This document shows, in pieces, positions 1 through 64,000 of a stretch of DNA of 64,000 nucleotides (the first letter of the stretch is position 1; each line of letters starts with the position of its first letter). Where the stretch lies: contig CAIOFF010000066.1 in the NCBI GenBank assembly GCA_903857495.1, positions 1 through 64,000 of the forward strand, written 5' to 3'. The notes beneath the pieces were generated by a model. It searched no databases, was not told the origin of the DNA, and saw only the letters and a list, made by a program, of their open reading frames with translations. A program made the position numbers and the translations under genes. Origin of the DNA: an uncultured Holophagaceae bacterium. GTDB taxonomy: Bacteria > Acidobacteriota > Holophagae > Holophagales > Holophagaceae.

Positions 1-7
1 CTGCTCC

Positions 8-353
8 GCGACCCGCCTGGTCGCGCACATGGCAAGCCCGGCCCTTTTGCGCCTGCGCAAAAGAACTGGGCTCGCCATCGCTCGGACTGCGTCCTCGCGA
101 GTCGGCACTGGCTTGCGCTCCGGCGGGGGCCCCGCTCTGCAGGCTCTGCTTCGCTGGCGGTCCAGGCCCTGGCGGGGCTAGGCGATGCTCAACCCGGCGG
201 GTGCCCGGCTCATCGTGCGACATTCAGTCGCACGGTTCGCCACCCGCCTGGGTTTCGCCATGGCAATCCCGGTCTTGGTGCGCCTGCGCAAAAGAGTCGG
301 GCTCGCCAACCGTGAGCGCGGCGCCTGCGGGTCGGCACTGGCGTATGCTCCGG
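8..353. repeat. Two imperfect direct copies (~115 bp, offset ~231 bp) of an intergenic repeat (about 8-123 and 239-353)
   Basis: Shared blocks: gcgcctgcgcaaaaga(ac/gt)(t/c)gggctcgcca at 49-77 and 280-308; gtcggcactggc...gctccgg at 101-123 and 331-353; acccgcctgg at both left ends. Confidence 0.75.
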
Positions 354-386
354 GCCAGGTCCACCCTGCCGCTGCCATCGCTTTGC

Positions 387-1259
387 CTATCTCCGAATCG
401 GCCGTGCCGATTCGGAGCCCGCACGGCACACCGGATACAGCGCGCACCCCCCACACCTGCTGCGCTGCCGCACGCCGGGGCAGTCCCCGAGGATGCCCAG
501 GTGGCTGAGGGCGAAGTCGTAGCGCAGCGGATCAGCCGGGTCCAGCTGGCGCAGGGCATCCGTGATCTCGCGGGCCATCTTGCCATCGGGCGTGGCGCGG
601 TGGCTGAGTCCGATGAAGCGGGCGACACGGGCTACGTGGGTGTCGAGGGGGATGATCAGCTCCCGGGCCGGGAAGCGGGTCCAGAGGCCGAGATCAGGCC
701 AGCCCGGTCGCACCATCCAGCGCAGGAACATGCGCCAGCGCTTGCAGGCGGCGCCCTCCTCGGGATCGGGCAGGGAGAACCGTGCGCCATAGGTGGCGGG
801 CAGCTCGGTGCGGAGCCGCTGCACCAGCCGCGAGAGGGCCCGGTCGGCGGGCTCGTCGGGGCCTGGCAGCAGGTGAGCCTCCAGTCCCTGGCCGCTCTCG
901 CGGTGCAGGCGCCGCCAGGCCAGCAGCCACTCGGCCAGGTCCGCGCCCGTGTGAAAGCGCCAGACCCAGTCCCGCAGCGACCGCTGCAGGGCCTTCCGCG
1001 CCTCGGCTTCCGTGTGAGCCAGCAGCCAGGCGGAGGGCGAGGGCCCCAGTGGCACCAGGACGGCCTGGACAGCGCGGACCATGGGATCCACCCGCCCATA
1101 GGCCAGGTGGGCCGCCACGAAGGCCGCCACCTCCCGGTCCAGGGGGTCGGTGTAGGTCAGGGGCACCCGGAGGGGGTCCTTCTCCAGGGCCTGGGCCGTG
1201 TCGTACTGCCCGCAGAGTGCGTCCAGGCGGGCCTTCAGGGTGCGTGTCGGGGTGCCCAT
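387..1259 (-). CDS. TIGR02757/DUF2400 family protein
   Basis: 290 aa ORF; family-like features including C-terminal Cys cluster CPGVRQRSRCGGCALYPVC. Confidence 0.8.
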   Translation of the reverse strand: MGTPTRTLKARLDALCGQYDTAQALEKDPLRVPLTYTDPLDREVAAFVAAHLAYGRVDPMVRAVQAVLVPLGPSPSAWLLAHTEAEARKALQRSLRDWVWRFHTGADLAEWLLAWRRLHRESGQGLEAHLLPGPDEPADRALSRLVQRLRTELPATYGARFSLPDPEEGAACKRWRMFLRWMVRPGWPDLGLWTRFPARELIIPLDTHVARVARFIGLSHRATPDGKMAREITDALRQLDPADPLRYDFALSHLGILGDCPGVRQRSRCGGCALYPVCRAGSESARPIRR

Positions 1260-1398
1260 GGCCTCCAGTGTCCCAGGGGAGACCTGGTCGTCACGGCGAA
1301 TTCGCGGGTCCGGTGCCTAAATTCACTATGTAAGTAAAGGCGCAGCCGCTACACTTATGAGCGGTGGCCCGTGGCCCCTTTTGGAGCAGTAACCGCAC

Positions 1399-1794
1399 AT
1401 GATGAACCTGCGTGGCCTTGGGAACCTGGCGAAGATCCTTGAAGAAGCAGCAAAACCCGATTCGATCCTGCGGGAAGATCGTGAGAAGCCCAAGCCCAAG
1501 TTCCTGAAGAAGGGCGAGAAAGCCGGCAACATCCGGGTCATCGATCCCAAGCGGAAAGTGTGGTACGAGAAGCGTCTGAAGGAAGCCACCGCGAAGGTTG
1601 CGGCGACCGAGTCCGCCGCCTCCGGCCCCGTGAGCGCTCCGGCAGCTCCGGTCCTGGCAAAGAACGTCGCGTCCCTGGTGGGTGGTGGCTCGCTGCTGCA
1701 GACCCTGGCCGCGGCCAAGGATGCGAAGCCCAAGTCCGACTCCCCCAAGCGGTCCGAGTCCTGGCGCCGCAAGCCGGGTGAGTCGATCTTCTAG
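1399..1794 (+). CDS. hypothetical protein (131 aa, Lys/Ala/Pro-rich)
   Basis: Isolated ORF with ATG, followed by terminator-like hairpin. Confidence 0.65.
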   Translation: MMNLRGLGNLAKILEEAAKPDSILREDREKPKPKFLKKGEKAGNIRVIDPKRKVWYEKRLKEATAKVAATESAASGPVSAPAAPVLAKNVASLVGGGSLLQTLAAAKDAKPKSDSPKRSESWRRKPGESIF

Positions 1795-1795
1795 C

Positions 1796-1880
1796 TGTCG
1801 GCTGTCAGCTGTCGGTGAATGAGGGGCCCGGATGGGTCCCTCTTTTCATGCCTAAATCAGCTGACAGCTGACAGCCGACA
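1796..1880. repeat. Inverted-repeat element: perfect 18-bp arms (1796-1813 / 1863-1880) enclosing a terminator-like hairpin
   Basis: tgtcggctgtcagctgtc ... gacagctgacagccgaca. Confidence 0.85.
1821..1846 (+). terminator. Intrinsic terminator-like hairpin
   Basis: gaggggccc-ggat-gggtccctc followed by tttt. Confidence 0.65.
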
Positions 1881-1886
1881 ACACCT

Positions 1887-2390
1887 TCACACCGCAGAGT
1901 GAATCCCGAACTTCCGCCCGATCCACGTCGCGGCCAGGGGGCGCTCGAGCTTGCCGCGGCGCAGGTCGCCGAGGGTGAGCAGGGCCAGGTCCAGCACGGG
2001 CGTGGCGGGGTCCAGGGTGCCGTCGGCCAGGCGGGCCGGGAGGTCGGTGCGGGCGATGGTGTGGAGGCCGTCCGCGAGCCGCACGTGCACGGCCTGGGGA
2101 TCTGCCAGCGCATTGCCCGCCTTGGTGGCCGCGTGGCTCACCCCGCGCAGCATGCCGTCGATGGCGCAGCCTGAGGGCGCGGTCGCCAGGGTGGGCTCGG
2201 CGATGGCGACAATGCGCTGGTCGAGCAGCGCCCAGGCCGCCTGATACTGGGTGCCCTTGTGGCGCCAGCGGCCCAGCAGGGCATCCAGCTCCGGGGCAAG
2301 GGCCGCAGCCTCGCCTGGACGCTCCAGGGCCAGCAGCCACAGGCGGGCGTCATCGGGCAGGGCGGTGAAGGCGTCGAGGTTCATGGGCAC
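1887..2390 (-). CDS. hypothetical protein (167 aa)
   Basis: ORF starting MPMNLDAFTALPDDARLWLLALE; no firm family assignment. Confidence 0.6.
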   Translation of the reverse strand: MPMNLDAFTALPDDARLWLLALERPGEAAALAPELDALLGRWRHKGTQYQAAWALLDQRIVAIAEPTLATAPSGCAIDGMLRGVSHAATKAGNALADPQAVHVRLADGLHTIARTDLPARLADGTLDPATPVLDLALLTLGDLRRGKLERPLAATWIGRKFGIHSAV

Positions 2391-2509
2391 TCCCGGAACT
2401 GGAATTGTCTCTAGGATGCCGGGAAGGCGCCGGCCATGCCTGTCCGAACAGCAGCCTCGCAGGTTTCCGTGACGATTGGGCCCCAGGGTCTCGCGTAAGG
2501 TTAGGAGCG

Positions 2510-3457
2510 ATGAGAGACACTGCGATCCTGCTTCTGAATCTGGGTGGCCCCGTGAATCTGGGCCAGGTGGAACCCTTCCTGGCGGCCCTCTTCGGCGACC
2601 GGGACCTGATCAAGCTGCCCTGTCCGGCCTTCCTGCAGCCGCCCCTGGCCCGGCTCATCGCCCGGCTGCGTGCCCCAGGCGCCAAGGGCCGTTACGCGGA
2701 GATCGGTGGCGGCTCGCCGCTGCTGCGCGAGAGCGCCTTCCAGGGCAACGCGCTGCGCGCGGCCCTGCGCGCGGCGGGGCGGGACGAGGCGGTGAAGCTC
2801 TGCTTCCGCTACGCGGCGCCCAAGGCCGCGGGCCTGCTGCGGGCGCTCAAGCGCGACGGCATCCGCAAGCTGGTGCCGGTGACGCTCTATCCCCATGACT
2901 GTCGCGCGACCACGGGCTCCAGCCTGCGGGAGCTGGCCGTGGAAGCCGCCAAGGCGGGCCTGGAGCTGCTGCCCGGTGTGGACCACTACGCCACGGATCC
3001 CGACTACCTCGAGGCGCTGGAGCGGCCTCTGCGCGTGGCGCTGGCGGATCTGCCGGACGCCACGGTGATCTTCAGCGCGCACAGCCTGCCCGTGCGGCAG
3101 ATTGCGGCGGGCGATCCCTACGAGAAGGAGATCCACGCCACCCGCGACGCCCTGATCGCCCGGCTCGGCCCGATCCCCGGCGGCTACACGCTGGCCTATC
3201 AGAGCCGCACGGGCCCCGTGCGCTGGCTGGAGCCCCCGCTCAAGGCGGTGCTCGAGAGCATGGGTGGGAAGGATGTCGTCGTGGTCCCTCTGAGCTTCGT
3301 CAGTGAGCACATCGAGACCCTGCACGAGCTCGACATCGAGTACCGCGAGGTGGCCCACCAAGCTGGGGTGCGCACCTATCGGCGCGTGGCAGCGCCCGGC
3401 ATCGACGTGGCCTACATCCGCTGCCTGACGCGGCGTGTCCTGGAGATCCTGCCATGA
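2510..3457 (+). CDS. hemH: ferrochelatase
   Basis: MRDTAILLLNLGGPVNLGQVEPFL...; SD taggag before ATG at 2510; FSAHSLP motif; GGKDVVVVPLSFVSEHIETLHELDIEYREVA. Confidence 0.93.
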   Translation: MRDTAILLLNLGGPVNLGQVEPFLAALFGDRDLIKLPCPAFLQPPLARLIARLRAPGAKGRYAEIGGGSPLLRESAFQGNALRAALRAAGRDEAVKLCFRYAAPKAAGLLRALKRDGIRKLVPVTLYPHDCRATTGSSLRELAVEAAKAGLELLPGVDHYATDPDYLEALERPLRVALADLPDATVIFSAHSLPVRQIAAGDPYEKEIHATRDALIARLGPIPGGYTLAYQSRTGPVRWLEPPLKAVLESMGGKDVVVVPLSFVSEHIETLHELDIEYREVAHQAGVRTYRRVAAPGIDVAYIRCLTRRVLEILP

Positions 3458-4725
3458 GCACGCTTATCCTCGGCGGCGGCGTGACGGGCCTGGCGGCCGC
3501 CTGGCACCTCCAGCGCCGCGGGGTCGCGGTGGAAGTCTGGGAAGCCGCCCCCACCGTGGGCGGCTGGATGAAGACGCTGCCCTGGGAGGGTGGCCACATC
3601 GAGACTGGGCCCCAGGGCGTGCTGTGGCAGAAGGGCACCGTGGTGGACAAGGTCTTCACGGCCATCGGGCTGCCCTTCAAGTCTCCGGGCACCGGCGCCC
3701 GCTGGGTGGGGAAGGGCGGCCGCCTCATTCCCGTGCCCGCGTCGCCGCCGTCCCTGATGTTCTCGGCCCTCATGCCCCTGGGCGCCAAGCTGCGCATGAT
3801 GGCCGAGCCCTTCATCCCGGTGCGTGGCGCGGAGCCCGAGGAGTCCCTGTCGGCCTTCATCACCCGGCGCCTGGGCAGGGGCGTGGCCACGGAGCTGCTG
3901 CCGGCCATGGTGGCGGGCGTGCTGGCCGCGCCGGCCGAGGTCCTGTCCGTGGACGCCATCCCCAAGCTGCGCCAGTGGGAAGCCACGGGCAGCCTGGTGA
4001 GCGGCATCCGAAAGAGCGGCGTCAGTCACATGGTGGTGCCCGAGGGCGGCATGGGGCAGCTGCCCATCAAACTCGCTGAGCACCTCTCAGCGGTGCGCAC
4101 GGGGCTGCGCGCCGAGCGCCTTGAGGCCCTGCCAAACCACCGCTGGCGCGTGAGCGGTGGTGGCGAAGTGCGCGAGGTCGATCGCCTGGTCCTGGCGCTG
4201 CCGGCCTTCGAGGCCTCGGCCCTGCTGCGGCCCGTGGCCCCGGGCAGCGCGGCGGCCCTGGGCTCCATCCCCTACACCAGCGTGGACCTCTGGCACAGCC
4301 GCCACACGCCGCTGCCCGCCCTCAAGGACAGCTTCGGCTTCCTGATCCACCCCCCGGAAGGCCACGGCTACCTGGGCTCCCTGGTGCCGTCCTGGATGGA
4401 TCCCCAGACCGCCCCGGCGGGCGTCATGCAGCTGCGCAGCTTCATCGGCGGCGCCTTCGGCAAGCCCGCGGACCTGGAGAGCTGGGAGGGCGTGCAGGCC
4501 CGCCTCCAGCACTGGATCCCGACCCTGGACGCAGCTTCCGCCGTGCGCCACGAGTTCGCCGAGAACGCCATCCCGCGTCCCGAGTTGGGCCACCGCGCCC
4601 GCGTGGCCGCCGCCCTGGAAGCCCTGCCTACCGGCATCGAGTGGCTCAGCAACGCCCGCTTCGGCCCCGGCGTCCGCGACATCCTCGAAGGCCTGGAAGT
4701 CTGGGCCGGGCCTGAGGTCGACTGA
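3454..4725 (+). CDS. hemG: protoporphyrinogen oxidase (FAD-dependent)
   Basis: N-terminal dinucleotide-binding motif GGGVTGLAAAWHL; GP(Q)GVLW; ATGA overlap with hemH. Confidence 0.88.
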   Translation: MSTLILGGGVTGLAAAWHLQRRGVAVEVWEAAPTVGGWMKTLPWEGGHIETGPQGVLWQKGTVVDKVFTAIGLPFKSPGTGARWVGKGGRLIPVPASPPSLMFSALMPLGAKLRMMAEPFIPVRGAEPEESLSAFITRRLGRGVATELLPAMVAGVLAAPAEVLSVDAIPKLRQWEATGSLVSGIRKSGVSHMVVPEGGMGQLPIKLAEHLSAVRTGLRAERLEALPNHRWRVSGGGEVREVDRLVLALPAFEASALLRPVAPGSAAALGSIPYTSVDLWHSRHTPLPALKDSFGFLIHPPEGHGYLGSLVPSWMDPQTAPAGVMQLRSFIGGAFGKPADLESWEGVQARLQHWIPTLDAASAVRHEFAENAIPRPELGHRARVAAALEALPTGIEWLSNARFGPGVRDILEGLEVWAGPEVD

Positions 4726-4775
4726 GCGGCCGCGTCTTTCAGGGACCGAATCCTTCAGCATGAGCCCGCGGTAAA

Positions 4776-5204
4776 ATGGCAAGTCCTCCGGATGCTCTCG
4801 AGTTACCCGTGCATGAACCTGCGCTCCGAACCCTGGCTCTCTGCCTAGCCCTGGCAGGCGTGGAAACGCTCCACGGCCTTGCGCGCATGCGCTTCCTGGT
4901 GCCGCGGATCGGGGTGAAGCGGGCCCAGCGGATCAGCATCGTCACGGGCTCCCTCCTGGCTCTGATGGTGTGCTCCGTTGGGGTGCCGGGCCTGGGCCTG
5001 CACTCGCGGACCTCGCTGCTGGGACTGGGCCTGCTACTGGCCGCCTTCATGGCTGCCTTCGACATGCTCATTGGCCGCCTCGTGGCGCGGCGCTCCTGGA
5101 AGGTCGTCCTGCAGGACTTCGACCCCCGGCGCGGCAACCTGCTGGTGTTCGGCCTGCTGGTCCTGGTGCTGGCGCCCCTGCTGGTGATGGGGCTGAAAAA
5201 CTGA
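4776..5204 (+). CDS. hypothetical membrane protein
   Basis: 142 aa, several hydrophobic segments. Confidence 0.6.
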   Translation: MASPPDALELPVHEPALRTLALCLALAGVETLHGLARMRFLVPRIGVKRAQRISIVTGSLLALMVCSVGVPGLGLHSRTSLLGLGLLLAAFMAAFDMLIGRLVARRSWKVVLQDFDPRRGNLLVFGLLVLVLAPLLVMGLKN

Positions 5205-5281
5205 GCCCAGGGTCAGCGCGCCGGTCCCCCGGGACCCATAGGCTATGCTGGCCCTGCATCCTGTGACCCGCCCGAGGAACC

Positions 5282-5833
5282 ATGCCCAAGCTCCGTGCTG
5301 CTCTGTTCTGCCTCGTTGGCACGCTTGGGTTCGCCCAGGCGCCGGATCCCCAGGCGGACATCTGGGCGCCGGTCCGGTTCTTGGTGGGGGAGTGGGAGGG
5401 CACTTCCGTGGGGGAGCCGGGCACGGGGACGGTGGTCCGTCGCTACGAGGTGATCCTCAAGGAGCGCTTCCTCTCGGAGCGCAACCAGTCCACCTTTCCG
5501 CCCCAGGAGAAGAACAAGGCCGGCGAGGTGCACGAGCACCTGAGCCTCTTCAGCCATGACCGGAAGCGGAACACGCTCGTGTTCCGGCAGTTCCACCAGG
5601 AGGGCTTCGTCGTCACCTACGCGCTGAACCGGGCCCTGGGGTCGGCCAGCAAGCTGGTCTTCGAGAGCGAGCTAATGGAGAACGTCCCGGAGTCCTGGAA
5701 GGCGCGGGAGACCTACGAGCGCAAGTCGGACGGCGAGTTCACCGAGACCTTCGAGCTGTCCCAGGGGGGCAAGCCCTTCACCGTCTACAGCCGCAGCCAC
5801 TTCAAGCGCCGGGCCGCGGATCCGGGACGATGA
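5282..5833 (+). CDS. secreted protein of unknown function (lipocalin/nitrobindin-like fold suspected)
   Basis: Signal peptide MPKLRAALFCLVGTLGFAQA; FLVGEWEGT motif. Confidence 0.6.
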   Translation: MPKLRAALFCLVGTLGFAQAPDPQADIWAPVRFLVGEWEGTSVGEPGTGTVVRRYEVILKERFLSERNQSTFPPQEKNKAGEVHEHLSLFSHDRKRNTLVFRQFHQEGFVVTYALNRALGSASKLVFESELMENVPESWKARETYERKSDGEFTETFELSQGGKPFTVYSRSHFKRRAADPGR

Positions 5834-5886
5834 CATCCGGCTCATGACCCTGCAGAATGGGGCTGTCCTAACCTTCGGAGTTCCCC

Positions 5887-6399
5887 ATGACCCTGGCCCT
5901 GCTGCTGCCCGTCGGCGCCTCCATGTGGGGTCTGGCGCAGCCCTGGTGGGAGTTCGTCCTGCGGGGGCTGCTGGTCTACGGCTTCCTACTTATCACGCTG
6001 CGGCTCACGGGCAAGCGCCAGGTGGGACAGCTGGCCCCCTTCGACCTGGTGCTGCTGCTGGTGCTCAGCAATGCGGTGCAGAACAGCATGAACGCCGGCG
6101 ACAACACCGTGGGCGCGGGTTTCATCCTCGTGGGCACGCTCCTGGCCGTGAACGGCTTCCTGTCCTGGCTCACCTGGCGCAGCAAGCGCGCCGAGAACCT
6201 GCTGGAGGGCCGGCCCCAGATCCTGGTGCACCACGGGGTGGTGGACGAGGCCATGCTCGCCTCGGAGCGCATCACCCACCACGAGCTCATGGCCGCGGTG
6301 CGGCAGGCCGGGCTCTCGGATCTGGCCCAGGTGAACGTGGCCATCCTGGAGACCAACGGGCGCATCAACGTCATCCCGAAAAATGGCAGCGCCTCTTGA
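5887..6399 (+). CDS. DUF421 (YetF-like) membrane protein
   Basis: YGFLLITLRLTGKRQVGQLAPFDLVLLLVLSNAVQNSM, typical of DUF421. Confidence 0.85.
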   Translation: MTLALLLPVGASMWGLAQPWWEFVLRGLLVYGFLLITLRLTGKRQVGQLAPFDLVLLLVLSNAVQNSMNAGDNTVGAGFILVGTLLAVNGFLSWLTWRSKRAENLLEGRPQILVHHGVVDEAMLASERITHHELMAAVRQAGLSDLAQVNVAILETNGRINVIPKNGSAS

Positions 6400-6429
6400 C
6401 TTGACGAATAAAAGGCGAAAACTGGAGCC

Positions 6430-7341
6430 ATGAACCTCCTGTCCCTGCCTCTGGCCCCGCCGCAGCTCTTCGAGGATCTGCGCGTGGAGCCGGAGGAGGC
6501 CCGGTCGATCCTGCGGCCCCAGAAGGATGAGCGCTACGGGTTCGGCTTCGCCCTCAGCCCCTACCGCGGCTGCGCCCACGGGTGCCGCTACTGCTATGTC
6601 CGCGAGTATCCCAACGCTCTGCACGGCCCCGAGGACTGGGGCGGCTGGGTGGCGCCCAAGCTCAACGCCCCGGAGCTGCTCTGGTCCCAGCGCCACCGGC
6701 TGCACGAGGCGCGGGTGTTCCTGGCCTCGGCCACGGATCCCTACCAGCCCCTGGAGGGCGAGTATCGGCTGACCCGGCGCTGCCTGGAGGTGCTGCTGCT
6801 CTGCCCGAGCACCGAGGTGCTCCTGCACACCCGCTCGCCCCTGATCCTGCAGGACCTCGACCTGCTCCGCGCCTTCGGCGACCGGGTCACCGTGGGCTTC
6901 TCGATCCCCACCGATGACGACACCGTGCGGCATGTGGTGGAGCCCCACGCCCCCACCATTCCCGGCCGCTGGGCCACCGTGGAGCGCCTGGCCAAGGCTG
7001 GCATCGCGGTGAACCTGGCGGTGACGCCGCTCATGGCGGTGCATGACCCGCAGGCCTTCGCCCGGCGCGCCCGGGCCAGCGGCGCCGCCGGGGCCTGGGT
7101 GGGCGGCCTGCGCCTGCTCAAGCGGGATCCCTTCTACCGGGTGCTGGCAGACCACGGCTGGCTGAAGGTGCTGGACCACGACTATGCGGAGGGCATCCGC
7201 GCCGCCTTCCGCGCGGCCTTCCCGGCGCCCCGGCGGGCCCGGGAGCCGCGCGCCGAGCAGGTCTCGGCGGTGGCGCCCACGCTGGCCCGGCAGCCCGGGC
7301 TCTTCGACGCTGACGTCCTCCCGCCCCTTGTGGGAGACTGA
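6430..7341 (+). CDS. radical SAM protein (SPL/Rv2578c-like)
   Basis: SPYRGCAHGCRYCYVREYPN, CxxxCxxC motif. Confidence 0.85.
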   Translation: MNLLSLPLAPPQLFEDLRVEPEEARSILRPQKDERYGFGFALSPYRGCAHGCRYCYVREYPNALHGPEDWGGWVAPKLNAPELLWSQRHRLHEARVFLASATDPYQPLEGEYRLTRRCLEVLLLCPSTEVLLHTRSPLILQDLDLLRAFGDRVTVGFSIPTDDDTVRHVVEPHAPTIPGRWATVERLAKAGIAVNLAVTPLMAVHDPQAFARRARASGAAGAWVGGLRLLKRDPFYRVLADHGWLKVLDHDYAEGIRAAFRAAFPAPRRAREPRAEQVSAVAPTLARQPGLFDADVLPPLVGD

Positions 7342-7347
7342 GGGACC

Positions 7348-8988
7348 ATGACCACCCTCGCGCTCAAGTACCGGCCCCGCACCCTGTCCGACCTCGTGGG
7401 GCAGGAGGGCAGCGTCAAGGCCCTGGCCAACGCCCTGAAGCGGGCCAAGGAGAGTGGCCGCATCCACCAGGCCTACCTCTTCGCCGGCGTGCGCGGCACC
7501 GGCAAGACCAGCACCGCCCGCATCCTGGCCCGGGCCTTGAATTGTGCCGAGGGCCCCACAGCCACCCCCTGCGGCGTGTGCGATCCCTGCCGCGCGGCCG
7601 AGCAGCCGGACAGCAGCCTGGACATCGTCGAGATCGACGCCGCCAGCCGGGCCTCCGTGGCTGACGCCCGGGCCCTGCGCGAGCAGGCCCAGACCCGCCC
7701 CGCCTTCTGCCGCTACCGCGTCTACATCATCGATGAAGTGCACATGCTCAGCACCGAGGCCTTCAACGCCCTGCTGAAGGTCATCGAGGAGCCGCCGCCC
7801 CACGCCATCTTCGTGCTGGCCACCACCGAGCTGCAGGACGTCCCGGACACCATCAAGAGCCGGGTGCAGATCTACCCCTTCCGCCTCATCCCCGTGGGTC
7901 TCATCGAAGGCCGCTTGGCGCACGTCTGCGAGCAGGAGGGCGTCCCTGCGGAGCCCGGCAGCCTGCGGCTGGTGGCCGAGGCGGGGCAGGGCTCCATGCG
8001 GGACGCCCTCACCATCCTCGACCGCGTCATCGCGGCCGGGGACGGCCAGGTCCAGGAGGAGGCGGTCCGCGAGCAGCTGGGCATCGTCAGCGCCCACCTG
8101 GTGCAGGGCGTCATGTCCTCCCTGGCTGTCGGCGACTCGGCGGCCCTGGTGGAGGCCTGCCGCGAGCTGGCCAACCAGGGGGCGGACTGGGCCACCTTCT
8201 GGCGCGAGCTGGTGCTGGCCTTCCGAGACCGCCTCGAGGCTGAGGCCCGGGCGAACAAGGGTCCCCACGAACTGCTGCGCTGGGCCCGCATGCTGAACCT
8301 GCTGCTGAGCCGCGAGCGGGACCTGCGGGACAGCAGCCTGCCCCGGGTGGTGGTGGAGCTGGCCCTGATCACCGCCGCCCAGCTGCCGCACCTGGCCCCG
8401 CTGGACGCGCTGATCTCCGGCGCGGCCACCGCCAATCCCTCAGCCAACCCCGCCCCACGGCCATCTGTGCCGGCAGCGGGTCCGCCACCGGTCCCTCCCC
8501 GGGCCCCCCAGGTCGCGCCGGCGCCTGAGGGGCCGCGGCGGCCCACCCCGGTGCCGCCCCCCCCACCGGTTCCCGCGCCTCCCAAGCCGCCCGCGGGCTC
8601 CGCGCCGCAGCCGCCCATCGGCACCTCGGCTCAGCTGCGCTCCGCCTGCAGCGAGGCCCTGCGGCTGGGCACAGGCCTCCGGCCCTTCGCCACGGCCCCC
8701 CAGTTGGCCACGGACCTGGCCTGGCAGCCGCCGGTGCTGCGCTTCCGCTTCCCGGCCAATGTGCGCCAGACCCTCCAGGACTTCGAGCGCGAGAAGGCCA
8801 GTCCCCACCTGCTGGCGGCCCTGGGCGTCGTGCTGCCCGGCCTGCAGTCCGTGGTGGTCGAGTTCGATGGGGACGGCACCTCCACCGCCCCCGAGCGACC
8901 CGAAGACCGCCTCCGCCAGGAACCCGGCTTCCAGGAGCTCCTCCGCCTCACCGGCGGCGAAGTCCTCGAGATCCGCAAGGACAGCTGA
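7348..8988 (+). CDS. dnaX: DNA polymerase III subunit gamma/tau
   Basis: KYRPRTLSDLVGQE, Walker A GVRGTGKTS, zinc-binding cysteines, YIIDEVHMLS; proline-rich linker. Confidence 0.95.
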   Translation: MTTLALKYRPRTLSDLVGQEGSVKALANALKRAKESGRIHQAYLFAGVRGTGKTSTARILARALNCAEGPTATPCGVCDPCRAAEQPDSSLDIVEIDAASRASVADARALREQAQTRPAFCRYRVYIIDEVHMLSTEAFNALLKVIEEPPPHAIFVLATTELQDVPDTIKSRVQIYPFRLIPVGLIEGRLAHVCEQEGVPAEPGSLRLVAEAGQGSMRDALTILDRVIAAGDGQVQEEAVREQLGIVSAHLVQGVMSSLAVGDSAALVEACRELANQGADWATFWRELVLAFRDRLEAEARANKGPHELLRWARMLNLLLSRERDLRDSSLPRVVVELALITAAQLPHLAPLDALISGAATANPSANPAPRPSVPAAGPPPVPPRAPQVAPAPEGPRRPTPVPPPPPVPAPPKPPAGSAPQPPIGTSAQLRSACSEALRLGTGLRPFATAPQLATDLAWQPPVLRFRFPANVRQTLQDFEREKASPHLLAALGVVLPGLQSVVVEFDGDGTSTAPERPEDRLRQEPGFQELLRLTGGEVLEIRKDS

Positions 8989-8997
8989 AAGGCCTTA

Positions 8998-9070
8998 ACC
9001 ACGAGAATTCAGTCTGTCTCGCGCATCGGCATCGCCGATGCCGAGAAGACGGGAAGACCACGAAGGAAGA
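8998..9070. repeat. Dispersed hairpin element (copy 1) with core gtctcgcgcatcggcatcgccgatgccgagaagac
   Basis: Reverse complement closely matches the element at 44280-44358; internal stem gcatcggc/gccgatgc at 9023-9041. Confidence 0.75.
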
Positions 9071-9079
9071 ACGACTTCA

Positions 9080-9305
9080 GTTCCTTCTTTGTGTTCTTTG
9101 TGTTCTTTGTGGTTAACCAGTCCTTTTGCTTTTCCCTAAGCTTTTCTACCTCAAGCCTGTGGTTCCTCTATGCTGCGGCTTTCTTTGCCATTCAGCCAGT
9201 TCGGTGGAAAGAGAAAGAAGGATTAACCACAAAGAACACAAAGGGCACAAAGAAGAGATCAATAACACTTTCTTCATTCGTGGTCTTTCTGTCTTCATGG
9301 TGACC
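9080..9305. repeat. Intergenic repeats of the ttaaccacaaagaacacaaagggcacaaag family (two oppositely oriented arms)
   Basis: ccttctttgtgttctttgtgttctttgtggttaa near 9083-9117 and ttaaccacaaagaacacaaagggcacaaagaag near 9222-9256. Confidence 0.8.
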
Positions 9306-9331
9306 CTTCTTTCCCCTGGTAATGGCTCGGC

Positions 9332-9553
9332 TCACCCGCCGGAGACGGGGGGCATGAGGGCGACTTCGTCGCCGTCGGCGAGGGGGGTGCTGCGGTCGGC
9401 GAAGGTCTGGTTCACGGCCAGGAGGGCGTCCGGGGGCAGGGCCTGGAAGCGGGGGTCCGCCAGCAGGTCGCCCAGGGTGGGGGCCAGGGGCAGGGCCACT
9501 TCGTCGAGGCCCAGCAGGGGGCGGTAGCGGGCGAAGCACTTCACCGTGATCAT
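9332..9553 (-). CDS. MoaD/ThiS family sulfur carrier (molybdopterin synthase small subunit-like)
   Basis: 73 aa, GDEVALMPPVSGG C-terminus with terminal GG. Confidence 0.85.
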   Translation of the reverse strand: MITVKCFARYRPLLGLDEVALPLAPTLGDLLADPRFQALPPDALLAVNQTFADRSTPLADGDEVALMPPVSGG

Positions 9554-9573
9554 GCGGATCTCCGTTTAACGTC

Positions 9574-12500
9574 CTACTTGGGGCTCCAGGTGTGCCGGAT
9601 CTCGCCCGAGGGGCTCAGGCCCACGCCGCCACCCTTGCTGCCGCCCAGTTGGAGGATGAGGTCGCCGAAGCGCCACTCCACCTGGCCCGAGGTGATGGCC
9701 AGCTCCCCAGTCTTCTTGTGGGAGACCACGACGGCGCTGCGCTGGCCCAGGAGGGTGATGCTCTTGCCGAGGGTGAACTCGGTCTCTGAGGTCCCCTGGG
9801 CGTTGGTCCGCAGGGCGACGCTGACCCGGTCCAGCCCCAGGGTGCGCCGGAGCTGGTCCTGCAGGGGGGCGAAGGCGAGGGTGGAGAGGAGGCCGGTGTA
9901 GGCACTGGCCAGCCCCGAAGTGATGGCGCCCTGGGTGGCGCCGGAGGTCGCGCCGGCGGTGCCCACGTTGGCCACGTTGCCGGGGTTGATCAGGATCGAC
10001 ACGATCTCATCCTGGCGCAGGCTGGGCGTGGACGTGGGGATGATGCTGAGGTTGCTCAGGGTGCCCCGGATGTCGAGGTTGACCGTGTAGCCAGGGATGG
10101 AGGTGAGGCTGCCCTGGATGGCGATGAGCGGATCCAGCGCCCGGGCTTCGGAGAAGGCCAGGGAGCCCCGGTCCACCACCATGTCACCTGCGGGGAAGAT
10201 GTTGGTGAGGCGGCCGCCGGGCTGGAAGACGAGGGTGCCCTTGGGCACTGGATGGGCCAGGGTGCCCACGACCTGGAAGGGGCCCTCGGTGCGGCCCTCC
10301 AGCTTCAGCAGGTTGGTGTCGAAGGTCCAGGGAGTCTGCAGGTTCAAGTCCAGGTCCAGGCGGATGCGATCCAGGGGGTCATCCAGGTCCAGCCCCGTAA
10401 GGGCGGTGTCGCTGAGGGCGCTGCGGAGGATCAGGTCCGCGAGCTTCACTTCGGTCTGATAGGTCAGCCGGTCCGTACGGAGCTTGCCCTTCAGGACGCC
10501 GCCCGTGTCGGTGCCATCGAGGCTGGCCTGGAGGCTGCCCTGGAGGTCGAGGCCATCGGGCATGTCCCGCAGCTGGAAGTTGCCCAGGCTCGCCTTCAGG
10601 GCATAGGTCTCGATGCCCCCCAGGCGCCAGGACATGCCACCGCTGAGGCGGAGGTCCCCCTGGGCCAGGGTCCCTTGCAGGGGCTGGTCCTCGGGAATGG
10701 TGATGGCCCGGTCCTTGAGCACCACCTGGGCCTGCAGGTCCTCGATGCCCTGGTAGCCGCGGAGGCGCGCCTGGCCCTTGTCCAGGGAGAGGGTGCCGTC
10801 GAGCAGCGGATCGAGGTAGGTGCCGTGGGCCAGGATCCGGAAGCGGCTGGTGCCCTGCAGCTTCAGGTCGGAGAGCAGGTTGTATTCATCCACTTCCATG
10901 ACCAGGTCGAGGATTGACTTGAGGTGGGTCAGGTCCGCGGCCCCCTGGGCCTGGAGTGCCAGGGGCGCGGAAGCGGAGAACGGGACCGTGCCGGCCAGCC
11001 GCAGGTGGGCCGCCCGGCCGGTGGGGGCGTCGGTCTGCAGGCGGGAGCCCCCGTCGAGAGCGACGTCCACCACCGCCCCCAGGCTGTTGCCATGGAGGGC
11101 CGAGGGCCGGGACTGGTGCAGCTCGAAGGCGTTGAAGCGGGCCGCCAGCTGGTCCAGGGAGCCGGACCAGGCCAGCTCCTGCCCGGGGGCCCAGCGGCCC
11201 TTTACGGAGGCCGAGAGGCTGAGGTCCTCGAGCAGATCCTCGGTCAGGCTGCGGGCCAGTGTCTCCGTGGGCGCGCTCTCCGGGGACACGGTGAGGCTGA
11301 GGTCCCCCGCGAGGCCCAGGCCCTGCCGTGAGGCCTGGAAGGACAGCAGCGGCTTGGCCTGGCCCGCGGCCCCCAGGCGGCCCTCCAGGTGGCCCCGCAC
11401 CAGGCTGGCCTGCCCCTCGAGACCGTCCAGGCTGCGGTCCCCGAAGAAGAGGCGGCCACGCTTCAGGGTGAGGTTGCCTTCAGGAAGGTCCAGGGGGCCG
11501 AAGGGGGCGGTGATGGGTCCCAGGAGCGTGGCATCCAGCTGGGCCTGGAGCCGGGGCCCCGGCAGCGCCAGCCCCTGCGTATCCAGGCGGCCATGCAGGT
11601 CTGCCCACCAGGTCCAGCGCTGGAAGTCCATGTCGGCCTGGCCGGTGAGGGCCAGGGGGCCCTCCGGGGCGACGCCCTCGGCGCCCAGGAGGTCCGGGCG
11701 CTCCGCGAGCTTGACGTTCGAGAGCTTCAGGCGGAGGGAGGGAATGTCCATCCAGAAGTCTGAGGAAGCCGCTGGAATTGTGATTCCGTAACACTCCCCA
11801 GATTCGACTTGAGCATTTCCGCTCATGCTGATGGCGGCATAGGGGCCCTGCAGCCGCACCCAGCCGGAGCCCAGGCCGGTGATGGGGAGATCCTGGCCCT
11901 GCGCGGTCTTGAGGTCGGCGGCCCGGAGCCCCTCGGCTACCGGGAGCCGGAAGGCGGTGTAGCACATGTCCATCTGGGACTGGCCGGGGGGGAGGGAACG
12001 CCAGGTGAGCCAGAGGTCGCCGCCGCCCGAGCCCTCCGCTTTGCGCAGCTGGAGTTCCCGGACCCAGAGGTCGGAGCCCTGGATCTCCACCTGACCCTGG
12101 AGGTGGTCGGCCTGGGCGCCATGCCAGCGGGGGCTGGTCACGGCCACGGTGCCCTGGAGGCTGAAGCCGCCGGCCGGAGTCCACCGGACTCGGGCCTGGG
12201 CCTGGGCGGCGCCCGCCATGTCCAGATCCACCACGCCCCAGGTGCTGAGGGTGTGGGCCACCTGGTCCGCGCCGACCTCGGCTTTGCCTTCGGCTTCGAG
12301 GAGGGTCAGGCCGCGGGTGCCCAGGGTGGCGCGGCCGCTGCCCTCGGCCTTGAGGCCCGCCAGGTCCAGCCGGAGGTTCTCAAGGGTGAGCTGGCCCTGG
12401 TCCAGGGTGGCCTTGAGGCTGCCGGAGTCTGCCCCCCGCTGGAGCAGGCCTAGCTGGAAGGAGCCCTGCCAGCGGTCCAGGCGACTGGGGGCATCCCCGG

Positions 12501-13671
12501 CCCTGGGGCCCTGGAGCTCGGCCTGGAGGGAGCCCCGGGTCTCCTCGAGCTCACGCACCCTGAGCAGCCTCCCCAGGGCAGTCAGGTCGAGGTTGGTGCC
12601 CTGGAGGGTGGACTGGAGGGGGGCGTTGCGGGACCAGGTGCCCTGGACCTCCAGGTCGCCCTGGGGGGAGGACCACCGGAGGCTGTCCAACTGGGCACGC
12701 TCCAGACTGCCGCTGGCCTTCAGGTCGAGCCCCCCGGGCTGGAAGATCGTGCCCACGGGACGGAGGTCCTGGCCATCGGCGCTGAGGGTCCAGGTGGGTT
12801 TCTGGGGGGTCCCCGCCAGGGTGCCGGCCAAGTCCAGAGTGCCAGTCAGAGGGGGTCGGGCAGTCCCGCTCCACCGGGCCGCGTCCACCAGGTCCAGGAC
12901 ACCCGTGAGACGGGCCTCCAGCCGCCCGGCGATCTTGGGCGTGGCGGCGGTGTAGCGGCCGTTCAGGCGCAGCTGGCTGTCCTCCAGCCGCAGATAGGCC
13001 TCGTGGAGGACGAGCGCCGGCTCCGAGACCTCGCCGTGCAGGTCGAGCCGGCCCTTCTCCCAGCTACTGGGGCCCTTCACGGCCAGCTGGGGGCCGGTCA
13101 GGTCAAGCCGGACCTGGTTGGGTCCCTGGCCGACGCCCTTCAGCTCGAACTGGTAGTGCAGGGCCGGGATGCCGCGCAGGGGTTCCGGCAGGATGAGCTC
13201 ACCCCCGCTGAGGCTGAGGACATCGAGGTGGAAGCGGGGCAGGGGCTCGGTGCGGGGCGGACGACTCTTGAGGTGGATCGCCTGCAGGCCTGCCTCGGTC
13301 AAGCGCAGGTGGGGGTGCTCCACGCGCAGGGCATGGATGCGGTGCGAGGGACCCAGCAGGGCGAGGAGGTCAGCCTGGACCTCCAGGCGCTCGATCGTGA
13401 GCAGGTCCCCCCCCAGGCGGACTTCGTGGAGGACCAGGGCGCTCCGGCTCGGGCGGAGCTCCACCCGGCCGATGGTGAGGGGCAGGCCCGTCTCCTCCTG
13501 CACCAGGCGGTCCAGATGGCCCAGGGCCCAGCGGACCACCACGGGCCGGGTGGCCAGCCAGGGGCCGCCGGTGCACAGGGTGACCCCGGCCACCACGGCA
13601 TACGTTACCCGACGGATCCAGCGCCGGCCCCAGAGCCGCTTCACCGCGTCTTTGGTGGGATGCCAGATCAT
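9574..13671 (-). CDS. TamB-like translocation/assembly module protein (DUF490)
   Basis: 1365 aa, N-terminal TM anchor, long repetitive beta-rich AsmA-like body, C-terminal TamB domain. Confidence 0.88.
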   Translation of the reverse strand: MIWHPTKDAVKRLWGRRWIRRVTYAVVAGVTLCTGGPWLATRPVVVRWALGHLDRLVQEETGLPLTIGRVELRPSRSALVLHEVRLGGDLLTIERLEVQADLLALLGPSHRIHALRVEHPHLRLTEAGLQAIHLKSRPPRTEPLPRFHLDVLSLSGGELILPEPLRGIPALHYQFELKGVGQGPNQVRLDLTGPQLAVKGPSSWEKGRLDLHGEVSEPALVLHEAYLRLEDSQLRLNGRYTAATPKIAGRLEARLTGVLDLVDAARWSGTARPPLTGTLDLAGTLAGTPQKPTWTLSADGQDLRPVGTIFQPGGLDLKASGSLERAQLDSLRWSSPQGDLEVQGTWSRNAPLQSTLQGTNLDLTALGRLLRVRELEETRGSLQAELQGPRAGDAPSRLDRWQGSFQLGLLQRGADSGSLKATLDQGQLTLENLRLDLAGLKAEGSGRATLGTRGLTLLEAEGKAEVGADQVAHTLSTWGVVDLDMAGAAQAQARVRWTPAGGFSLQGTVAVTSPRWHGAQADHLQGQVEIQGSDLWVRELQLRKAEGSGGGDLWLTWRSLPPGQSQMDMCYTAFRLPVAEGLRAADLKTAQGQDLPITGLGSGWVRLQGPYAAISMSGNAQVESGECYGITIPAASSDFWMDIPSLRLKLSNVKLAERPDLLGAEGVAPEGPLALTGQADMDFQRWTWWADLHGRLDTQGLALPGPRLQAQLDATLLGPITAPFGPLDLPEGNLTLKRGRLFFGDRSLDGLEGQASLVRGHLEGRLGAAGQAKPLLSFQASRQGLGLAGDLSLTVSPESAPTETLARSLTEDLLEDLSLSASVKGRWAPGQELAWSGSLDQLAARFNAFELHQSRPSALHGNSLGAVVDVALDGGSRLQTDAPTGRAAHLRLAGTVPFSASAPLALQAQGAADLTHLKSILDLVMEVDEYNLLSDLKLQGTSRFRILAHGTYLDPLLDGTLSLDKGQARLRGYQGIEDLQAQVVLKDRAITIPEDQPLQGTLAQGDLRLSGGMSWRLGGIETYALKASLGNFQLRDMPDGLDLQGSLQASLDGTDTGGVLKGKLRTDRLTYQTEVKLADLILRSALSDTALTGLDLDDPLDRIRLDLDLNLQTPWTFDTNLLKLEGRTEGPFQVVGTLAHPVPKGTLVFQPGGRLTNIFPAGDMVVDRGSLAFSEARALDPLIAIQGSLTSIPGYTVNLDIRGTLSNLSIIPTSTPSLRQDEIVSILINPGNVANVGTAGATSGATQGAITSGLASAYTGLLSTLAFAPLQDQLRRTLGLDRVSVALRTNAQGTSETEFTLGKSITLLGQRSAVVVSHKKTGELAITSGQVEWRFGDLILQLGGSKGGGVGLSPSGEIRHTWSPK

Positions 13672-14639
13672 CAGTTCTTTTCACCGCAGCTGGGGCAGAC
13701 CAGGGTCATGCGAGGCATCTGCCGGTAGCAGAACCGGCAGAGCCGGGCCTGGGTGGAGGCCCGCAAGGTGGGGTGCGGACCCGAGGAGGACGACGAGAGC
13801 ACGGCCGTGCCGAGGGGGCGGGTCTCCCGTGCGACGTTCTCCTTCAGGCGGCGCAGCGCCTCGAGGAACGCCTGGGCCGAGAGGAAGCGCTCACCCAGGT
13901 TCACCGCCAGAGCCTTCATCACGACCTCGGAGAAGGCCTTCGGGACGATGGGGTTGCGCAGGTGGGGCGCCGTGATCTGCTGGCTGGTGAGGGCCTGGGC
14001 GATCTTCAGCGGGTCTGCGTCATAGAAGGGGACGGTGCCCGTGAGCATCTCGTAGAGGGTGATGCCCAGGGACCAGAGATCCGACTGGAAGACGGCGCGG
14101 CCGCGGAAGTGTTCGGGCGCCATGTAGGGCGGCGAGCCGATGCGGGTGGGCGCGTAGGGGACATGCTGCATCTCCAGCACCCGGGAGGTGCCGAAGTCCG
14201 TGACCTTGGCCACGCCGACCTGGTTGACCAGGATGTTGGCGGGTCGCAGGTCCCGGTGGAGGATCTGGTGGCCGTGGGCGAAGGCGATGGCGCTGCAGAC
14301 ATCCAGTCCGATCTCCAGGGCCCGGGTGGGCGGCAGGGTGCGCTCCCGGCGGATCATGCGGTCCAGGCTCTCGCCTTCCACGTATTCCAGCACCATGAAG
14401 AAGATGCCGTTCTTCCGCTCCACGGTGATGAGCTCGACGATGTTCGGGTGCTTCAGGCCCGCCATGATGCGCGGCTCCTTCAGCATGTCCACGATCTCAT
14501 CCTGCTGCTGGTGCGGCACCTTCAGGGCCACCTTGCGGTTCACCCAGGTGTCGAGGGCCAGGTACACCGCGCCGAAGCCCCCGGACCCGAGGCGGTCCAG
14601 GATCTGGTATTTGCCCAGGGTCTGGTCCTTGGAAAGCAC
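13671..14639 (-). CDS. serine/threonine protein kinase with C-terminal zinc-ribbon (GTG start)
   Basis: LGKYQILDRLGSGGFGAVYLALD, ILHRDLRPANILVN, TDFGTSR; CRFCYRQMPRMTLVCPSCG; TGATG overlap with TamB gene. Confidence 0.9.
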   Translation of the reverse strand: MLSKDQTLGKYQILDRLGSGGFGAVYLALDTWVNRKVALKVPHQQQDEIVDMLKEPRIMAGLKHPNIVELITVERKNGIFFMVLEYVEGESLDRMIRRERTLPPTRALEIGLDVCSAIAFAHGHQILHRDLRPANILVNQVGVAKVTDFGTSRVLEMQHVPYAPTRIGSPPYMAPEHFRGRAVFQSDLWSLGITLYEMLTGTVPFYDADPLKIAQALTSQQITAPHLRNPIVPKAFSEVVMKALAVNLGERFLSAQAFLEALRRLKENVARETRPLGTAVLSSSSSGPHPTLRASTQARLCRFCYRQMPRMTLVCPSCGEKN

Positions 14640-14671
14640 TTTTTGAGGCTCCGCTGCAATGGGTCAAGAAT

Positions 14672-14709
14672 GACCTAAAAAGCCCCGCGGGGGCGGGGCT
14701 TTTTAGGTC
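14672..14709 (-). terminator. Intrinsic terminator (17-bp perfect stem, GGGG/CCCC loop) after rpoD
   Basis: gacctaaaaagccccgc-gggg-gcggggctttttaggtc; symmetrical, potentially bidirectional. Confidence 0.88.
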
Positions 14710-14724
14710 CGGTGAAGTGCGCTG

Positions 14725-16476
14725 TCAGCCCAGGAAGGCCTTGAGGGTCTTGGAATAACGCGGGTGGCGAATTTTTCGCAGGGCCTTGGACTCGATCTGG
14801 CGGATGCGCTCGCGGGTGACGGCAAACTCGCTGCCGACCTCCTCCAGGGTGTGCTCCGAGCCGTCGTCGCCCACGCCGAAGCGCATGCGGAGGACGCGCT
14901 CTTCGCGCTCGCTGAGGGTGTTGAGGACGTTGCGGACGGTCTCCTTGAGGCGCTGCTGGACGACCTGCTCCACCGGCGACACCACGGTCTTGTCCTCGAT
15001 GAAGTCCCCCAGGTGGGAGTCCTCCTCCTCGCCGATGGGCGTCTCCAGGGAGATGGGCTCCTGGGCGATCTTCATCACCTTGCGGACCTTGCCCACGGGC
15101 ATGTCCATGGCGTGCGCGATCTCCTCGCTGGAGGGTTCCCGGCCCAGCTTCTGGACCAGCTCACGCTGGGTGCGGATGAGCTTGTTGATGGTCTCGATCA
15201 TGTGCACGGGGATGCGGATGGTGCGGGCCTGGTCCGCGATGGCGCGGGTGATGGCCTGCCGGATCCACCAGGTGGCGTAGGTCGAGAACTTGAAGCCGCG
15301 GCTGTATTCGAACTTGTCGACGGCCTTCATGAGCCCGATGTTGCCTTCCTGGATGAGGTCCAGGAACTGCAGGCCACGGTTGGTGTAGCGCTTGGCGATG
15401 CTGACCACCAGGCGGAGGTTGGCTTCGATGAGCTCGGCCTTGGCGCCGCGGCTGACGCTCTCGGCGGCCTTCAGCCCGTTGAAGTCCTTGTGGAAGACTT
15501 CGCTGACGGTCTCGTACTTGATGAAGAACTCGGCCAGGGTCTTCTCGATGTGGGCCAGCTCGTCCTTGTATTTGTCCTTCATCTTGGCGAAGGCGGGATT
15601 CTTGATGCGGTCCCGCAGCTCGCGGCACTTGCGCTCGCCGGTGAGCACCTGGCTGTGCTGGTGGGTGATGCGGTCGATGAGCCGGGTCACGGCGAGGCTG
15701 TTGAGGCCCAGCTTGCGGATCTGGCGCGAGAGGCGGCCCCGGGCCTGGAGGATCTCCCGGTCCAGCTTGCGGCGCTTGGGCAGGGTCTTGGTGCCGGCGT
15801 CCACCTGGACCTTCAGCTCCAGCAGGTCCTGCAGGGCCTGGTCGAAGACCAGCAGCTTCTCGAACTGGTGGTGCACGTGCTGGGTGGCGGAGGTGCTCTC
15901 GGCATCTTCGTCGTCATCCACCTCGTCGGACAGGCCCACGACCTCGCGGATCTTGCCCGGGTTCTCCTTCAGCATCTTGCCGATGTCGATGAGCAGGCTG
16001 GCGGCGAGGCGGGAGCGCGAGATGGCGCGCATGACGCTGCGGACACCGACCTCGATGCGCTTGGCGATCTCGACTTCGTCCTCGCGCTTGAGGAGGGGGA
16101 CCGTGCCCATCTCCTTGAGATACATGCGGACCGGGTCGTTGAACTTGTCGCTGTCCGGGCTGTCGATCTCGACTTCAGAGTCCTTGTCGCCCTTGGGAAC
16201 CCCCTCGGTCAGCACGAACTCGGGCTCGATGGCTTCGCGGGCGGCCTGGGCCTCCTCCTCCGTGGCGCCAATTCCCACACCCAGCCGCGAGAACAGGCTC
16301 AGGAGCAGCTCGAGATCCGCGGGGCTGGAGGCGGTGCTCGGAAGAAAGTCATTGAGCTGGTCAACCAGCAGGAAACCGTTTTTCCTTCCGATGGAAATCA
16401 GAGCTTTGGTGAGGGGGTAGTAGGTGTCGCGGGGCGGCGTCGGAACCATTCGTACCTCAAAGAGCGTTTCGGGCAT
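14725..16476 (-). CDS. rpoD: RNA polymerase sigma factor RpoD (sigma-70)
   Basis: [40 protein letters not shown]-type region 2 and C-terminal HTH. Confidence 0.96.
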
Positions 16477-16604
16477 CGATCCAGCAAGAAAATAGGACTC
16501 GGCGGTGGAGGGAAATGCAGAATCCGACCGCTGTTACTGGCCGAAAGCGGACCTTTCAGTATAAGAGATCTTCCGGATCCGGCAAGGGTTCTGCTGAGAA
16601 GGGC

Positions 16605-18332
16605 TCAGCGGGGCCCCCGGCGCCGCTTGGAGAGCTGCTTCTGGCGCGTGATCAAGTCGTTCTGCCGGGCCATGAGCCGGGTGGTGAGCGGACCATCCAC
16701 CAGGGTGCGGGGGTCCTGCAGCAGGCGGCTGTTGGCCTGGAGCTCGCGGTCGATGTAGCCGCCCTCGAGCCTGGCGATGAGGCCCTCGGCGTCCCGGCCG
16801 GCCTCGTCGGTGCTGCTGGCCTTGGCCTCCAGGCGGCGCAGGGCCGCGGTGGCGCCCTCGGGCAGCTGGGTGGGATCCCCCTCGGCGTCCAGCAGGGCCT
16901 GGAGCAGGGGCGCCCCGGTCAGGCTCTCCCACCAGGCCGCGGGCAGCTCCTGGACCCGGCGCCAGTGGCCGGCGGTGCTCAGCAGCAGCAGGCCCCGGAT
17001 GAGGTCGTCCAGGTCGAGGTTCCCCTGGGGCGCCAGCTCCGGCTCTTCCGCGGGGCGCGCGGCCTGCCGGCTCTTCACGGCGCGGTCCAGCTCCTGCAGG
17101 GGCACCTGGAGCTGGTGGGCCAGGCTGGTGAACAGCTCGCGGCTCTCGGGCGTGCGCGGCAGGTAGGGCAGGAAATCCAGCAGGTCCTTGAAGGCCCCCA
17201 TGCGGTCGGTGATGCGGCGCAGGTCCTTGCCCTCCATGGACCGGTCCACCATGAACGCGGTCCAGTCCGGCGCGGTGTGGAGCAGCTCGCGGAAGGCTTC
17301 GCCGCCCAGCTTGAGACACCAGGTGTCCGGATCCTCGCCCTGGGGCAGCTCCAGCAGCCGCACCTCGAAGCCCATGGGCAGGGCCAGCCGGAGGCTCTTC
17401 TCCATGGCCCGGCGGCCTGCGGCGTCACCGTCGAAGCAGAGGATGACCCGGCGGGTGAAGCGCAGCAGGGCCTTGAGGTGCTCGTCCGTGAGAGCCGTGC
17501 CCAGGGGGGCCACGGCCTGGTGGATGCCGTTCTGGTGCAGCTGCAGCACGTCGAAGTAGCCCTCCACCACCAGGGCGCCGTCGCGCATGGCCCCCTTGGC
17601 CCGGTGGAAGCCGAACAGGGTGCCGCCCTTGTGGAAGAGGGGCGTGTCGCGGGTGTTCAGGTATTTGGGCTGTCCATCACCCATCACACGGCCTCCAAAG
17701 GCCACCACCCGGCCCCGGGCGTCATGGATGGGGATGGTCAGGCGGTTGCGGAGGAAGTCGATGAGGGTGCCGCGGTCGCTGCGGCTGACCAGCCCCGCCT
17801 GTTCCAACAGCTCCGCGGAGAAGTTCAGGCCGCGCAGGTGGTTCACCAGGGCGTCCCAGCCGTCCGGCGCCATGCCGAAGCCGGCTTCGGCCAGGAAGGG
17901 TCCGGTGTAGCCCCGGTCCCGCAGGTAGGCGCGGGCCCCCTCGTGGCGCTGGAGCTGCGCCTCGAAGAAGGCCTGGGCGGCCTCCAGGGCGGAGCGCATG
18001 CGGGTCTCCAGGTCCACTTCGGCTGAGGGGCGCTCGCGGCGCTGGGGCAGGTCGATGCCCGCGGCCCGGGCCAGCTGCTCCAGGGCCTCAGGGAAGGTCA
18101 TGCCCTCGCGCTCCATGAGCCAGGTGAAGGCATCGCCGTTCTTGCCGCAGCCGAAGCAGTGGTAGAAATTCCGGGCCGGGATCACCTGGAAGCTCGGGCT
18201 GCGCTCGGCGTGGAAGGGGCAGAGGCCCACGTGGGCCGAGCCCGCCTTCCGTAGCTTTACCGCCTGTCCCACCAGGGTCAGCAGGTCCGTGGCATCCCGC
18301 ACGCGCTCAACGATCTCCCGGTCTGAGCTCAT
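16605..18332 (-). CDS. dnaG: DNA primase
   Basis: CPFHAERSPSFQVIPARNFYHCFGCGKNGDAFTWLM zinc-binding domain; TOPRIM VILCFDGDAAG. Confidence 0.96.
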   Translation of the reverse strand: MSSDREIVERVRDATDLLTLVGQAVKLRKAGSAHVGLCPFHAERSPSFQVIPARNFYHCFGCGKNGDAFTWLMEREGMTFPEALEQLARAAGIDLPQRRERPSAEVDLETRMRSALEAAQAFFEAQLQRHEGARAYLRDRGYTGPFLAEAGFGMAPDGWDALVNHLRGLNFSAELLEQAGLVSRSDRGTLIDFLRNRLTIPIHDARGRVVAFGGRVMGDGQPKYLNTRDTPLFHKGGTLFGFHRAKGAMRDGALVVEGYFDVLQLHQNGIHQAVAPLGTALTDEHLKALLRFTRRVILCFDGDAAGRRAMEKSLRLALPMGFEVRLLELPQGEDPDTWCLKLGGEAFRELLHTAPDWTAFMVDRSMEGKDLRRITDRMGAFKDLLDFLPYLPRTPESRELFTSLAHQLQVPLQELDRAVKSRQAARPAEEPELAPQGNLDLDDLIRGLLLLSTAGHWRRVQELPAAWWESLTGAPLLQALLDAEGDPTQLPEGATAALRRLEAKASSTDEAGRDAEGLIARLEGGYIDRELQANSRLLQDPRTLVDGPLTTRLMARQNDLITRQKQLSKRRRGPR

Positions 18333-19217
18333 TCAGTTCCCCAGCCAGAGGAGGTGGCGCAGCCCTGGCAGCCACAGGTTCGAGTGCAGGGCGAAGGAGC
18401 AGACCAGGCCGAGCAGCAGGGCGCCCCCGAGGCGGGCGGTGGGGAAGGGGCGGGAGGCGCGGGCCCAGGCCAGGGCGACCAGGATTCCGAGCAGGGCGCC
18501 CCAGGGCAACAGCAGTCCGGGTGCGTAGAGGATGGCGAGGAGGCCGATGCCGAGGGGCAGGGCCAGATCCGGAACCCGCGCCAGGCGGCGGTGGAGGGGA
18601 CCCAGCTGGGCCAGGGCCGCACCGAGGCCCAGGGCGGCGCCCGCGAAGGCCCAGTCGGGCCGGGGGCCGAAGTCCCAGCCGGCCTTGGAGAAGGTCAGAC
18701 CCACCAGGAAGAACGTCAGCGTGATCTGGCGCATGGCCGGGCGCATTCCCGTCACGGGCTGGCGCGGCAGCAGGCCCCAGGCCGTGAGGCAGCCCGCAAG
18801 ACCCGCGCCCACCAGCGGGAGCGCGGGATCCAGGAACCCCGTCAGTAGCCAGAAGGCGATCCAGAGCCAGTGGCCCGCGGAGGGAGAGGCCTCCTCGGCC
18901 GAACCCAGCAGCACCCAGAGGGACCCGAATCCCCCCGTGGCGACGAGCAGGTTGGGCCAGGCGTCCCGGACGTCCCAGCCGGCCAGGTGCAGGTGGCGGG
19001 CGAGGAGCAGGAGCGCGGCGAAGCCCAGGGTCCCGGCCACGCGGAGCACGTTGGCCCCGAACAGCGCCGGGAGCCGTCGCCGAATCTGGCCACCCGCAAA
19101 GAGGGCGAGGATCGGGAGCAGGACCAGGCACGCCACGGCCCCGCGGATGGTGAAGCCGTTCATGGCCAGCAGACGGCAGAGGCCGACGAGGTAGAGGAAG
19201 ATCCAGATGGCGATCAT
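18333..19217 (-). CDS. polytopic membrane protein, unknown function
   Basis: 294 aa, many TM segments; stop immediately abuts dnaG start (TGA ATG). Confidence 0.75.
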   Translation of the reverse strand: MIAIWIFLYLVGLCRLLAMNGFTIRGAVACLVLLPILALFAGGQIRRRLPALFGANVLRVAGTLGFAALLLLARHLHLAGWDVRDAWPNLLVATGGFGSLWVLLGSAEEASPSAGHWLWIAFWLLTGFLDPALPLVGAGLAGCLTAWGLLPRQPVTGMRPAMRQITLTFFLVGLTFSKAGWDFGPRPDWAFAGAALGLGAALAQLGPLHRRLARVPDLALPLGIGLLAILYAPGLLLPWGALLGILVALAWARASRPFPTARLGGALLLGLVCSFALHSNLWLPGLRHLLWLGN

Positions 19218-20305
19218 CGGGCGGTCCTCACCAGGGCGTTGGGCAGGCCCAGCGGGGTGCTGGCGATGGGGCCCGGCTTCCCGTTTCCGGCCTCGTCGTA
19301 GGTGTAGCGGACCAGCCGCCCCCGGTCGAAGTCGAGGATCCGGTAGCCGTGGTAGGCGTGGGGCCAGCGGGTCACCTGGCGGAGCTCGTTGCCCAGCGCA
19401 GTGGTGACGATGAACTTGGTGCCCGGGAACTCGGCGACATCATCGCGCAGCTGGCCCGCGCCATCGAAGACCGCGTCCGAGTGCCAGTGGCCGCTCAGGA
19501 CCGCGGGGACGGCGTGCTCCCGGCAGAGGCGCAGGAAGGCCTGCTGGAAGCCCATGAGCGAGCCGCCGCTGCCGTCCCCTTCGCCCTTCAGGGCCGCGCC
19601 CGGGGGAAAGATGGGGTGGTGGATCTGGATCAGCGGGGTTCGCCCCTCGAGGTGGTTGAGGTTGTCCCGCAGCCAGGCGAGCTGGGAGGGTGTGAGCTGG
19701 TCGCGGCCGTGGGCCGAGTCCAGGGTGAGGACGGCCAGGGGGCCGATGTCCACCCGGAAGGTGGGGTTGTGGCCGAAGTGGCGCAGGAACAGCGGCCAGC
19801 CCTTCCGCTCGTGGTTGCCGGCGGCCACGATGACCGGGATGCCCTGGCGCTCGAGCCGCAGGAACTGCGCCGCGACGGCGGCGTACCACACCTCGGTCTC
19901 GGCGTAGGCCAGGTCGCCGCCCACCAGCACCAGGTCCGGGTGGAGCGCCTCCATCTCGCCGATGAACTGCTCGAGGATTTCGGCGTAGTCCGGGGGCGCC
20001 AGGTCCGCCACGAACACCACGCGGAAGGCCGGGGCCAGGGGCAGCGGGAGCAGGGCCGGGAGGTGCAGGGTCGCCCGGTTCAGCTGCCAGGTGATGGTCG
20101 CGCCGGGGGTGGCCAGCCAGGCCTGCCGGGTGGCGCTGGGCAGCAGCCAGGGCAGGCTCGAGGTCACTTCCCGCGTGGGGCTGGAGCCCGGTGCCGTGGA
20201 CATGGGGTGCCCGGTGCGGGGCCGGTCCTCCCGCACCCGGAGGGGCAGGCCCACCGCCAGGAGGGCGAGGAGGGCCAGCACGTAGGCCCGGAGCCAGGGG
20301 ATCAA
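19214..20305 (-). CDS. membrane-anchored metallophosphoesterase
   Basis: FVADLAPPDYAEI..., LVLVGGDLAY, VAAGNHERKGW, LSGHWHSD; overlaps neighbouring genes by 4 nt. Confidence 0.88.
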   Translation of the reverse strand: MIPWLRAYVLALLALLAVGLPLRVREDRPRTGHPMSTAPGSSPTREVTSSLPWLLPSATRQAWLATPGATITWQLNRATLHLPALLPLPLAPAFRVVFVADLAPPDYAEILEQFIGEMEALHPDLVLVGGDLAYAETEVWYAAVAAQFLRLERQGIPVIVAAGNHERKGWPLFLRHFGHNPTFRVDIGPLAVLTLDSAHGRDQLTPSQLAWLRDNLNHLEGRTPLIQIHHPIFPPGAALKGEGDGSGGSLMGFQQAFLRLCREHAVPAVLSGHWHSDAVFDGAGQLRDDVAEFPGTKFIVTTALGNELRQVTRWPHAYHGYRILDFDRGRLVRYTYDEAGNGKPGPIASTPLGLPNALVRTAR

Positions 20306-22464
20306 GGCTGCTCCCGGAGCGGGGGGTTGTGGGACAGCAGGTAGTGGCTCCAGACCAGGTAGGCCCGGGTCAGGTCCGTCATGTGCCGGGCGCGCGCCTG
20401 CTCCTGGGCGGACAGGTCCACGGGGGTCTTCGCCTGGACGTCGAAGAGCCTGGCGCGGCCATCGGTCTCGACGTTCAGGTAGCGGTCGCCCTGGAGGAGA
20501 CCCGTGCGGGGCGGTCGCCTGAAGGTCGTGAAGGTGAAGGCGGCGCTGTCGGCGGCGAAGCTGGGATCGAGCAGGTCATGGCCCAGGGTCTGGGTCCAGA
20601 AGGACTGGCCCATGAGGCTCAGCACCGTCGGCAGGATGTCCGTCTGGGAGCCCACGGTGCTGACCCGCCGGGGTGGCAGCAGGGCCGGGGCGTAGAGGAT
20701 GAGTGGGATGTGGTGGATCGCCAGGGTCAGGTCGCCGAACCGGGGATCGGTGCTGCCGCGGGGGATGCCATGGTCGGCCCACAGCACGAAGATCGTGTTG
20801 GCGAAGTAGGGGGACTTCCGGGCCTGCTCGAAGTAGCGCTCCAGGGCGTGGTCCATGAGGCGCACCGCGTTGAACTCTGCCAGCCCCTCGAAGCCGCTGG
20901 CCTTGAGGGTCGCCGTGTCCACGGTGGCGGGGTGGAACTCCGTGTGGTGCTTCGGAATGGTGAAGGGCGGGTGGTTGCCGCTGGTCTGCACGTAGGCCAG
21001 GAAGGGCGCCTTCCGGGTCGCCAGGACCGCATGGGCCTCCTGCAGGAGGTCCACATCCGAGATGCCCCACACGTCCACGACGGGGCTCTTGAACTCGCCC
21101 TCCTCGTGCAGGTGGAGGTCCTTCAGGTTGTTCTTGAGGGCGGCCCGGATCTGGGCCCAGTTGGCGCTGCCGCCCAGGAAGTAGTCCTTCTCGTAGTCGG
21201 CCAGCGCCGACAGCGGCGTGTGCTGGTTGACCATCAGGGGGTTGCGGGTGGCGTTCTGCGTGCTGCTGACATCGGGGGTGCCGAACAGGGTCGCGAACAT
21301 GGAGCGGCTGGTGTTCTCCATCACCACGTTGAAGTTCTCGAAGTAAACGCCGCCCTTGGCCAGGCTGCCCAGGAAGGGCGTGGGGTCCAGGGCGTTCCCG
21401 CCGGGCGAGGTCTTGAAGGCCGCGAGGCTCTCGAGCTGGATGAACACCAGGTTCGGGCGCCCGCTCACCTGCGGCCGGGCCTGGATGTGCCGCTTCAGGG
21501 TGGGATTGCCCTGGGCGTCGAAGGCGGGGGCGATGCCGAAGTGCTCGGCCAGCACGGCGTGGCTGGCCTTCACCGCGGCGAGGTCGAAGCCCTCGTCCAT
21601 CTCCTCCAGGTTCTCCAGGAAAAAGAGCACGGGATTCAGGGCGAGCTGGGCGTGGAAGCCGTTCCGGGCCTCGAAGGCCTCGCCCCAGCGCAGGGGGTAG
21701 CGGCTCCACTTGCCCCACATGCAGGCGAGCAGGAAGACGCTGACCAGGACCCGCGCCAGCACGCGGCGGGACCGGTGCTCGGGGACCGCGGCCAGCCCGC
21801 CCCGGAACAGCGCCGCCAGACCGCCAAGGGCCAGGGCCAGCAGCGCCAGCAGCAGCACAGTCAGCCAGACCACCGGGTAGCTCTGCCAGATCATCTGCAG
21901 GCTGAGGCTCGCGTTCTGCAGGAACATCAGCATGGTGCCGTTCAGGCGCGTGTGGATGTAGGCGAAGGTGCCGAAGTCGAAGAAGTAGACGAGCACCGTG
22001 GCGGCGAAGGCCAGCAGGGCGAAGGTCAGCCAGGTCCGCAGGGCGCCGCGGCTGGTCTGGAGGCCATGGGCCTTGAACAGGCCCCGGTAGCATCCCGAGA
22101 GCGTCAGGAAGACCAGCAGCCAGGGCCGGGCCTTGAGGTCGTCCACCATGGCGATGACGACCATGACCGCGTAGACCGCCAGGGTGAGGGCCAGCCAGGG
22201 GGTGGCGAGGCGGTCCCGCCAACCGGAGACGTTCCCGCCGGTGCCGTTCTTCAGCAGCAGCCAGCCGGGCACCAGCAGGATGGCCACCCAGCGGGCGTCG
22301 AACTTCAGGCCCAGGTAGAGCGCGTGGCGGACCTCGGCCGTGAGGCCCTCGCCGGGGCTGTGGAAGTGCTGCAGGAAGGCCAGCCGGAACAGGGTCAGCA
22401 GGACCAGGAGCGCCAGCCCGAGAGCCAGGAGGGCCGTGCTTTTGGCGGCGGTCTTTCGGGTCAT
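20302..22464 (-). CDS. LTA synthase-like sulfatase-superfamily membrane protein
   Basis: N-terminal TM region; PNLVFIQLESLAAF, NTSRSMFATLFG, VQTSGNHPPF, FVLWADHG motifs. Confidence 0.9.
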   Translation of the reverse strand: MTRKTAAKSTALLALGLALLVLLTLFRLAFLQHFHSPGEGLTAEVRHALYLGLKFDARWVAILLVPGWLLLKNGTGGNVSGWRDRLATPWLALTLAVYAVMVVIAMVDDLKARPWLLVFLTLSGCYRGLFKAHGLQTSRGALRTWLTFALLAFAATVLVYFFDFGTFAYIHTRLNGTMLMFLQNASLSLQMIWQSYPVVWLTVLLLALLALALGGLAALFRGGLAAVPEHRSRRVLARVLVSVFLLACMWGKWSRYPLRWGEAFEARNGFHAQLALNPVLFFLENLEEMDEGFDLAAVKASHAVLAEHFGIAPAFDAQGNPTLKRHIQARPQVSGRPNLVFIQLESLAAFKTSPGGNALDPTPFLGSLAKGGVYFENFNVVMENTSRSMFATLFGTPDVSSTQNATRNPLMVNQHTPLSALADYEKDYFLGGSANWAQIRAALKNNLKDLHLHEEGEFKSPVVDVWGISDVDLLQEAHAVLATRKAPFLAYVQTSGNHPPFTIPKHHTEFHPATVDTATLKASGFEGLAEFNAVRLMDHALERYFEQARKSPYFANTIFVLWADHGIPRGSTDPRFGDLTLAIHHIPLILYAPALLPPRRVSTVGSQTDILPTVLSLMGQSFWTQTLGHDLLDPSFAADSAAFTFTTFRRPPRTGLLQGDRYLNVETDGRARLFDVQAKTPVDLSAQEQARARHMTDLTRAYLVWSHYLLSHNPPLREQP

Positions 22465-22504
22465 CCGATCAGTCTATCGGGTTATGTGGTAAGTTCGGTT
22501 TCCC

Positions 22505-23485
22505 ATGGACAAGTTTATTCCTACCCTTCTCCTCTTTTCGCTGCCCGCCTCGGGCAAGTCGGAGGTGCGCCGGTACCTGGCGAGCCTGACGGATGTCCAG
22601 TGTCGAGAGGACTTCCACATCGGCCCCACGCTCCAGCTCGACGACTACCCCTACGTCCACCTCATGCACCGCATCGACGATGAGCTGCAGGCGGCAGGAC
22701 TCGGCTATGCCTACTACCACGGGCCCAATCGGCCCTTCCGGGACGAGTGGACCTGGGCCGTCCTCATCGAGCTGCTGAACGACGACTACGCGGACCTCAT
22801 GGCCAGCCGCCAAGTGGCAGTCGCCAGCGCCGCGGAGCACCTCTTCGACCGCCTGGACGCGGCCCACGCCCGGGTGGGCCTGAGCCAGCCCCTGGGCGAG
22901 CTGCCGCACCGGCTCCGCAAGCGTCTGGCCGCCGCCCTGGAGGCCGAGTGCCGGGCCGAGCTGGACGTCCTCAACCGCCAGAACGCCCAGGACAAGACGG
23001 GCCGGACCCTGGTGATCGAGGCCGCCCGCGGCGGCCCCAATGGCTCGGCCTTCCCGCTGAAGCCGCCCCACGGCTACGAGACCGCCTTCCAGACCCTGGC
23101 CCCCGCCATCCTGGAGCAGGCGTCGGTGCTCTATGTCTGGGTGGACCCCGCCGAGAGCCGCCGCAAGAACATCGAGCGCGGCCGGCCCGACGGCCAGGGC
23201 AGCATCCTCCACCACAGCGTGCCCATGGAGGTCATGCTCGGTCAGTACGGCTGCGATGACATGGCCTGGCTCCTGGAGCAGAGTGACCGTCCCGGCACCA
23301 TCCGCGTGGACCGGATCATCCCCACCGCCGACCGCTACGAGGCCCGCACCTACCACCTGCCCGTGGCCCGCTTCGACAACCGGCAGGACCTCACCACCTT
23401 CGTCCGCGAGGACCGGAAGCTGTGGAAACCCGCCGACGTAGACGCCATCCACAGCGGGCTGAAGGCCGCCTTCGATCAGCTGTAG
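22505..23485 (+). CDS. P-loop kinase-like protein of unknown function
   Basis: LLLFSLPASGKSEVRRYL (variant Walker A), 326 aa. Confidence 0.7.
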   Translation: MDKFIPTLLLFSLPASGKSEVRRYLASLTDVQCREDFHIGPTLQLDDYPYVHLMHRIDDELQAAGLGYAYYHGPNRPFRDEWTWAVLIELLNDDYADLMASRQVAVASAAEHLFDRLDAAHARVGLSQPLGELPHRLRKRLAAALEAECRAELDVLNRQNAQDKTGRTLVIEAARGGPNGSAFPLKPPHGYETAFQTLAPAILEQASVLYVWVDPAESRRKNIERGRPDGQGSILHHSVPMEVMLGQYGCDDMAWLLEQSDRPGTIRVDRIIPTADRYEARTYHLPVARFDNRQDLTTFVREDRKLWKPADVDAIHSGLKAAFDQL

Positions 23486-23513
23486 GTTTCCCAACAGTGA
23501 TTGAAAACTGATC

Positions 23514-23592
23514 ACCACCAAGGCACCAAGAAAAGCAGAAACCAGAGCTTCTTGTCTTTCTTGGTGCCTTGGTGCCTTGGTGTCTTGGTGGT
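23514..23592. repeat. Intergenic inverted-repeat element with iterated cttggtgc units
   Basis: accaccaaggcaccaagaaa (23514-23533) versus tttcttggtgccttggtgccttggtgtcttggtggt (23557-23592). Confidence 0.85.
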
Positions 23593-23618
23593 TTGTTTCG
23601 TTTCTTTTCAAGAAGCAA

Positions 23619-24980
23619 TCAGTGCGCGCCTGACCCCGCCTTGGCGCCCCAGATGCGGGTCATGATGAAGGCGCCGATGAGGCTGAAGGGGATGATGGCG
23701 CCGACCCAGACCCAGGCGTGGGTGGGCTGGTGGCTGTGGAGGCCCGCCCCGGCGAGGAGGGGCGTCCCGTCCCAGCCGTAGGTCTTGAGGATCCAGCCCA
23801 GGCCGAAGCCCGTCAGGCCCGAGCCGATGTACTGGATGCCGTCCAGGGCGCCGGTGACGGTGGCGGCGGCCTTGCGCCCGCCGAAGTCCATGCTGGCCGT
23901 GCCGCTGAGCATGCCGTGCACGCCGAAGATGAACATGGCCGTGAGGCCCAGCAGGACCACGGCCCAGATCTGGCCGCCGCGCGTGCCCTGGCCCAGGGTG
24001 AGGCCCAGCAGGACCAGCATGACCACCTGGATCAGGTAGAACACGAAGGCCACGGGGGGGCGCCGGGACTGGAACAGCCGGTCGCTCATCCAGCCGCAGA
24101 GCAGCCCACCCAGGATGCCGCCGCCCATGAAGGCGATGCCCGTCCACCAGAACAGGTGCTCCTTCTTGCCCAGGTGGTAGATCTCCTGCAGGTACTCCGT
24201 GAAGTAGAGCATCACGCCCTGGCGCACGAAGCCCGTGCAGAACTCCGCGAAGATCAGCGCCACGATGATCGGGTTCCGGAACACCCGGCGGATCAGGTCG
24301 CGCAGGGGCAGGGGGGCGTCCTCGGCGAGGTGGGCGTTGGAGCCGTCCCCGGTGTCGAAGTCCGCCAGGCCCGCGTGGCTGGGTCGGTTGCGCACCAGGA
24401 GCCAGTCCACCCCGAACATGAAGGCCATGGCAGCGGCGGGCACGAACCAGATGACCGTCCAGCTGTGGAAGCTGGCCAGCAGCCAGGCGCCGATGGTGGT
24501 GGCCAGGAAATACCCGGAGCTGATCATGGTGCCGAAGATGCCGCCGAAGACGCCCCGTTCCTTGACGTGGAACCAGGTGCTGTTGACCTTCACCACGGAG
24601 AGGGCCCCGAAGCTCTGGAAGTACATGTTCAGGCTCCAGAGCAGGCTCATGCTGAGCAGGATCTGGCTGACGTGGTTGTCCAGGAACATGAACCCGATGC
24701 CCACGTTCACCGCGGCGGCGCCCAGGGCGCCCACCAGGATGGCCTTGCGGCCGCCGAAGTAGTCCGCCAGGGGGCCGTTGAGGGCCACGGACAGGCCGTA
24801 GGTCCAGAAGCCCGCGGTGGCGATGATGCCCATCTGACCCTTGTCCAGGTGGTACCAGGCGCCGATGTCGTTCTTCACGATGTTGAAGTTGTAGCGACCC
24901 ATGTACATGGCCGCGTAGGTCAGCCCCAGGGGGAACCAGTTCAGGAAGCGGCGCAGGCGGAAGGCAGGGGTGTGATTCAA
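23619..24980 (-). CDS. MFS transporter, organophosphate:Pi antiporter-like
   Basis: AAMYMGRYNFNIVKNDI, ATAGFWTYGLSVALNGPLADYFGGRKAI; 12-TM pattern. Confidence 0.85.
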   Translation of the reverse strand: MNHTPAFRLRRFLNWFPLGLTYAAMYMGRYNFNIVKNDIGAWYHLDKGQMGIIATAGFWTYGLSVALNGPLADYFGGRKAILVGALGAAAVNVGIGFMFLDNHVSQILLSMSLLWSLNMYFQSFGALSVVKVNSTWFHVKERGVFGGIFGTMISSGYFLATTIGAWLLASFHSWTVIWFVPAAAMAFMFGVDWLLVRNRPSHAGLADFDTGDGSNAHLAEDAPLPLRDLIRRVFRNPIIVALIFAEFCTGFVRQGVMLYFTEYLQEIYHLGKKEHLFWWTGIAFMGGGILGGLLCGWMSDRLFQSRRPPVAFVFYLIQVVMLVLLGLTLGQGTRGGQIWAVVLLGLTAMFIFGVHGMLSGTASMDFGGRKAAATVTGALDGIQYIGSGLTGFGLGWILKTYGWDGTPLLAGAGLHSHQPTHAWVWVGAIIPFSLIGAFIMTRIWGAKAGSGAH

Positions 24981-25050
24981 GGAACCCTCGATCTCTTCTG
25001 GAGTCGGACGGAAGCAGCGCCGCCCAGGTGTCGCCCGAGCTGCAATCGCG

Positions 25051-25596
25051 TCATTCGGCCTTGCGGAGGGTCTCGTCCGTGCCCGTCAGCTCCCAGGAGC
25101 CCTTGCGGCGCTCGAAGGTGGCGTGCCGGACCTTGAGGTCACCCACCTTCACGTCCGGACGGGCGGCCTGGTAGAGGGGGAACTGGGCCGTGGGCTTCTC
25201 GAGGCGGACCTCGTAGCCCACCCGGGCGCCTTCCCGGGTCTTCTCCAGGGCGAGGGCTCGCACGAAGGTGCCCTCGGCCACGGGGATCTGGAAGCCCTTG
25301 GGGGCGGCCTTCACGAACTTGGGGGCGCCCGGTCGCAGGCGGAAGGTGACCGTATCGCGGACCCCATCCTTCCGGAGGGTGACATCGAACCAGCCCGTGG
25401 GCTCCAGGTTCTCCTTGAGGTCGGTCATGCGCTTGTGGTCGGGCGTGCCCCGCTCGGCGGACAGCTCCAGCGGGACCGTGATGGGGATCATCACGGGGTA
25501 GTTCTTGCGGATCAGGTCCTCGGCCTTGCTGCGATCGAGCTTCGAGCTGCAGGCCAGGGTGAGGAGGAGGACGGGCAGGAGAAAGGCAGGGCGCAT
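25051..25596 (-). CDS. putative lipoprotein
   Basis: MRPAFLLPVLLLTLACSS lipobox; start at 25596 preferred over 25698. Confidence 0.7.
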   Translation of the reverse strand: MRPAFLLPVLLLTLACSSKLDRSKAEDLIRKNYPVMIPITVPLELSAERGTPDHKRMTDLKENLEPTGWFDVTLRKDGVRDTVTFRLRPGAPKFVKAAPKGFQIPVAEGTFVRALALEKTREGARVGYEVRLEKPTAQFPLYQAARPDVKVGDLKVRHATFERRKGSWELTGTDETLRKAE

Positions 25597-25696
25597 GGTC
25601 GATTCCTTTTCGGTTCGAAAAGGATGGTGACACAACTGGGGGTCTGCCTGGAAACCCCGGAGTATCCTATGGCCCCGGCACCGTTGGAGCTTTCCC

Positions 25697-26893
25697 ATGA
25701 ATCCTGGCTATCTGGACCACCTGAATCGCGAGCTTGAGCTGCTGAAGGAGGCGGGGCTCTACAAGACCGAGCGGGTCATCACGACCCCCCAGCAGCCGCG
25801 GCTGACGGCCAACGGCCGGCAGGTGGTCTGCCTCTGCGCCAACAACTACCTGGGCCTGGCCAACCACCCGGCGGTGATCGCGGCGGCCAAGGGGGTCATG
25901 GACGGCCACGGCTTCGGCATGGCGTCGGTGCGCTTCATCTGTGGCACCCAGGACATCCACCGGGAGCTGGAGCTGAAGCTCGCGGCCTTCCTGGGCTTCG
26001 AGGACACGCAGCTGTATTCCTCCTGTTTCGACGCCAACGGGGCCATCTTCGAGGGGCTGCTGGGCGAGGAGGACGCGGTCATCAGTGACGCCCTGAACCA
26101 CGCGTCGATCATCGACGGCATCCGCCTCTGCAAGGCCCAGCGGTTCCGCTACGCCAACTCCGACATGGCCGACCTGGAGGTCCAGCTCCAGGCCGCGGAC
26201 GCTGCCGGCGCCCGGTTCAAGCTGGTGGTCACCGACGGCGTCTTCAGCATGGACGGCTACATCGCCAAGCTGGGCGCCATCTGCGACCTGGCCGAAAAGT
26301 ACGGCGCCATGGTGATGGTGGATGACAGCCACGCCGTAGGCTTCATGGGCGAGCATGGGCGCGGCACCCACGAGCACTGCGGGGTCATGGGCCGCGTGGA
26401 CTTCATGACGGGCACCTTCGGCAAGGCTCTCGGCGGCGCCTCCGGTGGCTACATCGCCGGCAAGCGCGAGGCCATCGAGTGGCTGCGCCAGAAGGCCCGG
26501 CCCTACCTGTTCTCGAACTCCGTGGCGCCCTCCATCGTGGCGGCGACCCTCAGAGTGCTGGACCTGCTGGCGGACAGCGGGGACCTCCTCCAGAAGGTGC
26601 ATGCCAACGCCCGCCGGTTCCGCGCGGGGATGGAAGCCGCGGGCTTCAAGCTGCTGCCGGGCGAGCACCCCATCGTGCCCGTCATGCTCTACGAGGCGCC
26701 CCTGGCGCAGGAGTTCGCCCGCCGCCTGCTGGACGAGGGCGTCTACGTCATCGGCTTCTTCTTCCCGGTGGTGCCCAAGGGCCTGGCCCGCATCCGCACC
26801 CAGCTCTCCGCCGCCCACACCCCCGAGGACATCGACCACGCCATCGCCGCCTTCGCCAAGGTCGGCCGGGAGCTGGGCGTTATTACGTCCTAA
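25697..26893 (+). CDS. kbl: glycine C-acetyltransferase (2-amino-3-ketobutyrate CoA ligase)
   Basis: [45 protein letters not shown]. Confidence 0.95.
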
Positions 26894-26975
26894 TTCTTCG
26901 GATCATCCCTGAATTCAGGGAAAGAGTCTCGACACGCCACCCCCAGCCCCGGGGTATTCTCCGTAAGCTCAGGGG

Positions 26976-27088
26976 CAACCACTCTCGCAGAGAAAAGACG
27001 AGGGGAGCGGAGGGGCGCTGAGGGCTGCGAGTTACCCGCTTTTCTCTGCGAACCTCAGCCCTCTCCGCATCCTCTGCGAGAGTGGTTG
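26976..27088. repeat. Long inverted-repeat intergenic element (perfect 17-bp ends)
   Basis: caaccactctcgcagag (26976-26992) / ctctgcgagagtggttg (27072-27088); nested cgcagagaaaag/cttttctctgcg. Confidence 0.9.
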
Positions 27089-27181
27089 CTCTTCCCCCAC
27101 GAGCTGGATGAATCCATGGAGAGCTGGCATGCCCTGAAATCCTGTAAGAACCATTCCCGGAACCCTGGAAGAACTTAGGGC

Positions 27182-27631
27182 TCAGGGTTTTCTCGGTGCC
27201 GTGGCCGCCAGCACCTGGGCGACCAGGAGCAGCAGGCCCAGGTCCCGGAGGAGATCCCGGCGCATGTCGGCCAGCCGCTCGGCTTCGGTGCGGGGGCCGG
27301 CGGTCCCGAAGCAGCCGCAGTCGATGGGGCGGTGCTGGGCGAGGTTGACCGCCAGGGCCAGGCTGAAGGCGAGCAGCAGGGCGCCCACCCACAGGGCCGC
27401 GGCCCGGACCCAGACGCCCGCCAGCAGCGCCAGCCCGCAGAGCAGCTCCAGCCAGGGCAGCACCAGGGCCATGGGATTCAGGGCCAGGGCCGGCACCAGC
27501 TGGTAGGCCCAGATGGCCTTGGCCAGACTCGGCGGATCCCCGATCTTGGGCAGGGCCGCCAGGACGAAGGTCACGCCGAGGATGAGCCGGACCAGCAGCG
27601 TCAGTCGGGGATGCAGCAGCCAGCGGCTCAT
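27182..27631 (-). CDS. DoxX/MauE-like membrane protein
   Basis: RLILGVTFVLAALPKIGDPPSLAKAIWAYQLVP; DCGCFG. Confidence 0.85.
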   Translation of the reverse strand: MSRWLLHPRLTLLVRLILGVTFVLAALPKIGDPPSLAKAIWAYQLVPALALNPMALVLPWLELLCGLALLAGVWVRAAALWVGALLLAFSLALAVNLAQHRPIDCGCFGTAGPRTEAERLADMRRDLLRDLGLLLLVAQVLAATAPRKP

Positions 27632-28281
27632 CGTCCGCCCTTCTCGACCGGGTGTCTTCGGGCCACCCAGTCCGGGTAGCCCTCGCGGTAGATGAGGAGG
27701 TGGAAGTAGCCCTGGGCCAGGAGCTTCTCGGCGAGGAGCTGGGAGTCCCGGCAGTCGCCGCCGCTGCAGTAGATGACGATGGCATCCCCGGCCCCGGGGC
27801 GGCGCTGGGCCTTGAAGTCCAGCAGCTGGTCGTCGAGATCGGCCTCCCAGACCGGGGTGTTCCAGGCGCCCGGGAGGTGGCCTTCGGTGTATTCCCCGCT
27901 GCGACGGGCATCCAGGAAGGGCAGCCCGGCCTGGAAGGCCTGCCAGGCCTCCTGGCTGCTGATCTCGGTGATGGGCGCCGGGGTCGGGGCGGGCTGCGCA
28001 GGCGCGGGGGTCGGTGTGGGCTTGGCCGGGGGCGCCGGGGCTGCGGACTTGGTGCCCTGGGGGGAGGGCTCCGGTCCCGAGGGGCTGCGCTGCGGGATAG
28101 GCTGCTCAGGGTGCTCCGGCACGCCGGGCGGGTTCGCGGGAGAAGGACTCAGCACCAGGGCGCTCCGCCAGGCCAGGCGGCGGGACGGAGCCGCGACCCG
28201 GTTGGCGATAACGGCTGTCAGGAGGGCGATGGCCCCCAGGGTCAGGACGCGGAAGGTGGTCGAGTGCCAGGGCGGTCGCAT
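27628..28281 (-). CDS. membrane-anchored rhodanese-domain protein
   Basis: FLDARRSGEYTEGHLPGAWNTP ... IVIYCSGGDCRDS; ATGA overlap with DoxX-like gene. Confidence 0.85.
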   Translation of the reverse strand: MRPPWHSTTFRVLTLGAIALLTAVIANRVAAPSRRLAWRSALVLSPSPANPPGVPEHPEQPIPQRSPSGPEPSPQGTKSAAPAPPAKPTPTPAPAQPAPTPAPITEISSQEAWQAFQAGLPFLDARRSGEYTEGHLPGAWNTPVWEADLDDQLLDFKAQRRPGAGDAIVIYCSGGDCRDSQLLAEKLLAQGYFHLLIYREGYPDWVARRHPVEKGGR

Positions 28282-28294
28282 GGTCCCGGTCCGC

Positions 28295-28540
28295 TCAGAG
28301 GACGATGTACCGGTAGGTGCCGGGATTCTGCTCTTTCAGGAGGAGCTGAAGGGTCCAGCGGCCGTCCGGGAAGCGCTCGTACATCTCCGCCGTCAGGACC
28401 GACTCCTTCAGCCAGGGCCGGATGTCTTCGTAGCACGCGAAGACTGGCGGCTCCCAGGGCTCCGGCACCCGCACCTGCCGCCCCGAACCGGGCTTGATCC
28501 GGTCCATCAGCAGCGCGAGTCCGGCTTCGGGATCAGGCAT
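28295..28540 (-). CDS. small hypothetical protein (81 aa)
   Basis: ORF in the same orientation directly upstream of the rhodanese gene. Confidence 0.5.
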   Translation of the reverse strand: MPDPEAGLALLMDRIKPGSGRQVRVPEPWEPPVFACYEDIRPWLKESVLTAEMYERFPDGRWTLQLLLKEQNPGTYRYIVL

Positions 28541-28564
28541 TGAGCGGCTCCCAGAAGGAATTCA

Positions 28565-28660
28565 CCAACCACAAAGGGCAAAAGAAATGTTTAACCACAA
28601 AGGACACAAAGATCCCAAAAAAAGGCTCCCGTGAGGGGGTCCTTCTTTGGGGTGTTTTGG
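28565..28660. repeat. Degenerate copy of the aaccacaaaggacacaaag family
   Basis: aaccacaaagggcaaaag and tttaaccacaaaggacacaaagatccc. Confidence 0.65.
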
Positions 28661-28663
28661 GCG

Positions 28664-30373
28664 TTACGCCTCACCAGATTTATAGCCTTCGTCGTGGATG
28701 TCCATGACGGCGCGGCCGGAGGGGTCGGCCATGGTCGCAAAGGCGGCGTCCCAGCGCAGGGCGGTCTCGGTGCTGCAGGCGACGCTGCGCTCGAAGGGGA
28801 CGCAGTGGACGGCGGTGGCACTGGGGAAGTGGTGCTCGAAGAGCTGGCGGTAGAGGTAGGCCTCCTTGGTCTCGGGGGTCTTCACCGGGAAGCGCTCTGC
28901 GGCGCCGGCCAGCATGGTGTCCGTGACCTCCTTGTCCGCGTAGGCCTTCAGGGAGTCGATCCAGGAGTAGCCGACACCATCCGAGAACTGCTCCTTCTGG
29001 CGCCACAGCACCTCATCGGGGATGGCCCCGACGAAGGCCTGGCGCAGCGGCCACTTCTCCATGGGCCTGGGCCGGGGGGCGTTGCGGGGCAGCTTCACGT
29101 CCGGGTTCATGCGCATGGCCACGTCCAGGAAGGCCCGGTCCAGGAAGGGCACGCGGGCCTCCACGCCCCAGGCGGCGCTGGACTTGTTGGCCCGGGTGCA
29201 GTCGTAGAGGTGCAGCTTCTGGAGCTTGCGGACCAGCTCTTCGTGCAGCTCCTGGCCATTGGGGGCCTTGTGGAAGTAGAGGTAGCCGCCGAAGATCTCG
29301 TCCGCGCCTTCGCCGGACAGCACCATCTTGATGCCCATGGCCCGGATCTTCCGCATGAGGAGATACATGGGGGTCGAGGCCCGGATGGTGGTGACGTCGA
29401 AGGTCTCGATGTGGTGGATCACGTCGGAGAGGGCATCCAGGCCCTCCTGCACTGTGAAGTGGATCTCGTGGTGGATGGCGCCGATGTAGTCGGCCACCTT
29501 GCGGGCCGGGGCCAGGTCCGGGGCGCCGACCAAGCCCACGGCGAAGCTGTGGATCCGGGGCCACCAGGCGGGACCTGCGTCGCCCTCCTCCACGCGGTTG
29601 TCCCGGAACTTGGCCGCGACAGAGGAGATGATGGAGGAGTCCACGCCGCCGGAGATGAGCACGCCGTAGGGCACGTCGCACATGAGCTGGCGATGGACGG
29701 CGGCCTCCAGGGACTCGCGCAGGGCGACGGCGTCGTAGGGCTCGGTGGGCACGTAGCCCGGCTCCGCCCAGTCCGGCTGGTAGTAGCGCTGGAAGCCCTT
29801 GTCTGCCTCGTGGCCCAGGAAGTAGGTGCCGGGCGGCACCTCGCGGATGCGATCACAGTGGCCCACCAGGGCTTTCATCTCGGAGGCGACGATGAGGTTC
29901 TCATGCTTGTCCCAGCCCACATAGAGGGGGATGACGCCGATGGGATCCCGGGCGATGAGGTAGGTCTTGCGCTTGGGGTCGTAGAGCACGAAGGCGAAGA
30001 TGCCATTCATGCGGTTCAGGAAGTCCCGGGGCTCCAGCTCGTCGTAGAGGTAGAGGATCACCTCGCAGTCCGACTTGGTCTGGAAGTCGTGGGCCTGGGT
30101 CAGCTCCTCGCGGAGCTCCTTGTGGTTGTAGATCTCTCCGTTGACCGCCAGCACCGTGCCCTTGAGGGTGTCCAGCAGGGGCTGGGCGCCGTGCTCGACG
30201 TCCACGATGGAGAGCCGCTCGTGGACGAGGATGGCCCGCTCATCGCTGTAGATGCCGCTCCAGTCCGGCCCCCGGTGACGGATCTTCCGGGCCATGGCGA
30301 GGGCCTGACGCCGGAGCTCCGCCGGGTTGGACCGCGCCGGATCGATGCCGAGGATGGTGAGGATGCCGCACAT
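28664..30373 (-). CDS. asnB: asparagine synthase B (glutamine-hydrolysing)
   Basis: MCGILTILG N-terminal Ntn Cys; GVLISGGVDSSIIS; LSGEGADEIFGGYLYFHKAP. Confidence 0.95.
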   Translation of the reverse strand: MCGILTILGIDPARSNPAELRRQALAMARKIRHRGPDWSGIYSDERAILVHERLSIVDVEHGAQPLLDTLKGTVLAVNGEIYNHKELREELTQAHDFQTKSDCEVILYLYDELEPRDFLNRMNGIFAFVLYDPKRKTYLIARDPIGVIPLYVGWDKHENLIVASEMKALVGHCDRIREVPPGTYFLGHEADKGFQRYYQPDWAEPGYVPTEPYDAVALRESLEAAVHRQLMCDVPYGVLISGGVDSSIISSVAAKFRDNRVEEGDAGPAWWPRIHSFAVGLVGAPDLAPARKVADYIGAIHHEIHFTVQEGLDALSDVIHHIETFDVTTIRASTPMYLLMRKIRAMGIKMVLSGEGADEIFGGYLYFHKAPNGQELHEELVRKLQKLHLYDCTRANKSSAAWGVEARVPFLDRAFLDVAMRMNPDVKLPRNAPRPRPMEKWPLRQAFVGAIPDEVLWRQKEQFSDGVGYSWIDSLKAYADKEVTDTMLAGAAERFPVKTPETKEAYLYRQLFEHHFPSATAVHCVPFERSVACSTETALRWDAAFATMADPSGRAVMDIHDEGYKSGEA

Positions 30374-30382
30374 GGAAGCTCC

Positions 30383-30419
30383 AAAAGAAAAAGCCCCGAT
30401 CCGCTTGCGCGAATCGGGG
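30383..30419 (-). terminator. Intrinsic terminator immediately upstream of asnB (attenuator)
   Basis: Minus strand CCCCGATTCGC-GCAA-GCGGATCGGGG-CTTTTTCTTTT, then GGAGCTTCCATG of asnB; 11-bp stem with one G.U. Confidence 0.88.
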
Positions 30420-30439
30420 TGGTCCGGGGAAGCAGGAAT

Positions 30440-30526
30440 CTAGGAGATGCCCTCACCGGCCCACGCACGATCCGCGCGAGGGAGCCGATTATTATTGCGG
30501 TTGGGCCGCGGGAGGGGAGTGGTCAT
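30440..30526 (-). CDS. asnB leader peptide (Asn-rich), MTTPLPRPNRNNNRLPRADRAWAGEGIS*
   Basis: 28-codon ORF with N-R-N-N-N between promoter-like sequence and terminator; AAGGCG SD-like sequence upstream; not in the supplied ORF track. Confidence 0.75.
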   Translation of the reverse strand: MTTPLPRPNRNNNRLPRADRAWAGEGIS

Positions 30527-30543
30527 TGAATCGCCTTGAGTCA

Positions 30544-30572
30544 CTTTATCGGCCCGGTTCACAGATCGTCAA
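30544..30572 (-). promoter_or_regulatory. Sigma70-like promoter for the asnB leader
   Basis: Minus strand TTGACG (30572-30567), 16-17 nt spacer, GATAAA/ATAAAG (30550-30544). Confidence 0.65.
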
Positions 30573-30626
30573 GTCCGGACCCGGTTCCTTGGCGGCGGTG
30601 GTGAAATGGAGGCAGTGGAGGACTCC

Positions 30627-31658
30627 ATGAAGGCACTGCTCAAGTCCAAGCGCGAGGAAGGCATCTGGCTGGGGGAGGTTCCCCTGCCCGAAGTCGGCCA
30701 CAACGATGTGCTCATCCGGGTCCACAAGAGCGCCATCTGCGGCACCGACGTCCACATCTACAACTGGGACGCGTGGGCCCAGAAGACCATCCCCGTGCCC
30801 ATGGTGGTGGGCCACGAATACTACGGCATCATCGAGCGGGTGGGCGGCGAGGTCGAGGGCTACCAGCCGGGGGACCGGGTCAGCGGCGAGGGCCACATCA
30901 CCTGCGGTCACTGCCGCAACTGCCGGGCCGGCAAGCGGCACCTCTGCCGCAACACCGTGGGCGTGGGCGTGAACCGCACGGGCTCCTTCGCGGAATACCT
31001 GAGCATCCCGGCCTTCAACGTGTTCAAGGTGCCGGACAACGTCTCGGACGAGGCCGCCGCCATCTTCGATCCCTACGGCAACGCCGCGCACACGGCCCTC
31101 AGCTTCGACATGGTGGGCGAGGACGTGCTCATCACCGGCGCCGGGCCCATCGGCATCATGGCCGTCGCCATCGCGAAACACGTGGGCGCCCGGCACGTGG
31201 TCATCACGGATGTGAACGAGTATCGGCTCGACCTGGCCCGCAAGATGGGAGCGACTCTGGCCGTGAACGCCGCCAAGACCACGCTGCCGGAAGTCATGGC
31301 GCAGCTGGGCATGACCGAGGGCTTCGATGTGGGGCTGGAGATGAGCGGCAACCGCAACGCCTTCGAGTCGATGCTGGAGGCCATGCACCACGGCGGCCGC
31401 GTCGCCCTGCTGGGCATCCTGCCCGGGGACTGCGCCGTGGACTGGAGCCAGGTGATCTTCAAGGGGCTGATCCTGAAGGGGATCTATGGCCGGGAGATGT
31501 TCGAGACCTGGTACAAGATGGCCGCCATGCTGCAGAGCGGCCTGGACATCAGCCCGGTGATCACGCATCGCTTCGGCATCGACGACTTCCAGCAGGGCTT
31601 CGACGCCATGCGCAGCGGCCAGAGCGGCAAGGTGATCCTCGACTGGGGCGTAAGGTAG
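30627..31658 (+). CDS. tdh: L-threonine 3-dehydrogenase
   Basis: [48 protein letters not shown]; start at 30627 with ggagg SD preferred over 30606. Confidence 0.95.
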
Positions 31659-31679
31659 CGCTTTCCAGGCGAGGCTCTG

Positions 31680-31707
31680 CAGAATGCGGCCTACGGGCCG
31701 CATTCTG
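31680..31707. terminator. Hairpin in convergent intergenic region (12-bp perfect stem)
   Basis: cagaatgcggcc-tacg-ggccgcattctg; lacks a strong T-tract. Confidence 0.5.
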
Positions 31708-31754
31708 AAAGCTGCGCACAGGGTGCGCAACAGGTCTCAAGGCTGGTTGGAACC

Positions 31755-32378
31755 TCAGCGCAACGGCTGCGGCTGGGGCAGGGGGGGGAAGCTGCTCTCG
31801 CCCAGGGGCAGGCCATCCTTGATGAGGGTGTCCGCAGCCAGGCCCTCGCCGCCAGGCGCAAGGTCGATGCCGAGGCAGGCGAGGTAGTAGCCGTCGAATT
31901 TGGTGTTGAAGCGCTGGCGGGCGGGGCCGCGCTTGGTGGGCAGGTCCTCGATGGGCCGGGTCACGTAGGGACGGTAGAAGAAGGGGTGTCCCCAGGGGGT
32001 CTCGGGCAGGCGGTCCACATACTCCGGCACCAGGTCGGCCAGGGCCGAGGGGTATTCCCCGCGCTTGCCCTTGTAGCGGATGAGGGCATCGGTGACCCGC
32101 TTGATCGCGGCCCGGACCTGCTTCTGGCGGTCGGAGACATCCCGGCTCAGGAAGGCCTCGATGAGGAAGAGGTCCCGCTTGGCCTGGCGGGCGGCCTCAG
32201 TGTCCGGATAGCGCTCGGCCAGCTGTTTCATCATGGTCCGCGCTTCGGCGCTGCGGCCCTCCAGGTTCAGCTTCCGGGCCTCCTCGTAGAGGTTGCCGGG
32301 CAGGCGGGGATCCTCGGAGGCGCAGCCCAGCAGCAGCAGGAGCGGCAGCAGGACGGGAAGGACACGCGGGCGGAGCAT
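31755..32378 (-). CDS. putative lipoprotein
   Basis: MLRPRVLPVLLPLLLLLGCAS lipobox; start at 32378 preferred over 32564. Confidence 0.7.
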   Translation of the reverse strand: MLRPRVLPVLLPLLLLLGCASEDPRLPGNLYEEARKLNLEGRSAEARTMMKQLAERYPDTEAARQAKRDLFLIEAFLSRDVSDRQKQVRAAIKRVTDALIRYKGKRGEYPSALADLVPEYVDRLPETPWGHPFFYRPYVTRPIEDLPTKRGPARQRFNTKFDGYYLACLGIDLAPGGEGLAADTLIKDGLPLGESSFPPLPQPQPLR

Positions 32379-32439
32379 GGACCGAACCATAGCAGGACCG
32401 GGGGCCAGCTTGAAGTAGGATGGAAGCACCAAGGGGGGC

Positions 32440-33096
32440 GTGATGACGGACAGGCCGATGCTGGTGGGCATCGTGGGAGGCTCCGGAAGCGGCAAGACCT
32501 CGGTAGCCGCCGAGCTGGTGAAGCGGCTGCGGAAGAAGGCCGTGGCCACCATGCTGCTGGACATGGACGCCTACTATGCCCCGCTCGAGGTGGTGAAGGG
32601 GCGGTTTGGTGGCCGGACCGTGAACTGGGACCACCCCCACGCCTTTGACCTGGAGCTGATGGCGGCCCACCTGATGGCGCTCCATCGGGGCGAGAGCATC
32701 CGCAAGCCCCGCTACGACTTCACGCTCTCGGACCGCACCGGGTGGGAGGAACCTGTGCCCCCGGGGAAGGTGGTGATCCTCGAAGGCCTGCTGCTCTTCG
32801 CCCTGCCGGAGCTGCGGGAGCAGCTGGACATCAAGATCTTCGTGGATACGGACGCCGACATCCGGATCCTCCGGCGCATCCGGCGCGACACCCAGGAGCG
32901 CGGGCGCAGCCTCGAGAGCGTCATGGACCAGTACGAGAAGAGCGTGCGCCCCATGCACCTGGAGTTCGTGGAGCCCAGCAAGCGCTGGGCGGACCTGATC
33001 GTGCCCACGGGGGTGGAAAACCGCACGGCCCTGGATGTCATCACCCACCACATCTGCAGCCGGGTGCTCGGCCAGGGAGAGCCCCAGCATGTTTGA
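32440..33096 (+). CDS. udk: uridine kinase
   Basis: VGIVGGSGSGKTSVAAELV; DMDAYY; NWDHPHAFD. Confidence 0.9.
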   Translation: MMTDRPMLVGIVGGSGSGKTSVAAELVKRLRKKAVATMLLDMDAYYAPLEVVKGRFGGRTVNWDHPHAFDLELMAAHLMALHRGESIRKPRYDFTLSDRTGWEEPVPPGKVVILEGLLLFALPELREQLDIKIFVDTDADIRILRRIRRDTQERGRSLESVMDQYEKSVRPMHLEFVEPSKRWADLIVPTGVENRTALDVITHHICSRVLGQGEPQHV

Positions 33097-33406
33097 GAGT
33101 GGCCACAACCTCAGCGCCGAGGCCTATCGGGACCTGCCGGAGAGCGTCCAGCGCATTGACGTGCGGGAGCCCTGGGAATACGAGATCGCCCACCTGCCGG
33201 GGGCCGTCCTGATCCCCCTGGGTGAGCTGGCTGCCCGGTTGGGCGAGCTGGACCCGGCCCGACCCGTGGCCGCCTACTGCCACCACGGGGCCCGCAGCAT
33301 GCAGGCCCTGCGGATTCTCCTTGGGGCAGGCTTCCGGGACCTCGCCCACCTGGCTGGCGGCATCAACGCCTACAGCCGGATGGATCCCACCGTGCCGAGG
33401 TACTGA
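33089..33406 (+). CDS. rhodanese-like domain protein
   Basis: RIDVREPWEYEIAHLPGAVLIPLGEL; YCHHGARS; overlaps udk. Confidence 0.85.
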   Translation: MFESGHNLSAEAYRDLPESVQRIDVREPWEYEIAHLPGAVLIPLGELAARLGELDPARPVAAYCHHGARSMQALRILLGAGFRDLAHLAGGINAYSRMDPTVPRY

Positions 33407-34011
33407 TGCGTCTCCTGCACCAGCAGCCCGAAGGCTTCGATCCCGCCGTCCCCTGGACGCAGGAGTCCGAGAGCATCCGCCAGGACTCGCGCATCTTTCG
33501 GCAGATCGTGGCCCAGCGCCGCAGCCCCCACACGGGGCGGCAACACGCCTTCTATCGCCTCGAGGGGCCGGACTGGGTGAACGTGGTGGCCTTCACGCGC
33601 AACGGCGAGCTGCTGGTGGTCGAACAGTTCCGCCATGGCATCGACGCCTCGACCCTGGAGATCCCCGGGGGCGGCTGTGACCAGGGCGAGGCCCCGGAAG
33701 GGGCGGCGCGCCGGGAGCTGCGGGAAGAGACGGGCTTCGTCTCCCGGAGCTGGGTGTCCCTGGGCTCCTGCACCCCCAATCCCGCCACCCAGACCAACCG
33801 CTGCCACACCTTCCTGGCCCTGGACTGCGAGCCCGAGGGCGGGCTGGAGCTGGATCCCGCCGAGGAGCTCCAGGTCTGGGCCTGCGCCTGGGCCGAGTGG
33901 GAGACCCGCATGCGCCGGGGCGAGATCCACCACGCCCTGGTCCTGACGGCCTTCCAGCTGCTGAGCCTCTGGGAAGGCTGGCCGGGGCTGCGGCAGAGGC
34001 TGGAGACCTGA
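33406..34011 (+). CDS. NUDIX hydrolase
   Basis: Nudix box GGGCDQGEAPEGAARRELREETGF. Confidence 0.9.
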   Translation: MRLLHQQPEGFDPAVPWTQESESIRQDSRIFRQIVAQRRSPHTGRQHAFYRLEGPDWVNVVAFTRNGELLVVEQFRHGIDASTLEIPGGGCDQGEAPEGAARRELREETGFVSRSWVSLGSCTPNPATQTNRCHTFLALDCEPEGGLELDPAEELQVWACAWAEWETRMRRGEIHHALVLTAFQLLSLWEGWPGLRQRLET

Positions 34012-34012
34012 G

Positions 34013-35074
34013 ATGCTCCGACCCGCCCTGCTCGTCCCTGTCTGCTGCGTGGCCCTGGCGGCCCAGCCTGCGGTGCCCTTCTGCCAGGTGGCCGGCGCCC
34101 CGAACCCCCGCTTCGAGGCGGAGCTGGACGCGGCCATCCAGGCCCTCGCCCCGGCGGACCGGCGGACCTTCTTCAAGGAGCTGCGAACCAAGCAGCGCGA
34201 ACTGCAATATCGAATTCTCGAGGTGGAGCGCGGTCTCCAGCAGGCCCAGTCGCTACGGAACACCCTCGAGCGCGAGGGCTCGCCGAACCTGCCCCAGGCC
34301 CAGGCCCTGGTGGTGGGCCAGTCCCGGATGCTGGCGGAGTTCCGGGAGCTGGACCGGGTCATCGCCCGCAAGCGCTGGATCGAGGATCCGCTCAAGCTCG
34401 ACGCGGACGAGCTCAAAGTGGACCTCTACGGCGGCTTCCAGTTCTCCAGCCTCTTCAGTGAAGGGGATACCCACGGCTCCTTCTTCTCCAAGTCGCGCCC
34501 CTTTGTGGCCCTGGACATCCGGCAGACCTTCCGTCGGCCGGCCCAGGACACCTGGATGGAGGTCTTCAGCACCCTCGCCTTCCAGTCCTCGAGCTTCGAG
34601 ACCTCAGAGACCATGAACGTCATTACCAGCAGCGGCCACTTCCGGGGCGAGGTGGGCCTCTGGTGGATGCAGACCCTCACCGAGCGGGTGAGCTGGGGCG
34701 TGGTTGGTAGCGCCGGGGTGGTGGGCTTCAGCCAGCCCGTGGTGCAGGAGGACTTGATCGGCACGGCCCGGAACGAGTTCCGCAACCGCTTCAAGCTCGG
34801 CCTCACGACCCGGCAGGAGGAGGGCTCGTTCAAGGGCTCCTTCGCCGAGTGGTCCTACCTCCGCGATCCCCTCTTCCGCTACCAGGACCGGCTCTACATG
34901 CGGGGCCGGGTGGTGCTGTCCCAGTTCGGCTCCCAGGGCGCCAGCGGCGACTTCTACATGGAGGGCTCCGTGAACAAGGGCCGCCACGGGAAGGACGAGG
35001 CCGTGGTCCTGGTGGGCTTCCGGCTCAGCACCCTGGCCTTCTTCCGCAGCCTGGGCGGTCCAGCCCGGCCCTGA
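34013..35074 (+). CDS. exported protein, possible outer-membrane beta-barrel
   Basis: Signal peptide; alternating C-terminal strands. Confidence 0.6.
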   Translation: MLRPALLVPVCCVALAAQPAVPFCQVAGAPNPRFEAELDAAIQALAPADRRTFFKELRTKQRELQYRILEVERGLQQAQSLRNTLEREGSPNLPQAQALVVGQSRMLAEFRELDRVIARKRWIEDPLKLDADELKVDLYGGFQFSSLFSEGDTHGSFFSKSRPFVALDIRQTFRRPAQDTWMEVFSTLAFQSSSFETSETMNVITSSGHFRGEVGLWWMQTLTERVSWGVVGSAGVVGFSQPVVQEDLIGTARNEFRNRFKLGLTTRQEEGSFKGSFAEWSYLRDPLFRYQDRLYMRGRVVLSQFGSQGASGDFYMEGSVNKGRHGKDEAVVLVGFRLSTLAFFRSLGGPARP

Positions 35075-35165
35075 GGCGCTTGGAAAAGTTGTTTCCTCGG
35101 TCTTCATCTTTTCCAAGGCAGCTGCGGGCGGTAGTCTGGAAGCCTGATCACCCTGAGGAGTTCCC

Positions 35166-35663
35166 ATGGCCAGCGAGTGCTCTTTCGACGTTGTCTGCAA
35201 GGTCGATCTGGACGAGGTCAAGAATGCGGTGTCCCAGGCCATGAAGGAGATCGGCCAGCGCTACGACTTCAAGGGTTCGGTCTCGAAGGTCGAGCTGAAG
35301 GACGACAAGGTGCTGGTGCTCAACAGCGATGACGAGGTGAAGCTCAAGGCCGTCATCGACGTGCTGCAGACCAAGCTGCACAAGCGCGGCGTCAGCATCC
35401 GCAGCATGGTCTACGGCAAGCTCGAGCCGGCGTCCAAGGGCAGCGTGCGCCAGGAAGTCACCATCCAGCAGGGCATCCCCATCGAGAAGGCCAAGGGCCT
35501 GATCAAGGCCGTCAAGGACGCCAAGATCAAGGTGCAGGCCAGCATCCAGGGCGACCAGCTGCGGGTCAGCGGCAAGAGCCGCGACGACCTGCAGGAGGTC
35601 ATCGCCCTCTTCAAGCGGGACGACCAGGGCCTGGACCTGCAGTTCACGAACTACCGGGGCTGA
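35166..35663 (+). CDS. YajQ family nucleotide-binding protein
   Basis: MASECSFDVVCKVDLDEVKNAVSQAMKEIGQRYDFKGS. Confidence 0.93.
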   Translation: MASECSFDVVCKVDLDEVKNAVSQAMKEIGQRYDFKGSVSKVELKDDKVLVLNSDDEVKLKAVIDVLQTKLHKRGVSIRSMVYGKLEPASKGSVRQEVTIQQGIPIEKAKGLIKAVKDAKIKVQASIQGDQLRVSGKSRDDLQEVIALFKRDDQGLDLQFTNYRG

Positions 35664-35664
35664 C

Positions 35665-36660
35665 GTGGCCCGCCTCGACCTCTCGCACTACTTCCTCCCC
35701 ATCGCCCCCAAGCTGGCCGCGGTGGAGGCGGAGCTGCAGCGCATCCTGCAGAGCGATGTGGAGGTGGTCCAGAAGCTCGCCGACCATGTCCGGGGCGGCC
35801 AGGGCAAGCGGCTCCGGCCCGCGCTGGTCATGCTCTCGTCGCGTTTCTGCGGCGTGCAGAACGAAGAAGACGTCCGCTTCGGGGCCGTCTTCGAGCTGAT
35901 CCATACGGCGACCCTGGTCCACGACGACGTCATCGACCACGCCCAGCTCCGGCGGGGCATGCCCACGCTGAACCGGCTCTGGGGCAACACTCTGACGGTG
36001 CTGTTCGGCGACCTGCTCTACCTGGTGGCCATGGGCGAGGCCATCGCCGGGCGCAGCTGGCGGATGATGGAGATCTTCGCGGAAGTGACCACCCGCATGA
36101 TCGAGGGTGAGCTCATCCAGAACGACGTGCTCTTCAAGCTGGACACCAGCCGCAAGGACTACTTCGACATCCAGGAGCGCAAGACCGCCCTGCTGTTCAG
36201 CGGCTGTACCGAGAGCGGGGCCGTCCTCACGGGCCGGAGCGCGGAGGAGTGCCTGGCCATGCGGCAGTATGGCCTGGAAGTGGGCCGCGCCTTCCAGCTG
36301 GTGGACGACCTGCTGGACTACACCGCCACCAGCGCCGAGCTGGGCAAGCCCGCCTTCAGTGACCTGCGCGAGGGCAAGCTCACGCTGCCCATGCTGACCC
36401 TGCTGGAGCTGGCCCCGGACGAGGTCCGGGACCTGGTCCGCACCATCTGGGACCGGGGCGAGGAGGTGCCCATTCCCGCCGACGAGGAGGCCCGCCTGCG
36501 GGAGCTCATCGCCCGGCACGACGCCCTGGCCGAGACCCGCGACCTGGCCCTGCGCGCCTCCCGCAATGCCGTGGCGCACCTGGCTGCCGTGGCCGGTGAC
36601 CCGGCCACGGGCGAGCTGCTGCGCGAGATCCCCGAAGCGCTGCTGTCCCGCAGCAAGTAG
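35665..36660 (+). CDS. polyprenyl synthetase (octaprenyl-diphosphate synthase-like; GTG start)
   Basis: GGQGKRLRPALVMLSS; LIHTATLVHDDVID; LVDDLLDYT. Confidence 0.92.
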   Translation: MARLDLSHYFLPIAPKLAAVEAELQRILQSDVEVVQKLADHVRGGQGKRLRPALVMLSSRFCGVQNEEDVRFGAVFELIHTATLVHDDVIDHAQLRRGMPTLNRLWGNTLTVLFGDLLYLVAMGEAIAGRSWRMMEIFAEVTTRMIEGELIQNDVLFKLDTSRKDYFDIQERKTALLFSGCTESGAVLTGRSAEECLAMRQYGLEVGRAFQLVDDLLDYTATSAELGKPAFSDLREGKLTLPMLTLLELAPDEVRDLVRTIWDRGEEVPIPADEEARLRELIARHDALAETRDLALRASRNAVAHLAAVAGDPATGELLREIPEALLSRSK

Positions 36661-36669
36661 CGGCCAGCG

Positions 36670-38019
36670 CTACACGGTCTCGAGCAGGCGCTGGAAGTCC
36701 GGGAGCTCCCGGAGGGCGTCCAGGTCGCCGTCGTGGCGCAGCCAGTCCTTCTGGGTGAGCCCGGCGGCTACGGCCTGCCTCAGGCACGCCAGGGCCTCGG
36801 CAGGCTCGCCCGCCAGGGCGTTGATGCAGCCCAGGTTGTAGAGCAGCATGGGGTCGTCCGGGTCCATGCTGCGGGCCAGCCGGGCCCAGGCCAGGCCCTT
36901 CTCCCGCTCGCCCAGGGCCACCAGGGCGTTGGCGCCGAGGTAGCGGGCGCGCACGTCGTCCGGAACGTGCTCCAGCCGCTGCTCCACCAGGGCCAGCCCC
37001 TGCCGCCGGGCCCGCTCGGCCTCGTCCTCGACGCCCAGGCTGTGGTAGGCCTGGGCCACCAGCAGGATGGCCTGGAAGTCCTCGGGGCGCAGGGCTGCCG
37101 CCCACTCGAAGTATTCGATGGCGCGCTCCAGCTTCCCGGCGGCAAAGCAGTGCCGGGCATAGAAGTAGGCGGCCTCGTAGAGGTTGGGATCCAGCCGCAG
37201 CGCGGTCTCGAAGGCCGCCTCGGCCTCTTCAGCCTGGCCTGCCGCGGACAGGGCCGCGCCCCGGGAGGCATGGGCCTCGGCCAGGGTGGGATCCAGCTCC
37301 AGGGCCTTCCGGCTGCAGGCCTCGGCCAGCTCCCGCTGGGTCTCGGTGCGCTCGATGTAGATATGGGCGTAGGCCGCGCAGTTGGCCAGCCCCGCCCAGG
37401 CCGAGGCGTAGCCCGGGTCAAGGTCCAGGGCCTGCTGGAACATCTGGGCGGCGAAGACCATGCCGTGGCGGTTGAAGCGATAGTAGTAGCTCCGGCCCCG
37501 CAGGTAGAACTCGTAGGCTCGCAGGTCCACGGCCCGCCGGATCCGGGGCGGCGGGGAGGTCTTGAGGGCCCCGGCAACGCTCTGGATGAGCTCCTCCAGG
37601 GTCGGGAACAGGTCCTTCCGGTCAAAGACGAAGGTTCGGGTCCACAGCATCTGGTCCGTGGCCACGGCGACCAGCTCCGCCTTGACGCTCAGCAGATCGC
37701 CCTGGGGCTGGAGGGAGCCTCCCAGGATGGCGTCCGCCTGCAGGCGGCGCCCCACTTCGGCCAGGGCGAGGCCCGAGCCTCCATACAGGAAGGAGGTGGT
37801 CCGCGAGATGACCCGGAGTCCATCCAGCTGGTTCAGGGCCTGAAGGATCTCCTCCGCAAGCCCCTCCGTGAGCGGCTCCTCACCCCCCTCGGGCCGCAGG
37901 TCCAGGAAGGGCAGCACGGCCACCACCGGGAGCCCCCGCCGGGACCGGGGGGGCAGGGGGCTCTTCGCGTGGGCAGGGATCTGCTGGACCTGAGAGGACT
38001 TGCCTGATGGAACGGACAT
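36670..38019 (-). CDS. TolB-like/CadC-type N-terminal domain plus TPR protein
   Basis: VVAVLPFLDLRPEGGEEPLTEGLAEEILQALNQLDGLRVISRTTSF; multiple TPR-like repeats. Confidence 0.8.
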   Translation of the reverse strand: MSVPSGKSSQVQQIPAHAKSPLPPRSRRGLPVVAVLPFLDLRPEGGEEPLTEGLAEEILQALNQLDGLRVISRTTSFLYGGSGLALAEVGRRLQADAILGGSLQPQGDLLSVKAELVAVATDQMLWTRTFVFDRKDLFPTLEELIQSVAGALKTSPPPRIRRAVDLRAYEFYLRGRSYYYRFNRHGMVFAAQMFQQALDLDPGYASAWAGLANCAAYAHIYIERTETQRELAEACSRKALELDPTLAEAHASRGAALSAAGQAEEAEAAFETALRLDPNLYEAAYFYARHCFAAGKLERAIEYFEWAAALRPEDFQAILLVAQAYHSLGVEDEAERARRQGLALVEQRLEHVPDDVRARYLGANALVALGEREKGLAWARLARSMDPDDPMLLYNLGCINALAGEPAEALACLRQAVAAGLTQKDWLRHDGDLDALRELPDFQRLLETV

Positions 38020-38110
38020 CTCCCACCTCCCACCTTGTACAGCATGGGAAGACCGCCTCGCCGCGCAAGGGTGGCCTCCTGGTGGGGATTCGGAGAAAAC
38101 CGCGGTGGGT

Positions 38111-39667
38111 TTAGGCCTCAGGCTCCCCGATCCGCAGGTCGAAGGGGATGCCAGCGCGCTTGCAGGCGGCGATGAAGGACTCCTTGTCGGGGCACCGGAT
38201 GTAGGCCTCCATGGCCTCGACCTTCCGGTCCTTGATGAGCTCCACCAGGGCGTCGTTCATGAGGCGCTGCCCGTAGCTGCGGCCGGTCTGCATGGCGCTG
38301 GCGATCTGGAAGTTCTTGCCCTCGCGGATCAGGTTGGCGATGGCCGGGGTGATGAAGAGGGTCTCCAGGGCCGCGATGCGGCCGCCGCCCACGCGCTTCA
38401 TCAGGATCTGGCTGACCACGCACTTGAGGGAGTCCGCGAGCATGACCCGGATCTGCTGCTGGCGGTCCGCGGGGAACTGGTCCACGATGCGGTCCACGGT
38501 GCCGATGGCGCTGCTGGTGTGCAGGGTGCCGAACACCAGGTGGCCGGTGACGGCCGTCTCCAGGGCGATGGCGATGGTCTCCAGGTCCCGCATCTCGCCG
38601 ACCATGACGATGTCCGGGTCCTCGCGCAGGGCCGCCCGGAGGCCGCTCTTGAAGCTGTCCGTGTGGGTGCCCACCTCGCGTTGGTTCACCAGGCAGCCCT
38701 TGCGGGGGTGCACGAACTCGATGGGGTCCTCGATGGTGAGGATGTGGTCCCGCCGCTTCTGGTTGGCCAGGTCCACGATGGCGGCCAGGGTGGTGGACTT
38801 GCCGCTGCCCGTGGGGCCGGTCACCAGCACGAGCCCCTTGGAGAGCCCGGCCAGGCGGCGCACGGGTTCGGGCAAGCCGAGTTTGTCTGGATCCGGCAGC
38901 TGGTTGGGGATGACCCGGCAGACGAACCCCGGCCCCACCCGGTCCTGGAAGTAGTTCACGCGCAGGCGGCAGCCGCCAGCCTCGTAGGGATAGGCGAAGT
39001 CCGTGTCGTGGTGCTCCTGGAAGCGCTGCCAGGCCGGGGCCGGGGCCAGAGACTCCATCATCTCCAGCAAGGTGGCAGGATCGAGCGGCCCGAAGCCTTC
39101 GAGCTCCTGCATGTCGCCGTGGACGCGGGCCAGGGGCGGCTCGTGGGCGGTGCAGTGCAGGTCCGAGCCCTTCTTCTCCAACAGCGTGGACAGGAGGCGC
39201 TCGGCGAGGGGATGGCCCTGGGCCTTGCGGCTGGGGCGGGAGGCGGCCGGAGGGCGGGGCGCCTCGGGGGCTGGCGGCTGGACCGCAGGGGCCATGGGCG
39301 CCGGAGGGGCTTCGGGTGGTTCCGCTGCCAGCGGCTTCTGGGAGGGGCCCAGGTGGACCGCCAGGATCTGGGGAGTGTCCTGGAAGCGGCTCAGGCGGAT
39401 CCGGAAGGCCTGGCCGCCCTGCTCGTAGTCGAACTCGGCCTGGCCCTCGTTCTGCCAGGCCCCCTTCAGGGCCGGGGGCACCACATCACCCGCCAGCACC
39501 TCCACCATCACGCCGGGGAGCGGGTTGGGCAGCAGGTCCACACTCTCGCCTGTTTTCAGTTCCAGCCGGGGTTTCCGGTCGGCTTTTACCTCCAGCCGAA
39601 GGCCTGCTTTCGCGATGACGTGGGAGAGCAGTCGATCCAACTGGGCCATGGGAGGACTCCGGGACAC
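38111..39667 (-). CDS. PilT-family twitching motility ATPase with N-terminal extension
   Basis: LVLVTGPTGSGKSTTLAAIVDLANQ; EDPDIVMVGEMRDLETI; HTSSAIGTVDRIVDQFP. Confidence 0.92.
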   Translation of the reverse strand: MSRSPPMAQLDRLLSHVIAKAGLRLEVKADRKPRLELKTGESVDLLPNPLPGVMVEVLAGDVVPPALKGAWQNEGQAEFDYEQGGQAFRIRLSRFQDTPQILAVHLGPSQKPLAAEPPEAPPAPMAPAVQPPAPEAPRPPAASRPSRKAQGHPLAERLLSTLLEKKGSDLHCTAHEPPLARVHGDMQELEGFGPLDPATLLEMMESLAPAPAWQRFQEHHDTDFAYPYEAGGCRLRVNYFQDRVGPGFVCRVIPNQLPDPDKLGLPEPVRRLAGLSKGLVLVTGPTGSGKSTTLAAIVDLANQKRRDHILTIEDPIEFVHPRKGCLVNQREVGTHTDSFKSGLRAALREDPDIVMVGEMRDLETIAIALETAVTGHLVFGTLHTSSAIGTVDRIVDQFPADRQQQIRVMLADSLKCVVSQILMKRVGGGRIAALETLFITPAIANLIREGKNFQIASAMQTGRSYGQRLMNDALVELIKDRKVEAMEAYIRCPDKESFIAACKRAGIPFDLRIGEPEA

Positions 39668-39751
39668 TCAAAGGATGCCATGGGTCACAGCCTTCGTGGT
39701 TCGGCGCGGGGCGTTCGGCCGCTAGACTGGAGGTAACTCAACGGAGCCCGC

Positions 39752-40909
39752 ATGAACATCCATGAATACCAAGCCAAAGAACTGCTCCGGCAGTACAAGG
39801 TGGCCACGCCCGATGGGCAGGTGGCCCAGGATGCCGAAGAGGCGCGCATGATCACGAAGGGCTTCGGCGGCGCCAGCGTCGTGAAGGCCCAGATCCACGC
39901 CGGTGGCCGCGGCAAGGGCGGCGGCGTCAAGTTCGCCACGGACCCCGACAAGGCCGCAGAGCTGTTCAAGGCCATGGCCGGCATGCAGCTGGTCACCAAG
40001 CAGACCGGTCCCGAGGGCCGCAAGGTCCGCACCGTGTTCCTCTCCAAGCCCGTGGACATCGCCCGGGAGCTCTACCTGAGCTTCCTGGTGGACCGTTCCT
40101 CCAGCCGCATCACCATCCTGGCCTCGACCGAGGGCGGCGTGGAGATCGAGGAGGTCGCCGAGAAGACCCCCGAGAAGATCGTCAAGGTCGCCGTGGATCC
40201 GGCCCTGGGCCTCTGCGGCTTCCAGGCCCGCCAGGTCGCCTTCGCCCTCGGCCTCGAGGGCGACGCCTTCAAGCAGGGTGTGGTCTTCCTGCAGAACCTC
40301 TACAAGCTCTTCGTGGACAAGGACTGCTCCATGGTGGAGATCAACCCGCTGGTGGTCACCAAGACGGGCGATGTCACGGCCCTGGACGCCAAGATCGGCT
40401 TCGATGACAACGGCCTCTTCCGGCATCCCGATGTCCTCGCCTTCCGCGACCTCAACGAAGAGGCCGAGGAGGAGATCGATGCCAGCAAGTACAACCTGAA
40501 CTTCATCAAGCTGGATGGTGAGATCGGCTGCATGGTGAACGGCGCGGGTCTGGCCATGGGCACCATGGACATCATCAAGTATCACGGTGGCTCCCCCGCC
40601 AACTTCCTGGATGTGGGCGGCAGCGCCACCGAGGACGCGGTGAAGAACGCCTTCCGCATCATCCTCAACGATTCCGCCGTGAAGGCCGTGCTGGTGAACA
40701 TCTTCGGCGGCATTATGCGCTGCGACATCGTGGCCGGTGGCATCGTGAAGGCCGCCAAGGAGATCGGCATCAAGGTGCCGGTGGTGGTGCGCCTCGAGGG
40801 CACCAACGTCGAGGAAGGCAAGGCCATCCTGGCCGCCAGCGGACTGAACCTGATCGTCGCCGCCGACCTCAAGGACGCCGCCACCAAGGTCGTCGCCTCG
40901 ATTCAATAA
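39752..40909 (+). CDS. sucC: succinate-CoA ligase beta subunit
   Basis: [20 protein letters not shown]-grasp; [18 protein letters not shown]. Confidence 0.97.
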
Positions 40910-40915
40910 TTGAAA

Positions 40916-41019
40916 ACCACTCTCGCGGAGGTTGCAGAGATGACTGAGGGACGCTGAGGAAAAGCAATTCCTTCTCTGCGATCCTCCGCCTCCTCCTCTT
41001 TCCTCTGCGAGAGTTTTTC
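40916..41019. repeat. Inverted-repeat element (same family as 26976-27088) between sucC and sucD
   Basis: accactctcgcggag ... tcctctgcgagagtttttc. Confidence 0.8.
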
Positions 41020-41052
41020 TCCTGTTCTCATTGATTCTTAGAGAGGTATGAC

Positions 41053-41928
41053 ATGGCTGTTCTCGTGGGCAACCACACCAAACTCATCGTCCAGGGCATC
41101 ACGGGCCGCGAAGGGCTCTTCCATGCCAAGGGCTGCCGGGACTACGGCACCAACGTGGTCGGCGGCGTGACCCCCGGCAAGGGCGGCACCGAGGTGGACG
41201 GCTTCCCCGTCTTCAACACCGTGAAGGAAGCCGTAGCCAAGACCGGCGCCAACGCCACCATGATCTTCGTGCCCCCCGGCGGCGCTGCGGACGGCATCCT
41301 GGAGGCCCTGGAAGGTGGCATCGAGCTGATCGTCTGCATCACCGAGGGCATCCCCGTCCTCGACATGGTCAAGGTCAAGCGCGTCCTGGCTGACTACCCC
41401 AACAGCCGCCTCATCGGCCCCAACTGCCCCGGCATCATCAGCCCCGGCATCGCCAAGATCGGCATCATGCCCGGCCGCATCCACCTCAAGGGCAACGTCG
41501 GCGTGGTCAGCCGCTCCGGCACCCTCACCTATGAGGCCGTGGGCCAGCTCACCGCCCTGGGCATCGGCCAGAGCACCTGCATCGGCATCGGCGGCGATCC
41601 CGTCAACGGGACCAGCCACATCGACACCCTGCGCATGTTCCAGGACGATCCGGACACCCACGCCATCATCATGATCGGCGAGATCGGCGGCAGCGCCGAG
41701 GAAGAGGCCGCGGAGTTCGTGAAGCAGTACGTCACGAAGCCCGTGGTGGCCTTCATCGCCGGCCAGACCGCCCCTCCGGGCCGCCGCATGGGCCACGCGG
41801 GCGCCATCATCTCCGGGGGCAAGGGCACCGCCGCCGAGAAGATGAAGGCCCTCACCGCCGCGGGCATCACCGTGGTGCAGAGCCCCGCTGACATGGGCAA
41901 GGCGCTGGCTGAGCGGCTCAAGGGCTAG
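41053..41928 (+). CDS. sucD: succinate-CoA ligase alpha subunit
   Basis: [47 protein letters not shown] active-site His region. Confidence 0.97.
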
Positions 41929-41936
41929 GCTTTTCG

Positions 41937-41985
41937 CCAGACGCAAAACAGGCGGCCCGGTCCGGGCCGCCTGTTTTGCGTCTGG
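41937..41985 (+). terminator. Very long perfect hairpin (24-bp arms, 1-nt centre) after sucD
   Basis: ccagacgcaaaacaggcggcccgg-t-ccgggccgcctgttttgcgtctgg. Confidence 0.88.
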
Positions 41986-42024
41986 GAGCAGAGGCGGCGG
42001 GGACTGCCTTGCTATCCTGAGGGC

Positions 42025-42903
42025 ATGACGGAACTCATCAAGGCCCACTTGGATCACCGGCGCATCTGGCGGGACTTCGATTATTGCTACCCAGTGATCT
42101 CGCGGCGCAGCCACGGCCTGAGCCTCGGGGTGAACCTGAACCCTGACAAGGTGTGCAACTTCGACTGCGTCTACTGCGAGGTGGACCACCAGACCCCGGC
42201 TCGGCGCCGGGACCTGGACCTGACCCAGCTGGAGCGCGAGCTGGGCCTGCTGCTGGACCTCGCGGCCAGCGGAGAGATCTACGACGTTCCCCCCTTTGAC
42301 TCCGCCGCTCCGGCGCAGCGGCGCCTCAATGACATCGCCTTCAGCGGCGACGGCGAGCCCACCACGGCGCGGGAGTTCGCCGAGGTCATCGGCCGCATCG
42401 CCCGGCTCAAGGCCCAGCGGGGGCTCGACGACGTGAAGCTGGTGCTGATCACGGACTCCAGCCGCCTCCAGGCACCCGAGGTGGTGCGGGGGCTGGAACT
42501 GCTCGTGGCGAACCAGGGTGAGATCTGGGCCAAGCTGGACGCAGGCACCGAGGCCTTCTACCGCGAGATCTGCCGCAGCCAGGTGCCCTTCGAGCGCATC
42601 CTTGACAACCTGCTGGTCACGGCCCGGCGCTGGCCGATCCTGATTCAGACGCTCTTCCTGAGCTGGCAGGGGCAGGGGCCCTCCGAGGCTGAGCTGGAAG
42701 CCTACGGCCAGCGCCTCCAGCACCTCCTGAACCAGGGCGGCCAACTCCAGGGCCTGCAGCTCTACACCGTGGCGCGCCCCACCCCCGAGCCGGAGGCGCG
42801 CCCCCTGCGCCACCGCGAGCTGGACGCTATCGCCGCGCGCCTCAAGGACCGCTTTCCCGCCCTGCCCATGGAGGTCTACTACGGGCCGGAGGACGGGGTC
42901 TGA
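42025..42903 (+). CDS. radical SAM protein
   Basis: VCNFDCVYCEVD CxxxCxxC motif. Confidence 0.85.
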   Translation: MTELIKAHLDHRRIWRDFDYCYPVISRRSHGLSLGVNLNPDKVCNFDCVYCEVDHQTPARRRDLDLTQLERELGLLLDLAASGEIYDVPPFDSAAPAQRRLNDIAFSGDGEPTTAREFAEVIGRIARLKAQRGLDDVKLVLITDSSRLQAPEVVRGLELLVANQGEIWAKLDAGTEAFYREICRSQVPFERILDNLLVTARRWPILIQTLFLSWQGQGPSEAELEAYGQRLQHLLNQGGQLQGLQLYTVARPTPEPEARPLRHRELDAIAARLKDRFPALPMEVYYGPEDGV

Positions 42904-44120
42904 TGCGCAGGCTGCCGGCGGGCGCCCTGGCGCTCCTGCTCTTCGGCGGATACGGCTGTCGCCCCCGGCAGAAGCCCGGACCGGTGCTCCCGGCGCCTGT
43001 GAGCGTGAGCCTCGTGGCGGTGGGCGACATCCTCATGCACGAGGACGTGAAGACTGCCGCCAGCCAGGATCCGGGGGGCTTTCCTGGGCTCTGGGCGGAC
43101 CTGGTGCCGCTCTTCCAGGGGGCGGACCTGGCCTTCGGCAACCTGGAGACGCCCATTGCGCCCACCACAGGGCGGCCAGGGGTGCCCTTCCAGTTCAACG
43201 CACCCGAGGCGCTGCCGGCGGCCCTCCGCGCCAGCGGGTTCACGGTGTTGGCCACGGCCAACAACCACGCCTTCGACCAGGGCGCCAAGGGCGTGCGGGA
43301 GACCCTGCAGCGCCTGCGGGCGGAGCGGCTGGTGGCCCTGGGCAGCGGCGAGGACCGGGCCCAGGCGGAGGCGACCCAGGTCCTCGAGCGCCAGGGCATC
43401 CGCGTGGCCTTCCTGGGCTTCACGGATCTCTTCAACCTGGACCTGAACCAGCGGGCCACGGAGCCCTGGGTGCGCCCCCTCGACCTCGAGCCCGCGCTGC
43501 AGGCCGTGCGCGAGGCCCGGGGCCGCGCCGAGGTGGTGGTGGTCAGCGTCCACTGGGGCAACGAATACCAGCACCTGCCCACCAAGCGGCAGCGGGACCT
43601 CGCCCGGGCGCTGGTGGGGGCGGGCTGTGACCTGCTGCTGGGTCACCATCCCCATGTCCTCCAGCCCGTGGAGGTGGTCGAGGCCGAGGGCCGGAAGGCG
43701 CTGGTGGCCTACTCCCTGGGCAACTTCATCAGCAACCAGGACCGCATGTACCGGGCGGATCACTTTCCCGTGGCCGGGGGTGACAACCGCGACGGTGCGG
43801 CCCTGCAGGTCCGCTTCGAGCGGCGGCCCGAGGGCGTGACCCTGGCCGAGGCCCGGGTGGAGCCCCTCTGGACCGAGAACAACTGGGGCTCCGGAGCGCC
43901 GCGTCGCGAGCTCCGCGTCATCCGCGTGGCCGCCGCCGAAGCCCAGATCCGGGCGGAGCTGGACCGGCTCACCGACCCCGTGGAAGGCCCCAAGACCCAC
44001 CCCGAGGCCACGGCCCGCACCCGGGCCATCCTCGTCGCCCAGGAGCGCCTCCGCACGCTCATCCTCCGCCGCCGCCGCGTCGCTGAGACCATCGGCGAGA
44101 GCTTCGTCAGCGGGAAATAG
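42903..44120 (+). CDS. CapA/PgsA-like metallophosphatase-fold protein
   Basis: VAVGDILMHEDV; FGNLETPI; NNHAFDQG; VHWGNEYQ; LGHHPHVLQPVE. Confidence 0.9.
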   Translation: MRRLPAGALALLLFGGYGCRPRQKPGPVLPAPVSVSLVAVGDILMHEDVKTAASQDPGGFPGLWADLVPLFQGADLAFGNLETPIAPTTGRPGVPFQFNAPEALPAALRASGFTVLATANNHAFDQGAKGVRETLQRLRAERLVALGSGEDRAQAEATQVLERQGIRVAFLGFTDLFNLDLNQRATEPWVRPLDLEPALQAVREARGRAEVVVVSVHWGNEYQHLPTKRQRDLARALVGAGCDLLLGHHPHVLQPVEVVEAEGRKALVAYSLGNFISNQDRMYRADHFPVAGGDNRDGAALQVRFERRPEGVTLAEARVEPLWTENNWGSGAPRRELRVIRVAAAEAQIRAELDRLTDPVEGPKTHPEATARTRAILVAQERLRTLILRRRRVAETIGESFVSGK

Positions 44121-44129
44121 AAAAGAGCT

Positions 44130-44217
44130 CTAACCACAAAGAACACAAAGGGCGCAAAAGGGACTTGCCCACTCCACCCCTGCTTCTCTTTGTGTCCTTT
44201 GTGTTCTTTGTGGTTAA
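44130..44217. repeat. Inverted-repeat element of the ttaaccacaaagaacacaaag family
   Basis: ctaaccacaaagaacacaaagggcgcaaa versus tttgtgtcctttgtgttctttgtggttaa. Confidence 0.88.
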
Positions 44218-44238
44218 TCCTTCTTTGCCTGAAAAGTT

Positions 44239-44358
44239 GAACCACGAAGAGCACCAAGACCGCGAAGGAAGACGGCAACTGCGCTCTTCTTCGTGGTCTT
44301 CTCGGCATCGGCTACGCCGATACACGAGACGAAATGAAATATTCTGTCTTCGTGGTGA
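44239..44358. repeat. Dispersed hairpin element (copy 2, opposite orientation to 8998-9070)
   Basis: gtcttctcggcatcggctacgccgatacacgagac; ends accacgaaga...tcttcgtggt. Confidence 0.78.
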
Positions 44359-44367
44359 GCCTTCTTC

Positions 44368-44922
44368 TTAAAGCCCCAGCTCGCCGCGATGCTCGTGCAG
44401 GACGGCGATGACGCGGGCGAGGTGCTCGTCTTCGGTGCCGCCGACTTCGGCGATCAGCATGCGCAGGCCCTCGGCCACTTCGGCGCGGTCCACCCCGGCG
44501 GCGAAGGCCTTGTCCTTCAGCTTCTTCTTGACGCTCTTCGGCTCCAGCCCCTCGGTGCGGGTGGGGCGCACCAGGGCGACAGCCATGACGAAGCCAGTGA
44601 TCTCGTCCGAGGCCAGGAGGGCCTTGTCCAGCAGGCTGTCGTAGGAGACGCCCCAGTGGGTGTAGTGGGCGCTGATGGCGTGGGCCAGGGCCTCCTCGTT
44701 GCGCTCCCGCAGCCAGGCGACGATGCGCCGGGGGTGCTCCTCGGGCCAGGTGTCGTAGTCCGCGTCGTGGAGCAGACCCGCGAGGCCGAAGAGCTCGGCA
44801 TCCTGGCCGTGCCGCGCGGCGAAGTCCCGCATGACCAGCTCCACGGAGCGGGCGTGGGTCCGCAGCTTCTCAGAGGGTGTCCAGGCGCAGAGCAGCTGCC
44901 AGGCTTCATCGCGGGTGGGCAT
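44368..44922 (-). CDS. HD-domain hydrolase
   Basis: RTHARSVELVMRDFA; GLLHDADYDTWPEEH. Confidence 0.85.
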   Translation of the reverse strand: MPTRDEAWQLLCAWTPSEKLRTHARSVELVMRDFAARHGQDAELFGLAGLLHDADYDTWPEEHPRRIVAWLRERNEEALAHAISAHYTHWGVSYDSLLDKALLASDEITGFVMAVALVRPTRTEGLEPKSVKKKLKDKAFAAGVDRAEVAEGLRMLIAEVGGTEDEHLARVIAVLHEHRGELGL

Positions 44923-44933
44923 GGGGGCTCCGG

Positions 44934-45764
44934 TCAGGGAATGACGAGGGTGGCGCGGGGCGGGCCGGGCTCGGGGTCCCCCTGGTAGCGAACGGTCTCC
45001 AGGAACAGGCCCGAGGCGGGCGCGGCCTTGGCTCCCCAGTAGAGGTTGGCGGCCTCGGTGGGGTTCCGCAGGTCCTCCTGGATTCGCCGCGGCTCCTCCT
45101 CGCCCAGGGCGCAGGCCACGGAGGCCCCGACCATGCGCCGCACCTGACGCCGGAAGAAGTGGGAGGCGCGGACGCGCAGCAGGATGAGGGCTCCGGCCTC
45201 GGCCACCTCACAGGTGAGGATGCGGGCGCGGCCGTCCTCCTCGGGATCCAGGTCCGCAAAGGCGGCGATGTCCTGGTCGCCCTGGAAGCTGGTCCAGGCG
45301 GCCCGGAGGCGGCCCAGGTCCAGGTTGCGCTTCACCCACCAGATCCAGGGCTTGCCGAAGGCGCTGCGGCGACGGCAGATCTGGTAGAGGTAGGTGCGGT
45401 CCGCGGCGTCGTGGCGGGCGTGGAAGCGGGGTGAGCAGGTCTGGATGTCGCGGATGGCGATGTCCTGGGGCAGGGCGCTGTCGAGCAGGCGCCGCAGCTC
45501 CGCGGGGCGGGGCGCGCCCCGGGGGTCCAGGTGCAGGTGGGCGACCTGACCCAGGGCGTGCACCCCGGCGTCGGTGCGCCCGGCGCCGCCCAGGTGCAGC
45601 AGCTGAAGGCCAGCATGCTGGAGGACATGCTCCAGGCTGCCCGCCACGGTGCGGACTCCCTCCCGGGTCTGGCGGGCGCCCTGCTTCTGCCAGCCCTGGA
45701 ACTTGCCGCCGTCATACTCGATCAGCAGCCGGTAGGCGGCCAGTGGTGCGGGTTTCACAGCCAT
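44934..45764 (-). CDS. truA: tRNA pseudouridine(38-40) synthase
   Basis: YRLLIEYDGGKFQGWQKQ; GAGRTDAGVHALGQVAHL. Confidence 0.94.
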   Translation of the reverse strand: MAVKPAPLAAYRLLIEYDGGKFQGWQKQGARQTREGVRTVAGSLEHVLQHAGLQLLHLGGAGRTDAGVHALGQVAHLHLDPRGAPRPAELRRLLDSALPQDIAIRDIQTCSPRFHARHDAADRTYLYQICRRRSAFGKPWIWWVKRNLDLGRLRAAWTSFQGDQDIAAFADLDPEEDGRARILTCEVAEAGALILLRVRASHFFRRQVRRMVGASVACALGEEEPRRIQEDLRNPTEAANLYWGAKAAPASGLFLETVRYQGDPEPGPPRATLVIP

Positions 45765-45766
45765 GC

Positions 45767-46165
45767 TCAGCCCTTGACCACGGCCTGGACGGCCTCGATC
45801 AGGTGGGCAGGGTCATGGATGGGCTTGGCGAGGTAGCCCTCGGCGCCGGTCATCTCCAGGTACTTCTCGCGGTCGCCGAACATGGCGTGCGCCGTGGCCA
45901 GCAGCACGGGAATCCCCTGGGTCGCGGGGTCCTTCTTCAGCAGCTGGGTGATGAAGATGCCGTCCACCTTCTGCCCCTCGAAGCTGGAGCGGGAGAGGCT
46001 GACGTCCATGATGATCGCCGCGAGGTCGCCCTCCCGGGCCAGGCGCAGGATCTCGTCGACCTCTTCGGACACGACGACGTCATACCCGCCCTTCTTGACG
46101 AGCACGGTCTTGATGAACTTCACATTGATGGGGTCGTCCTCCACGAGGAGGATCCGGTTGGACAT
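45767..46165 (-). CDS. single-domain response regulator
   Basis: ILLVEDDPINVKFIKTVL; IIMDVSLSRSSFEGQ; YLAKPI. Confidence 0.9.
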   Translation of the reverse strand: MSNRILLVEDDPINVKFIKTVLVKKGGYDVVVSEEVDEILRLAREGDLAAIIMDVSLSRSSFEGQKVDGIFITQLLKKDPATQGIPVLLATAHAMFGDREKYLEMTGAEGYLAKPIHDPAHLIEAVQAVVKG

Positions 46166-46251
46166 GAAGACCTCTGGAGTCTCAGCCTAGCGGCACTCTC
46201 GGTGCGCTCCAAGCACCATGCGCTGTTTTCAGGAAGGGAAGGGACCTGGTC

Positions 46252-47103
46252 CTAGTGATAGCTGCCCAGCCGCCGCCGGTCCTCGAGCTTCTCGAGCAGG
46301 TCATCGGGTACCTGCAGGCCGCCACGGCCCCGGCCCAGGCGCAGCCCGGGCTTGTTGCCGCCGTGGTAGTCGCTGCCGCCGGTGGCGACCATGCCCAGGC
46401 GGCCCGCCAGCCGCAGAAAATACTTCTGCTCGGAGGCGCGGTATTCGCCGTAGTAGGCCTCGAGCCCCTCGAGCCCCTCCCGCTGGAGGTCGCCCATGGC
46501 GTCATCCCAGCGGAAGCGGCCGCCGTCGAAGCGCCCGGGGTGGGCCACCACCGGCACGCCGCCGGCCTCGCGGATCCAGCGGGCCGCCTCGTAGGGCGTC
46601 AGCTCCTGGCGGGGCACGAAGCCCGGGCAGTCATCGCCGATGAGGCGCTCGAAGGCCTCGGGCGGCCGGCGCACGTAGCCGCGCCGGGCCAGGGCCTTGG
46701 CGAAGTGGACCCGGGAGAGCAGGGGGGAGTCGGCCTGGGCCTGGACCTCCTCGCGGGTGATCGGATAGCCCAGCTCCGCGAGCCGAATGAGCATGCGGTC
46801 GTTCCGATCCTCCCGGCGCCCGCGCAGCTCCACCAGGCGGGCCTGGAAGGCGGCGTCGTCAGGGTTCACAAGGAGGCCCAGCACGTGCAGGGACTGCCCC
46901 AGGAACATGCAGCTCAGCTCGGTGCCCACCAGCAGCCGCACCTTGACCTGGCTCTGCATGGCCAGGAAGCCGGGAATGCCGCCCAGGGTGTCGTGGTCCG
47001 TGAGGCACAGGGCCGTCAGCTGGGCTTCCTCGGCAAGCAGGGCCAGCCCCTCGGACGTGTCGGTGCCGTCGGAGTGGAGGGTGTGGCAGTGCAGGTCAAT
47101 CAC
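46252..47103 (-). CDS. PHP-domain phosphoesterase (TrpH/RNase AM-like)
   Basis: MIDLHCHTLHSDGTDTSEGL; LTDHDTLGG; ATGGSDYHG. Confidence 0.92.
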   Translation of the reverse strand: MIDLHCHTLHSDGTDTSEGLALLAEEAQLTALCLTDHDTLGGIPGFLAMQSQVKVRLLVGTELSCMFLGQSLHVLGLLVNPDDAAFQARLVELRGRREDRNDRMLIRLAELGYPITREEVQAQADSPLLSRVHFAKALARRGYVRRPPEAFERLIGDDCPGFVPRQELTPYEAARWIREAGGVPVVAHPGRFDGGRFRWDDAMGDLQREGLEGLEAYYGEYRASEQKYFLRLAGRLGMVATGGSDYHGGNKPGLRLGRGRGGLQVPDDLLEKLEDRRRLGSYH

Positions 47104-47110
47104 GGGGCGC

Positions 47111-47410
47111 TCAGACGGGAGGCGGGAGCAGGTTCTTGTTCATGCGGTAGAGGGCGGCCAGCAGGGTTGCCACGGCCTGGAAGAGCTCCGGGGGGATCAG
47201 GCGATCCACATCCAGAGGGTCCAGGGCAGCCAGCAGGTCCGGATCTTTCGTGACCGTCACGCCATGCTGCCGGGCCAGGTCCAGGATGCGCTCGGCGAGG
47301 AGGCCCTGGCCCTTGGCCACCAGCCGGGGGGCGGCGTCCTGGAAGGGCGCCTCCGGCCGGTACCGCAGGGCGGCAGCGCGGGGACGGGAAGTAGCGGGGG
47401 GGCGGGCCAT
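47111..47410 (-). CDS. orphan FlhB/EscU C-terminal-domain homologue
   Basis: AALRYRPEAPFQDAAPRLVAKGQGLLAERILDLARQHGVTVTKDPDLLAAL...IPPELFQAVATLLAALYRMN. Confidence 0.85.
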   Translation of the reverse strand: MARPPATSRPRAAALRYRPEAPFQDAAPRLVAKGQGLLAERILDLARQHGVTVTKDPDLLAALDPLDVDRLIPPELFQAVATLLAALYRMNKNLLPPPV

Positions 47411-47432
47411 GGGCCCTTATCGACCGGAGTCC

Positions 47433-48956
47433 CTACTGGACGAAGTTCGCGGCGCTCTGGGCGTCGTCGTTGGGCTCGTCCATGGCCAGGCGCCGGAACA
47501 GCTTCACATCGACGAGGGACAGGACGCTCATGTAGGAGAAGCCGCTGAAGAACAGCCAGAGGAAGGGAACCGAGGCCCACTTGCGGATGTAGACCGCCAC
47601 CAGGAGGGCGCCGAAGTAGTAGAGGGCGAAGCCGAGCTCCAGGAAGGTCATCAGGCTCTTGGGCACCTTGTAGGCCCGCTTGGAGGCGGAGTTGCCCTTG
47701 GCGTCCACGCCGTACTTCGGGGTGCGCTTGAACTCCTTGTCATCGGTGAAGAAGCCTTCCAGCACGGCCTTGGCCTGGTTGAGGGCCAGCCCGATGCCGA
47801 GGCCCATGAGGCCGGGGATGTACTTCAGGCGCTTGGTCCAGCCGGTGTTGTCCGTGAGTTCCTTCTGGGACAGCCCGAAGTAGAGGCCCACGCTGACCGC
47901 ATTGAGCAGGAAGAAGGGGCCGTCTGTCATCAGCAGCACGGGCACGGGCGTGCCGGCGCGGAAGATCATGGCGGGCACCATGATGATGGAGAGGACCACC
48001 ATCAGCATGTAGTTGCAGTTGGCCGTGAGGTGGAACCAGCACTCCATCTTGGTGTGCAGGCTTTCGTTGGACTTCCAGATGGTGGTCATCAGCTTGCGGA
48101 TGACCTGGGCATTGCCCTTGGCCCAGCGGTGCTGCTGGCTCTTAAAGGCGTTGACCTCCACGGGCAGCTCGGCGGGGACCACGAGGTCCTTCAGGTAGAC
48201 GCCGCTCCAGCCCTTGAGCTGGGCGCGGTAGGACAGATCCGCATCCTCGGTGATGGTGTCGTGCTCCCAGCCCCCGGCATCGGCGATGGCGGCCACGCGC
48301 CACATGCCGGCGGTGCCGCTGAAGTTGAAGAAGGCCTTGGAGCGGTTGCGGGCGGTGTGTTCAAAAACGAAGTGGCCGTCGAGCAGGATGGCCTGCACCT
48401 GGGTCAGGAGGGAGAACTCACGGTTGAGGTGGGCCCAGCAGCCCTGCACAAAGGCCACCTTCTTGTCGGCGAAGTGGGGCACAGCCTTGCGGAGGAAGTC
48501 CTCCGTGGGCAGGAAGTCGGCGTCGAACATGGCCACCAGCTCGCCCTTGGCGACCTTGAGGCCTTCGGAGAGGGCGCCGGCCTTGAAGCCCGTGCGGTCC
48601 GTCCGGTGCAGGTAGTGGATGTCGAAGCCCAGGGCCTTGTAGCGGTCCACGACGGCGCTGGCCACCTTGACGGTCTCGTCCGTGGAGTCGTCCAGCACCT
48701 GGATCTCGAGCTTCTCCTTGGGCCAGTCCATCTTCACGACGTAGTCCATGAGCCGCTCGATGACGTTCATCTCGTTGAACACCGCGAGCTGCACCGTGAC
48801 CATCGGCAGGTAGTTCGCGTCGCCCTGGGGCTGCGGAACCTCCTTCTTGTGGCGATAGTAGAGCACCAGGATCCAGAGGCGGTGAGCCCCGTAGATGCTC
48901 AGGATGCTGAGCAGGACGAAGTAGGTGGTGAGCACGCCGGTTCGGACGAGTTCCAT
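47433..48956 (-). CDS. family 2 membrane glycosyltransferase
   Basis: VTVQLAVFNEMNVIERLMDYV; LDDSTDET; FDADFLP; TEDADLSYRAQLKGW; QQHRWAKG. TTG start at 48974 is an alternative. Confidence 0.9.
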   Translation of the reverse strand: MELVRTGVLTTYFVLLSILSIYGAHRLWILVLYYRHKKEVPQPQGDANYLPMVTVQLAVFNEMNVIERLMDYVVKMDWPKEKLEIQVLDDSTDETVKVASAVVDRYKALGFDIHYLHRTDRTGFKAGALSEGLKVAKGELVAMFDADFLPTEDFLRKAVPHFADKKVAFVQGCWAHLNREFSLLTQVQAILLDGHFVFEHTARNRSKAFFNFSGTAGMWRVAAIADAGGWEHDTITEDADLSYRAQLKGWSGVYLKDLVVPAELPVEVNAFKSQQHRWAKGNAQVIRKLMTTIWKSNESLHTKMECWFHLTANCNYMLMVVLSIIMVPAMIFRAGTPVPVLLMTDGPFFLLNAVSVGLYFGLSQKELTDNTGWTKRLKYIPGLMGLGIGLALNQAKAVLEGFFTDDKEFKRTPKYGVDAKGNSASKRAYKVPKSLMTFLELGFALYYFGALLVAVYIRKWASVPFLWLFFSGFSYMSVLSLVDVKLFRRLAMDEPNDDAQSAANFVQ

Positions 48957-49082
48957 CACTGAATTAACCCCCAAGGTCCCCGCCTTAGGGACAGCTTTAT
49001 TGTGCCACGGGTCATAGGAAAATCCAGGAAATTCCTAACATTCCGGCGCATCATGTCCGATGCCATCCAGTAGGATTGCACC

Positions 49083-50990
49083 ATGGCCGACCCAGACATC
49101 CCCAACTACCCCAAAATGATCGGGCGCTACCAGGTCCAGCGTCTGCTGGGGTCTGGAGCCATGGGCAGCGTGGTGCTGGCCGAGGACCCCCGGATCAAGC
49201 GGAAGGTGGCCATCAAGCTCATCAAGCAGGATGCCGTGCGGACCCAGGCGGATCAGCACGAATACCTCATGCGGTTCCAGCGGGAAGCGGAGGTGTCGGG
49301 CCTGCTCAACCATCCCGGGATCGTGGCCATCTACGACGTGGGCGAGGAGGAGGGCTACGGCCCGTTCCTGGCCATGGAGTTCGTGCCCGGCAAGCCCCTG
49401 GACGGCATCATCCGGAGCGGCCCAGAGCTCAGCCTCAAGGAGAAGCTCCGGATCGCGGGGGGCCTGGCGGACGCCCTGGACCACGCCCACGCCAAGGGCA
49501 TCGTCCACCGGGACGTGAAGCCGGGCAACGTCATGGTGGGCGAGGACGGCCGCCCCAAGCTCATGGACTTCGGCATCGCCAAGCGCGAGGATGCCAGCCT
49601 GACCCAGACCGGCACCTTCCTGGGCACGCCGAGCTATGCCAGCCCCGAGCAGATCCGCGAGGGCATCGTGGACAGCCGCTCGGACATCTTCAGCTTCGGC
49701 GTGCTGGTCTTCGAGCTCATGAGCGGCCAGTCGCCCTTCCCGGGCACTTCCATCAACACCATCCTCTACCGCATCGTCAACGACCCGCCGGTGGACCTCC
49801 AGCCGCCGGTCATGGGCATCCTGCCCGAGGGCTGGCGCCGGGTGTTCGAGAAGGTGCTGGCCAAGCGGCCCGAGGACCGTCACCCCACCTGCACCGCCTT
49901 CATGCGGGACCTGCTGAATGCCGTGGTGGAGCTGGGCAAGGAGGATCGGCGGGAGGTGATGGGCATCCTGCACCTGAACGGCGAGGCACCGATCCCGGAG
50001 ATCGTCTCCACCTCCTTCGACGAGACCGTGGTGGTGCCTGCGACCTCACGCCGGAAGTTGGGCTGGCCCTGGATCGCGGCCCTCGCCCTGGTCCTGGCGG
50101 TCGGCGGCGGCTGGTTCATCTTCTCGGGGAAGAAGGGCACGCGCCTCCAGCTCGAGTCCATCCCCACCGGAGCCAAGGTCTTCATGAACGACCTGAAGGC
50201 GGAGGTGGGCCACACGCCCCTGAGCCAGCCCCTGAGTCCGGGCGACAGGCTGCGGATCGAGCTCAAGGGGCACCAGCCTCTCAGCTACGAGTTCAAGCCG
50301 GGCGAGGTCCCGCCTGCCTTCAAGCTCCAGCCCATCATCTCCGAGGAGCTGGTGGACTCGCTGCCCCAGGGTGCCACCGTGGTGCTGGACGAGAAGCTCC
50401 TGGTGGGCACTACCCCCCTGAAGGTGACCTGGAACCAGGGTCAGCCGCACCGCCTGACGCTGACCAAGGCGAGACAGGGCTTCGCCTCGGACTTCAAGCC
50501 GGGCGAGGTGCCGGGAGGCCGGGTCTTCGACCTGAAGGACGCCACCACCGCCGAGACCCGGCAGGAACCGTCCCTGGATCCCACGGCCCCGGGATCCCTC
50601 AAGCTGGCTGGCGGCTTCGCCGTGCGGGTGAAGGCCGATGGCAAGGACCTGGGGGAGCTCAGCCCCGGCGCCAGGCTGCCGCTCCCGCCCGGCCACCACA
50701 AGCTGGAGCTGACCAGCGGCCGCCACTTCTACAAGGACAGCCGGACCGTCTCGATCATCGCCGGGCAGACCGCCACCCTCACGGTGCCGGAGCTGGCCAC
50801 GGTCACCGTGGAGACCTTCCCGGGCACCGGCAAGGTGTCGGTGGACGGCCAGGACGCCGGCATCGAGAGCGATGGCAGCAGCATCCAGGTCGCCCTCGGG
50901 CGGCATACCATTACCGTCCGCAGCCCCAAAGGAAGCAAATTCGAGACTTTGGACCTGACCGGCGACAAAAACCTGCGGATCCCGCTCTGA
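49083..50990 (+). CDS. serine/threonine protein kinase with TM segment and PEGA-like C-terminal repeats
   Basis: IGRYQVQRLLGSGAMGSVVLAED; IVHRDVKPGNVMV; LMDFGIAK; TM LGWPWIAALALVLAVGGGWFIF. Confidence 0.93.
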   Translation: MADPDIPNYPKMIGRYQVQRLLGSGAMGSVVLAEDPRIKRKVAIKLIKQDAVRTQADQHEYLMRFQREAEVSGLLNHPGIVAIYDVGEEEGYGPFLAMEFVPGKPLDGIIRSGPELSLKEKLRIAGGLADALDHAHAKGIVHRDVKPGNVMVGEDGRPKLMDFGIAKREDASLTQTGTFLGTPSYASPEQIREGIVDSRSDIFSFGVLVFELMSGQSPFPGTSINTILYRIVNDPPVDLQPPVMGILPEGWRRVFEKVLAKRPEDRHPTCTAFMRDLLNAVVELGKEDRREVMGILHLNGEAPIPEIVSTSFDETVVVPATSRRKLGWPWIAALALVLAVGGGWFIFSGKKGTRLQLESIPTGAKVFMNDLKAEVGHTPLSQPLSPGDRLRIELKGHQPLSYEFKPGEVPPAFKLQPIISEELVDSLPQGATVVLDEKLLVGTTPLKVTWNQGQPHRLTLTKARQGFASDFKPGEVPGGRVFDLKDATTAETRQEPSLDPTAPGSLKLAGGFAVRVKADGKDLGELSPGARLPLPPGHHKLELTSGRHFYKDSRTVSIIAGQTATLTVPELATVTVETFPGTGKVSVDGQDAGIESDGSSIQVALGRHTITVRSPKGSKFETLDLTGDKNLRIPL

Positions 50991-51075
50991 GTCGCCCGCC
51001 TTGGGGCTCGGAGTAGAATCAGGGCAGACGCAACCTTTCACCCCAGCCGGGGTCTAGGTTGATGGAGGTGCCCCC

Positions 51076-51684
51076 ATGAAACCCCTGAAGCAGGCGCTTG
51101 CGGTGTTGGCGATTCTGGTGGGCGGTGGTCTGGCCTTGGCCGCCCAGCAGTCTGAGCGTGTCCCGCCGCCGTCCGAGAACCGGGAGCCGGCCGATGCCCG
51201 CCCACCCGCGCCAGCCCCCAAGGACCCGCCCCCGCCACCCCCGGCGGTGCGGCCCGATCCCCCTGCGCCGGCGCCCCAGCCCGTCCCTGAGAAGCGGGAA
51301 GCGGGCGGCCAGTGGGTCTATACCGACCAGTACGGCTGGGTCTGGATGCCCTATGGCGACACCTACACCCACACCCCCCCCGATGGTGGAACCCCCAGCA
51401 TGTATGTCTACTACCCCGAGTCCGGCTGGTGCTGGGTGATCGCGCCCTGGCTCTGGGGCTGGGGACCCCGGCCCTACTTCGGGATCTTCGGTCCTCGCTA
51501 TTACGGCTGGTGGGGCATCGGCCTGGGGCACTGGTATGGCTTCACCGGCCACTACGGCAGACCGGGCTGGATGGTCCGGGGCTATTGGGGTGGCGGCCGG
51601 TGGAACGGTGTCACACACTACGGTGCCGGTGGCCACCCCGGCCCCCGCGGGGGTCGCAGCCTGAGTCCCGGCTGGCGGCGCTGA
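51076..51684 (+). CDS. exported Pro-rich then Trp/Tyr/Gly-rich protein
   Basis: Signal peptide; WVYTDQYGWVWMPYGDTY...; low-complexity aromatic/Gly C-terminus. Confidence 0.7.
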   Translation: MKPLKQALAVLAILVGGGLALAAQQSERVPPPSENREPADARPPAPAPKDPPPPPPAVRPDPPAPAPQPVPEKREAGGQWVYTDQYGWVWMPYGDTYTHTPPDGGTPSMYVYYPESGWCWVIAPWLWGWGPRPYFGIFGPRYYGWWGIGLGHWYGFTGHYGRPGWMVRGYWGGGRWNGVTHYGAGGHPGPRGGRSLSPGWRR

Positions 51685-51756
51685 TCTGAGAAGCTGAGTG
51701 CCAACTGCGGCAGGGTGATCCTGCCCGCAGCGTTGTTTCCAAGCCTCGGGGCCCCC

Positions 51757-52830
51757 ATGAAGACGTTCCTGCTCACCAGCTTCCTGGCGGCCCTGGTGGC
51801 CCTGCCGCTCCAGTCGGCGCCCCCCGGCGCGCTGGAGCAGCGGGAGGGGGACTTTGTCGCGCGGAACTTCCGCTTCCAGACCGGCGAGGTGCTGCCTGAG
51901 CTGCGCCTGCACTACACCACCCTGGGCCGCCCCGAGCGGGACGCGTCCGGGCAAGTCACCAACGCCGTCCTGCTGCTGCACGGCACCACGGGCACCGGGA
52001 AGAGCTTCCTCTCGCCCAGCCTCGCTGGAGAGCTGTTCGGCCCCGGCCAGCCCCTGGACGCGAGCCACCACTACGTCATCCTGCCGGACGGCATCGGCCG
52101 GGGCGGGTCCAGCAAGCCCAGCGACGGCCTGCGCGCCCGGTTTCCCCGCTATGGCTATCAGGATGTGGTCGCGGCCCAGCACCTGCTGGTCACCGAGGGG
52201 CTGGGGGTGAACCATCTGCGGCTGGTGTTGGGCACGTCCATGGGTGGCATGCAGACCTGGCTCTGGGGCGAGCGCTATCCCGGCCTGATGGACGCCCTCC
52301 TGCCTATCGCCAGCCAGCCCACCGCGATCGCCGGGCGCAACCTGCTGTGGCGACGTCTGCTCACGGAGTCCATCCGCCAGGACCCGGACTGGAAGGGCGG
52401 GGACTACCCGAAGCCGCCCAGCCTCTGGACCCGGTCCTATCCGATCTTCACGCTCATGACGGACAGCCCGGTGCGGCTGCAGAGCCAGGCGCCCACCCGC
52501 GAGGAGGCCAGCGCGCTCTACGACCGGCTGGTCGCCACGGCCCTCAAGACCCTCGACGCCAACGACACCCTCTACTGGTTCGAGTCCTCCTGGGACTACA
52601 ACCCCGAGCCGGACCTGGGTCGCATCCAGGCCCGCCTGGTGGCGGTCAACTTCGCCGATGACCTGATCAACCCCGCCGAGCTGGCCGTCATGGACAAGCT
52701 CGTGGCCCGGATCCCCAAGGGACGCAACGTCCTCGTACCCGCCGGCCCCAAGACCATCGGCCACCAGACCCTCACCCAGGCCGTCGTCTGGAAGCCCTAC
52801 CTGGTGGAGCTGCTCAAGAGCCTTCCCTGA
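51757..52830 (+). CDS. secreted alpha/beta-hydrolase, homoserine O-acetyltransferase-like
   Basis: LLLHGTTGTGKSFL; LVLGTSMGGMQTWLWGERYP; internal ATG at 51757 gives signal peptide. Confidence 0.85.
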   Translation: MKTFLLTSFLAALVALPLQSAPPGALEQREGDFVARNFRFQTGEVLPELRLHYTTLGRPERDASGQVTNAVLLLHGTTGTGKSFLSPSLAGELFGPGQPLDASHHYVILPDGIGRGGSSKPSDGLRARFPRYGYQDVVAAQHLLVTEGLGVNHLRLVLGTSMGGMQTWLWGERYPGLMDALLPIASQPTAIAGRNLLWRRLLTESIRQDPDWKGGDYPKPPSLWTRSYPIFTLMTDSPVRLQSQAPTREEASALYDRLVATALKTLDANDTLYWFESSWDYNPEPDLGRIQARLVAVNFADDLINPAELAVMDKLVARIPKGRNVLVPAGPKTIGHQTLTQAVVWKPYLVELLKSLP

Positions 52831-52840
52831 CGAGGCGGCG

Positions 52841-53434
52841 TCAGGCGTCCAGCTCGACCCAGACCTCGTTGCGCCGCAAGAACCACAGCTGAAAGGGCGA
52901 GTCGAAGCGGGCCAGGACCGGTGCTCCAACGGGCCGCAGACCGTCCCCCTTGAGGGCCGCCAGCAAGGCTGCCGCCTTGGCCTGGTAGCGCGCCTCCGAC
53001 CAGGAGCCCGAGTAGGCCAGCACGGCGACCCGGCGACCCGGAAGCTCCCGCAGGTGCACCCGGGGGTCGTTCGGCACCGGCAGGGTGGCCAGCGCAGACC
53101 CGGCAGGCATGGTGAACTGCACCACAAACCCCTCCGCTGACGGCTTCAGGACCGTGGCAGCGGCGGCTTCCTGGATAACCGGGGCAGTCATGGCGATGCG
53201 GGCGCGGGTCTGGTTGTTGCCGAAGATGTAGCCCGCCAGGACCCTGAAACCGGCATTGCCGGCCTCGGCAAAAGCAGCGGTGACGGGCGTCTCCGCCACC
53301 AGGACCGGCTCGTAGCGGCGGATCTCGTAGGTGGTAGTGCGGGTCTCGACGGTGAAGCGGGGCTCTTCCACCGCCCGGGCGATCCCGGCGGTCAGGATGG
53401 GAACGAGCAGGATGGCCGTCAGGGGACTGGGCAT
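52841..53434 (-). CDS. SOUL family heme-binding protein
   Basis: PRFTVETRTTTYEIRRYEPVLVAET; YIFGNNQTRARIAMTAPVI. Confidence 0.88.
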   Translation of the reverse strand: MPSPLTAILLVPILTAGIARAVEEPRFTVETRTTTYEIRRYEPVLVAETPVTAAFAEAGNAGFRVLAGYIFGNNQTRARIAMTAPVIQEAAAATVLKPSAEGFVVQFTMPAGSALATLPVPNDPRVHLRELPGRRVAVLAYSGSWSEARYQAKAAALLAALKGDGLRPVGAPVLARFDSPFQLWFLRRNEVWVELDA

Positions 53435-53551
53435 GGCAACTCCGGGGCTGGACGAAGGTCGTCACTCCGTGAGATGCCACAAAGCCGAATTGCCTTCCTG
53501 TTTATCGGTCAGCCTCAGACTGAAAAGGCATCTGCGGTGAAAGTTCTTTAT

Positions 53552-54949
53552 CTAGAGCTCGAAGGTCTCGTGAAGCTTGGGCACTGTAACCGGGTGGCCC
53601 ATGGCCTGGAGCTCAGTCTGCATGGCCGTGAGGGCTTCGGGATCCCCATGGACCAGAAAGGTCCGGGCGCCGGGGCCGCAGCCCTGGTGCCACCGCAACA
53701 GGCCTGCCTGGTCCCCGTGACCCGAGAAGCCGTTGATGGTGTAGATTCGCGCCCGAACGAGCACCTCCTGGCCGTAGAGGTGCAGGGTCCGGGCCCCATC
53801 GATCAGGTTGCGGGCTGGCGTGCCGTGGGCGGCGTAGCCCACGAAGATGACGGCGCACTCGGGACGGGGCAGCAGGCGCTCCAGGTGGTGCAGCACCCGG
53901 CCCCCGGTGCACATGCCGGACCCGGCCAGGATGAGCGCCCCGCGCCGGACATCGTTGATGGCTTTGGAGGCGATGCGGTCCCGGGCGAAGGACAGGCCGG
54001 GGAAGTCGAAGGGGTCCCGGGTCTCGAGCACCGTGCGGGTGTTCGGATCGAAGCACTCGGGATGGTGGCGGAAGATGGCCACGGCGCTCTGGGCCATGGG
54101 CGAGTCTACGAAGACCTGCAGCCCGGCGGGGATGCGGCCATGCTCGTGGGCCTCCCGCAGGCCGTAGAGGATCTCCTGGGCCCGCTCCAGGGCGAAGGTG
54201 GGGATGACGATGTTCCCACCCTGGGCCACCGTATCGTTGATGGCCTCATGAAACTCCCGGACGGTATCGGGCATGGACCGGTGGTGGCGGCCGCCGTAGG
54301 TGCTCTCCATGATCACCACGTCCGCTTCCGGGCAGATCTCGGGGTCCCGGATGATGGGGTGGTAGCGGCTGCCCAGGTCGCCCGAGAAGACGACGCGGCG
54401 CAGCTTTCCGTCCTCCTGCACCGCGATGCAGATGCTGCCTGAACCCAGGATGTGGCCCGCGTCCTGGAAGGTCGCCACCAGGCCTTCGCTCAGCGGAATG
54501 GGTTGGCCGTAGCGGGCCCTCCGGCCGAAGAGGTGCAGGGCCCGGGCGACGGCCTGGCTGTCGTAGAGGGGCTCGGCATCGGCCCGGAAGTGCCGGTGGC
54601 CCCGCGCCGCGTGGCGCTTGGAGCGCTCAGCCTCTTCCTCCTGGAGGCGGGCGGTGTCCTCCAGCACCAGCTGCACCAGGTCCTGGGTCGCTGCGGTCGC
54701 GATGATCTCGCCGACAAAGCCCTGCTCCACCAGCAGGGGGATGCGGCCGCAATGGTCCAGGTGGGCGTGGGTGAGGAGCAGCACATCGATGGACGCTGGA
54801 TCAAAGCCGAAGTCCTGGGTGTTCTCGTCCCGCAGCTCCCGACTGCCCTGGTAGAGTCCGCAGTCCACCAGGATCTTCCTGCCACAGGCCTCCAGGAGAT
54901 GGCAGGACCCCGTCACACCCAGGGTGGCTCCGTGAAAGGAAATGCGCAT
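53552..54949 (-). CDS. metallo-beta-lactamase/beta-CASP nuclease-like protein
   Basis: LLLTHAHLDHCGRIPLLV; VIMESTYGGRHH; SGMCTGGRVLHHLERLLP; FSGHGDQAGL. Confidence 0.92.
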   Translation of the reverse strand: MRISFHGATLGVTGSCHLLEACGRKILVDCGLYQGSRELRDENTQDFGFDPASIDVLLLTHAHLDHCGRIPLLVEQGFVGEIIATAATQDLVQLVLEDTARLQEEEAERSKRHAARGHRHFRADAEPLYDSQAVARALHLFGRRARYGQPIPLSEGLVATFQDAGHILGSGSICIAVQEDGKLRRVVFSGDLGSRYHPIIRDPEICPEADVVIMESTYGGRHHRSMPDTVREFHEAINDTVAQGGNIVIPTFALERAQEILYGLREAHEHGRIPAGLQVFVDSPMAQSAVAIFRHHPECFDPNTRTVLETRDPFDFPGLSFARDRIASKAINDVRRGALILAGSGMCTGGRVLHHLERLLPRPECAVIFVGYAAHGTPARNLIDGARTLHLYGQEVLVRARIYTINGFSGHGDQAGLLRWHQGCGPGARTFLVHGDPEALTAMQTELQAMGHPVTVPKLHETFEL

Positions 54950-55141
54950 GGCGCCTCCCGGCGGGGCCGGTGCGAACGACCAGCCCCTGGCCCAACATAC
55001 CCCCAACCCGGGCTGGGGCAAGCGACATCCCCAGTCCTATGAGAAGAAAGCGAAACCCGGCTCCCTTGCGGCGCGCCACTCTTGCAATCCCTTGCTCGTA
55101 TCCTGGACCAGGCCCCAAGCCCCTCCGAGGACCCCCTACCC

Positions 55142-56155
55142 ATGCGCCTCACCACCCTGCAACCTCCCGAGCCCGGCACTGCCCTGGAGGTGGCGCCGGG
55201 CGTGCGGTGGGCGCGGATGCCCATTCCCACGCCCCTGGGCCACGTGAACCTCTGGCTGCTGGCGGACGGGCCGGAATGGACCGCCGTGGACACGGGCATC
55301 GCCACGCCCGCGGCCAAGGAGGCCTGGGAGCGGCTGCTGGCAGGCCACCCGCTGAAGCGGCTCATCGCCACCCACTTCCACCCGGATCACCTGGGCCTCG
55401 CGGGGTGGCTGGAGGAGCAGGCGGGCGTGCCGCTCTGGATCACCTTCGGGGAGTACGCCACCGCCCAGCTGTTCTTCCACGGGATCGCCGGGTTCGCGCC
55501 GGAAGCCACCCAGGCCTTCTTCCGCAGCCACGGTCTGGAGGAGGCGCGCATCCAGAGCCGGGCCCTGGCCAGCAACCTCTACCGCCTGGGGGCGCCGACC
55601 CTCCCGCACACCTTCCGGCCCATCCGGGACGGGGAGTCCCTCTCCATCGGCGGAAGGGCCTGGCAGGTCATCTGCGGGCACGGGCACTCGCCAGATCACG
55701 CCAGCCTCCACTGTGCCGAGGCGGGGGTGCTGATCTCGGGCGACATGCTGCTGCCCCGCATCTCCACGAACGTGAGTGCCTTCGCGGCCATCCCGGACAG
55801 CGACCCCCTGGGCCTGTTCCTGGACTCCCTCGGCCGCCTGGAGATCCTGCCCGCCGAGACCCTCGTGCTGCCCTCCCACGGGGTGCCCTTCCGGGGCCTG
55901 CATGCCCGCATCGCTCAGCTCCGGGCGCACCATGCGTCCCGCTGCGCGGCGCTGCAGCAGGCCTGCGTGGGTGCCTCGCTGACCGCGGCAGACCTGATCC
56001 CGGTGGTGTTCGAGCGGCCCATCACGGACCCCTTCCAGACCCTCTTCGCCATGGGGGAGTGCATCGCGCACCTGGCCTACCTGGAGCACCGCGGCCAGCT
56101 GCGGCGCGAGGTGGACGGGAAGCTGATCCGCTTCCGGGGCAGCACACCCTCTTGA
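55142..56155 (+). CDS. MBL-fold metallohydrolase
   Basis: LIATHFHPDHLGLAGWL; VICGHGHSPDHASLH; start 55142 preferred. Confidence 0.88.
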   Translation: MRLTTLQPPEPGTALEVAPGVRWARMPIPTPLGHVNLWLLADGPEWTAVDTGIATPAAKEAWERLLAGHPLKRLIATHFHPDHLGLAGWLEEQAGVPLWITFGEYATAQLFFHGIAGFAPEATQAFFRSHGLEEARIQSRALASNLYRLGAPTLPHTFRPIRDGESLSIGGRAWQVICGHGHSPDHASLHCAEAGVLISGDMLLPRISTNVSAFAAIPDSDPLGLFLDSLGRLEILPAETLVLPSHGVPFRGLHARIAQLRAHHASRCAALQQACVGASLTAADLIPVVFERPITDPFQTLFAMGECIAHLAYLEHRGQLRREVDGKLIRFRGSTPS

Positions 56156-56180
56156 CGGGAACGACGGCTTTCGCTACAAC
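56152..56180 (+). promoter_or_regulatory. Sigma70-like promoter for the leu leader
   Basis: TTGACG (56152-56157), 17 nt spacer, TACAAC (56175-56180). Confidence 0.7.
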
Positions 56181-56190
56181 TAATCCCAAC

Positions 56191-56256
56191 ATGCCCAACA
56201 CCCTGTCCCTGAACCTGCTCCTGGCCCTGCTGCTTAGCGGCACCGGGGAGGACTGA
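56191..56256 (+). CDS. leu operon leader peptide, MPNTLSLNLLLALLLSGTGED*
   Basis: 21 residues, 8 Leu, between promoter and terminator upstream of leuA. Confidence 0.88.
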   Translation: MPNTLSLNLLLALLLSGTGED

Positions 56257-56288
56257 GAGCAGGCGGAACCAACGCACCGAAGCTCATC

Positions 56289-56321
56289 AAACCCTCTCCG
56301 CTGATCCCGGAGAGGGTTTTT
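56289..56321 (+). terminator. leuA attenuator terminator
   Basis: aaaccctctccg-ctgatcc-cggagagggttttt, 12-bp arms with T-tract. Confidence 0.92.
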
Positions 56322-56366
56322 CGCATCTACCCCCACCGCGCCAACCCACCCCTTCTGGAGGACTCC

Positions 56367-58067
56367 ATGAAAGCCCGCCGCTACCGCCCCATCCCCCTCG
56401 TCAGCCTGCCCCAGCGCGCCTGGCCCGATCAGGAGATCACCGCCGCGCCCATCTGGTGCAGCGTGGACCTGCGGGACGGCAACCAGGCCCTGGTTGAGCC
56501 CATGGGTTCCGACCGCAAGCTCCTCCTCTTCGAGACCCTGGTGAAGATGGGGTTCAAGGAGATCGAGGTCGGCTTCCCAGCGGCCTCGCAGACAGACTTC
56601 GACTTCGTCCGGCAGCTCATTGAAGAACACCGCATCCCCGCCGACGTCACCATCCAGGTGCTGACCCAGGCCCGGGAGAGCCTCATCAATCGCACCGTGG
56701 AAGCGGTGCAGGGAGCCCCCCGGGTGATTCTGCACCTCTACAACTCCACCTCCACCCTGCAGCGCCGGGTGGTCTTCGGCCTGGACCAGGCGGCCGTGCT
56801 GGACCTGGCCATCCAGGGCACGCAGTGGGTAAAGGAAGCGGCCAAGGCCCTCACGGGCAGCCAGGTCACGCTCGAATACTCCCCGGAGAGCTTCACCTCC
56901 ACGGAGGTGGACTACGCCACCGAGGTCTGCGATGCGGTCATCGAAGCCTGGGCACCCGCGCCCGGCGAGAAGGTCATCCTGAACCTGCCCGCCACGGTGG
57001 AGGTGACCACGCCCAACCGCTACGCGGACCAGATTGAGTATGTGCACCGCAACCTGCGGCATCGCGACCAGGCCCTGATCAGCATCCACACCCACAACGA
57101 CCGCGGCTGCTCCGTGGCCGCCACGGAGCTGGCCCTGCTGGCGGGCGCGGACCGCGTGGAGGGCACCCTCTTCGGCAACGGTGAGCGCACCGGCAACGTG
57201 GACGTGGTTACCGTGGCCCTCAACCTCTACACCCAGGGCGTCGATCCCGGGCTGGACTTGAGCAACCTGCCGGCCCTCGTGAAGGTGGCCGAGCACTGCA
57301 ACCGCCTGCCGGTGCCTGCCCGCCACCCCTACGCCGGAGAACTCGTGTTTACGGCCTTCAGCGGCTCGCACCAGGACGCGATCCGAAAGGGGTTCGAGGC
57401 CATGAAGCAGGAGCAGAACCCCTACTGGGAGGTGCCCTACCTGCCCATCGATCCCGCCGACGTGGGCCGTCAGTACGAGCCCATCATCCGCATCAACAGC
57501 CAGTCCGGCAAGGGCGGCGTGGCCTTCCTGCTGGAGCAGGACCACGGCTTCGCGGTGCCCAAGGCCCTGGCCCAGGAGTTCAGCCAGGTGGTGCAGCGCA
57601 TCACGGACCGCACTGGCGAGGAGCTCAGCTCGGACCAGGTCTTCGAGACCTTCGAGCGCGAGTACCTGTCCCTGGGCCGCTTCGAGCTCACGGACTACGA
57701 GACCCACCGCCTGTCCCGGGAAAAGTGCCGCATGACGGCCACCCTGCTGGATCGGGGCACCAAGGTGGTGATCCAGGCCGAAGGCAACGGCCCCATCGAC
57801 GCCTTCCTGCATGCCTTCCAGGAGACCTTCAACCTGGACGTCCATGTGTCCGACTACAGTGAGCACGCCCTGGGCCGGGGCGAGGGCGCGGAAGCCATCG
57901 CCTACGTCATGCTGCGGCTCGCCGACGGCTCCTCCCGCTACGGGGTGGGGCGCCACGCCGACATCCTAGAGGCCTCGCTGCAGGCGGTGCTCAGCTCCGC
58001 CAACCGGCTGGGTGGGCACAGCCCGATGGAGGATGGCAGCGGTCTCAGCGCCGAAGCTGCCAGCTGA
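56367..58067 (+). CDS. leuA: 2-isopropylmalate synthase (566 aa, LeuA2/TIGR00970-like)
   Basis: IWCSVDLRDGNQALVEPM; IEVGFPAASQTDFDFVRQLI; HTHNDRGCSVAATELALLAGADRVEGTLFGNGERTGNVD. Confidence 0.95.
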   Translation: MKARRYRPIPLVSLPQRAWPDQEITAAPIWCSVDLRDGNQALVEPMGSDRKLLLFETLVKMGFKEIEVGFPAASQTDFDFVRQLIEEHRIPADVTIQVLTQARESLINRTVEAVQGAPRVILHLYNSTSTLQRRVVFGLDQAAVLDLAIQGTQWVKEAAKALTGSQVTLEYSPESFTSTEVDYATEVCDAVIEAWAPAPGEKVILNLPATVEVTTPNRYADQIEYVHRNLRHRDQALISIHTHNDRGCSVAATELALLAGADRVEGTLFGNGERTGNVDVVTVALNLYTQGVDPGLDLSNLPALVKVAEHCNRLPVPARHPYAGELVFTAFSGSHQDAIRKGFEAMKQEQNPYWEVPYLPIDPADVGRQYEPIIRINSQSGKGGVAFLLEQDHGFAVPKALAQEFSQVVQRITDRTGEELSSDQVFETFEREYLSLGRFELTDYETHRLSREKCRMTATLLDRGTKVVIQAEGNGPIDAFLHAFQETFNLDVHVSDYSEHALGRGEGAEAIAYVMLRLADGSSRYGVGRHADILEASLQAVLSSANRLGGHSPMEDGSGLSAEAAS

Positions 58068-58088
58068 GCCTCAGGGGCTGCCTCGGAT

Positions 58089-58577
58089 TCAGGTGCCTGT
58101 TTCCGAGGCGGGCTCCCCGAAGGCCATCTCCCCGCCGAGGTGGGCCGTGTAGCCCGTCAGCACCGCCGCGCTCAGCACGAGGACAAACAGCAGCCACAGG
58201 GACCCCCGGGCGCGCTGGTAGCGCCAGAAGGCATAGGTCGAGAGCAGGATCAGGGCGGTGGACAGGGCGGCCCCGATCACGTGCAGCCGAAGCAGGCCAT
58301 GAGCGGCCTGTCCTGGGGGCCAGGGGGCAATCCTGGGCCAGAACCCCATGGACAGGCTCCAGGTGCGGCCCGTCAAGAGCACGAACGGCAGCACCGCCAA
58401 CCCGGTCAGCAGGAGCAGCCAGGACCGGTGGACCCACTCTTCGCGCTCCGACTCGGGCCGGATCAGGGCCATGAACAGGCAGCTGCTGGCCATCAGGATC
58501 GTGAAGACCGGGAAGGGATTGATGGCCGGGTGAAAGGGTAGACGATCCATGGCAGCCTGCGCGTCCTCTCTGTCCAC
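58089..58577 (-). CDS. DUF2231-like membrane protein
   Basis: FHPAINPFPVFTILMASSCLFMALI; multiple TM segments. Confidence 0.65.
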   Translation of the reverse strand: MDREDAQAAMDRLPFHPAINPFPVFTILMASSCLFMALIRPESEREEWVHRSWLLLLTGLAVLPFVLLTGRTWSLSMGFWPRIAPWPPGQAAHGLLRLHVIGAALSTALILLSTYAFWRYQRARGSLWLLFVLVLSAAVLTGYTAHLGGEMAFGEPASETGT

Positions 58578-58713
58578 TCGGCGAAGCCCCTGAACCTTGC
58601 CACCGAGATGTTGCCTGGCTAGACAGGGTTCTCCGGGTAAGACCTTAGAACCTAAAAGTAGGCTGAATATTTATTGACGCCATGAAATATTTAATTGTGA
58701 AAAATCGGGCAAT

Positions 58714-59037
58714 TCAGATGATGCAGTCCCCGGCCAGGACCTGCACGCGGTTGGGGCGCACATAGACCCGCTGGCCCTCGGCGAGCTGCAGCTCCTCCAG
58801 GCGGGGGCGGGTCAGGTGGACCTCCAGCTCCTGGCCCGAGGGCAGGTCCAGGCGCAGGCGGGCCAGGGGCCCCGCGGACACCAGCTTGGTGATGCGGGCG
58901 GGCTCGCCGTCCGCGGGGTCCAGGCTCAGGTCCATGTCGTGGGGCCGCGCGAAGGCGGTGCCGCCCTCCACCTGGTGAAGCTGATTCATCTGCCCCACGA
59001 ACCGGGCCACAATGGCTGCGGCGCAGGCCAGGGCCAT
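58714..59037 (-). pseudogene. C-terminal (TOBE-domain) remnant of a sulfate ABC transporter ATPase (CysA-like)
   Basis: RFVGQMNQLHQVEGG...ARPHDMDLSL...GPLARLRLDLPSGQELEVHLTRPRLEELQLAEGQRVYVRPNRVQVL; no ATP-binding domain upstream. Confidence 0.65.
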
Positions 59038-59258
59038 GACGCGCAGGCTGCGGCCCGTGGGGCGGAGGACCCGGACCGTGATCAGATCCGGATGGACCGG
59101 CCCCGCCCGGGTCGTTTCCCCTGGACTTGGCCAGAATCCCTGATAGCTACCAGCCCTGTGAACCTGTCAATAGATATGCTGGAAGCTCACGGCTATGATA
59201 AAAAACATAGAATTAATGAAATCCGAATTTCTTTACGAGAAGTCCTGAGAGGTCATGG

Positions 59259-60398
59259 ATGGATAACCAGCCCGTCCCATTTCGCAGGGCAGACCACGGT
59301 GCCAAGGTCCTCGTGGTGGATGACGATGCCCTGTCGCGCCGGAGCCTCAAGGCCATGCTGGAGCGGGGGCACTATCTGGTCGAGACCGCCGAGGGTGGCC
59401 CCCAGGCGTTGGCCCAGCTCGCCTCCTGTTCCCCGGACTTGATCCTCCTGGATATCCAGATGCCCGAGATGGATGGACTGGAAGTCTGCCGAAGGATCCG
59501 TGAGATGCCGCACGGTGATCTGCTGCCCATCATCTTCCTCACCGGAGACGAACGGTCGGACATCCATACCCTGGCTTTTCGGGCAGGGGGTGATGACTTC
59601 CTGCGGAAACCCGTCCTCTCCGGGGAACTGATCGTCAGGATCCGGAGCCTCATGCGACTCAAGCGGCTCCAGGCGGAAATTCAGGGGGAGAGGGACAGCC
59701 TGCTTGAGTTGCAGAAGCAGCGGGAACAGCTCTTCCAATTCATCGTCCACGACCTGAAGAATCCACTCGCGGCGATCCAAGTGGGGCTGGAACTGCTCAG
59801 CGAGCGGAATGACAACACCCCTACCCACAAGGTGCAGATACGCCGGCTCCGGGACACGGGCAGCCAGATGGGACGGATGATCCAGAACATCCTCGACATT
59901 GGCCAGGCCGAAGAATTGGGGTTGGAGCTCCATAAGACTCGGATCCACCTGAGCACCTGGCTTCCCGGGCTCCTGCAGGAAATGGAATCCCAGGCCCACT
60001 CCCGAAAGCACGACCTGGCCTGGGTCTGCCCCTCCGGACTGGAGATCGAGGCGGACCAGGATTTCCTGCGCAGGTTGCTGATGAACCTCGTCGAAAATGC
60101 CATAAAGTATTCACCCTCCGGCAGTCACACCCGGATCGAGGCCTACTCCACGACTGATGGCGTGCGACTGGAGGTGCGTGACCAGGGGCAAGGCATTCCC
60201 GAATACATGCGGGAACAGGTCTTCGAGAAATTCGTGAGGCACCATCAAGGTGAGCTCGCGGCCCATTCCGGCTCGGGGATTGGCCTGGCCTTCTGCAAGG
60301 TCGTGGCTGAAGCCCACGAAGGGCGCATCTGGGTGGAGGCCAATGCTCCTCAGGGCAGCTTATTCATCCTGGAGATTCCGCAGGTCCTTCCGATCTGA
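59259..60398 (+). CDS. response regulator receiver-histidine kinase hybrid
   Basis: VLVVDDDALSRRSLKAML, LILLDIQMPEMDG; FIVHDLKNPLAAIQ (H-box), NLVENAIKYSPSG. Confidence 0.92.
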   Translation: MDNQPVPFRRADHGAKVLVVDDDALSRRSLKAMLERGHYLVETAEGGPQALAQLASCSPDLILLDIQMPEMDGLEVCRRIREMPHGDLLPIIFLTGDERSDIHTLAFRAGGDDFLRKPVLSGELIVRIRSLMRLKRLQAEIQGERDSLLELQKQREQLFQFIVHDLKNPLAAIQVGLELLSERNDNTPTHKVQIRRLRDTGSQMGRMIQNILDIGQAEELGLELHKTRIHLSTWLPGLLQEMESQAHSRKHDLAWVCPSGLEIEADQDFLRRLLMNLVENAIKYSPSGSHTRIEAYSTTDGVRLEVRDQGQGIPEYMREQVFEKFVRHHQGELAAHSGSGIGLAFCKVVAEAHEGRIWVEANAPQGSLFILEIPQVLPI

Positions 60399-60550
60399 GG
60401 CCCGGCTCCCCGAGGGCGCGGATCTAGATTCAGGACCCTCGAGTGGCATGATGATCCTGGGCTGGTTGTCAGGGGTGCAATCTTGCGTCTCGGGCAGGCA
60501 GGTGCCGGGTCTCCCCTCGGGTCCCGGCGGCTTGATTCAGGAGGCAGCGC

Positions 60551-62062
60551 ATGCACTATCCGTTCTGGGACCAGCCCATCGGCTACGGCGTGCTGATGGC
60601 GGTCATCGCCGTGTTCCATGTGTTCGTGTCGCACTTCGCCATCGGGGGCGGCCTCTACCTGGTGGTGAACGAGCAGCTGGCACGCCGGGCTGGGGACACG
60701 GAGCGCCTGGCCTTCCTCGAGCAGCTCTCCAAGTTCTTCGCCATGGTGACCCTGGTGGCCGGAGCCCTGACCGGCGTGGGCATCTGGTTCGTCATCGGAC
60801 TGCTGGCACCGGCCGCCACCGAGGCCCTGATCCACAACTACGTCTGGGGCTGGGCCACGGAGTGGACCTTCTTCGTGGTGGAGATCGCCGCGGCGATGCT
60901 CTACTTCTACGGCTGGAAGCGGCTGACGGCCAAGGCCCACCTCACCCTGGGCTGGATCTACTTCGGGGCCGCGTGGCTGTCGCTGGTGGTGATCAACGGC
61001 ATCCTGACCTTCATGCTCACCCCGGGCCGCTGGCTGGTGACAGGCGACTTCTGGCAGGGTTTCTTCAACCCCACCTACTGGCCCTCGCTGGTGCTGCGCA
61101 CAGGCGTCTGCGTCATGCTCGCGGGGCTCTACGCCCTGCTGGTGGCCTCCCGCCTGGAGGCAGGCGACTTCAAGGCGCGCACGGTCCGCCTGGCCGCGGG
61201 CTGGGCGGTAGTGGGGCTCGCCGTGATCGCGCTGGCCCAGGCCTGGTACTGGAAGGCCATTCCCGCCGCGGTCACCGCCAGGGCCCTCGAGACCATGCCG
61301 ACACCCGTCCGGGCCATCGTCCTCTCGCTCTGGCTGGCAGCCGCGCTGGGTGCCGTGGGGATGGCCCTGGTGATCCTCGCACCCCGCCGCTTCGGCACCG
61401 CCGCGGCCCTGGCCTTCATGGCCCTGGGCATGGCCTGGTTCGGAGCCTTCGAGTGGTCCCGGGAGTCGCTCCGCAAGCCCTACATCCTGACCGGCTACAT
61501 GTATGGCAACGGCGCCGAGGTGGCGGAGACGGCCAATTACCGGCGTGATGGCTTTCTGCCCCAGATCACCTTCCGCACGGGGGATGACGGCGCCGACCTG
61601 TTCCGCCACGCCTGCCGCAGCTGCCACACGCTGGACGGCTACAAGGCCCTCAGGCCCGCGCTGGCCGGCGCGGACCGCGCCTACATCCTGGCTCTGATCC
61701 AGGGGGCGCACCTGCTGCGGGGCAACATGCCGCCTTTCCTGGGCACGCCCAGGGAGGCCGGGCTGATCGCCGACCACCTCTACCAGCGCACGGACCACCG
61801 GACCCTGGCTGCCATCTACCCGCTCGACGGCCTCGCCCTGGGCCGCCGGGCCTACGACCTGCGCTGCGGCAAGTGCCACGCCGTGGGTACCGCCAGCGAC
61901 AAGGCCAAGTCCCTGGCGGGGCAGAGCGCCGAGGACCTGAGCGGCATGCTCGACATGGCCGCCAGCCTGGGCGAGGGCATGCCCGCCTACACCGGGGACG
62001 CCGCCGAGAGAAAGGCGCTCGTGGCCTACCTCCAGACCCTCAGCCAAGGAGGCAAGCCGTGA
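60551..62062 (+). CDS. cytochrome bd (CydA)-like membrane subunit fused to C-terminal cytochrome c domains
   Basis: VFHVFVSHFAIGGGLYLV; ATEWTFFVVEIAAAMLYFYGWKRL; heme-c motifs CRSCH and CGKCH. Confidence 0.85.
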   Translation: MHYPFWDQPIGYGVLMAVIAVFHVFVSHFAIGGGLYLVVNEQLARRAGDTERLAFLEQLSKFFAMVTLVAGALTGVGIWFVIGLLAPAATEALIHNYVWGWATEWTFFVVEIAAAMLYFYGWKRLTAKAHLTLGWIYFGAAWLSLVVINGILTFMLTPGRWLVTGDFWQGFFNPTYWPSLVLRTGVCVMLAGLYALLVASRLEAGDFKARTVRLAAGWAVVGLAVIALAQAWYWKAIPAAVTARALETMPTPVRAIVLSLWLAAALGAVGMALVILAPRRFGTAAALAFMALGMAWFGAFEWSRESLRKPYILTGYMYGNGAEVAETANYRRDGFLPQITFRTGDDGADLFRHACRSCHTLDGYKALRPALAGADRAYILALIQGAHLLRGNMPPFLGTPREAGLIADHLYQRTDHRTLAAIYPLDGLALGRRAYDLRCGKCHAVGTASDKAKSLAGQSAEDLSGMLDMAASLGEGMPAYTGDAAERKALVAYLQTLSQGGKP

Positions 62063-63117
62063 CGCTCCCTGACTACCACTTCATCTCCGCCCCCCTGTGG
62101 CTGGTGACGGCCCTCCACCTGCTGACCCTGACCCTGCACCTGGCGGCCATGAGCTGCCTGCTTGGCGGGACCCTGATCGCGCTCTGGGCCGGGGTCCGCA
62201 AGCAGTGGCCCGCTCCCGACGCCGCCGGCTTCGCCCGGGTGCTGCCCGCGGCCACCGCCGCCACAGTGTCGCTGGGTGTGGCGCCCCTGCTGTTCCTGCA
62301 GCTGGTCTATCCCCGGCAGATCTACGCGGCCACCATCGTCAGCGGCTGGTTCTGGCTGGCCGTGATCGGGGCCGTGATCATGGCCTACTACGCGCTCTAC
62401 CGGACGTCGTTCCAGGCCCACCGGACGGGGCAGGTGAGCCTGGGGCTGCTGGCCCTGGCCGCCCTGGGGCTGCTCTACACCAGCCTGGTGTACAGCTCCG
62501 TGTTCGCCCTGGCCGAGCAGCCGGACGTGCTCCGGGCGCTCTATGCGAAGGATCAGTCCGGCTGGGTCTGGAACCCCGCCGTGGGCGCCTACGGCCTGCG
62601 CTGGCTCCACATGGTGCTGGGCGCCCTCACCGTGGGGGGCTTCTTCGTGAGCGTGCTGGGGCGCAAGTCCCCCGCCATGGCCGCCACGGGCCGCGCGGCC
62701 TTGGTGGGCGGCATGGCCGCCGCCGCTGCCGTGGGCTTCCTCTACCTGGTCTCCCTGGACACCTACCTGGACACCTACCTGGGCCCCTACATGCGGACCC
62801 CGGCCATGCCCGTCCTGGTGGTGGCCCTGGCGCTCGCCCTCGCGGCGCTGCACCTCCACTCCCGGAAGCGCCTCGCGCTGGCAGGGCTCTGCCTGTTCCT
62901 CTCGGTGTTCGGCATGGTCTATCTGCGCCACGTGCTGCGGCTGGTCCGCCTCCGCGGCAGCTTCGACCTGGCCGCGTGGCGGATCGCGCCCCAGTGGTCG
63001 CCGTTCCTGCTTTTCCTGGTCTGCTTCATACTCATGCTGGTCGTCCTGGTCTGGATGGCGAGGCTGTTCTTCCGGCCTGAGCCAGAGGTCGAAACCCAAC
63101 GCAAGCACCAACCCTGA
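62059..63117 (+). CDS. second polytopic membrane subunit of the bd-like complex (GTG start)
   Basis: Overlaps preceding gene; aaggagg SD; WLVTALHLLTLTLHLAAMSCLLGGTL, many TM segments. Confidence 0.75.
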   Translation: MTLPDYHFISAPLWLVTALHLLTLTLHLAAMSCLLGGTLIALWAGVRKQWPAPDAAGFARVLPAATAATVSLGVAPLLFLQLVYPRQIYAATIVSGWFWLAVIGAVIMAYYALYRTSFQAHRTGQVSLGLLALAALGLLYTSLVYSSVFALAEQPDVLRALYAKDQSGWVWNPAVGAYGLRWLHMVLGALTVGGFFVSVLGRKSPAMAATGRAALVGGMAAAAAVGFLYLVSLDTYLDTYLGPYMRTPAMPVLVVALALALAALHLHSRKRLALAGLCLFLSVFGMVYLRHVLRLVRLRGSFDLAAWRIAPQWSPFLLFLVCFILMLVVLVWMARLFFRPEPEVETQRKHQP

Positions 63118-63128
63118 ACGGGAGCCCC

Positions 63129-64000
63129 ATGTCCACTCAACCCCTCGCCGCCATGACCCTCGCCCTGCTGATCGTGGCGGGCGGCAGCCCGGCCCGGGCC
63201 GCCCAGCCCCTGACTGCCTCCAAGAAGGACCTCGCAATGCTCGCACCCTGGAAAGGCCCCTATGGCGGCGTGCCCGCCTGGTCGAAGGTCAACCCCGCGG
63301 ACTTCCCGGCGGCCTACGCCGTGGCCATGCAGGCCCAGCGAGAGGCCATCCAGCGCATCACGAAGGAACCCAAGCCCGCCACCTTCGCCAACACGATCCT
63401 GGCCATGGAGCAGTCCAGCGCGGTCCTGGATCGCCTGAATATCCTCTACGGGGTCCACGTCAGCACCCTGAACAAGGGCGTCATTCCCGCGGTCGAGCAG
63501 GAGATGTCGCCGAAGTTCGCGGCCTTCGGGGACGAGATCACTCAGAACGAAGCCCTCTTCAAGCGCATCGAGGCTGTCCACCTGAATGCCGCCAAGGCCA
63601 GGCTCACGCCGGAGCAGAAGCGGGTGACCTGGGTGTACTACACCAACTTCGTGCGCAGCGGCGCCAAGCTCAGCGGCCCGCAGAAGACCCGGCTGCGGGA
63701 GCTGAACCAGCGCATGGCCACCCTCGGCACCCAGTTCAGCCAGAACCTGCTGGCGGACGAATCGAACCCCTTCACGGTCATCGAGTCCGAGGCCGGGCTG
63801 GCGGGGCTGTCCGGGGACCTGAAGGCCGCCGCGGCCCGGGCCGCCGAAAAGCGGGGTCTCAAGGGCAAGTGGGTGATCGACAACACCCGCTCCTCTGCCG
63901 ATCCCTTCCTGGCCTACGCCGAGAACCGCGAGCTGCGGGAGAAGGTCTGGCGCACCTTCGTGAACCGCGGCGACAACGGCGACAAGACCGACAACAAGGC
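63129..64000 (+). CDS. M3 family metallopeptidase (Dcp/OpdA-like), truncated by window end
   Basis: Open frame from ATG 63129 with signal peptide, PWKGPYGGVPAWSKVNPADFPAAYAVAMQAQREAIQRIT. Confidence 0.82.
   Translation, partial: MSTQPLAAMTLALLIVAGGSPARAAQPLTASKKDLAMLAPWKGPYGGVPAWSKVNPADFPAAYAVAMQAQREAIQRITKEPKPATFANTILAMEQSSAVLDRLNILYGVHVSTLNKGVIPAVEQEMSPKFAAFGDEITQNEALFKRIEAVHLNAAKARLTPEQKRVTWVYYTNFVRSGAKLSGPQKTRLRELNQRMATLGTQFSQNLLADESNPFTVIESEAGLAGLSGDLKAAAARAAEKRGLKGKWVIDNTRSSADPFLAYAENRELREKVWRTFVNRGDNGDKTDNK

Follow-up and report, generated by a model that had tools for sequence, protein, structure and literature searches.

A candidate asparagine-specific leader-peptide attenuator upstream of asnB in Holophagaceae and related leaders with other control codons

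The window analysed here, a stretch of 64,000 nt from a Holophagaceae genome related to Geothrix, contains on its minus strand a short open reading frame rich in asparagine codons, placed between a promoter and the gene asnB. This arrangement raises the question whether transcription of asnB is controlled by the charging of tRNA(Asn). A sequence-only reading had proposed ribosome-mediated attenuation for this site, since Asn codons precede an asparagine synthase gene. Our comparative analysis makes it very likely that a ribosome-mediated transcription attenuator, sensing asparaginyl-tRNA(Asn), is located before asnB. The proposal gains support from conservation in Holophagaceae, from independent leaders outside the class, from leaders attached to a second type of asparagine synthetase and from paralogues with pathway-matched codons. 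The named members of the group to which the window genome belongs are Geothrix and Holophagaceae.

The promoter, leader ORF, Asn codons, terminator and asnB of the earlier proposal were all recovered at their minus-strand positions. The asnB gene (28664 to 30373, with the ATG at 30373) encodes a glutamine-hydrolysing asparagine synthase, identified as AsnB by the NCBIfam equivalog PRK09431 (830.8 bits, cut-off 499). Its promoter consists of a -35 box TTGACG (30567 to 30572) and, at a distance of 16 nt, a -10 box GATAAA (30545 to 30550). Of 49 distinct upstream regions from homologous loci, 48 have TTGAC[A/C/G/T] at 15 to 19 nt 5' of a -10-like box, the exception being L046 with TTGTCT, and the -10 position reads GATAAR or is TATNAT-like in most relatives. 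A weak Shine-Dalgarno-like AAGGCG (30532 to 30537) precedes the leader ORF, and most relatives keep CAGG or AAGG a few nucleotides 5' of the leader ATG. The ORF itself (30440 to 30526) comprises 28 codons, MTTPLPRPNRNNNRLPRADRAWAGEGIS, and is supported by its conservation and by synonymous changes in the Asn run. Four of five successive codons specify Asn (AAC CGC AAT AAT AAT, Asn-Arg-Asn-Asn-Asn, 30488 to 30502). The ORF is followed by an intrinsic terminator hairpin of 11 bp (30394 to 30419, -21.1 kcal/mol) with the arms CCCCGATTCGC (30419-30409) and GCGGATCGGGG (30404-30394), the loop GCAA and the T-rich tract CTTTTTCTTTT (30383 to 30393), which is kept in relatives. The gene on the other side of the leader, tdh, is divergent from asnB and transcribed away, so the terminator cannot serve to end a co-directional upstream gene.

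Two pairings compete for the 5' arm of this terminator. An antiterminator strand within the leader ORF, in the following called segment 2 (GCGCGGATCG...GTGGGCCGG, 30456 to 30477), can pair with segment 3 (CCGGACCACCCCGATTCGCGC, 30407 to 30427), which includes the terminator 5' arm; both are supported by alignment and pairing, and segment 2 also by codon counts. The pairing of GCGCGGATCG (30477-30468) with CGATTCGCGC (30416-30407), which contains one G.U, had been predicted before and is confirmed; it is lengthened by a second block, GTGGGCCGG (30464-30456) with CCGGACCAC (30427-30419). Segment 2 can also pair with itself (CGCGC-GGATC-GTGCG), and this 5-bp hairpin is conserved. The pair GGCCCA/TGGGCC, suggested earlier as a possible protector, did not hold up, as relatives keep TGGGCC but have GGTTC, GGACC or GGATC in place of GGCCC.

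From these elements the following course of events can be proposed. RNA polymerase would start about 11 nt 5' of the leader ORF, with a ribosome trailing it. If Asn-tRNA is ample, the ribosome would clear the Asn codons, segment 2 would be covered or folded on itself, and the 3:4 hairpin could form and stop transcription before asnB. If Asn-tRNA is scarce, the ribosome would stall on the Asn codons and leave segment 2 exposed just ahead of it. The exposed segment 2 would pair with segment 3 once this is transcribed, before the 3' arm of the terminator exists, and the polymerase would read into asnB. An asparaginyl-tRNA synthetase is encoded, so that free asparagine can set the charging of tRNA(Asn).

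The leader is widely conserved before asnB. Of the 77 family genomes, 64 contain asnB matches at E<=0.001, of which some weak ones are other amidotransferases. In 51 Holophagaceae genomes the asnB start and the upstream region are present in the sequence, and 47 of these carry the leader, whereas loss of the Asn-rich ORF or terminator upstream of asnB homologues had been named as an outcome that would speak against attenuation. The other four (G036, G050, G051 and G069) have asnB without it, so the leader is not indispensable. Among the 49 distinct upstream sequences with the leader, 44 belong to one main type, whose alignment is straightforward and in which the antiterminator strand CGCGCGRATCGCGCGTGG and GACCACCCCGATTCGC are near-invariant. 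The combination of Asn run and terminator was detected in 43 of the 49 real upstream regions and in none of 20 rounds of first-order Markov sequences modelled on these regions; judged by this null and by conservation in relatives, the arrangement exceeds chance. The leaders contain 3.9 Asn codons on average, and three from Geothrix (L113-L115) contain only two.

Several loci deviate from this layout. In G036 (L118) asnB follows immediately on a TTGACG promoter, which looks like a deletion of the leader region, and G069, with its leaderless asnB, carries elsewhere an orphan Asn leader whose terminator is broken (L186, G069:C3). In L126-L130, L042 and L046 the leader ATG lies just 6 nt 3' of the -10 box, from which we conclude that translation of these ORFs probably starts on leaderless mRNAs. 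L042 and L046 are contigs titled Gemmatimonadetes bacterium and 'bacterium', respectively; both have asnB with a leader of the Holophagaceae type, and their asnB neighbours are common to the two and unlike those in the window. This suggests horizontal transfer as the likely origin of the two loci.

Folding of the full transcript at equilibrium does not separate the two states, because at almost all positions of the ribosome the terminator outcompetes the antiterminator, so that the proposed switch must be kinetic. Instead, the transcript was cut before the 3' arm of the terminator, and the ribosome was taken to cover 15 nt from the A-site codon. In this simulation (n=49), an A site positioned on Asn codons gave a mean pairing of 0.80 between the terminator 5' arm and upstream RNA, and an A site at the stop codon gave 0.00. 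The drop occurs directly after the last Asn codon and moves with codon insertions and deletions, and all Asn control codons lie within the stretch that permits the antiterminator. Shuffling of segment 2 lowered the mean pairing to 0.40, a modest control, as 15% of the shuffles reach the observed value. Over 14 leader types, 48 of 64 cognate codons fall into the 8 codons that end at the switch (null 21.6 +/- 3.4, 0/5000), a test that overstates the evidence because the types were picked post hoc and AT-rich Asn codons in any case tend to lie outside GC-rich pairing segments. The 16-pair antiterminator is intact in 97.7% of the alignment cells. No covariation was found in it within the Holophagaceae alignment, where the core barely varies and is hence uninformative; support for the pairing therefore comes from divergent leaders with different pairings.

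The two halves of the leader ORF appear to be under different constraints, as seen when the leaders are aligned on the conserved core RA[DN]RAW. Four codons 5' of the core Arg, Asn is specified in 44 of 44 main-type leaders, by AAT in 40 and by AAC in 4. The antiterminator codons, in contrast to these varying Asn codons, are nearly fixed even at synonymous sites. The core Ala codons are GCG in 43 of 43 and 41 of 41 cases; the start of asnB favours GCC (130 vs 48). One core codon alternates between GAT and AAT (Asp/Asn), a change of residue in which the pairing with segment 3 survives as G.U or A-U. Because the Asn positions change synonymously while the core codons are fixed and the Asp/Asn change is neutral for pairing, the codon patterns indicate an amino-acid constraint on the N-terminal half and an RNA constraint on the C-terminal half. 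The share of AAT among Asn codons is 108/172 in the leaders and 7/55 in eight genes of the window.

These constraints also bear on the idea that the small peptide (RADRAWAGEGLS) made from the ORF has a function of its own and that the terminator only sets basal expression. Such a peptide would account for the high conservation of the C-terminal half within the main type, but this half is fixed at synonymous sites as well, which RNA pairing explains. Moreover, the sister genus g9 (PPPGWSW) and other classes have a wholly different C-terminal half but retain the Asn run. We therefore regard a peptide function as extremely improbable. The leaders of g9 keep the Asn run (e.g., MAFASVNFANNNPPPGWSW) and have a different antiterminator and a terminator with the arms CCCCACG/CGTGGGG. 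In other classes of Acidobacteriota, unrelated Asn-rich leaders with terminators precede asnB, for example MKRRNSNNATSNSLNTNFSATGGLLP and MMHTRSNSVNPNRGNSCAAGVCL. With relaxed terminator criteria, 4 of 27 asnB regions from outside the class reach 3 or more Asn within nine codons (null 0) and 8 of 27 reach 2 or more (null 0.02); strict criteria missed several of these leaders. Here, too, the simulated switch lies where the Asn cluster ends. In Gammaproteobacteria and other phyla, 62 asnB loci showed no such leader.

The leader is not restricted to asnB. G053 and G054, both without a close asnB, and G071 have an Asn leader before a non-homologous, asparagine synthetase A-like enzyme. The solved structures nearest to it are those of an archaeal asparaginyl-tRNA synthetase-related protein (1nnh) and of an archaeal asparagine synthetase A (3p8t), and it matches the NCBIfam family 'asparagine synthetase A' below the cut-off. 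In G071, an Asn-containing leader of the same family (L188, G071:C114) is located before a gene without a Pfam or NCBIfam match. A leader with QQQQN and a terminator before the ammonium transporter gene amt (L193, G070) was seen in one genome, was absent from the amt upstream regions of the inspected relatives, and was not counted.

A covariance model of the leader RNA core, searched across the class, revealed leaders before genes for DAHP synthase I (aroF), class II DAHP synthase and the bifunctional chorismate mutase/prephenate dehydratase (pheA), as well as before proC and a fused proB-proA. Examples before aromatic and proline genes are MTPRFHRYYWFPRADRAWHGEGPA, MTPPCTFFYYFGFRTPVRVGGVLR, MAACRFSFFYFSFRTPGAGAALT, MSALHFQTPRPSLPPPGAPAGEGLS and MTTFPAINPRPNHPTPTDGLERV. 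Their control codons are aromatic before the DAHP synthases and pheA, and Pro before proC and proBA. Many Geothrix genomes have, before type I DAHP synthase, leaders that combine the common RNA core with Tyr, Trp and Phe codons (L181-L185, L190-L192 and L206-L208, about position 200-330 of each in gene orientation); the aroF of the window genome itself (L301) has no such leader. Pro-containing leaders are located before proC (L195, L196, L200, L205) and proBA (L202, L203), and further ones are L263, L264, L268 and others. Many Geothrix proC genes have another conserved Pro leader, e.g. MILIPAIHPRPSTLRAGGSRMIG, with a GC-rich terminator. The weaker matches of the model (proC, pheA) may reflect convergence and not homology. 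Taken together, it seems somewhat more probable than the contrary that one RNA core, made of antiterminator strand and terminator, is a portable module that was duplicated within genomes, moved between phyla together with asnB and re-specified by swaps of the control codons (Asn, Phe/Tyr/Trp, Pro), and that now serves asnB, the archaeal-type asnA, DAHP synthases, pheA, proC and proBA.

The exchange of control codons also helps to judge what the RNA core does. Its near-invariance across the family would be expected of an aptamer, and the core could sense asparagine directly, as a ligand-binding riboswitch or a protein-binding antiterminator, in which case the ORF would be incidental. However, the same core recurs with Tyr, Trp and Phe codons before aromatic genes, and family leaders with Pro codons stand before proline genes. 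Conversely, g9 and other classes keep the Asn codons in unrelated RNA, the most conserved Asn position varies only synonymously, and no Rfam family matches the asnB leader at the gathering score. Direct sensing by the RNA is thus very unlikely. An attenuator of the same layout might also respond to a general slowdown of translation, for instance by inhibitors, and not to asparagine; in the simulation, any stall at the Asn codons would indeed free segment 2. This possibility we consider scarcely credible, as the cognate match of codon and gene recurs for Asn with two enzyme types, for aromatic amino acids and for Pro. A cognate ribosome-stalling attenuator is the best reading because of the independent Asn leaders, the second type of asparagine synthetase and the paralogues with pathway-matched codons.

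The trp, his, leu, thr, ilv and phe leaders of Escherichia coli are the classical ribosome-mediated transcription attenuators. With these the asnB leader shares a short ORF with a run of pathway-cognate codons, a mutually exclusive antiterminator and intrinsic terminator, and a predicted stall position that matches the switch. It differs from them in its Asn specificity, its occurrence in a clade of Acidobacteriota, its paralogues with swapped control codons and the probably leaderless transcripts of several lineages, whose ORF starts some 6 nt 3' of the -10 box; the likeness is one of layout, and no sequence homology is claimed. In Firmicutes, genes related to asparagine are controlled by the T-box, which reads the charging of tRNA(Asn) and controls termination. 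The asnB leader is proposed to do the same before Asn-related genes, but by a translating ribosome that reads codons. The Rfam search gave no T-box match in the window at the gathering score, and between 30300 and 30700 none even when E values up to 5 were admitted.

Histidine leader peptides before hisS and hisZ in Bacilli were likewise found by comparative genomics (Naville and Gautheret, 2010; PMC2965389). They resemble the asnB leader in that a leader peptide precedes a gene family controlled elsewhere by the T-box, and differ in amino acid and phylum. The same survey reports almost no predicted attenuators with associated functions in Acidobacteria and does not mention asparagine (PMC2965389). 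No leader-peptide attenuator for asparagine is described in Rfam or in the open-access papers searched; an earlier prediction may exist in the subscription literature. Based on the comparison of sequences, the asnB leader very probably represents classical leader-peptide attenuation with asparagine specificity, within a family of re-specified paralogues.

If confirmed, asparagine would join the amino acids that are sensed by leader-peptide attenuation, and the mechanism would be shown in a phylum where a survey gave almost no attenuators of known function (PMC2965389). The attachment to two non-homologous asparagine synthetases indicates that the leader is exchangeable between genes, and changes of attenuator specificity are documented in nature by the paralogues with their differing control codons.
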